NCBI GenBank assembly: GCA_017441705.1
Contig: JAFRWU010000098.1
Location: 1 to 32,457 of the forward strand
Source: Clostridia bacterium
GTDB lineage: Bacteria > Bacillota > Clostridia > Oscillospirales > QAMX01
Direction: 5' to 3'
Length of the DNA: 32,457 nucleotides
Below are positions 1 to 32,457 of the stretch, piece after piece. Positions within the stretch are counted from its first letter, which is position 1; the number at the start of each line of letters is the position of its first letter. The translations under genes were made by a program, and so were the position numbers. A model generated the notes under the pieces. It was not told where the DNA came from, searched no databases, and saw only the letters and a program-made list of their open reading frames with translations.

Positions 1-1
1 C

Positions 2-30
2 AAAAAGAAAAAGCCGCTGACGCGGCTTTT
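2..30 (-). terminator. Rho-independent terminator of the tRNA operon
   Basis: A perfect 9-bp stem (AAAAGCCGC at 9–17, GCGGCTTTT at 22–30) with a TGAC loop is followed, reading the minus strand, by a T-rich run made of the A's at 2–12. It lies just past the 3' end of tRNA-Trp, so it most likely ends the two-tRNA transcript. Confidence 0.85.
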
Positions 31-36
31 GCTTTT

Positions 37-112
37 TGGCAGGGGCAGAAGGGATCGAACCCTCGGCACGCGGTTTTGGAGACCGCTGCTCTACCAGCTG
101 AGCTATACCCCT
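37..112 (-). tRNA. tRNA-Trp (anticodon CCA)
   Basis: The minus strand folds as a full cloverleaf: acceptor stem AGGGGTA pairing with TGCCCCT, a D arm with the GCTCAGCTGGTAGAGC pattern, anticodon loop CTCCAAA with CCA at 77–79, and a T arm containing GGTTCGATCC. The discriminator base is G and the terminal CCA is encoded (37–39). It is the second tRNA of a two-tRNA operon. Confidence 0.96.
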
Positions 113-151
113 ATTTATCTTGACGGCCTCGAAGCGGCCGGTCACGGCGTT

Positions 152-228
152 TGGTGGGCCTTCAGGGACTCGAACCCGGGACCGACCGGTTATGAGCCGG
201 TTGCTCTAACCAACTGAGCTAAAGGCCC
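152..228 (-). tRNA. tRNA with CAT anticodon (Met or lysidine-type Ile2)
   Basis: A canonical cloverleaf on the minus strand: acceptor GGGCCTT pairing with AAGGCCC, discriminator A, encoded CCA (152–154), anticodon loop CTCATAA with CAT at 192–194, and T loop TTCGAGT. CAT anticodons are shared by elongator Met, initiator Met and the Ile2 tRNA whose C34 is changed to lysidine. The acceptor stem is fully paired at position 1, which argues against the initiator. The GGGCCTTTAGCTCAGTTGG start resembles bacillar Ile2 tRNA at least as much as elongator Met, so the amino acid is left open. Confidence 0.93.
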
Positions 229-247
229 ATTTCCGGAGCGCTTTCAC

Positions 248-276
248 AGTATAGCAAAAAACCGGGAGAAAGTCAA
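248..276 (-). promoter_or_regulatory. Promoter of the tRNA operon
   Basis: On the minus strand TTGACT (271–276) and TATACT (248–253) are separated by exactly 17 bases. This is a near-consensus housekeeping sigma promoter about 20 bases upstream of the CAT-anticodon tRNA, as expected for a stable RNA operon. Confidence 0.85.
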
Positions 277-289
277 TATCTCTTTTCGG

Positions 290-326
290 AAAAAATCAGG
301 GACGTGAGACGGCGCGCCTTCACGCC
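290..326 (-). terminator. Probable terminator after ymdB
   Basis: On the minus strand a 7-bp stem with one G-U pair (arms at 320–326 and 301–307, 12-base loop) is followed shortly by TTTTTT (290–295). The stem includes the ymdB stop codon. It would separate ymdB from the tRNA promoter. Confidence 0.5.
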
Positions 327-1090
327 TCCAGACGGATCCTTTCCGCGCGGATGCAGTTTTCTTCGCCGTCCAGCTCGAAAAACGCGCCGCAGAGGGCGGT
401 CGGCCCGTCGGCGGTTTCGAATTTATCCCGCAGCTCGCCGCGGAAGCCGGCGATGGACTGCTTCTCTTTGACGCCCAGCACCGAATCGGTGGGGCCGGTC
501 ATACCCAGATCGGTGAGATAACCGGTGCCGCGCAGGATCTGCTCGTCGGCGGTCTGCACGTGGGTATGGGTGCCGAAGATCACCGACGCCTTTCCCGCGA
601 AATACCGGAAAAAGGCGATCTTTTCGCTGGTCGTCTCCGCATGGAAATCGACGATCACGGCGTCGCGTTTCCCCTCGGTCTCCTGCAGCAGACGTTCCAT
701 GGCGTAAAAGGGATTCTCCGGCGTGGGATCCATCAGGGCCCGCCCCAGAAGATTGACGACCATGACCCGCTTCCCCGCCGCGGGGACGATCACGTACCCC
801 CTGCCCGGATGCGGCGCAAGATAGTTATAAGGCCGGATCAGGCGCGGATTGCCGTCGATATAGGGAACGATCTCTCTGCGGGCCCAGGCGTGATTTCCCA
901 GAGTGATCACGTCGGCGCCGGAGGCGAACAGTTCGCCCGCCTGCGGCGGCGTGATGCCGAGACCGCTGGCGTTTTCCCCGTTGACCACGAAGAGATCCGG
1001 ACGGTAAAGCTTCCGCAGCGCGCCGGCAAGACGCGAAAAGGTTTTGACGCCGGGCCATCCGACCACGTCTCCAATGGCGACGATTCTCAT
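320..1090 (-). CDS. ymdB: YmdB-family metallophosphoesterase
   Basis: This 256-residue protein matches the TIGR00282/YmdB family of calcineurin-like phosphoesterases; the Bacillus subtilis member hydrolyses 2',3'-cyclic nucleotides and affects biofilm and motility gene expression. Visible metal-ligand motifs in order are GDVVG (D8), NGENA (37–41), GNHAW (65–69), DFHAE (H150) and GTHTH (H175, H177). Length is normal for the family and no signal peptide is seen, so it is cytoplasmic. The ATG at 1088–1090 follows a GGAAAGGAGC ribosome binding site. It lies downstream of rny, as in B. subtilis, with a terminator-like hairpin between them. Gene order and motifs agree, so the assignment is strong; the substrate in this organism is inferred. 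Confidence 0.95.
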   Translation of the reverse strand: MRIVAIGDVVGWPGVKTFSRLAGALRKLYRPDLFVVNGENASGLGITPPQAGELFASGADVITLGNHAWARREIVPYIDGNPRLIRPYNYLAPHPGRGYVIVPAAGKRVMVVNLLGRALMDPTPENPFYAMERLLQETEGKRDAVIVDFHAETTSEKIAFFRYFAGKASVIFGTHTHVQTADEQILRGTGYLTDLGMTGPTDSVLGVKEKQSIAGFRGELRDKFETADGPTALCGAFFELDGEENCIRAERIRLEA

Positions 1091-1111
1091 AAAGGCTCCT
1101 TTCCGGGAAGG

Positions 1112-1146
1112 AAAAAGCGCCGCGCTCGAAAGGAACGCGGCGCTTT
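1112..1146 (-). terminator. Hairpin between rny and ymdB, possible partial terminator
   Basis: A perfect 11-bp stem (1114–1124 with 1136–1146, loop of 11) is followed on the minus strand by TTTTT. It lies in the short rny–ymdB gap. In a conserved gene pair such a hairpin may act as a leaky terminator lowering ymdB expression, or as an mRNA end or stabiliser. Confidence 0.7.
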
Positions 1147-1155
1147 CGGTTTTCG

Positions 1156-2718
1156 TTATTTCGCGAAATCCGTGGCGCGGGTCTCGCGGATGCAGTTGAT
1201 CTTGATCTGGCCGGGGTATTCCAGCTCGCTTTCGATCTTCTGCGAAAGCTCGCGGGCCAGAATGGTGAGCTGGTCGTCGCTGATCTTTTCGGGCTTGACG
1301 ATGATGCGCACCTCGCGCCCCGCCTGGATGGCGAAGGAACGGTCGACGCCGTCGAAGCCGTTGGCGATCTCTTCGAGCTTTTCAAGCCGCTTGATATATG
1401 CGTCGAGGTTTTCTCTTCTGGCGCCCGGGCGCGCCGCCGAAAGATCGTCGGCCGCGTCCACGAGGCAGGCGATGACCGTCTGCGGCTCCACGTCGCCGTG
1501 ATGCGCGTGGATGGCGTGAACGACCTCGAAGCTCTCCTTGTACTTTTTGGCGATATCCACGCCGATCTGCACGTGGGAGCCTTCCATGTCGCGGTCGAGC
1601 GCCTTGCCGATGTCGTGGAGAAGACCGGCTCTGCGCGCAAGCACCGGATCGGCGCCGATCTCGCTGGCAAGATACCCGGCGATATGGGCAACCTCGATGG
1701 AATGCTTCAGGACGTTCTGTCCGTAGCTAGTGCGGTAACGCAGGCGGCCGAGGATCTTGACCAGCTCGGGATGCAGACCGTGCACCGAGGTTTCAAAGCA
1801 GGCTTTTTCGCCGTCCTGCTTGATGAGCTGTTCCACCTCGCGGCGGGATTTTTCGACCATCTCCTCGATACGGGCCGGATGGATGCGCCCGTCGGCGATC
1901 AGCTTTTCCAGCGCGTTGCGGGCGATCTCTCTTCTGACCGGATCGAAGCAGGAGAGGGTGATGGCTTCCGGCGTGTCGTCGATGATCAGATCGACGCCGG
2001 TGATGGTTTCGATGGCGCGGATATTGCGCCCTTCGCGGCCGATGATGCGGCCCTTCATCTCGTCGTTGGGGAGGTTGACCACCGACACCGTGGCGTCGGC
2101 CACGTAGTCGGCCGCGCATTTGGAAATCGCGTAGGAAATGATCTCCCGCGCCTTGCGATCCGACGCGTCGCGCACCTGCGCTTCCATTTCCTTGATCTTG
2201 AGCGCCGATTCGTGCTGAAGATCCTCCTCCAGGCTTTTCAGGAGGTAGTTCTTCGCTTCCTCGGTGGTGAAGCCGGAGATCTTCTCGAGAGCCTCCTGCT
2301 GGGCGAGCTTCTGCTCTTCCAGTCTGGCCTTCATTTCGTCGGCTTCTTTGATTTTTCTGTCGAGGGTCTCTTCCTTTTTCTCCGCATTGTCGATCTTGCG
2401 GTCAAGGGTCTCTTCTTTTTGCTGGATGCGTTTTTCGTGTTTGCTCAGGTCCTGTCTCTGCTCCTTGATCTCGCGCTCCGCCTCGTTGCGGTTTTTCAGG
2501 ATCTCTTCCTTCGCTTCGACCATCGCTTCCCGCTTCTTCGCCTCCGCCGATTTGATGGCGTCGTTCAGAATACGGGTCGCTTCTTCTTCCGCGCTGCCGA
2601 TTTCCCGTTCGGCGACTCTTTTTCGAAAGCCTACACCAATAAAGAAAAATACAACAGCGGAAATAACGGCCGCAAGAATGGGAAGCAGAACGAGAAGCGT
2701 CTGCTGTAAAGGTGGCAT
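1156..2718 (-). CDS. rny: Ribonuclease Y
   Basis: Endoribonuclease that starts bulk mRNA decay in many Gram-positive bacteria and is membrane-anchored through its N-terminus. The 520-residue protein, the usual length, has one N-terminal transmembrane helix (about 7–29), a long charged coiled coil (about 35–180), a KH RNA-binding domain with [12 protein letters not shown] (223–234), and an HD domain with LLHDIGKA carrying the metal-binding H368-D369. The start chosen is the ATG at 2716–2718, preceded by GGAGG 11 bases upstream. An in-frame ATG at 2742 has no ribosome binding site and would add 8 residues before the membrane segment. A near-consensus promoter lies at 2807–2835. The neighbour downstream is ymdB. 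Confidence 0.98.
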
Positions 2719-2806
2719 AAACCGTTTTTCCTCCGAAGTCATAAAAATAACGTATCTCATTCCAGGCGTGCGACACCCAATAGAATGAGCATACGTACCG
2801 AATTGT

Positions 2807-2835
2807 ATTGTATCGCGTTCCGTCGGCTTTGTCAA
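2807..2835 (-). promoter_or_regulatory. Promoter of rny
   Basis: On the minus strand TTGACA (2830–2835) and TACAAT (2807–2812) are 17 bases apart. A second overlapping TACAAT lies at 2802–2807. The promoter drives rny and, by readthrough, perhaps ymdB. Confidence 0.85.
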
Positions 2836-2844
2836 TACGTTATG

Positions 2845-2881
2845 AAAAAAAAGCCTGTGCCGCCGGTGGCGGCACAGGCTT
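2845..2881 (-). terminator. Terminator of the wecB–cls operon
   Basis: A perfect 14-bp GC-rich stem (2851–2864 with 2868–2881, loop GGT) is followed on the minus strand by eight T's (A-run 2845–2852). It lies between the end of cls and the rny promoter and insulates the two units. Confidence 0.92.
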
Positions 2882-2974
2882 GCATTTTTCCCGGTTTTTT
2901 GTCGCTTTCCGCGTCCGGATCGTCTTTTTTTGACCGAAAATGGAGATCAGGCGCCGTTTTTCTCGTTTATTCCG

Positions 2975-4582
2975 TCAGAGAAGCGGCGCAAACAGCCGCA
3001 TCAGATTTCCCATCAGACGCATGAAGAGATTGCTCTTCACGTCCTCGAGCGTGATCTCGCTGGAATCCTCCAGCGCACGGAGGAAATCCTTCCTGATCTC
3101 TCCCACCGCGCTGGATCCGCAGACGAGCACGCCGTCCTCAAAATGCAGATACAGACTCCGGAAATCCAGGTTGACGGTTCCCACCGTCGCGATCTCGTCG
3201 TCGGCCACCATCACCTTGGCGTGCATGAAGCCCGGCGTATACTCGTAAACGCGGATCCCCGCCTCGATCAGCTCCCGGTAATAGGAGCGCGTGATCACGT
3301 GAACGAAGAACTTGTCCCACACCCGGGGGGTGATCAGGCGCACGTCCACGCCGCTTTTGGCGGCGAGCTTCAGGCCGGAAAGCAATCCGTCGTCCACCAT
3401 GAAGTAGGGCGTCGTGGCGTAAAGCGTGCGGTTCGCGCCGGCGATCAATTGCGTATAGACGTATTCGCCCACCGTTTCGGTATCCAGCGGGCTGTCCGCA
3501 TAGGGAAGCACCGCGCCGTCGGTCTCCGGTCTTTCCTCCGGAGAAAACTCCGGCGGCTTCTGCGGAAGAGTGAAATGCTCCCCCGCCGCCAGCGACCAGA
3601 GCTGCAGAAAGATCACCGTAAAGCTCCAGGCGGCGTCGCCTTCCACCCGGATGACGCCGTCCTTCCAGTAGCCGTGCTTTTCGTAGACGTTGATGTATTC
3701 GTCGGCGATGTTCAGACCGCCGGTATAGGCGATCCTGCCGTCGATCACCGTGATCTTGCGATGATCGCGGTTGTTCTGGATGCTGGTGAACACCGGGATA
3801 AACCGGTTGAACACCGCCGCGCGGATCCCGCGGCGCCGGAGGATCTCCACGTAGTTTTTCGGCAGGGTCATCAGGGATCCGATGTCGTCGTACATAAACC
3901 GGACGTCGACCCCTTCTTTGACCTTGCGTTCCAGAACGTTCAGGACCTTTTCGGTCATGACTCCCTCTTCCACGATGAAGTATTCCATGTAGATATACTT
4001 TTCGGCCTTTTCCAGATCTTCCAGAAAGCGGGGGAAGAAGGCCTCTCCGGGGGAAAGATACTCGTTTCGGGTGTGCGCATAGGCCGGGAATCCCGCGAAA
4101 TCGGAAAGATAGGAGGCGCTTCTGGACCACCGGTGGAAAAGCCCGTTCCGTTCCCCGGGAGAAAGCTCGTTCGGCGTCCGGAAGGCCGGCTGGCTTTCCC
4201 TGGCGATGGCGGCGTAGCGTTTCATGACCCAATGCTTGTTGGGAAGCAGGTGCAGAAGCAGGTAATAAAACGGTCCGAGCACCGGAAACGCCAGGATGAT
4301 CACCAGCCAGATGATCCGGTAAGCCGGCTTCATGTTTTTGTTGACGAGATAGATCGCCAGAAAAATCGAAACGACCGAGACGACGGCGCTCAGGATACGG
4401 GATACCAGCGTGTCCGCTTTCAGGAAATAGGCAAAAAAGGCCACCTGCAGGACGATGATGAGGATCACCACCATCCGGCGGAACATGAACCACCGGAACC
4501 AGCCGTGTTTTCTTTTGATGCCGCTCGCTTTCTCGTCCGCTTCCCGGCCGGGAGGAGCGGTATTCGCTTTCTTCCTTGTCAT
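2975..4582 (-). CDS. cls: Cardiolipin synthase, phospholipase D superfamily
   Basis: Membrane enzyme that condenses two phosphatidylglycerol molecules into cardiolipin and glycerol. The 535-residue protein has a basic N-terminus, three hydrophobic segments (about 37–55, 60–80 and 89–113), then two HKD motifs, HxKxxxxD at 274–281 and at 454–461. Two HKD motifs in one chain of about 500 residues, together with N-terminal membrane helices, are diagnostic of bacterial ClsA-type synthases. Its ATG overlaps the wecB stop codon in an ATGA (4579–4582), so translation is probably coupled. A strong terminator follows. The family assignment is secure; which Cls paralogue it is cannot be told. Confidence 0.95.
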   Translation of the reverse strand: MTRKKANTAPPGREADEKASGIKRKHGWFRWFMFRRMVVILIIVLQVAFFAYFLKADTLVSRILSAVVSVVSIFLAIYLVNKNMKPAYRIIWLVIILAFPVLGPFYYLLLHLLPNKHWVMKRYAAIARESQPAFRTPNELSPGERNGLFHRWSRSASYLSDFAGFPAYAHTRNEYLSPGEAFFPRFLEDLEKAEKYIYMEYFIVEEGVMTEKVLNVLERKVKEGVDVRFMYDDIGSLMTLPKNYVEILRRRGIRAAVFNRFIPVFTSIQNNRDHRKITVIDGRIAYTGGLNIADEYINVYEKHGYWKDGVIRVEGDAAWSFTVIFLQLWSLAAGEHFTLPQKPPEFSPEERPETDGAVLPYADSPLDTETVGEYVYTQLIAGANRTLYATTPYFMVDDGLLSGLKLAAKSGVDVRLITPRVWDKFFVHVITRSYYRELIEAGIRVYEYTPGFMHAKVMVADDEIATVGTVNLDFRSLYLHFEDGVLVCGSSAVGEIRKDFLRALEDSSEITLEDVKSNLFMRLMGNLMRLFAPLL

Positions 4583-5682
4583 ACCTCGGTTTTTCCTTTC
4601 AGGAGCACGTCCGCGATACGCCGGGAAGCCAGACCGTCTCCGTACGGATTGGAGGCGCGGCTCATCCTCCGGTAAAGCTCTTCGTCCTCCAGAAGTCTCT
4701 TCCCCGTCTCATAGACAGGCTCTTCCCGGTTGCCCGCCAGGATCAGGGTGCCGGCCTCGATCCCTTCGGGGCGTTCGGTGGTGTCGCGCATGACCACCAC
4801 CGGTTTGCCGAGCGACGGCGCTTCCTCCTGGATCCCGCCGCTGTCGGTGAAAATCAAATGGCTGTTCGCCATGAAATTGTGAAAATCCAGGACGTCCAGC
4901 GGCTCGGTCAGCATGACCCTTTCGCACCCGTCGAAGACTTCATGCGCCGCTTCCCTGACCGCGGGGTTCAGATGCATGGGATACACCGCGGCCACGTCGG
5001 GATGCTCCTCCACCAGACGTCTGATCGCACGGAACATGCCGCGGAGCGGCTCTCCCAGGTTTTCCCGGCGGTGCGCGGTGATCAGGATCAGCCGCTTTCC
5101 CGCCGCCCTGTCGAGGATCGGGTGCCGGTAATCCCCGCGCACCGTGGTTTTCAGGGCGTCGATGGCGGTGTTTCCGGTGACGTAAATGCCCCCGGGATCC
5201 TTCCCTTCGGCCAGCAGGTTCCTCTTCGCCCGTTCGGTCGGCGCGAAGTCATAGCGGGAAAGGATCGACACGCTTCTCCGGTTGAATTCCTCCGGAAAGG
5301 GCGATTCGACGTTCCCGGTGCGGAGCCCCGCCTCCACGTGTCCCACGGGGATATGAAGATAAAAGGCCGCAAGGGCCGCGGCGAAGGTCGTGGTGGTGTC
5401 GCCGTGCACCAGGACCACGTCGGGCGATTCCTGTCTGAGGATCGGTTCCAGCCTTTCCAGCACCCGCGCCGTCACGTCGAAAAGCGTCTGTCCCCGTTTC
5501 ATCACCGCCAGATCGTGATCGGGCGTCACGCCGAAGCAGGAGAGCACCGCGTCCAGCATTTCCCGGTGCTGACCGGTGACGCAGAGCCTGACCTCGGCGT
5601 CCGGTCTCGTCTTCAGTTCCAGGATCAGGGGGCACATTTTGATGGCCTCCGGTCTCGTGCCGAAAATGGTCAGGATACGCAT
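4579..5682 (-). CDS. wecB: UDP-N-acetylglucosamine 2-epimerase, non-hydrolysing
   Basis: Interconverts UDP-GlcNAc and UDP-ManNAc, supplying ManNAc for wall teichoic acid or surface polysaccharide. The 367-residue cytoplasmic protein shows the family motifs in order: GTRPEAIK (8–15), HGDTTT (93–98), GHVEAGLRT (114–122, E117), the PEE-x-NR segment near 130–136, TAHRRENLG (202–210), TDSGGIQEE (279–287), RDTTERPE (299–306) and a C-terminal NPYGDG. The first and last motifs place it in the GT-B-fold epimerase family at full length. The ATG follows GGGAGGAAATC. It is the first gene of an operon with cls. The gene is also called mnaA in Gram-positives. Confidence 0.96.
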   Translation of the reverse strand: MRILTIFGTRPEAIKMCPLILELKTRPDAEVRLCVTGQHREMLDAVLSCFGVTPDHDLAVMKRGQTLFDVTARVLERLEPILRQESPDVVLVHGDTTTTFAAALAAFYLHIPVGHVEAGLRTGNVESPFPEEFNRRSVSILSRYDFAPTERAKRNLLAEGKDPGGIYVTGNTAIDALKTTVRGDYRHPILDRAAGKRLILITAHRRENLGEPLRGMFRAIRRLVEEHPDVAAVYPMHLNPAVREAAHEVFDGCERVMLTEPLDVLDFHNFMANSHLIFTDSGGIQEEAPSLGKPVVVMRDTTERPEGIEAGTLILAGNREEPVYETGKRLLEDEELYRRMSRASNPYGDGLASRRIADVLLKGKTEV

Positions 5683-5723
5683 GATTTCCTCCCGCAGCGT
5701 CGGATATATGAAGATGCGTTATT

Positions 5724-5752
5724 ATTTTACCGCAGAAAAGCTCCGGATGCAA
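5724..5752 (-). promoter_or_regulatory. Candidate promoter of wecB–cls
   Basis: On the minus strand TTGCAT (5747–5752) and TAAAAT (5724–5729) are separated by 17 bases, about 40 bases upstream of the wecB start. The -10 is good and the -35 weak. Confidence 0.55.
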
Positions 5753-5804
5753 GCGTTTTCCGGAGAAAGCGCCCGCATCCGGATGAAATCGATTCGATCC
5801 CCTC

Positions 5805-7751
5805 TTATTCGTCGACGACGATCACCTCATGCAGGTCGATCCGCGGGATCCTGACACGCGCTTCTCCGTCCTCATACGTGAAGGAAAGCTCCTTCCCCAG
5901 GGGCTCCAGGCGGAGAGAGGCGGGCTTCTGAGGAAGTCTGATCGCGATCTCCGCGTCCAGACAGGGCGGGATCTGATCCTCGGTCGCGATGACGGCGGCG
6001 CGGTGATTGCCGTTGGCGTTGACCAGCTGGATCATGAGCTTCCCGTCCTTCCGGAGATCCACGATCTCCAGAAGCCCCGTCGCCTTTTCCAGCCGGACCC
6101 GGGGCTGATAGAGCCGATCGAGGACGTCCCGGATCATCGTCCGGTGGAGATACTGGGACGAAGCGTGATAAGCCGTGCCCGGATCAAAGGACAGCACGGC
6201 GATCTTCCCTCTGCCGTACGGAAGGACCGCAGCGGCCGGTTTCCCCTCTTTTCTTTCGTCAAGCGTGCTTTTCCAGAGCGTTTCTCCCTTTTCAAAGGAC
6301 AGGACTCCCGCGTCGAAGGCCGCGGCGAACTCCGCCCCGTCCCGGGTGAGAAGGGTCCTGCCCGGCGTTCCCGCCTTCAGGCGGAAAGGCGCGCCGGCCG
6401 CGGAGAAAATCTCCGCCGTCTTTTTCCCGGCCAGGAGAAGGCTGCCGCCCGCCGCCGCATAGGAGAGGAGATCCTTCACCGTTTCGGGCGCGAGCCCCGC
6501 GAAGAGCTCCGGCACGACGATCACGGGGTAATCGTACCCGTGGCGGAGGAGGGTGTGTTCCTCCGCGATCTCCAGGGAGTGCCCCGCGTCGCAGATGAGA
6601 TTGGTCATGCCGGCGATCTTTTCGCAGCCGTTGCGGGAATAGAGCGAATCGGACTCCCGGTGCCGGTCCCAGGTGGAAAGCAGCAGGACGACCTGGCGCT
6701 CCGGTTTTCCGCGGAAGGAGAAGGGCTCCCGGGCCCGCATGAAATCCGCGAGGGCTTTCATCCGGCGGATCTCCGCCATGCGGGGGCTGCCGTCCCGGTA
6801 CTGCGTGATGTAATTCTGGAAACCGCCGCCGAGGGAGATCACCGCCGCGGCCTCCTGCAGGATCTGGACCGGATGCTTCGCCACGTGTCCCGGTTTTCCC
6901 TCCAGCATATGCCGGAAATTCCAGGACATCAGATCCCAGGTGCGTTCCTGGCTTGCGATGGCGCGGCCGGCGTAGCGGGCCGAGGCGAAGGAGTCCTCCG
7001 GACTCAGGTCTCCCGAGATGAAGTCCACCGGCGCGCTGACCTCCTCCGGCATATGATCGGTATAGGACCAGTTGGAGGCGACCTGAAAATCCGGGGCCTT
7101 TTCGTGCAGCGCGTTCACGTATTTCCGGACGTACCTCCGGAAAAGCTCCCGGCAGAATTCCCTGTATTCCTCAAAATACGGATCTCCTCTTTCGGCGGGA
7201 AGGCGCCCCCCGAGATCGATCCCCGTTTCCTTTTCAAAAGCCCCGACGGTCTCGGGATCGAAATCCACCCGGCTGCCCCAGCAGTCGCCGTCCACCCAGA
7301 CGCCGTCGACGCCGTACTTTTCCGCAAGCTCGGTGAGCTGCGGGATCAGAAGCTCGTCGACGTAGCGCCCCATCGTGCGCGTGGAGGAGTCGTCCCTTGT
7401 CCCGTCGGCCTTGAGGCATCCCTCCCCGGGATGCTCCGCGAGATACTTCTTGTCGATGACGCCGGAATAGTGCATATAGAGCGCAACGCCCTCCTCCCTG
7501 GTGACCTTTCTCCACAGGGCGAGCGGATCCAGGGCAAAATCCGGCATGGCGTTCCCGACGGCGGTGGGATAGGACGCCCAGCCCGGGTGTCCCTTGCAGT
7601 CGATCTGGAGAAAATCGGGCTTCAGGAGCCGGCAGATCTCCCGGATCTCCTCTTCCTTCAGCGTCGCGCCGATCGACGTTCCCGCCGCTCCCTCCGGCGA
7701 AGCGTGAAAATCAAAATGCAGTCCGAAAAAGCTTTCGCTGCGTCGTTTCAT
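5805..7751 (-). CDS. Putative TIM-barrel glycoside hydrolase (alpha-L-fucosidase/GHL6-like)
   Basis: A 648-residue protein with no signal peptide, so probably cytoplasmic. The N-terminal half (about 8–345) reads as a TIM barrel of the GH29/GHL6-like kind often annotated as alpha-L-fucosidase: GLHFDFHA near residue 10, LYMHYSG (91–97), and GVWVDGDCWG (150–159), in which D154 sits where GH29 enzymes carry the nucleophile. Residues about 350–530 look like a glutamine-amidotransferase-like Rossmann domain (VIVVPE, AAAGGSLLLAGK), as in the trimerisation domain of family 42 beta-galactosidases. A beta-sandwich tail follows. The chosen ATG at 7749–7751 has AAAGAGG just upstream; a longer reading adds 23 residues without a better site. 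It is last in an operon behind a DegT-type enzyme and a ceramidase-fold protein. The substrate is unknown; fucosidase activity is not claimed. Confidence 0.75.
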   Translation of the reverse strand: MKRRSESFFGLHFDFHASPEGAAGTSIGATLKEEEIREICRLLKPDFLQIDCKGHPGWASYPTAVGNAMPDFALDPLALWRKVTREEGVALYMHYSGVIDKKYLAEHPGEGCLKADGTRDDSSTRTMGRYVDELLIPQLTELAEKYGVDGVWVDGDCWGSRVDFDPETVGAFEKETGIDLGGRLPAERGDPYFEEYREFCRELFRRYVRKYVNALHEKAPDFQVASNWSYTDHMPEEVSAPVDFISGDLSPEDSFASARYAGRAIASQERTWDLMSWNFRHMLEGKPGHVAKHPVQILQEAAAVISLGGGFQNYITQYRDGSPRMAEIRRMKALADFMRAREPFSFRGKPERQVVLLLSTWDRHRESDSLYSRNGCEKIAGMTNLICDAGHSLEIAEEHTLLRHGYDYPVIVVPELFAGLAPETVKDLLSYAAAGGSLLLAGKKTAEIFSAAGAPFRLKAGTPGRTLLTRDGAEFAAAFDAGVLSFEKGETLWKSTLDERKEGKPAAAVLPYGRGKIAVLSFDPGTAYHASSQYLHRTMIRDVLDRLYQPRVRLEKATGLLEIVDLRKDGKLMIQLVNANGNHRAAVIATEDQIPPCLDAEIAIRLPQKPASLRLEPLGKELSFTYEDGEARVRIPRIDLHEVIVVDE

Positions 7752-7830
7752 AAGCGTACCTCTTTCTTTCCGGAGCCCTTCGCTCCTGTCCTTCCGGAGC
7801 CGGGCGCCGTCGTTTTTCATCCCCCCGAAA

Positions 7831-7856
7831 GCGTCCGCACCGGAACGGGCGGACGC
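7831..7856 (-). other. Intercistronic hairpin before the glycoside hydrolase
   Basis: An 8-bp perfect stem (GCGTCCGC at 7831–7838, GCGGACGC at 7849–7856) with a 10-base loop lies in the 118-base gap between the DegT-type gene and the hydrolase gene. On the minus strand only three T's follow, so it is a weak terminator at most. It may set the expression ratio between the two genes. Confidence 0.5.
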
Positions 7857-7869
7857 CGGAGGCGCCGGA

Positions 7870-9042
7870 TCACGCGTTCAGGATCGCGCCGATCTTTTCG
7901 ATCCTTTCTTCCGTCCAGTCGGGATCGATCCCCACGTAGGCGGTGCGGTTCAGATAGTCCAGCGTCGCCGGACACATATCGGGGGCGTAATCGGTCTGAA
8001 GACCGCGGTTCGCCTCCATCCGGTAAGGATCCATGGCGGGATGCAGGGCGCCCCGCTTTTCCATGATCTGCGTCCAGTTGGTATAGACGTGCTTGCCGGT
8101 GTCGATGGGCACCGTCAGGGAAAGGCCCCGCGCGGCGCACTTTTCCGCGGAGGCGCGGCATTCTCCGGCGCTTTCAAACCGCAGGGCGAGGGTCGTGGCG
8201 CAGTCGCCCGCAGAGTCGTTGGAGGGAGCGAGGCTTGCCTTTCCCGCGCTTTTCACCCGCTCGGCCAGGGCGTCACGGTTCCTGTGAAGATCTTCGAGGA
8301 TCCCCGGCATGCGCCGGAGCTGCGCCCGGAGGATCGCTCCGGTCAGATCGGACACCCGGAATTCGCTGCCTCCGAAAAGCGGCTGTGTGATCCCGTCGAG
8401 CTGGTTGCCGAAGAAGGCCACCGCGCCCGCGTCATGGTAGATCAGGGCGCGTTCGTAGATCGTCCGGTCACCCGTCACCATGGCGCCGCCCTCGCCCGCC
8501 GTGATCAGCTTATAAAAGTTGAAGGAAAACGCGCCGGCGTCGCCCACCGAACCGAGCCTTCTTCCGTGATAGGATCCGCCGTCGGCCTGGCACGCGTCTT
8601 CCAGGACGCGGACGCCGTGCTTTTTCGCCACGCGCGCGATCCCGTCCATGTCCGAGGGGAAGCCCTGGATATGGACCGGCATGATCGCCTTCGTGGCTTT
8701 CGAGATCTTTCTTTCCGCGTCGGCCGGATCCAGGGTCATGGTCCCGTTGATCTCGGCGATCACCGGCACCGCTCCCGTGGCCAGGACGGCCAGAGCAGAG
8801 GCGATGTAAGTATAGCCGGGCACGATCACCTCGTCCCCGGGCCCGATCCCCATGCCGATCAGCGCCGAGGTCAGAGCGGCGAATCCCGAGGTCATGGTCA
8901 GGGCGTAGGGTACGCCGATCGTTTCTTTCCACTCCTCCTCGAAGTGGAAGACCTCCCGTCCCGCGTTGTTGATCTTGAAGAAGTCCCTGCTCAGCAGGGC
9001 TTTCGCAAAGGCGTCGATCTCTTCCTGTCCGACTCTGAACAT
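7870..9042 (-). CDS. DegT/DnrJ/EryC1/StrS-type PLP-dependent enzyme
   Basis: A 390-residue fold-type I PLP enzyme. Family members usually transaminate nucleotide-linked keto-sugars, but some act on free sugars or cyclitols or are dehydratases. Visible are MTSGFAALTSAL (50–61, cofactor phosphate binding), PGYTY (75–79), LEDACQA (147–153, with D149 contacting the pyridine nitrogen) and FSFNFYKLITAGEGG, in which K178 is the expected Schiff-base lysine, so it is likely an aminotransferase. The ATG follows AAGGAGGAAAAAGAT. It lies 14 bases behind the ceramidase-fold gene. No nucleotide-sugar synthesis genes are nearby, which favours a catabolic or tailoring role; that is inference. Confidence 0.88.
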   Translation of the reverse strand: MFRVGQEEIDAFAKALLSRDFFKINNAGREVFHFEEEWKETIGVPYALTMTSGFAALTSALIGMGIGPGDEVIVPGYTYIASALAVLATGAVPVIAEINGTMTLDPADAERKISKATKAIMPVHIQGFPSDMDGIARVAKKHGVRVLEDACQADGGSYHGRRLGSVGDAGAFSFNFYKLITAGEGGAMVTGDRTIYERALIYHDAGAVAFFGNQLDGITQPLFGGSEFRVSDLTGAILRAQLRRMPGILEDLHRNRDALAERVKSAGKASLAPSNDSAGDCATTLALRFESAGECRASAEKCAARGLSLTVPIDTGKHVYTNWTQIMEKRGALHPAMDPYRMEANRGLQTDYAPDMCPATLDYLNRTAYVGIDPDWTEERIEKIGAILNA

Positions 9043-9056
9043 ATCTTTTTCCTCCT

Positions 9057-10376
9057 TTATGCTTCGGGGCTTTCCCGGTTTTCCATGATGCGGAGACTGC
9101 CTTCCACCAGGTACTGATCGGCGTCGTCCGAAAGCGTGTAGGCGCCGTCATAGAGGAAGCACGCCACCTCGTAGCCTCCCAGGGCGATCTGATCCCTGGT
9201 CGGCAGATAGGCCCGATATCCGTTGGTATTGGAGAGCGAAAGGGTATAGCGGACCGGCGAATAGGCCCGAAGCCTGAGCGCGATCCCCGAGAAGATCTCA
9301 AAGGGGAACGGCACGAAAGCGACGTCTCCCAGGGAAAGGATCGTCTCCTGCATCCGGAAGCGGGTATCGTGCGCGGGAAGCCCCTTCCGGTATTCCTCCG
9401 CAACGTCGCGCCAGTGCACATATTCCAGCTTCTCCACGTTGAACAGGCTCTCCGGATCTTCATAGGAGGCGAGCCTCTTTTCAACCTCGTCCCGGGGCGG
9501 CAGCGGTTTGTAGGGAACGGTCAATTCTCCCTCGAGGATCCGGAGCTCGCCCCTCTTCCATACGCCGCGAGCCTTGTACGCTTTCATCGCGTCCAGCGCG
9601 GCGATACCGCCGAGCTCCTCCGCATAACGGATATCGCCCGTGGTGCCTCCGTTGGTCAGCCGGGGGCCCACGTCGCCCTGGGCTCCGTTCCAGTAGGCGG
9701 TGAGGATCCCGGTCTCCTTTTCCAGCCGGTCGGTCATCACTCCCGACCAGTCTCTGGATATCTCATGGTTCAGTCCGGCCGCGGTCCCGTGGCAGCCGTA
9801 ATGGATCATATTGAGGATCCCCGATCCGGTATCCGCTCTGCGCAGGGAGACGCAGGTCATCGTCGGGTCGAAGGCTCCCCAGGGATTCTGGCCCAGAGAG
9901 ATCGATCCGTCGCGGTTTTGCTGGCGCCGGTTGATCCCGACGCGGGATTCCGTCTCGCCGACCGAGATCTCCGCCGGAGCCAGCGCCGCTACGGCGCGTT
10001 CCGACGCCCGGAGCATCGCGGGACGGAGAATATTCTCCACGTAGGGATAATCGATCTCGCCCCACCCTTCGATCCCGGACGTGTTCGGTCCGGAATGCGT
10101 ATGCGTGGCCGCTATCAGGATGCGGCCGAAGGGGACGCCGGTCCTCTCTTCGATCTGCCTCCGGATCCCGTCGCACAGACCGGTGTTGAAGTCTCCCAGC
10201 GTGATGCTGAGAAGCAGGGCGGCATCCTCTCCCTGCCGGAAAGCCGCGGCGGTCACGTTCAGCGGATCGTGGACCGACGTGCTGACCATGTCCGGCGTAT
10301 ACCCATAGAGAAGAGTCCCCACCGGAGGCGTGATATCCTCCCGTGCGGCTCCCGCCTCAAAGATCTTCTGATCCAT
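9057..10376 (-). CDS. Neutral/alkaline ceramidase-fold protein, probably not a ceramidase
   Basis: A 439-residue protein matching the N-terminal catalytic domain of the neutral/alkaline non-lysosomal ceramidase family (PF04734), without the C-terminal immunoglobulin-like domain of true ceramidases (650–780 residues) and without a signal peptide. Zinc-site histidines are visible in ATHTHSGP (H92, H94) and YGCHGT (H196), and the GINRRQQNRDG segment (147–157) is typical. The ceramidase hexapeptide GDVSPN, which holds the catalytic serine, reads GDVGPR here (234–239), so the serine is missing. It opens an operon with a DegT-type enzyme and a glycoside hydrolase, suggesting a metal-dependent hydrolase acting on an N-acylated or otherwise modified sugar. 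The ATG follows GGAGGAGAATGAGAA. Family sure, function not. Confidence 0.82.
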   Translation of the reverse strand: MDQKIFEAGAAREDITPPVGTLLYGYTPDMVSTSVHDPLNVTAAAFRQGEDAALLLSITLGDFNTGLCDGIRRQIEERTGVPFGRILIAATHTHSGPNTSGIEGWGEIDYPYVENILRPAMLRASERAVAALAPAEISVGETESRVGINRRQQNRDGSISLGQNPWGAFDPTMTCVSLRRADTGSGILNMIHYGCHGTAAGLNHEISRDWSGVMTDRLEKETGILTAYWNGAQGDVGPRLTNGGTTGDIRYAEELGGIAALDAMKAYKARGVWKRGELRILEGELTVPYKPLPPRDEVEKRLASYEDPESLFNVEKLEYVHWRDVAEEYRKGLPAHDTRFRMQETILSLGDVAFVPFPFEIFSGIALRLRAYSPVRYTLSLSNTNGYRAYLPTRDQIALGGYEVACFLYDGAYTLSDDADQYLVEGSLRIMENRESPEA

Positions 10377-10445
10377 TTCTCATTCTCCTCCAATCGTTTT
10401 CCCCGGGAAATGCTTACCGGGGATACCGGCTAGCTTTTCAAGGGT

Positions 10446-10454
10446 ATCATATCA
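10446..10454 (-). promoter_or_regulatory. Candidate extended -10 promoter of the ceramidase-fold operon
   Basis: The minus strand reads TGATATGAT, an extended -10 (TGn plus TATGAT), about 70 bases before the start codon, with only a poor -35 (TGGAAA) 17 bases upstream. The leader also holds a 6-bp GC stem (CCCCGG at 10401–10406, CCGGGG at 10417–10422). Confidence 0.45.
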
Positions 10455-10543
10455 CATCGTGCCGGCTCTTTCCACCTTTTTTCGCGCGGCGCGGCATTTT
10501 TTCTTTCCCGGCGGTTTCCCCCCGGCTTTTTCAAACTTTTCTC

Positions 10544-10572
10544 TTGCGAAATCGGAGGCCGCGTGATAGAGT
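10544..10572 (+). promoter_or_regulatory. Candidate promoter of the Gfo–nagB–nagA operon
   Basis: TTGCGA (10544–10549) and TAGAGT (10567–10572) are 17 bases apart, with TGA directly before the -10 making it an extended type. It lies 54 bases before the start codon at 10627, which has AAAGGAG seven bases upstream. Confidence 0.45.
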
Positions 10573-10626
10573 AAAGGCAGAAAAGCACTGGCCTTCCGGC
10601 CCTTGCGAAAAGAAAGGAGCACGATC

Positions 10627-11727
10627 ATGGAAAAACTGCGTCTGGCCCTGATCGGCCAGGGAAGAAGCGGCAAGGATATCCACGGCGCTTTCTGCCGGAG
10701 CGAAGCAAACACCTTTTTTACCGTCCGCTACGTGGTGGACGCCGACGAGATCAGCCGTGAACGCGCCCTCACGCTTTACCCCGGGTGCGAGACCTTTTCC
10801 GATTACCGCGCGCTTTTTGAAAAGAACGACGTGGATCTGGTGGTCAACGCGTCCTATTCCTATATGCATTATCCCGTCACGCGGGATCTTCTGGAGCACG
10901 GGAAGAACGTCCTGGTGGAAAAGCCTTTCGCGCGCAATCTCTACGAATGCCGCGATCTGATCCGGACGGCGAAGCGGAACGGCGTCCTGCTCGCCGTGTT
11001 CCAGCAGACCTTCCTCGCTCCCTTCTACCTGGAGACCCGGAAAATGCTCGAAAGCGGCGTGCTCGGCCGCGTGGAGCAGATCTCCATCCGCTATTCCGAC
11101 TACGGACGGAGATGGGACTGGCAGACCATGCAGGAGAATCTGGGCGGCAGCGTCTACAACACCGGCCCGCATCCCATCGGGCTCGCCCTGGGATTCCTGG
11201 ATTTCGACCCGCAGGCGCGCGTGGTCTATTCCCGTATCGCATGCGACGTCACCAGCGGCGATGCGGAGGATTACGCGAAGATCCTCTTCGAGGCGCCGGG
11301 CAAGCCTTTGATCGACCTGGAAATCAGCGCGGTCGACCCCTTCTCGCCCTACACGCTGAAGCTCACCGGCACCCGCGGCGCACTTTCGGTCACCTCGTCC
11401 CGCTACGAGCTGCAGTACTGGAAGGAAGAGGAGAATCCCCCGCGTCCCGTGGTCTCCGGGACCCTCCGGAACGAAGATCATCAGCCGGTCTACTGCAGGG
11501 AGGAGCTCCTCTGGCACAAGGAAAGCGGGGAGTTCGCGGGAACGGCCTTCAATTCCGCCGTCGCCTCCTTCTATTCCGATCTCTACGGCGCCCTGACCGA
11601 AGGCAGGCCTCTGCGCGTAACGCCGGACATGGCCGCCGCCGTGATCGCCGTCATCGAAAAGGTTCACGCCGACAATCCCCTTCCCATGCGCTGCTGGCCG
11701 CATGAAGAAAGCGAGGTGCGCCCGTGA
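10627..11727 (+). CDS. Gfo/Idh/MocA-family oxidoreductase (NagBA-linked)
   Basis: A 366-residue NAD(P)-dependent dehydrogenase of the glucose-fructose oxidoreductase/inositol dehydrogenase family. The N-terminal Rossmann fold has GQGRSGK (10–16) and the EKP motif is at 98–100. The C-terminal alpha/beta domain has NTGPHPIG, whose His sits where family members carry the catalytic His. The start is the ATG at 10627 with AAAGGAG upstream. The stop overlaps the nagB start by 4 bases. Being first in an operon with NagB and NagA homologues, it probably oxidises or reduces a hydroxyl of an amino sugar or its glycoside before deacetylation and deamination; this is inferred from context only. Confidence 0.9.
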   Translation: MEKLRLALIGQGRSGKDIHGAFCRSEANTFFTVRYVVDADEISRERALTLYPGCETFSDYRALFEKNDVDLVVNASYSYMHYPVTRDLLEHGKNVLVEKPFARNLYECRDLIRTAKRNGVLLAVFQQTFLAPFYLETRKMLESGVLGRVEQISIRYSDYGRRWDWQTMQENLGGSVYNTGPHPIGLALGFLDFDPQARVVYSRIACDVTSGDAEDYAKILFEAPGKPLIDLEISAVDPFSPYTLKLTGTRGALSVTSSRYELQYWKEEENPPRPVVSGTLRNEDHQPVYCREELLWHKESGEFAGTAFNSAVASFYSDLYGALTEGRPLRVTPDMAAAVIAVIEKVHADNPLPMRCWPHEESEVRP

Positions 11728-12485
11728 GAAGCTTTGCCGTCGACGCCCTGACCGTCGGGATCTACGATTCCCGATCCGAAATGGGAGCGGCCGCCGCGCG
11801 CGACGCGGCCGACGCCGTCCGGAAGGTGCTTTCCGGGAAAGAATTCTGCCATATGATCTTTGCCGCCGCTCCCTCCCAGAACGAGGTGCTCGCTTCTCTC
11901 GCCGCGGACAAGACCATCCCGTGGGAAAGAGTGCGCGCCTTTCATATGGACGAATACGTGGGGCTTTCCCCCACGGCTCCGCAGGGCTTCGGGAATTTCC
12001 TTAGGGAGCGGCTCTTCGACCTTGTTCCCCTTCACGAGGTCCACTATATCGACGGATGGGCCGGGGATCCGGAAGCCTCCTGCGCGGGCTACGCCGCGCT
12101 CCTGGAAAAATACCCGCCCGACGTGGTGATGATGGGGATCGGGGAAAACGGCCACATCGCCTTCAACGATCCCGGCGTCGCCGATTTTCACGATCCGAAA
12201 GCGGTCAAGCCGGTCCCGCTGGACGAGGTCTGCCGCATGCAGCAGGTCCACGACGGATGCTTCGCCTCGCTCGACGAGGTGCCGAAGACCGCCCTGACCC
12301 TGACGGTCCCGACCCTGACCGCCGCCCCGTATCTCTTCTGCGTCGTTCCCGCTCCGACCAAAGCCGAAGCGGTGAAAAAGACGCTTTGCGGTCCGGTGGG
12401 AGAGGCCTGTCCCGCGACCGTCCTTCGCACGCGCCCCGGCGCAAGGATGTATCTGGATCCGGACAGCGCGTCTCTTTTGGAGTGA
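11724..12485 (+). CDS. nagB: Divergent glucosamine-6-phosphate deaminase-like protein
   Basis: A 253-residue NagB-fold protein; NagB converts glucosamine 6-phosphate to fructose 6-phosphate plus ammonia. FHMDEYVG (73–80) holds the general-base Asp (D76), and GIGENGHIAFNDP (138–150) holds the ring-opening His (H144). Departures from the Escherichia coli enzyme are Asn at the Asp141 position, Asp149 in place of Glu148, and AAAPSQ (47–52) where the phosphate-loop glycine/threonine motif normally lies. The phosphate position or the sugar may therefore differ. The start is GTG at 11724–11726, overlapping the previous stop in GTGA, so it is translationally coupled. nagA starts 4 bases after the stop. 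The family is sure; the exact substrate is not. Confidence 0.88.
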   Translation: MRSFAVDALTVGIYDSRSEMGAAAARDAADAVRKVLSGKEFCHMIFAAAPSQNEVLASLAADKTIPWERVRAFHMDEYVGLSPTAPQGFGNFLRERLFDLVPLHEVHYIDGWAGDPEASCAGYAALLEKYPPDVVMMGIGENGHIAFNDPGVADFHDPKAVKPVPLDEVCRMQQVHDGCFASLDEVPKTALTLTVPTLTAAPYLFCVVPAPTKAEAVKKTLCGPVGEACPATVLRTRPGARMYLDPDSASLLE

Positions 12486-12489
12486 TCCT

Positions 12490-13641
12490 ATGGTACAGTG
12501 TTTTCTTTCCGACCGGATCCTATCCGGCGGCGAAATCCTCCGCGGCGCCGTCCGCGCGGAGGACGGCGTGATCCGGGGGATCTTCCCGGAGCCCTTTCCC
12601 GCCGACGAGGTCCTGGACCTCGGCTCTCTCTTTCTCGCGCCGGGCCTCGTCGATCTGCACACCCACGGCGGCGGCGGACATTCCTTTTTGACCGGGGACG
12701 AAAACGAGGTGATCGGCGGATGCCTGTATCATCTCCGCCACGGCGTCACCTCGATCCTTCCCACCCTGTCGGCGGCGCCTTTCCCTGAAATGCGCGAAGC
12801 CGCCGGGGCGATCGACCGTGCCGGGAAAAGCGGTCTATTCCCCGGAAGGATCCTCGGCGTGCACATGGAGGGACCTTATCTCTCTCCCAGGCAGTGCGGC
12901 GCCCAATGCCCGCTTTTCATCACGCCGCCGAAGAAAGAGGAATACGAAGCCCTGATCCGGGACCTTCCCGGCGCGGTCAGGCGGTGGACCTACGCGCCGG
13001 AAAACGATCCCGACGGCGCGTTCTGCCGGTTTCTCCGGGATCACGGCGTCCTGCCCTCCGCCGGACACACCGACGCGGTCTACAAAGACGTAAAAACCGC
13101 GGCGGATAACGGGATGAAGCTGATCACCCATCTGTATTCCTGCACCTCCACCGTCACGCGGGATCACGGCTTTCGCCGTCTGGGCGTGATCGAGTCTGCC
13201 TTTCTTCTGGACGGGATCTTCTGCGAGATCATCGCCGACGGACGGCATCTGCCTCCGGAGCTGATCCGGATGATCCTGAAGATCAAGGGGGAGGACAGGG
13301 TGGCGCTGATTTCCGACAGCCTGGCTCTGGCCGGGACCGGAGAGACCGAGGGCACGATGGCCGGGACCGACTTCATCATCGAGGACGGGGTCTGCAAGCT
13401 GAAAGACCGTTCGGCCTTCGCCGGGAGCATCGCCTCCGGCTTCGATCTGATCCGCGTGATCCGGGACGACTGCGGGATCCCGCTTGCGCGCGCGGTAAAG
13501 ATGATGACCGAGGTGCCGTCGACTCTTCTCGGCCTGCCCGTCGGGAAGCTGGAGCCCGGATACCGGGCCGATCTCATCGCCTTCGACGACGCGCTCCGTC
13601 TCGAGCGCGCCTTCGTGGACGGAGAGCCGGTTTCCTTCTGA
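12490..13641 (+). CDS. nagA: N-acetylglucosamine-6-phosphate deacetylase-like amidohydrolase
   Basis: A 383-residue amidohydrolase-superfamily protein; NagA removes acetate from N-acetylglucosamine 6-phosphate. Metal and catalytic residues are visible: PGLVDLHTHGGGG (H57, H59), HMEGPYLS (E127), AGHTDA (H193), THLYS (H214) and the catalytic Asp in SDSLALAG (D276). Two usual signatures are altered: the KGAH segment after EGP reads CGAQ (136–139), and THLFNAM reads THLYSCT (213–219). The deviations match those in the adjacent nagB, suggesting a co-evolved pair for a related amino sugar. GGAG lies 7 bases before the ATG, and a strong terminator follows. Confidence 0.92.
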   Translation: MVQCFLSDRILSGGEILRGAVRAEDGVIRGIFPEPFPADEVLDLGSLFLAPGLVDLHTHGGGGHSFLTGDENEVIGGCLYHLRHGVTSILPTLSAAPFPEMREAAGAIDRAGKSGLFPGRILGVHMEGPYLSPRQCGAQCPLFITPPKKEEYEALIRDLPGAVRRWTYAPENDPDGAFCRFLRDHGVLPSAGHTDAVYKDVKTAADNGMKLITHLYSCTSTVTRDHGFRRLGVIESAFLLDGIFCEIIADGRHLPPELIRMILKIKGEDRVALISDSLALAGTGETEGTMAGTDFIIEDGVCKLKDRSAFAGSIASGFDLIRVIRDDCGIPLARAVKMMTEVPSTLLGLPVGKLEPGYRADLIAFDDALRLERAFVDGEPVSF

Positions 13642-13657
13642 CAGAAAATGCGAAAAG

Positions 13658-13688
13658 CGCCGCCGGAAAAATCCGGCGGCGTCTTTTT
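13658..13688 (+). terminator. Terminator of the Gfo–nagB–nagA operon
   Basis: A perfect 10-bp stem (CGCCGCCGGA at 13658–13667, TCCGGCGGCG at 13672–13681) with an AAAA loop is followed by TCTTTTT, starting 17 bases after the nagA stop. Confidence 0.93.
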
Positions 13689-13742
13689 GCCCTGCGTTTT
13701 CGGTTTACGGTCTATTGGATCTATCTGTTTCTCTCTCCTGCC

Positions 13743-13758
13743 CCGTGTTTAAACACGG
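13743..13758. repeat. Perfect 16-bp palindrome
   Basis: CCGTGTTTAAACACGG is a complete inverted repeat without a spacer, located between the nagA terminator and the end of the lipoprotein gene. With no loop it is more likely a DNA-binding site or half of a transcript-end structure than an RNA hairpin. Its function is unknown. Confidence 0.6.
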
Positions 13759-13824
13759 TCCGTCCTCCGATAAACTATACGCAGCATTTTAAGAATCACT
13801 GATATGTATATGTTCCCCTTACTT

Positions 13825-14961
13825 TTACCATGGTATCGACTCATAACAGATAAAAGCCACCTGATCATCCTTTAGGATTTCTTTCAAACGCGGTACTGTT
13901 ACATAATAGAATAAAAAACCTTCTGGTATCCAGGAATCAAGATCCTCAATTTCATGAGATCCGTCCGGCGGAAATGCATCACGAAAAGCAGTTTTATATT
14001 TTTTCGCAAATCTTTCGTAAACCGCGTTACGATAATGCATTAATTCTCCATAGGTTTTCGGCTGTGATGCTTTCTTCGGAGACAGCAGCGCTTCGTTCTG
14101 CAGGCGGATCCTTACCGGAAACACAATATCGTCATTATCTCCATCGGAAATCAAGGCTCCACCCTTATCGATTGTCAGATAAGCCCTTTCTGCAGCTTCT
14201 TTCCCTTTTTGCATATGGATCGCTTCCTTGTATGCAAGCTCGACAGTCTCGCTGAACTTCATCCTTAGCTGCATTTCCATTTCGTCAATGGGAATAATGA
14301 AATCCTCTCCCTCTCCGGCTAGATATATACCAATGTCTTTCCATTCATCCGATTGTTTTTTTGTCACCGGGATAAGGATTGTCGCACAGTTTCGCGCCGG
14401 TCCTATACCGGTGAGCTTTCTACCCTCGTCTGTTTTTATAAACAAATAGTATCCGGTTCCGGTATCGACTCTTCCTTCAATCGTAATATTCTCCCCCACT
14501 GTTTCATTTACTATAAACAGCGTAAGAAGACTGTTTTCCTGAAACCATTCCTTTGGAATTTCCGGAAATGCGCTCAAATCTGCAGGGGGGTAGATAGCGG
14601 CAAGCGTTTCACGATAGATCTGATAATCTTCTGCGTCTTTTGTGATTCTCATCATATAAAGCTTTATACTTGAATCTGTATCCTCTTTTTCTGTAAATCC
14701 TTTCAAATTCTCATAATACTCGCTGCCTCCCGGATTCTTGCCATGGAACAGATAAAGATAATCTCCGGGAAAGCAAAATGCTTCTTTTGAGGATAAATCA
14801 GTATCACGTTCATCTGTCTCTATCGTCTCGGTCTGTGTCGGTTCATCGTTGGTCATCGTTTGGATTCCGGTTTTCTGGCAAGCCGAAAGCCCTATAGAAG
14901 TCAGACAGACACAGCAAAAAAACAGAACAATAATTCTCAAATACTCATTGCCCGAATACAT
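13825..14961 (-). CDS. Uncharacterised lipoprotein in the protease island
   Basis: Not recognised as a known family. The 378-residue product begins with a hydrophobic segment ending in a lipobox (GLSAC, with Cys near residue 28), then a Thr/Asp/Glu-rich linker, so it should be a surface-anchored lipoprotein. The body is mixed alpha/beta, with acidic stretches and no catalytic motif I can name. The start chosen is the ATG at 14959–14961; a TTG ten codons upstream is the alternative. It begins 16 bases after the protease stop with a GGGGG-like ribosome site, so it is probably co-transcribed with the protease and may serve as its partner, inhibitor or substrate-binding subunit. The DNA is AT-richer than the flanks. 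Confidence 0.8.
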   Translation of the reverse strand: MYSGNEYLRIIVLFFCCVCLTSIGLSACQKTGIQTMTNDEPTQTETIETDERDTDLSSKEAFCFPGDYLYLFHGKNPGGSEYYENLKGFTEKEDTDSSIKLYMMRITKDAEDYQIYRETLAAIYPPADLSAFPEIPKEWFQENSLLTLFIVNETVGENITIEGRVDTGTGYYLFIKTDEGRKLTGIGPARNCATILIPVTKKQSDEWKDIGIYLAGEGEDFIIPIDEMEMQLRMKFSETVELAYKEAIHMQKGKEAAERAYLTIDKGGALISDGDNDDIVFPVRIRLQNEALLSPKKASQPKTYGELMHYRNAVYERFAKKYKTAFRDAFPPDGSHEIEDLDSWIPEGFLFYYVTVPRLKEILKDDQVAFICYESIPW

Positions 14962-14977
14962 TCCATCGCCCCCAAAA

Positions 14978-16195
14978 TTAATACCACGCAAGAGAGAAAC
15001 TCTCTGTTGAGTTTTGGATGTCCTGATAGATAACCTTTATTGTGTATGTCCCATATCCATAATTTGAAGGGATGAATTCAACCGCTCTAAGGTTTTGCAC
15101 TCTTTCACTTGAAGTATGTATGCTCTTTGCTACGCACACATTGCCCTTATAGACCTTCAAGTCAAAATTGGATCTATTTGTTTTCTTTAACCAGGACAGC
15201 GCTACTCTAATAACCTTATCACTCGAGGATACAGTTATCTGTTTGGTATAATTTTCACCCATCTCTGATTGAGATATCGTTTTTGTCGCATAACGTGACT
15301 GATTCAACACCGAATAGGAGCAATATGCATCGACTACACCTGTGCCTTCATATAATGAGTAACATTTATTGTTAGTTGTTTCATAATCTGTCCGCCCCTT
15401 GTATTTTGCCCCTGCGGAAAGTAATGCTTTAACAAGAGATTGTCGACCAATCAAATATGCATTCTTTTGCATAAGCTGTGCGACTATTCTCGATACAATC
15501 GGAGTAGAAAAACTCGTTCCGCTGGCTTCTGGTACAACATAATATGAATTAGCGTATGTAACACCTATACCATAACCAGATGCACAGATATCTGGTTTAT
15601 TAACAGATTCTATTGCCGAACCATATTCATAGTAGCGGTATAGCGTAGGCATGGCATTATAGGGATCACTTCCTCCAACCCATTTTACAGCCCCTACTCC
15701 TAGAACATTGTCCCCTCCAGAGAGGATTGATACTCGGGTTCCATCTTCTCCTTCTCCACTGTCTACTTCATTACCGCATGCACAGCAAATCGTCAAGTCC
15801 ATGTTTCTCACTAGACTTTCCAAAAAAGAAGCCGCAGAAGATGCTTCACCAGTAGAATAATATCCTTGCGAAATATTCAGCACATCAACTCCATATGTAT
15901 TTGCAAGTTTCTGCACCGCATTTATTAACTGTGTTGCTGATGTGATGCCGCTGTCCGACACTCTAGTTACGTAAACATGCGCTTTAGATGCAATTTTTCT
16001 CAAGATGCCCACAACTCTTAACGCATGCTCAGTCCCGAATTCTCCTGGTAAATCTGAGGATGGTTCACCTGATACATACACGGATGAAACGTAAGACGTT
16101 CCTGTTATGTTCGTTAGGTTTCTTGCTTTTTCTATAACACCAATCTTTATTCCATTTCCTGTATATCCTGCGTTCGCCACCAAATCCGATCGCAC
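14978..16195 (-). CDS. S8 (subtilisin-like) protease domain, C-terminal part of a gene split by TAG
   Basis: Catalytic half of a secreted serine protease. Counting from this GTG, recognisable subtilase elements are IGVIE (18–22; Glu22 where subtilases have the catalytic Asp), TEHALRVVGIL (55–65, catalytic H57), CCACGNE (oxyanion N142) and GTSFSTP (catalytic S228). Residues about 300–405 form a beta-rich tail like a PPC or P domain. The reading frame continues upstream without any other stop to a TAG at 16247–16249 and through it into the signal-plus-propeptide open frame. No good ribosome site precedes this GTG, so it probably has no start of its own and belongs to one 584-codon gene (14978–16732). 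It is therefore a recent pseudogene, or expressed by readthrough. Confidence 0.8.
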   Translation of the reverse strand: MRSDLVANAGYTGNGIKIGVIEKARNLTNITGTSYVSSVYVSGEPSSDLPGEFGTEHALRVVGILRKIASKAHVYVTRVSDSGITSATQLINAVQKLANTYGVDVLNISQGYYSTGEASSAASFLESLVRNMDLTICCACGNEVDSGEGEDGTRVSILSGGDNVLGVGAVKWVGGSDPYNAMPTLYRYYEYGSAIESVNKPDICASGYGIGVTYANSYYVVPEASGTSFSTPIVSRIVAQLMQKNAYLIGRQSLVKALLSAGAKYKGRTDYETTNNKCYSLYEGTGVVDAYCSYSVLNQSRYATKTISQSEMGENYTKQITVSSSDKVIRVALSWLKKTNRSNFDLKVYKGNVCVAKSIHTSSERVQNLRAVEFIPSNYGYGTYTIKVIYQDIQNSTESFSLAWY

Positions 16196-16246
16196 ATGCG
16201 TGTATTCATGATCAATCTCCGATATTAACTCGCTTTCAGGATCATC

Positions 16247-16732
16247 CTATCCGATTCGAGCAACTCGTCCATCCTTTTCAATTCGCTGAATATCAGCCTT
16301 TGAATAAGTGCCCAGAATAACATTCAGAGAAGAAACATATAGTGTTGATAACTGGATACCGTATTCGTCAACAAAATCTTCGTTGCGTTGTAGACAATAA
16401 TCACTGATGGCTTTACGTTTCAGCATGACAGTATCTTTTACTTCCTTGTATGAGGAATTCTCGTCATATTCATCAAGAATACCATTGATCTCACTGACAG
16501 ATATCCCGTCTGTGGTCTTCGCCTTTTCGCAATCATCATCGTCAATTTTCAACTCTATAAAAACGAAGTCGATAGGTGTGTCTGGCTCTTTGTCTTGCAT
16601 GATTTCCTGAAGCTTTTTCGTTACTTTTCTTCTGTTCTCGGCTCTGGCAGGAACTATACCTGCACCCGATGAGAATAACAACACTATCAGGACAATTAGT
16701 GCAGTCATTCGATATATGGTCTTAATTTTCAT
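16247..16732 (-). CDS. Signal peptide and propeptide of the S8 protease, N-terminal part ending at TAG
   Basis: A 161-residue product. It has a basic start, a hydrophobic segment (about 8–25) and an ALA-type cleavage region (ARA), typical of a Sec signal peptide. The remainder resembles an inhibitor-I9-like propeptide: ISDYCLQRNEDF, VSSLNVILGTYSKADI and a final KDGRVARIG, matching the pattern in which the propeptide tail precedes the catalytic domain. The TAG after IG is in the same frame as the protease domain downstream. The start is the ATG at 16730–16732, about ten bases after AGAGGG; the ATG at 16741 sits too close to that site. A near-consensus promoter lies upstream. Confidence 0.78.
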   Translation of the reverse strand: MKIKTIYRMTALIVLIVLLFSSGAGIVPARAENRRKVTKKLQEIMQDKEPDTPIDFVFIELKIDDDDCEKAKTTDGISVSEINGILDEYDENSSYKEVKDTVMLKRKAISDYCLQRNEDFVDEYGIQLSTLYVSSLNVILGTYSKADIQRIEKDGRVARIG

Positions 16733-16792
16733 GAACAACATTCCCTCTTTCTTTGAGCGTAACAGACTTGTATACTGGTTTATGGTATTTCA

Positions 16793-16821
16793 AATATATT
16801 CTTTTTGACGAATTCTGTCAA
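16793..16821 (-). promoter_or_regulatory. Promoter of the protease–lipoprotein operon with an overlapping dyad
   Basis: On the minus strand TTGACA (16816–16821) and TATATT (16793–16798) are 17 bases apart. The -35 is embedded in AATTCTTGACAGAATT, a 6-bp inverted repeat around TGAC, and overlaps a second dyad, TTGAC-N7-GTCAA (16805–16821). That position would suit a repressor site. Confidence 0.85.
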
Positions 16822-16990
16822 GAATTGTTCCCCTTATAATATGAGAATACCCTATAACGAATCGATACTTTTTTGTAAGAGTGTATCACTGTAGCTGCAC
16901 GCATTACCAATTCATATAAACTTGCCTTTCTGGTTGTATTCTGTCTTTTTATACAGTAGACAGTGGAACGGGGAAAAGCAAAAAACGCTT

Positions 16991-17026
16991 TACCGCCAGA
17001 CCCGCACGGAAAAGGCAGTGGCGGTA
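16991..17026 (-). repeat. Orphan terminator-like hairpin, possible dispersed repeat
   Basis: Arms TACCGCCA (16991–16998) and TGGCGGTA (17019–17026) pair perfectly. On the minus strand the stem is followed by AAGCG and six T's, like a terminator. No minus-strand gene ends here: the flanking genes point away on both sides. It may be a leftover of a deleted gene or a dispersed palindromic unit. Confidence 0.5.
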
Positions 17027-17108
17027 CAGTCATTTTGATTACACCGCCATAATACATATTGACTTCATACCCGCCTCTTGGCTTTTTGTTTTCCCGGCTT
17101 TTTCCGCA

Positions 17109-17137
17109 TTGACGCGCCCGGGTCCGGGTGGTATAAT
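17109..17137 (+). promoter_or_regulatory. Promoter of the DegT–amidohydrolase operon
   Basis: TTGACG (17109–17114) and TATAAT (17132–17137) have a 17-base spacer, 33 bases before the start codon. Five of six and six of six consensus bases suggest strong expression, unless a repressor acts on it. Confidence 0.9.
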
Positions 17138-17170
17138 GAGGGCGATAACGAACGCACGGGAGGTCAGGAT

Positions 17171-18499
17171 ATGATCGAAGACGCTTTGAAAATCCTCGGC
17201 GGTCCGGCGGAGGTCCGGGGCGACGTCCCGAAGGAGCTTTTTGCCTGGCCGTACGTAAACGAGGAGATCGAAAACGCCGTGCTGGACGTGGTCCGGAAAA
17301 ACAAGATGTCCGGCACCGATATCACCGAACAGTTCGAAAAGGCCTTCGCCGCCTGGCAGCAGAGAAAGCTCGGCGTCGCCTACGCCAACGGCACCCTTGC
17401 CCTGCAGGCCGCGATGTTCGCGGTGGGGCTCGGCGCGGGAGACGAGCTGATCTGCCCCACCAAGACCTACTGGGCGTCCTGCCTTTCCGCGTCGCAGCTC
17501 GGCGCGAGCGTGGTGTTCGCCAACGTCCGGCGGGACGATCTGTGCCTGGATCCGGAGGACCTGGAGCGGTGCATCGGCCCGCGGACAAAGGCCGTGATGG
17601 TGGTCCATTACTGCGGACACCCCGCCGATATGGATCCCATCATGGAAATCGCCCGGAAGCACGGCCTCAGGGTGATCGAGGACGTATCCCACGCCCAGGG
17701 CGGCCGGTACAAGGGCCGGATGCTCGGCACCTTCGGCGACGTGGCGGCCATGTCCCTGATGTCCCTGAAGTCCTTCTCCTGCGGAGAGCTCGGCATGCTG
17801 GTCACCGACAAAAGAGAATACTACGAGCGCGCGATGGCCTACTCCCATTACGAACGCAACAACGAAAAATACGTCTATGAAACCAGGGAGCTTCTCCCCT
17901 ATCACAACCTGCCCCTGGGCGGCATGAAGGGCCGCGTCAACCAGATCGCCACCGCCATCGGCCTGATCCGGCTCCGGGATTACGACGAGAGGATCGCCGA
18001 GATCCGCAGGGCCATGAATTACTTCCTGGATCTGATGGAGGGAACGCCGGGCTTCCGCCCCATCCGCGTGGACGAGGCCACCGGCTCCACCATGGCGGGC
18101 TGGTACAGCCCGCAGGCGCTGTACGTCGCCGAAGAGCTGGGCGGTCTGCCCATCGGCCGGTACGCCGAGGCGGTCTCCGCCGAGATCGGCATCCGTCTTT
18201 CCACCGGGGCCAATTTCCCGCTTCATACCCATCCCTATTTCCGCGACATCGATCTTTACCACGCCGGGAAGCCCACGCGGATCCTCTTTGCCGAAAGGGA
18301 CGTGCGGAAGCTGGACGAAGCGCTGAAGGCCTCCGAGGACATCCCCTGCATTTCGATCCCGTGGTTCGTCAAATACCTGCCCGGAGAGATCGAAAAGTAT
18401 GCGGCGGGCTTCAAGAAGGTCTCCGCGCACTACAAGGATCTTCTGGACGGCGCGGAAAACGACGGGACCGGCGGCCACTGGTACGCCGCGGTCAACTGA
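17171..18499 (+). CDS. DegT/DnrJ/EryC1/StrS-type PLP-dependent enzyme, second copy
   Basis: A 442-residue fold-type I PLP enzyme, longer than the copy at 7870–9042 and clearly divergent from it. Motifs are YANGTLALQAAM (71–82, phosphate binding), CPTKTYWAS (95–103), VIEDVSHAQGG (168–178, D171) and SLMSLKSFSCGELGM, in which K200 is the expected PLP lysine. Compared with classical sugar aminotransferases it carries extra C-terminal residues (about 385–442). The ATG has GGGAGGTCAGGAT directly upstream; longer in-frame readings start in the promoter and are wrong. The partner gene is an amidohydrolase 23 bases downstream. The reaction could be transamination or aldol/dehydration chemistry on a sugar; unresolved. 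Confidence 0.9.
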   Translation: MIEDALKILGGPAEVRGDVPKELFAWPYVNEEIENAVLDVVRKNKMSGTDITEQFEKAFAAWQQRKLGVAYANGTLALQAAMFAVGLGAGDELICPTKTYWASCLSASQLGASVVFANVRRDDLCLDPEDLERCIGPRTKAVMVVHYCGHPADMDPIMEIARKHGLRVIEDVSHAQGGRYKGRMLGTFGDVAAMSLMSLKSFSCGELGMLVTDKREYYERAMAYSHYERNNEKYVYETRELLPYHNLPLGGMKGRVNQIATAIGLIRLRDYDERIAEIRRAMNYFLDLMEGTPGFRPIRVDEATGSTMAGWYSPQALYVAEELGGLPIGRYAEAVSAEIGIRLSTGANFPLHTHPYFRDIDLYHAGKPTRILFAERDVRKLDEALKASEDIPCISIPWFVKYLPGEIEKYAAGFKKVSAHYKDLLDGAENDGTGGHWYAAVN

Positions 18500-18522
18500 A
18501 AAACGGCAAAGGAGACGACGGA

Positions 18523-19440
18523 ATGAAAAAGCTTCTGAAAAAAATCGACGTGCACGCTCACGTGATCCTGTTCCAGGAATACGAATTCTCCAAAACCTTC
18601 GTGGTGACTCCCGAGATGCTTCTGGGGATCTACGACGAGATCGGCGTGGACAAGGGCGTCCTTCTTCCCATCACGTCGCCCGAAGCGCACGCCGGGCTGG
18701 TGCTTCCCAACGGCGCCACCCGCGCCGTGGTGGAGAAATATCCCGACCGGTTCTACTGGTTCTGCAACGTGGATCCCCGGTCGCTGGACAACACCGATCA
18801 CACCGATTTCACGGCCCTTCTCGACCACTTCAAAAGGCTCGGCGCCAAGGGTATGGGCGAATTGACCGCCAACCTCTACGTCGACGATCCGAAAATGGAC
18901 AACATGTTCTCCTATATGGCGGCGGCCGGCCTTCCGGTGACGATCCATATCGCGCCGGAGCCCGACGGATACTACGGCGTCGTGGACGATCTGGGGCTTC
19001 CCAGGCTTGAGAAGATGCTCCGAAAGCATCCCGATCTGAAGATCTTCGGCCATTCCCAGCCCTTCTGGGCCGAGATCGACGCAGGCCTCACCCGGGCGAA
19101 CCGCAACGATTACCCCACCGGCAAGGTCACCGAGGGAAGGCTCGGCAAGCTGATGCGGGAATATCCCAATCTCTACTGCGATATGTCGGCGGGCAGCTGC
19201 TACAACGCCATGACCCGCGATCCGGAGTACGCTTACCGGTTCATCGAGGAGTTCGGCGACCGGATGATGTACGCCATCGACGTGTGCCATCCCGAAAACC
19301 GCCAGATCCGCAATATGGTCAGGTGGCTGGACGAATCCTACGAAAAGGGATATATCTCCGAAAAGAATTACCGCGGCATCTGCCGTGAAAACGCCATCCG
19401 CATCCTCGGCCTCGACGCGCCGAAGGAAGTGTGGAAATAA
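18523..19440 (+). CDS. Amidohydrolase-related TIM-barrel protein (amidohydrolase 2 family)
   Basis: A 305-residue cytoplasmic metal-dependent hydrolase, decarboxylase or lactonase of the amidohydrolase-2 family. Probable metal ligands and catalytic residues are DVHAH (H11, H13), TIHIAPE (H142), FGHSQPFW (H177) and YAIDVCHP (D253), in the order typical for the family. Length is normal. The ATG at 18523 has AAAGGAG nine bases upstream. It forms a two-gene operon with a DegT-type PLP enzyme and is closed by a strong terminator. Family members cleave lactones, amides or aromatic carboxylates, so the substrate cannot be assigned; with a sugar PLP enzyme, a sugar lactone or amide is one guess. Confidence 0.88.
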   Translation: MKKLLKKIDVHAHVILFQEYEFSKTFVVTPEMLLGIYDEIGVDKGVLLPITSPEAHAGLVLPNGATRAVVEKYPDRFYWFCNVDPRSLDNTDHTDFTALLDHFKRLGAKGMGELTANLYVDDPKMDNMFSYMAAAGLPVTIHIAPEPDGYYGVVDDLGLPRLEKMLRKHPDLKIFGHSQPFWAEIDAGLTRANRNDYPTGKVTEGRLGKLMREYPNLYCDMSAGSCYNAMTRDPEYAYRFIEEFGDRMMYAIDVCHPENRQIRNMVRWLDESYEKGYISEKNYRGICRENAIRILGLDAPKEVWK

Positions 19441-19459
19441 GCGTTTCGTCATTATACGG

Positions 19460-19497
19460 AAAAAGCGCGTTCCCTCCGGACGGGAACGCGCTTTTTT
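19460..19497. terminator. Bidirectional terminator between convergent operons
   Basis: A 14-bp stem (19461–19474 with 19482–19495, 7-base loop) has a six-T run on the plus side and five T's on the minus side. It ends both the DegT–amidohydrolase operon and the glycyl-radical operon. Confidence 0.93.
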
Positions 19498-19507
19498 ATG
19501 CGTTTTT

Positions 19508-20710
19508 TCAATCGCCGATATGGAGCCGGACGCCCGCGTTTCGAAGCTTTTCCTGCACCAGTCCGACCGGAAGGGAAGCAAGGCTTTCCCCCCGGAGCGC
19601 GGCCAGCGCCGCGGCGGCTCCCGCCGCCTCGCCCGAAAGAGCGCAGACCGGGATCACGCGCACCAGTTCCCATCCGTCGCCCCCGGCCGAGATCACCCGC
19701 CCCGCGGCGGCGATATTGGGATACGCCGGATGGAAAAGCGTGCCGTAGGGCAGCTCGAACCGTCTGCCCGCCCGGCGGAAATCGCCGAAGCGCCCGACGC
19801 TTTCGGGAACCCGTTTCCCTTCCTCCTCCCCGGTGAGCGTGACCTTTCCCACGATGCGGCGGATCTTGCGGTACTGCGGCATCGTGGGGATCATGGTGAG
19901 ATCGAAGGAGGATTTGTCCCATCCGCGGATTTTTTCGAACAGGCGGCCCTTCGCCTCGGCGAGATAGCGGTTCTCCTCGTCGGAGGTGATCCCGTGAAAC
20001 TTTTCGACCTCCGCGGGATGACCGTGACCCCGGAGATCGCTCCCCACCGAGATCCACTGACGCAGGTCCTTCATATCGTGCGTCTCGTCGTGATCCTTCA
20101 GGGTCTTCCGGTCGAAGCCGTGGGCGACGTAGGTCAGGAAGCTTTCGCCCTCCTCGGTGGGGATCCCGGCGCGATGCGCGCACGACGCGTCGCCGGTGGC
20201 GTCCACCACGCACCCCGCGGGATAGAATTCCCGGCCGGATACGGTCTCGGTCATGACGCCGAGGCATCTGTTTCCGTCCATCACCGGCCATACCGCCAGC
20301 GTATCGAAGCGAAGCGCGGCGCCGCTTTCCCGGACGAATCCGTCCAGCGCCAGGGAAAAGACGCCGGGGGAATAATGCGACGAAAAGCGTCCGTCGCGGC
20401 GGGCGTTGTCTCCCCTGCCGCCCCATTTCGCCGGGAGATCCTCATAGCAGTATCGGACCGAAAGGCGGATCAGCTCCTCCCCGATCCCGCAGACCATCTG
20501 CGTTCCCTCGCCGTCGCAGAGCGGCTCGTACCAGCTGATCAGCCCCACGGTGGCGAGCCCGCCGAGGTTGACCTGCTTTTCCAGGAGCAGGGTCTTCGCG
20601 CCGTTCCGGGCGGCGGAGACCGCGGCGGCCACCCCCGCGATCCCGCCGCCGACAACGACGACGTCATAGCTTTCTCTGACCGACACCTGCCGGGTATCCT
20701 TGAATTCCAT
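19508..20710 (-). CDS. FAD-dependent oxidoreductase (PF12831-like)
   Basis: A 400-residue flavoprotein. VVVVGGGIAGVAAAVSA (17–33) is the dinucleotide-binding loop, followed by the acidic end of beta 2 (LLLEK, 41–45) and NLGGLATVG (48–56). Near the C-terminus are AAAGRVISAGGDGW and CALSGEAAGAAAA, the second FAD-contact region. No signal peptide or membrane segment is seen. The ATG at 20708–20710 follows GGAGTG and lies two bases after the GRE stop, so it is last in the seven-gene operon. It may dehydrogenate the substrate or reduce the product of the radical reaction. Electron partners are not visible nearby. Confidence 0.9.
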   Translation of the reverse strand: MEFKDTRQVSVRESYDVVVVGGGIAGVAAAVSAARNGAKTLLLEKQVNLGGLATVGLISWYEPLCDGEGTQMVCGIGEELIRLSVRYCYEDLPAKWGGRGDNARRDGRFSSHYSPGVFSLALDGFVRESGAALRFDTLAVWPVMDGNRCLGVMTETVSGREFYPAGCVVDATGDASCAHRAGIPTEEGESFLTYVAHGFDRKTLKDHDETHDMKDLRQWISVGSDLRGHGHPAEVEKFHGITSDEENRYLAEAKGRLFEKIRGWDKSSFDLTMIPTMPQYRKIRRIVGKVTLTGEEEGKRVPESVGRFGDFRRAGRRFELPYGTLFHPAYPNIAAAGRVISAGGDGWELVRVIPVCALSGEAAGAAAALAALRGESLASLPVGLVQEKLRNAGVRLHIGD

Positions 20711-20712
20711 CT

Positions 20713-22932
20713 TTACACTCCTTCCAGAAAGCGATCCACCACGAGCTGACGGAAGCGCGGCGACAGCGACGCAAAGTAGGCCGTGAAGCCGGTGACGCGC
20801 ACCACCAGATCCGGGTAGAGGTCGGGATTTTGATGAGCCGCGAAGAGCTTTTCCTTGTCCAGAACGTTGATATTGATCAGGGTCCCGCCCCGGTCGAAAT
20901 GCGTTTTGATCAGCCGCTCCACCAGCTCGACGCCGCCCTCCTCCAGGCCGACGCCGGGGTCGAACTCCAGCTGAAGCGGCGCGGTGTTGCCCCAGCCGCA
21001 CTGCACCGAGGCGATGCCGTTGGACTGCGCGGTAGGCGCGCCGTCCCGCCGGAAGCCGGGATTGGGGTTGGCGCCGTGGGAAATCGGTTCCCCGGCCTTG
21101 CGGCCGTTGGGGGTGGCGCCGACCGCCGCGCCGTATTCGATGGTGCGCGCCCAGCTGAACCAGCCGGGGATCAGCCTGCGTCCCGCCGGCATTTCCTGCC
21201 GGCGTACGGTTTCCACCCACAGATCGGTGATCCTTTTCGCCCAGCGGTCGGAAGCCGTGTTCCCGCCGCAGTATTTCGGGGCCGAGGCCAGGATCGCGCG
21301 CGTCCGCGCGCCTCCCTCTCCCTCGAAGTTTTCCCGCAGGGCCCGGAAGACCCGGTCCCAGGTCAGAACGCCCTCCTTCTCCACTCTCGTCTCCAGCGCG
21401 CCGAAGGAATCCGCGACCACAGCAAGCCCCGCGCCGTCCACGCCGACGGTGTAGAGCCCGGCGCACTGCGAGATATCCAGCCCTTTTTCCAGGGTGTTCC
21501 GCATCATCAGGTTCATGACCAGCTCCGGCGTGACCTCGGCCACGTGGTCGATGTGAAGATTGATCCCCGCCGCCGTCGCCTCCACGGCCTTCCGGAGATG
21601 CTCTCCCAAAAGGGTGAAAAGCTTCTCCGTCGAAGGCTCCTTTTCCTTTTCCAGATCCCCGATCGCCACCTCCATGACCCGGGCGACGTTGATCTTTACC
21701 GTGTCGTTCATGGGGAATTCCACCCCCGGCACGCACATCCAGTGACATCCGACCGCGATGCGCTTCCGCGCGATCTCCTTCGGAACGCCGTTTTTCATAT
21801 AGCCTTCCAGAAGGTTTTTGTCCGAGCAGAAGCGCGGCCATCCGTTTTTATACCGGAACAGACAGGCCACCGCTTCCCGGAGAAACGCGGGATCACAGTT
21901 TTCGTGGACCCTGACCGTGAGATTGGCCGAGATATCGATGGCGGCCGCCGCTTCCAGGATCAGCCAGGAAAGCCGGTTGGTCAGATCCCGGTCGTTTTCG
22001 TCCACGCCCGAGATCTGATAATAGTGCGGATCGATCAGAAGCAGATCGGCGATCAGGAATCTGGCCGTTTCGTCGTCCAGGATCCCTTTTTCGCGGTCTC
22101 GCTCATAATACGGCAGCAGGACCGTGTCCAGCTGGAACCCCGCGCCGTCGCGGGTGTAGACCCTGGCGGCGCAGTTGAAATACGCCACCCACTGGCAGGC
22201 CTCCCGGAAGGTTTCCGGCTTTCCCGTGCGGACCGCGAGATTGGTCTTCAGCATTTCTTCCAGATTTTCCCGGATCTCGGGGCGGGTCTCGATTTCCAGA
22301 AGCCTCTGGATCTCCTCGATATGGCGGTCGATAAAGCGGATGATCGCACGGACGCAGACTTCCTCCGCGTCGTAAAACGCCTCTCTGCCGGGATTCAGGG
22401 CGCGGTAATGCGCGATCTTTTCCAGAAACCCTCCGAATCCGAGCGCCAGACCGATGGTATAATCGCAGGCCAGATGCGCGTCGCTGTCGATCCCGCTCTG
22501 GATGTTGTAAAGCTTCTGGATCGGCTTCAGATCGTCGTATGGGAACCGTTTTTCATCCCATCTTTTGCTCCATTCGACGGTCACGCCGGCGAGGTCCTCC
22601 TCCGTGACCTGCTTTTTGCGCCATGCGGGGAAATAGTGCAGATCTCCCCGGTAGTTCACCAGCATATCCCGCCAGCGGCCGGCCAGCATCTCCAGAGGAT
22701 CCACGTAAGGCGGATGCGCGTCCATCACCCTGGCAAAATTCTCGCTCATGCCCGCAAGCCCGTAAAAGCTGCGGTTTTCGCTGGTATAGAGCGGCGTCAC
22801 ACGGTAGCCGGGCGGCAGCGGCACGGTGCCGAAATCGTCCAGATCGGTGTAACCGTTCTGACTCCGTTTTTCCAGCGTATGGCGGATCTTGGTCTCCCGC
22901 AGCGCCTTCAGTCTATCCTCGTAAGTCAGCAT
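20713..22932 (-). CDS. Glycyl radical enzyme of unrecognised subfamily
   Basis: A 739-residue pyruvate-formate-lyase-type glycyl radical enzyme. The C-terminal radical loop reads VVRVTGFTAYF (710–720), making G715 the radical glycine, 24 residues from the end. The thiyl cysteine is in AVGCHWMC (393–400), most likely C396. In diol dehydratase, choline lyase and hydroxyproline dehydratase types the motif is GCxE with a catalytic Glu; here that position is Trp398, and a second Cys follows at 400. It is therefore neither a clear dehydratase nor a PFL with adjacent Cys-Cys. The ATG lies inside the activase gene (20-base overlap), after GGAGG. It is oxygen-labile, so an anaerobic lifestyle follows. 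The substrate is unknown; context suggests a keto-sugar or cyclitol. Confidence 0.93.
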   Translation of the reverse strand: MLTYEDRLKALRETKIRHTLEKRSQNGYTDLDDFGTVPLPPGYRVTPLYTSENRSFYGLAGMSENFARVMDAHPPYVDPLEMLAGRWRDMLVNYRGDLHYFPAWRKKQVTEEDLAGVTVEWSKRWDEKRFPYDDLKPIQKLYNIQSGIDSDAHLACDYTIGLALGFGGFLEKIAHYRALNPGREAFYDAEEVCVRAIIRFIDRHIEEIQRLLEIETRPEIRENLEEMLKTNLAVRTGKPETFREACQWVAYFNCAARVYTRDGAGFQLDTVLLPYYERDREKGILDDETARFLIADLLLIDPHYYQISGVDENDRDLTNRLSWLILEAAAAIDISANLTVRVHENCDPAFLREAVACLFRYKNGWPRFCSDKNLLEGYMKNGVPKEIARKRIAVGCHWMCVPGVEFPMNDTVKINVARVMEVAIGDLEKEKEPSTEKLFTLLGEHLRKAVEATAAGINLHIDHVAEVTPELVMNLMMRNTLEKGLDISQCAGLYTVGVDGAGLAVVADSFGALETRVEKEGVLTWDRVFRALRENFEGEGGARTRAILASAPKYCGGNTASDRWAKRITDLWVETVRRQEMPAGRRLIPGWFSWARTIEYGAAVGATPNGRKAGEPISHGANPNPGFRRDGAPTAQSNGIASVQCGWGNTAPLQLEFDPGVGLEEGGVELVERLIKTHFDRGGTLININVLDKEKLFAAHQNPDLYPDLVVRVTGFTAYFASLSPRFRQLVVDRFLEGV

Positions 22933-23698
22933 AACGCCTAAGTTCCTCCATTTTTCCGCGGTCCGGGACCGGAAAGCCGGCCGGGGGCAGCCCGAGCGCT
23001 CTCCGTTTATCCTCCCCGAGCGGGTGATAAGGCAAAAGCTCGTATCGTATGACGTTCCGGAGAGATCTCAGAAAATCCCGGGTCTTCTCCACGTTTTCCC
23101 GGTCGTCGTTCACGCCCGGGATCACCGGCGTCCGGGCAATCACCGGCGTGCCGAGCCGGTCCAGGAGTTTGAAATGGGAAAGGATCTCCCGGTTGGAAAC
23201 GCCGGTATACGCTCTGTGCCGCTCCTCATCCCATATTTTCAGGTCGGCCATCACCAGATCCGCCTCTCCCAGGATCTCCTCGTCGAAAAGGATCAGCGAC
23301 GTTTCGATCGCCGTGCCTATCCCTTCCCGTTTCGCGAGGCGGATCAGTTCACCGAGCGCCTCTCTCTGCGCCAGCGGTTCGCCGCCGGAAAAAGTGACGC
23401 CGCCTTCTTCCGCATAGTAGTCGCGGTCAAGCAGCACGGTTTCCAGGATCTCTTCAGCCGTCATATCCCGGCCGCAGACCACGCGCGCGCCGGAAAAACA
23501 TCCTTCGCTGCATTTTCCGCATCCGATGCATTTTTCGGGATAATAAAGCGTCTCTTTTTCAAAGGAGATGCATTCCGGGTTGTGACACCAGGCGCATCTC
23601 AGGGGACAGCCCTTGAAAAAAACGGTGGTCCGGATCCCGGGGCCGTCGTGGATCGACGCCCTCTGGATGTCGGCGATCCTGGCCTTTACGCTTCCCAT
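22913..23698 (-). CDS. Glycyl radical enzyme activase, radical SAM
   Basis: A 261-residue radical SAM enzyme that abstracts hydrogen from the radical glycine of the downstream GRE. It has the CxxxCxxC motif CPLRCAWC (31–38) for the SAM-binding 4Fe-4S cluster, GGEPL (105–109), and a short ferredoxin-like insert CIGCGKCSEGC (57–67). Most activases of dehydratase-type GREs carry two such four-Cys insert clusters and are about 300 residues; this one has one, giving a shorter protein. The ATG at 23696–23698 follows GGAGGTGCC and overlaps the upstream gene by 13 bases. The stop, TAG, lies inside the GRE start region. Tight overlaps make it the dedicated partner. Confidence 0.94.
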   Translation of the reverse strand: MGSVKARIADIQRASIHDGPGIRTTVFFKGCPLRCAWCHNPECISFEKETLYYPEKCIGCGKCSEGCFSGARVVCGRDMTAEEILETVLLDRDYYAEEGGVTFSGGEPLAQREALGELIRLAKREGIGTAIETSLILFDEEILGEADLVMADLKIWDEERHRAYTGVSNREILSHFKLLDRLGTPVIARTPVIPGVNDDRENVEKTRDFLRSLRNVIRYELLPYHPLGEDKRRALGLPPAGFPVPDRGKMEELRRYADLRG

Positions 23699-24801
23699 GG
23701 CACCTCCGCGGCGGCGCCTGACGCGGCCGAGCGCTCCGCAGCGTCCAGAAGGGCCGCGACCCGCAGATTGAATTCCAGCGTGACCGGGCGCAAAAGCGGC
23801 AGGCCGTTCCTTCCGGCATAGGCGTAGTGATCGGGAAGATTCGCGATGTGAGCGGGCTCGGGAAGGAGCGGGAGCTCCACCTCCTCCCCGGTCAGGGACA
23901 TGGCCTTCACGTCCTTTTCCGGGGTCGTATAGATCACCCCGTCGGCGCAGCAGAAAACCGGTCCCGTGGGCAGGAATCTCTGCGGCATGGTCCAGGTGCC
24001 TTCGATCACGCCGTAGGAATCCCGGTAGGCGATCACCGCCGCCATGTTGTCCGGGACCGCCCCCGGCATGAAGGGCGTCCCGTAGTTGCCGGCGAAGGCG
24101 CGCACCTCCAGCGGCCTGTCTTCCGCCGGCCGCGCCCAGGTATTGTAAAAGAAGCCGTAGCAGCCGATATCCAGGAACGCGCCGCCTCCGGTCCCCTCCC
24201 GGTACCACCAGGTGGAAGCGCGTTCTTCGTCGGTCATCTCCTCCGCCGCGGCCTCCACGCCGCGGTGTCTCGCGCCTTTCCCGAGCGGACCGGTGTGCCC
24301 GTTGATGTAATAGACCTTCTGAAGCCTGCCCATCACGCCGCTCTCCAGCGCCGCCAGCTCCCGGTGGACGTAAGGCCGCCAGATCACCGGCCAGTTGACC
24401 ATGGCCTCCACGCCGTTTTTCGCCGTGACGGTGCGGATGGATTCGGCTTCTTCCAGATTCAGCGCCATGGGTTTTTCGATCACCACGCCGACGCCGCGCT
24501 CCGCGCACTCCTTCACGACTTCCGCCTTCCGGTCGTTTTCGGTCAGGATAAAGGCCAGATCGGGCTTCAGCCGGTCCAGCATCGCCCGGTAATCGGCGTC
24601 CGGCGCGATCCCGGTGAGACGTCTGACGTTTTCCAGGTTCCAGGCGCGGGTATAGCGCGCCCGGGTCTTTTCCGGGACCGCCGGCGGAAGATCGGCGAAT
24701 CCCGCCAGGACAAAGCCCGGCGCGGACGTGATATACGACGCGATCTCGTTTACGTGCATGTGCGCAAAGCCGATGATACAGGCTCTGGTTCTGTCTTTCA
24801 T
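23686..24801 (-). CDS. Gfo/Idh/MocA-family oxidoreductase, GFxHxH variant (fourth gene of the GRE operon)
   Basis: A 371-residue member of the Gfo/Idh/MocA dehydrogenases. EKP lies near residue 109 and the C-terminal domain reads GGGAFLDIGCYGFF. The usual GxGxxG loop is replaced by GFAHMH (11–16), and Tyr follows Cys where many members have the catalytic His (DIGCY versus DxGxH). The gene at 25975–27057 shares both traits, so the two are paralogues. The ATG follows GGAGGAGATCCGC. The 3' end overlaps the activase start. It probably transfers hydride to or from a sugar-like hydroxyl; the substrate is unknown. Confidence 0.88.
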   Translation of the reverse strand: MKDRTRACIIGFAHMHVNEIASYITSAPGFVLAGFADLPPAVPEKTRARYTRAWNLENVRRLTGIAPDADYRAMLDRLKPDLAFILTENDRKAEVVKECAERGVGVVIEKPMALNLEEAESIRTVTAKNGVEAMVNWPVIWRPYVHRELAALESGVMGRLQKVYYINGHTGPLGKGARHRGVEAAAEEMTDEERASTWWYREGTGGGAFLDIGCYGFFYNTWARPAEDRPLEVRAFAGNYGTPFMPGAVPDNMAAVIAYRDSYGVIEGTWTMPQRFLPTGPVFCCADGVIYTTPEKDVKAMSLTGEEVELPLLPEPAHIANLPDHYAYAGRNGLPLLRPVTLEFNLRVAALLDAAERSAASGAAAEVPWEA

Positions 24802-24816
24802 GCGGATCTCCTCCTT

Positions 24817-24832
24817 ACGATCGGACGATCGT
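24817..24832. repeat. Small dyad in the GRE operon
   Basis: ACGATCG, GA and CGATCGT form a 7-bp inverted repeat with a 2-base spacer, sitting in the 42-base gap between two Gfo/Idh/MocA genes just before the next ribosome site. It could form a short mRNA hairpin; nothing more can be said. Confidence 0.4.
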
Positions 24833-24843
24833 TTTCATGGCGT

Positions 24844-25959
24844 TCAAAGCTCCGCGGCCGCAACCTCTCTTCCGAGCTCCGCCGAACGGTAAAAGCATTC
24901 GATCGCCCGCGTGACCTCGAGGTTTTCCTCCTCGGTGATCAGATAGGGTCTTTTGCCCTGCAGGGTATCCATGATGTTTTCATACATATACCGGTGCTGT
25001 TCGAAGGGGACGCCCTTGTAGGCGCCGTTGTCGAACCACTTGAGCTTTGTCTCCGCCTGATAGGTGCCCACGTTGCGGTACAGGGTCTCGTTGTTCAGGG
25101 AAAGCCCGCCCCGGTCGCCGCAGATAACCATGTCGAGATTGGTGGTCGGCAGATTGATCGCCCAGGAGAACTTGAAATTCACCGACATGCCGGTATCGAG
25201 GCGCATGAAGCCGGCGGCGAATTCCTCCACGTTGAATTCCCGGTAATCATAGGGCCGGGGCGTAAAGGTGCCGGCGTAGGCGCCGCTTTCCGCCAGGCTC
25301 AGAAGGACCTCCTCGCCTTTGTTCCCGATCTTCCGGTAGGCGCTTCCGGAAACCGAAACCACCTTCGGTCCGCCGACGATCCAGAGAAGCGAATCGATCA
25401 GATGAACGCCGAGATCGCAGAAGGGGCCGCCGTAATTGTGCTCTTTCATGTGGAACATGCCCCAGGTGGGGATGCCGTACCGGCGGATAAAGGCGATGTC
25501 CGAATAATAGATCTCGCCGAGCTCGCCGTTCTCCACCATCCGGCGGCTGTGCTGCATATAGTTGCGCCAGCGCATGCACTGGCAGGGGAAAAGCATTTTC
25601 CCGCACGCCTTCGCCGTATCCCACATCTCCTTCGCATCGGCGACGGTGACGGCGATGGGCTTTTCGCAGGCCACGTGCGCTCCCGCGCGCAGCGCCTTGA
25701 TCGTCCATTCCTTGTGATAGACGTTGGGCGTACAGACCGCCACGAAATCGGGATGCATTTCGTCCAGCATCTTCTGCGGATCGGCGTACCAGTTGGGGAC
25801 GTGATGGCGCGCAGCCGTCTCCGCCGCCGCCTCGGGGCGGATGTCGGCGACGCCGACGACCTCCGCAAGTCCTGCGTCCCGCAGCGGCTTCAAGGCGGGA
25901 AAATGCGCCTGATTGGCGATCATGCCGGCGCCGATCACGGCGACTCTCAGTTTTTCCAT
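24844..25959 (-). CDS. Gfo/Idh/MocA-family oxidoreductase, classical type (third gene of the GRE operon)
   Basis: A 371-residue dehydrogenase with the classical nucleotide loop GAGMIA (10–15), EKP (99–101) and a C-terminal active-site segment CDLGVHLIDS with the expected His. Of the four family members in the operon this one keeps every canonical motif, so it is the most likely true NAD(P)-dependent sugar or cyclitol dehydrogenase. The ATG follows GGAGGAAGAGTAT, 15 bases after the preceding stop. Confidence 0.92.
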   Translation of the reverse strand: MEKLRVAVIGAGMIANQAHFPALKPLRDAGLAEVVGVADIRPEAAAETAARHHVPNWYADPQKMLDEMHPDFVAVCTPNVYHKEWTIKALRAGAHVACEKPIAVTVADAKEMWDTAKACGKMLFPCQCMRWRNYMQHSRRMVENGELGEIYYSDIAFIRRYGIPTWGMFHMKEHNYGGPFCDLGVHLIDSLLWIVGGPKVVSVSGSAYRKIGNKGEEVLLSLAESGAYAGTFTPRPYDYREFNVEEFAAGFMRLDTGMSVNFKFSWAINLPTTNLDMVICGDRGGLSLNNETLYRNVGTYQAETKLKWFDNGAYKGVPFEQHRYMYENIMDTLQGKRPYLITEEENLEVTRAIECFYRSAELGREVAAAEL

Positions 25960-25974
25960 ATACTCTTCCTCCGT

Positions 25975-27057
25975 TCAGTTTTCCTTTTCTGTCGATTCAA
26001 AAGCGCCCGTGAAGCTCGCGCGGATCCCGGCGTCCAGCGCCGCGAGCGCGTCGAGGTTGAAGTCCGGAGCAAGAAGCTCGTAAAGCGGTTCACCGGACGT
26101 CAGATGCCGGTACAGATGCTTTGCCAGATCGTCGGTGGTGGCGTTCCAGGGAGCGGCGGTATAGACTTCGTCCGGTTCGGTGTTCTGATGGCTGAAACGC
26201 CGGTATACTTTGACCTCGGAACGGTACCGGTCGGCGACGATCACACCTTCGGAGCCGTAAACCACGGGCCCGGTCGGCACCTCTCCGTTGTTCAGGGTCG
26301 ACCAGGAGCCTTCGATCAGCGCGACCCCGTCTCCGAAATCCAGCGTATACGCGGTATAGTCCTCCACGTCCGAAAAGGGCAGGAAGAAGTTTTTCCGGAT
26401 GCCCGCCACCCGCTCCGCCCTCCTGCCGAAGAGCCACGTGGCCAGCGTGCAGCCATAGCAGGCATAATCGCAGGCCGAGCCTCCGCCGAGCTCCCTGTGA
26501 TACCAGAAGAGCTTCTGCATTTCCTCTTCGGAAAGCGTGCCGGGATCGTAGGGGCCGACGGTGGCCGGACTCCGGTAATGTACCCGCAGGATCCTGCCGA
26601 TCTTCCCTTCGGCCGTCAGCTCCCTGACCTTCCGGAAGGAGTCGAACCACGCGACCGGCCAGTTGACCGCAAGGGTGACGCCCGCGCGCCGCGCGGCCCG
26701 CGCCATGCGCAGACCGTCTCCGTAACGGATGGCCATCGGTTTTTCCACCACGGTGGGGATCTTTCTTCCCAGCGTTTCCTCCGCGATATCGGCGTAACGT
26801 GCGATGTTGGAGCAGACCACGGCGAGATCCGGCTTCCGGTCCAGAAGCTCCCGCCAGTCGCGAACCAGCGCGAGAGGGCGCTGCCCCAGCACCCGCTTTT
26901 TTCGCTCGGCCGGATCCTCCGGGATCTCTCCTTCCCGCGGCGGGAACTCCGCGCACCCCAGAAGCTCATACCGGTCGGGGTAACGGGAGAAGACGTCGTA
27001 CATGCTGACCGCATGCACGTGTTCGAAGCCCAGCATGGCGACACGCAGTTTTCTCAT
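25975..27057 (-). CDS. Gfo/Idh/MocA-family oxidoreductase, GFxHxH variant (second gene of the GRE operon)
   Basis: A 360-residue family member with GFEHVH (10–15) in place of the GxGxxG loop, EKP at 105–107, and ACDYACYGC where DxGxH is usual. It shares these departures with the gene at 23686–24801. The start is the ATG at 27055–27057, after AAAGGGGAG; longer readings run into the preceding gene. The gap to that gene is 19 bases. The altered loop still fits a His/Phe-rich nucleotide pocket, but whether it binds NAD(P) normally is open. Confidence 0.88.
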   Translation of the reverse strand: MRKLRVAMLGFEHVHAVSMYDVFSRYPDRYELLGCAEFPPREGEIPEDPAERKKRVLGQRPLALVRDWRELLDRKPDLAVVCSNIARYADIAEETLGRKIPTVVEKPMAIRYGDGLRMARAARRAGVTLAVNWPVAWFDSFRKVRELTAEGKIGRILRVHYRSPATVGPYDPGTLSEEEMQKLFWYHRELGGGSACDYACYGCTLATWLFGRRAERVAGIRKNFFLPFSDVEDYTAYTLDFGDGVALIEGSWSTLNNGEVPTGPVVYGSEGVIVADRYRSEVKVYRRFSHQNTEPDEVYTAAPWNATTDDLAKHLYRHLTSGEPLYELLAPDFNLDALAALDAGIRASFTGAFESTEKEN

Positions 27058-27076
27058 TTCCCGGTCTCCCCTTTCC

Positions 27077-28183
27077 TTACAGACGGTTCTCAAAAGTCGT
27101 TTTGAGGTCGACAACGCGTCCCTCTTCCGCAGCGGCGGGGATCGCGCACATGATCTCCAGCACGTGCCGTGCATGCTCCGGCGAGAGGCGCGGCGGGCGG
27201 TCGCCCTCGATCGATTCGATCAGATCCCGGAGGCAGCAGCACTGGCTCCGAAGCTTTTCCGGCGGATCCGCGCCGGGCATGGGTTCCATCCACCCCCGAA
27301 TCCCCAGCTCCGGGCTGTCGAGATAGACCTCCGGCACCGGGTTCTGCATATACGGCCTGGTAAAGGCGATCGTTCCGCGGTCGCCGAAAATCTCAAGCTG
27401 AAGCGCCTTCGACGCCTTCTGGGAAAAGCCGCTGTCCACCAGCGCCATTCTGCCGTCCCCGAAATCGAGCGTGATCAGGTACTGATCGGGGATCCGGTCC
27501 GCCCGGATCTCCTTCCCGTCAAACGCGCCGGAACGCACCGTGCGGCGGGGCGTGGTGATCTTCGCCATGCAGCCCACGCGCCTCGCGGGGCCGAAAAGCG
27601 CCGTCACGATCTGCAGTCCGTGCACGCCCATATCCACCAGCGCGCCCGCGCCCGGTTCAAAAAACCAGCTGGGATCGGCGTCCCGGTACTGGAAGTATTC
27701 GGGCCCGCCGTGGGACATGTTGCATTTGGCGTAATAGACGTTCCCGATCGCCCCGTCCGCCATCCACCTCCGCGCCAGGTTCAGATCGTAGCGCATGGGG
27801 TGGATCGGGGCGCACACGAAGCGGGCTCCGTTCGCCTTCGCCGTTTCGATCTGGAGCGTGAGCCGTTCCACGTCCGGCGCCGCGGGCTTCTGGGAGATCA
27901 GATGCTTTCCCGCCGAGAGGACGGCCATATTGATCTCGTGATGCGCCTGGATCGACGCGGCGTCGATCGCGATATCGAAATCGCAGGACGCAAGGAGCTC
28001 GTGAACGTCATGGTAAGCCGCGGGGATGCCGTATCGACGGCAGGCGGCCTCCGCCCGTTCGAAAACGACGTCCGCGGCCGCAACGCAGACCGCGTCCGCT
28101 TCTTTGTCAATATTGGGAAAATACTGTCCGTTCGCAAAGGAACCGCAGCCGACGACGGCCACCTTCCAGGTTTTTTTCGCCAC
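27077..28183 (-). CDS. Gfo/Idh/MocA-family oxidoreductase (first gene of the GRE operon)
   Basis: A 368-residue dehydrogenase: nucleotide loop VGCGSFANGQ (11–20), QKP at 98–100 where most relatives have EKP, and DMGVHGLQI containing the expected His. The start is GTG (28181–28183) with GGAGGGAGACCT directly upstream. It is first in the seven-gene operon, about 30 bases from the operon's -10 box, and divergent from the AraC-type regulator. The Lys of QKP is retained, so it is probably active. Confidence 0.9.
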   Translation of the reverse strand: MAKKTWKVAVVGCGSFANGQYFPNIDKEADAVCVAAADVVFERAEAACRRYGIPAAYHDVHELLASCDFDIAIDAASIQAHHEINMAVLSAGKHLISQKPAAPDVERLTLQIETAKANGARFVCAPIHPMRYDLNLARRWMADGAIGNVYYAKCNMSHGGPEYFQYRDADPSWFFEPGAGALVDMGVHGLQIVTALFGPARRVGCMAKITTPRRTVRSGAFDGKEIRADRIPDQYLITLDFGDGRMALVDSGFSQKASKALQLEIFGDRGTIAFTRPYMQNPVPEVYLDSPELGIRGWMEPMPGADPPEKLRSQCCCLRDLIESIEGDRPPRLSPEHARHVLEIMCAIPAAAEEGRVVDLKTTFENRL

Positions 28184-28206
28184 AGGTCTCCCTCCTTTTT
28201 CTTTTC

Positions 28207-28234
28207 TTTACATTTTAGCAAACCGTGGTATAAT
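28207..28234 (+). promoter_or_regulatory. Promoter of the AraC-type regulator
   Basis: TTTACA (28207–28212) and TATAAT (28229–28234) have a 16-base spacer. The promoter lies face to face with the operon promoter on the opposite strand and covers the same DNA, so the two probably compete for polymerase. Confidence 0.75.
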
Positions 28235-28240
28235 AGTAAA
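28212..28240 (-). promoter_or_regulatory. Promoter of the seven-gene glycyl-radical operon
   Basis: On the minus strand TTTACT (28235–28240) and TAAAAT (28212–28217) are 17 bases apart, about 30 bases before the first GTG. The -35 is imperfect, as expected for an activator-dependent promoter. Confidence 0.7.
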
Positions 28241-28241
28241 C

Positions 28242-28268
28242 GCACAATGGTGCCGAAAAAGTGCACAA
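28242..28268. promoter_or_regulatory. Putative AraC-type operator: two GCACAA half-sites
   Basis: GCACAA occurs at 28242–28247 and 28263–28268, 21 bases apart (two helical turns), in the same orientation. The first half-site is one base from the operon's -35. The pair also lies in the 5' leader of the regulator gene. This is the geometry of AraC-family activator sites that also repress their own gene. Confidence 0.5.
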
Positions 28269-28293
28269 AATAAGCCTGTCCGGAGGGATCGCC

Positions 28294-29235
28294 ATGCTGT
28301 ATACCGTCGACGTCCGGAAACTGCCCCTGGTCACCAGCTGTTATCGCATTGAAAGAAGGACCGTCTGGAGCGCCGTGGATCCGGACAATATCCTGGTTCT
28401 GGTCCACGAAGGCGCCTGCGTTTTCCGGATCGAAAGCAACGAAACGACCGTAAACAAGGGAGAAGCTTTTCTGATCCCCGCCGGTCAGGAATACGTCCGG
28501 CGTCCCGCGCCGGGCACCTCCGCAGTCTTCACCTACCTGCATTTCCGCACGGCCTCTCCCCTGATCGAGACCGAAGCTTCCCGGGTCCGTTCCTGGCTGG
28601 AAGAGCGGAAAACCCTGTTGACGTCGGATGCGATCGCAGAGCCGGGCGCCGTATTTGAACCGCTGGATACGCTCTGCATCGGAACGCATACGCGTTTCGG
28701 CGGAGATGCGGAAGCTCTGGCCGGACGGATCGCGGAGGAAAGCGTGAAGCGGCACGTCGAAAGCGGGTACTTCGCGTCGCTTTTCCTGGCGGAGCTCCTC
28801 GGTCTTCTGATGCGCACCGCGGCGGCCGAGCTCCTTTCCGGTTTCGACGCCGCGCCCCGTACGCCGGTGCCTCCCCGGCTCCGGGAGGCGGTCCTGTATA
28901 TTCATCAGAACCTGAAAAGGACGATCACTCTCGCCGATCTGGGCCGGGCTGCCGGCGTGTCTCCTCAGCACGTGATCCGCCTTTTCCGCACCGGGCTCGG
29001 CACGACCCCTCTGCAGTACGTCAACCGTCTGAAAATCCAGTACGCCAAGCATCTGATCCAGTTCAGCCCTTCGCTGTCCATGAAGGAGATCGGCTACGAG
29101 CTGGGATTCGAGAATCCTCACTACTTCTCCCGCCTCTTCACCAAGCTTGCGGGAGAGAGTCCCCGCCGGTTCCGGCGGCGCGTCGAGTCCTACGATACGG
29201 GCCGGGACGGAACCGGCGCGGAAAAAACGCCCTGA
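28294..29235 (+). CDS. AraC-family transcriptional regulator
   Basis: A 313-residue regulator. The N-terminal part (about 10–90) reads as a cupin-type sensing domain (KGEAFLIPAGQEY, 55–67), and the C-terminal AraC/XylS DNA-binding domain (about 198–297) has two helix-turn-helix units, LADLGRAAGVSPQHVIRLF and MKEIGYELGFENPHYFSRLF. The ATG at 28294 follows GGAGGGATCGCC. It is divergent from the glycyl-radical operon, with overlapping promoters, so it is very likely that operon's regulator. The inducer, presumably a sugar-like molecule bound by the cupin, is unknown. Confidence 0.95.
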   Translation: MLYTVDVRKLPLVTSCYRIERRTVWSAVDPDNILVLVHEGACVFRIESNETTVNKGEAFLIPAGQEYVRRPAPGTSAVFTYLHFRTASPLIETEASRVRSWLEERKTLLTSDAIAEPGAVFEPLDTLCIGTHTRFGGDAEALAGRIAEESVKRHVESGYFASLFLAELLGLLMRTAAAELLSGFDAAPRTPVPPRLREAVLYIHQNLKRTITLADLGRAAGVSPQHVIRLFRTGLGTTPLQYVNRLKIQYAKHLIQFSPSLSMKEIGYELGFENPHYFSRLFTKLAGESPRRFRRRVESYDTGRDGTGAEKTP

Positions 29236-29258
29236 AAAGAGGACCCTTTCCGGGCGTT
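29226..29258 (+). other. Imperfect hairpin over the end of the regulator gene
   Basis: AACGCCC (29226–29232) pairs with GGGCGTT (29252–29258), with further partial pairing inside. It spans the stop codon. No T-run follows, so it is at best a weak terminator. Confidence 0.4.
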
Positions 29259-29371
29259 CTCCGTGAGAAAACCTTTTCCGGGCGCAATGACCGGTCAAAA
29301 AGAGAGCGATTCGAGGCGCGGCGAGAGGAAAAACGGATGCGATCGCAAAAGTTAACAATTTATTTACAATT

Positions 29372-29400
29372 TTGATGCCGTTATGATACAAATCTATGAT
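29372..29400 (+). promoter_or_regulatory. Candidate promoter of the lipoprotein genes
   Basis: TTGATG (29372–29377) and TATGAT (29395–29400) are 17 bases apart, in the only AT-rich stretch of the 206-base gap, about 40 bases before the start codon. Confidence 0.6.
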
Positions 29401-29441
29401 AGAATCTATACAGGAGGAAGGAAAAAAGGAGGAAACAAACG

Positions 29442-31682
29442 ATGAAAAAGAGAAACCCGCGCGCCGCCGTGAAAAGGCTCCGGGCGGCGGCCTTGCTTAC
29501 CGCCATGCTTCTTTCTCTCTTTGCGGCCTGCAACGGGAAGCCCCAAAACGGATCGACGGAATCGCCCGGGGCGAAAGCGAAGCACGCGAACTACATGGCG
29601 GACGGTCTTATATACGGCGGAAGGGCCGTGGATCTCGGTCTCGCGGAGGACGAAAAAGCGCTGGACATTCTGGAAGAAGAGGACGGGTACCGGCTTCTGG
29701 TGGGGAAAAGCATATCGCCCGACACGCCCTTCCCGCAGGAGGACGGAACCACCCTGTATTATTTTTCCGGAGTGATCCGTCAGACGGAATACCGCTTTCT
29801 GAAGGAGGATTTCACGCCGTCCGGCAAAAAGGCGGTCCCTACAGAAGGATATATGATTTCGGCTCAGAGGATCGACGGCGTGCTCTATGAATTCCGTGGA
29901 ACGCCGCATATCTTCAAACCGGATGGGACCGACGACGGAACGAGATATGCGGAGTTTCTGGATGCCGTGCTCTATGCCGACGGAAAAGAGCTCTGGTCCG
30001 TTCCCTCCGATCCGGCGGAAACCTTCTATCTGGGACAGGTGCCTTCCACGGTGGCGATCGACGGGGATACGGTTTACCAGAACCTTTACGTGCATCAGAG
30101 GATCTACGCAAACGGGAAACGGATCCCGGCGTCGCGGGATATCTCCGGTCAGATCGGGGACGGACTGCCGATGCGGATCATGGGTCTCATGAAGCTCGGC
30201 GATACGGTGTATACTCTCCTTCACGACGGCAGCGAACGCGCTCTGCTGATCCCTCTTTCTCCGGATTTGAAGGAGCTTGAAAAGAAGGGGATCGAGCTGA
30301 AGGTCAACGCCTCCGGCGCGTGCGATTCCGACGGGGCGACCGGCTTCTTCCTTTCCGGCACCGAGCTTTACGCCACCGACGGGAAGGAGTGCCGGAAGCT
30401 TGCGGACCTCGCGCGGCAGGGCTTTGCCGCGGGGATGCTGATCCGGCGGATCCTGCCGCTTTCCGACGGGCGTATCCTGATTTTGGGAGAAGACCGTCTG
30501 GCGGAGCTTTCTCCGGGGGCGGAGGAAAAGGAGAAGCAGGTGATCACCCTCGGAGTGATCCGCGCCAGCCAGAGAGAGCTTTCGCAGAAAGTCCTTCGCT
30601 ACAACCGGCTGTCAGAGAAGTATGCGGTATCGATCAAGGAATTTGCCGCACCGGAGGATCTGAACAAGGCGCTCCTTTCCGGGGAGATCGGTCTGATCGC
30701 CTCGGGTGACCGGCTTTTGCTCCGGAATTACGCGGAGAAGGGGCTGCTTCTGGATCTGGAAGAGGGGATGCCGGCTCTCTTTGAGGAAGGCGTGCTCTAT
30801 GAGAATCTGGTCGACAACCTCCGGGTCCACGGCAAGTCCTGTTTCCTGCCGCCCACCTTCTGGCTCTACGGGTATACGATAAAAGAAAGCTTTTATCCGG
30901 AGGGCGGTTTCCGGACAGCGGAAGACTATTTCGCTTTTGTCGACGAGAAGGAACCGGAACTCATCAAAAAGAGGACGGAACGCAGTGTTGCCTTCGACTT
31001 CTACGGGCTGAGGCGGCTGGACGAGTGGATCGACTGGGACGCGGGGATCTGTCGCTTTGACGACGGGGATTTCGAAAAGCTTCTGACCTTCTGCGGCTCT
31101 TTCCCGACTCGGGAAGAGATCGAGGTTTACGCGGCTTCAAGCGGCATCGACGAAACCCAAATGAGTCTGATAACCTTTTCCAACGGCGTCGCGTCAGGCG
31201 ACTATGATGAAGGCGGGAACCGTTACGCGTACTTCTGGCTGCCGTCGCGGGTGCATCAGGGGCCGGAGATCTATTCGCCGTATTTCCTCGGGATCGTGAA
31301 AAACGAGAAGTATGAAGAGGCCGCGAAGGACTTCATGGATTTTGTTTTTCTGACTGATCTTGCGGAGGGAACGGAGGAGGGCATAGGAGGAAAGCGCCTG
31401 ATCAAAAACAGGGAAAAGGCGGAAGAGATCGAAGGATATTCGATCAACGTAAAGGAAAACGGTGCGATCCTGGAGAGCTATGGGTTTAAATCCGGATCCG
31501 AGGACCGTGCTGTGACCGAGGAGTGGATCGGGAAAGCGGACCAGTTCATATATTTCAACAAAGAGCTCAACGAAATCCTGAACAGCGAGGCGAACCGGTA
31601 TTTTGCGGGCGAGATCACGGCGAAGCAGGCCGCAGAATACGTCCAGAACCGCGTGTCGATCTATCTCGCGGAACAGGGGTGA
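29442..31682 (+). CDS. Large lipoprotein: propeller-like region plus solute-binding-protein-like domain
   Basis: A 746-residue lipoprotein. It has a basic start, a hydrophobic stretch and the lipobox LFAAC, with the lipidated Cys at residue 30. Residues about 50–360 are beta-rich with repeated short strand pairs (DGVLYEFRG, GDTVYTLLHDG, GTELYATDGKECRKL, SDGRILILGEDRL), suggesting a beta-propeller. From about 366 (ITLGVIRASQ...) to the end it resembles an extracellular solute-binding protein of the sugar ABC type. No permease gene is next to it, so ligand sensing or surface display is as possible as transport. The ATG follows AAAGGAGG. The ligand is unknown. Confidence 0.82.
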   Translation: MKKRNPRAAVKRLRAAALLTAMLLSLFAACNGKPQNGSTESPGAKAKHANYMADGLIYGGRAVDLGLAEDEKALDILEEEDGYRLLVGKSISPDTPFPQEDGTTLYYFSGVIRQTEYRFLKEDFTPSGKKAVPTEGYMISAQRIDGVLYEFRGTPHIFKPDGTDDGTRYAEFLDAVLYADGKELWSVPSDPAETFYLGQVPSTVAIDGDTVYQNLYVHQRIYANGKRIPASRDISGQIGDGLPMRIMGLMKLGDTVYTLLHDGSERALLIPLSPDLKELEKKGIELKVNASGACDSDGATGFFLSGTELYATDGKECRKLADLARQGFAAGMLIRRILPLSDGRILILGEDRLAELSPGAEEKEKQVITLGVIRASQRELSQKVLRYNRLSEKYAVSIKEFAAPEDLNKALLSGEIGLIASGDRLLLRNYAEKGLLLDLEEGMPALFEEGVLYENLVDNLRVHGKSCFLPPTFWLYGYTIKESFYPEGGFRTAEDYFAFVDEKEPELIKKRTERSVAFDFYGLRRLDEWIDWDAGICRFDDGDFEKLLTFCGSFPTREEIEVYAASSGIDETQMSLITFSNGVASGDYDEGGNRYAYFWLPSRVHQGPEIYSPYFLGIVKNEKYEEAAKDFMDFVFLTDLAEGTEEGIGGKRLIKNREKAEEIEGYSINVKENGAILESYGFKSGSEDRAVTEEWIGKADQFIYFNKELNEILNSEANRYFAGEITAKQAAEYVQNRVSIYLAEQG

Positions 31683-31739
31683 GGCGCAGGACCGGTTTGC
31701 AACAAGTCCGGTCTGCAATAAAAAGGAGGAGGAATCAAA

Positions 31740-32324
31740 ATGGAACGGGAACGGGAAGGAACGTCCGAAAAGCCGGAAAAGGCGCGTCGTTTGGCGAAAA
31801 TGAGAGGCGGCTCCGTAAGAAAGACGCTCGCATCCTTTCTTTTGGTCATGACGATCTTTGCTTTGGCGTCGTGCGCGCAAGCGAGGGAATTTCCCATGAA
31901 AGCGCAGGACGTCCGGAGAATCATGACGATGGGCGCGATTGAGAAGAAATACGGGGAGCCGGACGAAATCAACGGCCGTCAGCGGGTCTTTTACGACGTC
32001 GCATGCGGAGATTTGACGGGAAAGCTGTACGTTATTCCCGACATGGACGTTTTGGACGAGGCCAGGGAAGAGTCTCCGGTTTACTTTGGGTGGGGGTATC
32101 AGGCGGAAAAAGGAAAAGACGGCGATCTGCGCGAGAGTCCGGCGGTACGGAAGATCATCGAAAAGCTGGACGCTTCCTACGGGATGCATTTCGAGGAAGA
32201 AACCGATCCGGGCGACCGCGCCATGTCCTGGACCGCATATGACGGTTCGCCGGGATTTACGCTGACGCTTGTCGTTCGCGAGGATGAGCTCTGGATAGAG
32301 ACCGTCGACGTGCGGGATCCGTGA
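31740..32324 (+). CDS. Small uncharacterised lipoprotein
   Basis: Not assigned to a family. The 194-residue reading from the ATG at 31740 has an excellent AAGGAGGAGG site but a 30-residue charged stretch before the hydrophobic segment. An internal ATG at 31800 would give a normal lipoprotein signal (174 residues). The lipobox is ALASC (Cys45 from the first start). The segment GAIEKKYGEPDEINGRQRVF faintly resembles the BamE/SmpA-type fold seen in small lipoproteins. It lies 57 bases after the large lipoprotein gene and is probably co-transcribed. Confidence 0.75.
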   Translation: MEREREGTSEKPEKARRLAKMRGGSVRKTLASFLLVMTIFALASCAQAREFPMKAQDVRRIMTMGAIEKKYGEPDEINGRQRVFYDVACGDLTGKLYVIPDMDVLDEAREESPVYFGWGYQAEKGKDGDLRESPAVRKIIEKLDASYGMHFEEETDPGDRAMSWTAYDGSPGFTLTLVVREDELWIETVDVRDP

Positions 32325-32361
32325 ACCGGAGACCGGCGGGTATTCCAAACCGATTCAGCAA

Positions 32362-32430
32362 GCTTCTGTCTGCGGTTTCGGCGAGCGTCGGACTTTGCGC
32401 CCCGGAATCCGCAGCAGACAGACGTGAAGC
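32362..32430. repeat. Imperfect inverted repeat after the last gene
   Basis: GCTTCTGTCTGCGG (32362–32375) matches the complement of the segment at 32409–32430 apart from two small insertions. The roughly 33-base interval is GC-rich. It could be a structured 3' end or a small RNA. Confidence 0.4.
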
Positions 32431-32431
32431 A

Positions 32432-32457
32432 GGGCGCGGCCGGTATAGGCCGCGCCC
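32432..32457 (+). terminator. Probable terminator stem at the window edge
   Basis: A perfect 10-bp stem, GGGCGCGGCC (32432–32441) with GGCCGCGCCC (32448–32457) and loop GGTATA, ends exactly at the last base. Any T-run would lie outside the window, so function and strand are provisional. Confidence 0.6.

Follow-up and report, generated by a model that had tools for sequence, protein, structure and literature searches.

Eliminases of the glycyl radical enzyme (GRE) superfamily conserve a CXE motif in the Cys loop (PMC7077986, PMC8473560). One gene in the window, by which we mean the whole stretch of 32,457 nucleotides analyzed here, encodes a GRE with Trp in place of this Glu, which raises the question of whether the protein is a working enzyme and, if so, what chemistry it would carry out. 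Read on the minus strand, positions 20713–22932 translate into 739 residues closing on a stop codon; the plus-strand frame over the same positions encodes no GRE. The Cys loop reads RIAVGC(396)H(397)W(398)MC(400)VPG and the radical loop VVRVTG(715)FTAYF. Thus, the motif and numbering put forward in an earlier sequence-only reading (Cys396, His397, Trp398, Cys400 and Gly715) are correct on the minus-strand translation. The intact gene and its neighbors are listed in Table 1.

Table 1 Features of the GRE locus and nearby genes in the window.
Feature	Position	Strand	Remarks
Gfo–NagB–NagA cluster	10627..13641	plus	NagB and NagA named by eye from sequence
DegT aminotransferase and amidohydrolase pair	17078..19440	plus	
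FAD-dependent oxidoreductase	19508..20710	minus	PF12831; begins 2 bases past the GRE stop
GRE	20713..22932	minus	739 aa; Cys396 (catalytic by homology), His397, Trp398, radical Gly715
Radical SAM activating enzyme	22913..23698	minus	261 aa; TIGR02494, 274.7 bits (cut-off 174.35)
Gfo/Idh/MocA oxidoreductase 4 (Gfo4)	23686..24801	minus	Pfam PF01408; conserved beside activase or GRE
Gfo/Idh/MocA oxidoreductase 3 (Gfo3)	24844..25959	minus	Best-conserved neighbor, 73–80% in most full-operon loci
Gfo/Idh/MocA oxidoreductase 2 (Gfo2)	25975..27093	minus	
Gfo/Idh/MocA oxidoreductase 1 (Gfo1)	27077..28183	minus	First gene of the operon
AraC-type regulator	28261..29235	plus	Divergent; Pfam HTH_18 and HTH_AraC; position conserved

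By every feature tested the protein is a GRE, one of the oxygen-sensitive radical enzymes. It has an RVxG loop, a catalytic Cys, a PFL-like barrel and a cognate radical SAM activase, all features of the superfamily, and it matched the Pfam PFL-like (PF02901, 1e-78) and Gly_radical (PF01228, 3.2e-13) models above their cut-offs. None of the NCBIfam equivalogs (CutC, HypD, HpsG, HpfG, HPAD, IAD, PFL1 and PflD-like) was reached, all scoring far below cut-off, and the best NCBIfam score was 266.9 bits to TIGR01774 (cut-off 678.2). Aminoacyl radical enzymes, in which Ala, Ser or Thr replaces the radical Gly (PMC11528403), were excluded, since Gly715 is intact.

We compared the Cys loop across an alignment of 114 GRE rows, drawn from the window's genome (11 matches), contigs of its relatives (22 loci), family members and reference GREs (E. 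coli PflB, YbiW and PflD, a Klebsiella CutC and a Cetobacterium HypD). The residue two positions after the catalytic Cys (Cys+2) is Glu in 66 rows and Trp in 30, followed by Ser (4, PFL), Gln (4), Gly (4), Asp (3), Thr (2, both from the same gene) and Val (1). Five Trp rows from outside the alignment set (L146 and L169–L172) likewise carry Trp at this position together with Glu470 and Asn687, so the Trp is real and far beyond chance. The intervening Cys+1 residue is Asn in 24 of the Trp rows, His in five and Gln in one. We found no Trp at Cys+2 among the aligned reference GREs, a set that leaves out the benzylsuccinate-synthase type, nor in the GRE literature found.

Cys396, Trp398 and Thr714 are present in 30/30 Trp rows. 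The sequence-only reading had also suggested a shifted catalytic Cys, and the window GRE does possess a second Cys four residues further on, at position 400. However, this position is Cys in only 15/30 Trp rows and Ala, Ser or Asp in the other 15, including those of both marine isolates, while Cys396 is invariant and shares its column with the catalytic Cys of all reference GREs. We therefore rejected catalysis by Cys400, which has next to no chance of being right; by homology, Cys396 is the catalytic residue. The same reading regarded the RVTGF radical loop as unusual. This does not apply to the Phe, as ordinary CxE GREs often carry Phe, Tyr, Trp or Val after the radical Gly, but it does apply to Thr714, which precedes the radical Gly in all Trp rows and in about 5% of CxE rows.

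Further residues set the Trp rows apart. Asp410 occurs in 29/30 of them, compared to about 18% of CxE rows, and Glu470 in 29/30, compared to 3/63 (about 5%). Position 687 is Asn in 29/30 Trp rows, whereas Gln occupies it in 56/60 scored CxE rows and Asn in 0%. Among the residues that the Trp clade keeps and that CxE GREs rarely show are Glu405, Asp410, Glu470, His619, Asn687 and Thr714. Mapping Trp398–Glu470 covariation onto the tree gave two pairs at most, with Trp having arisen once or twice. Thus, the association of Trp, Glu470 and Asn687 amounts to one evolutionary event and is not proof of contact.

To place these proteins, we built the tree from an alignment stripped of its Cys-loop columns. 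Of the 30 Trp rows, 29 form one clade with SH-aLRT support of 98, rising to 100 for the 28 rows that remain without its deepest member, L116. A mixture-model tree of 48 rows, also excluding the Cys-loop columns, recovered the Trp clade at 99/94 (14 rows) and 100/100 (13 rows). All five reference GREs lie outside. The phylogenetic check proposed with the sequence-only reading, carried out here with five reference GREs, thus resolves the Trp group as a distinct and strongly supported clade. The claim that neither the eliminase CXE nor the PFL Cys-Cys pattern fits also holds, and the site marks that clade. The thirtieth Trp row, L073 (GCNWPD), sits on a long branch elsewhere on the tree and lacks Glu470 and Asn687; its Trp may be an independent gain.

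The Trp clade occurs in Clostridia MAGs recovered from the guts of herbivores and termites, in a Lentisphaeria MAG and, as a partial sequence, in an Alistipes MAG. Two cultured marine Bacteroidota, Flammeovirga kamogawensis and Persicobacter psychrovividus, also carry clade GREs on plasmids (43–45% identity over the full length). One termite-gut Oscillospiraceae genome contains at least five paralogs (L031 and L169–L172). The departure of the active-site motif from the known one might indicate a decayed or regulatory pseudoenzyme. We consider this very improbable, given that the Gly loop, Cys396 and the activase are retained across phyla at 36–75% identity and that genes of the operon overlap. 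Our literature search, covering GREs with Gfo/Idh/MocA proteins, in Planctomycetes, in the rumen and expanded in uncultivated lineages, found nothing on the Trp clade.

The AlphaFold model of the window GRE, calculated from 23 rows, has a mean pLDDT of 85 and a pTM of 0.88, with the Cys-loop block at a pLDDT of only about 71–79. In a Foldseek search against the PDB all matches listed were GREs, among them propanediol dehydratase, PflD, glycerol dehydratase (GD), CutC and HypD at TM scores of about 0.80–0.84, and the best fold matches are eliminases and PflD. These matches bear on whether the protein is an eliminase at all. The Trp clade resembles PFL in lacking the Glu at Cys+2 and in carrying Asn, not Gln, at position 687, and might instead comprise a PFL-like C–C lyase, a decarboxylase, or an epimerase or isomerase, with a sugar acid or a keto sugar as substrate. 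We judge this unlikely, since the window GRE has no Cys-Cys pair, PFL lies far away on the tree, and the fold search places eliminases first, with PFL absent among the 50 matches listed.

We then considered which pocket residues could take the place of the missing Glu. In a HMMER alignment to GD, Cys396, Trp398, Asp410 and His153 correspond to GD Cys433, Glu435, Asp447 and His164. In the glycerol dehydratase structure (1R9D), His164 and Asp447 reportedly contact glycerol. The alignment indicates that the position of GD His281 is not retained in the window GRE. In the column of His153, CutC has Asp and HypD has His, consistent with the common substrate site described for CutC-Asp216 and HypD-His160 (PMC8473560). 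Asp410 lies at Cys+14, the same position as His514 of indoleacetate decarboxylase (IAD), which has been put forward as an alternative base (PMC6181972). With His153, Asp410 and Glu470 present, the pocket has acids, and new chemistry does not follow directly from the lack of a base at Cys+2; judging from the alignment, another pocket acid could serve as the base, a situation close to the one that the sequence-only reading itself named as telling against it. A role for Trp398 in packing or in stacking on a sugar is more likely than one in catalysis. We know of no substrate contact made by the loop of Glu470 in the solved eliminases, and the Glu of PFL at position 470 may reflect a chance alignment.

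The GRE is the sixth gene in a tight minus-strand run, Gfo1–Gfo2–Gfo3–Gfo4–activase–GRE, in which some genes overlap. The activase contains a CxxxCxxC motif and one 4-Cys ferredoxin motif, and its gene shares 20 bases with the start of the GRE gene. In this activase and those of L012–L033 about 80 residues separate CxxxCxxC from GGEP and include a single CxxCxxCxxxC motif, which probably corresponds to one auxiliary [4Fe-4S] cluster. In most of the other GRE activases seen, among them the marine Trp-clade ones, this stretch is about 110 residues long and contains two motifs.

The order AraC–Gfo1–Gfo2–Gfo3–Gfo4–activase–GRE repeats in six loci (L015, L016, L019, L021, L028 and L029), and in L027 without a detected Gfo2. 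In the Lentisphaeria locus (L025) four Gfo genes adjoin the GRE, with activase and AraC undetected there. In a variant operon (L012, L013, L014, L022, L032 and L033) a different Gfo and a TIM-barrel gene of hydroxypyruvate-isomerase-like type replace Gfo1–Gfo2; not every one of these loci yielded both AraC and activase. The FAD-dependent oxidoreductase was rejected as an obligate partner, as L019 and L023 are the only other loci where it adjoins the GRE. The Gfo proteins are closest to inositol, levoglucosan and glycoside 3-dehydrogenase models, with scores far under the cut-offs, and the window GRE operon contains no PTS gene. A sister-clade locus in the same genome encodes an aldehyde dehydrogenase, a Gfo protein and a HAD phosphatase, followed by the GRE. 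In Flammeovirga, the GRE and activase lie near SusC/D, sulfatase, GH130 and GH47 genes, the setting of a polysaccharide locus. Together, the gene neighbors suggest the breakdown of a modified sugar or sugar alcohol. After the GRE and activase of Flammeovirga comes a small cupin-like protein. Both marine Bacteroidota have such a small protein immediately behind the GRE (L137:17146-17556 and L142:17145-17564), cupin-like in L137 and similar there to the solved protein CA_C3497 (3d0j). The two plus-strand gene groups near the window operon (Table 1, first two rows) possibly belong to amino-sugar or aminocyclitol metabolism.

Taken as a whole, we put at about even odds (roughly 0.5) the reading that this is a working GRE of an uncharacterized clade, catalyzing radical elimination or ring/C–O cleavage on a sugar, polyol or cyclitol derivative without the CXE base. 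The activase would generate a glycyl radical at Gly715, which would pass to Cys396 as a thiyl radical. This thiyl radical would take hydrogen from a carbinol carbon of the substrate, itself presumably tied to the Gfo/Idh/MocA steps, and an adjacent hydroxyl, ring ether or glycosidic oxygen would then be lost, as in the GRE eliminases. The proton transfer performed elsewhere by the CXE Glu would fall to another conserved acid, with Asp410 or Glu470 the best candidates, or would not be needed if the substrate were already oxidized.

In a rival scheme, the Gfo proteins would supply an oxidized sugar, for example a 3-keto sugar, with Trp398 stacking on the ring and the GRE performing a base-free radical elimination that would be new among GREs. 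The carbonyl would stabilize the radical and lower the pKa, so that a carboxylate base at Cys+2 would be dispensable. The four Gfo/Idh/MocA dehydrogenases, the hydroxypyruvate-isomerase-like TIM barrel of the variant operon and the clade-wide loss of the acid at Cys+2 are in keeping with such a scheme. However, the Gfo enzymes could act before or after the GRE, and the conserved Asp410 and Glu470 argue for a continued need of an acid, which leaves the base-free scheme a contender that we nonetheless think improbable. Elimination or cleavage without the CXE base, by whichever route the proton moves, is the reading that we prefer.

More broadly, and with more doubt than confidence, we propose that the Trp clade represents an undescribed GRE reaction class. 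Its members would perform base-independent or relocated-base radical cleavage of oxidized sugars or cyclitols, in conjunction with Gfo/Idh/MocA dehydrogenases, and would be recognizable by the signature Cys-[Asn/His/Gln]-Trp with Glu470 and Asn687, in hosts carrying up to about 25 different GREs per genome. The replacement of Glu by Trp in a clade of gut and marine bacteria offers a testable case for how far GRE catalysis depends on a base at Cys+2, and the operons are a lead to an unknown anaerobic sugar route. The same bacterial family holds a large GRE pool with several other residues at this position.

In that pool, the window's genome (G000) has 11 GREs, and the family genomes G014, G015 and G020 yield up to 23–28 PF02901 matches in 2.5–3.7 Mb, some of them fragments of one gene. 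The GREs of the window's genome and its relatives (L001–L011 and L054–L133) spread over many deep clades that are separate from the reference GREs. Other GREs without Glu at Cys+2 have CNQ (L002, L058, L087 and L119), CWG (L003, L090 and L113), CQD (L062 and L092), CWD (L071), CMG (L065), CCT (L129), CVV (L047) or CSQ (L165). Their residue at Cys+2 is thus Gln, Gly, Asp, Thr or Val, and on the tree several of these GREs make up supported groups of their own.

Comparison with the known GRE classes indicates where the window protein stands. It shares with eliminases such as GD the fold (TM of about 0.80–0.82), the catalytic Cys, the Gly loop and the radical SAM activase, and with GD in particular the His of strand β1 (His153, GD His164) and the Asp at Cys+14 (Asp410, GD Asp447). 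Unlike the eliminases GD, PD, CutC, HypD and IslA, it lacks CXE, with Trp398 at Cys+2, carries Asn where they conserve Gln at position 687, and has gained Glu470 and His619. PflB likewise has no Glu at Cys+2 and has Asn at 687, but the window GRE has GCHW in place of adjacent Cys-Cys and is distant from PflB in both tree and fold search. HPAD and IAD are defined by Glu1 at Cys+2 (PMC6181972), which they keep where the window GRE has Trp398, and no aromatic-acid context is seen in its neighborhood; the candidate base of IAD at Cys+14 is nevertheless comparable to Asp410 (PMC6181972). YbiW and PflD share a sugar-alcohol-type substrate setting, and PflD is among the nearest proteins by profile, structure and sequence. 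These two enzymes cleave 1,5-anhydroglucitol- and 1,5-anhydromannitol-6-phosphate, substrates phosphorylated by the PTS (PMC12441222), and so provide a precedent for GRE action on sugar-type substrates. However, they retain CIE/CVE, the Trp clade branches deeply and apart from them on the tree, and four Gfo/Idh/MocA dehydrogenases, not a PTS, accompany the window GRE. Thus, on its sequence features the window GRE falls outside the CXE-defined eliminase class, while it may still work in an eliminase-like manner.
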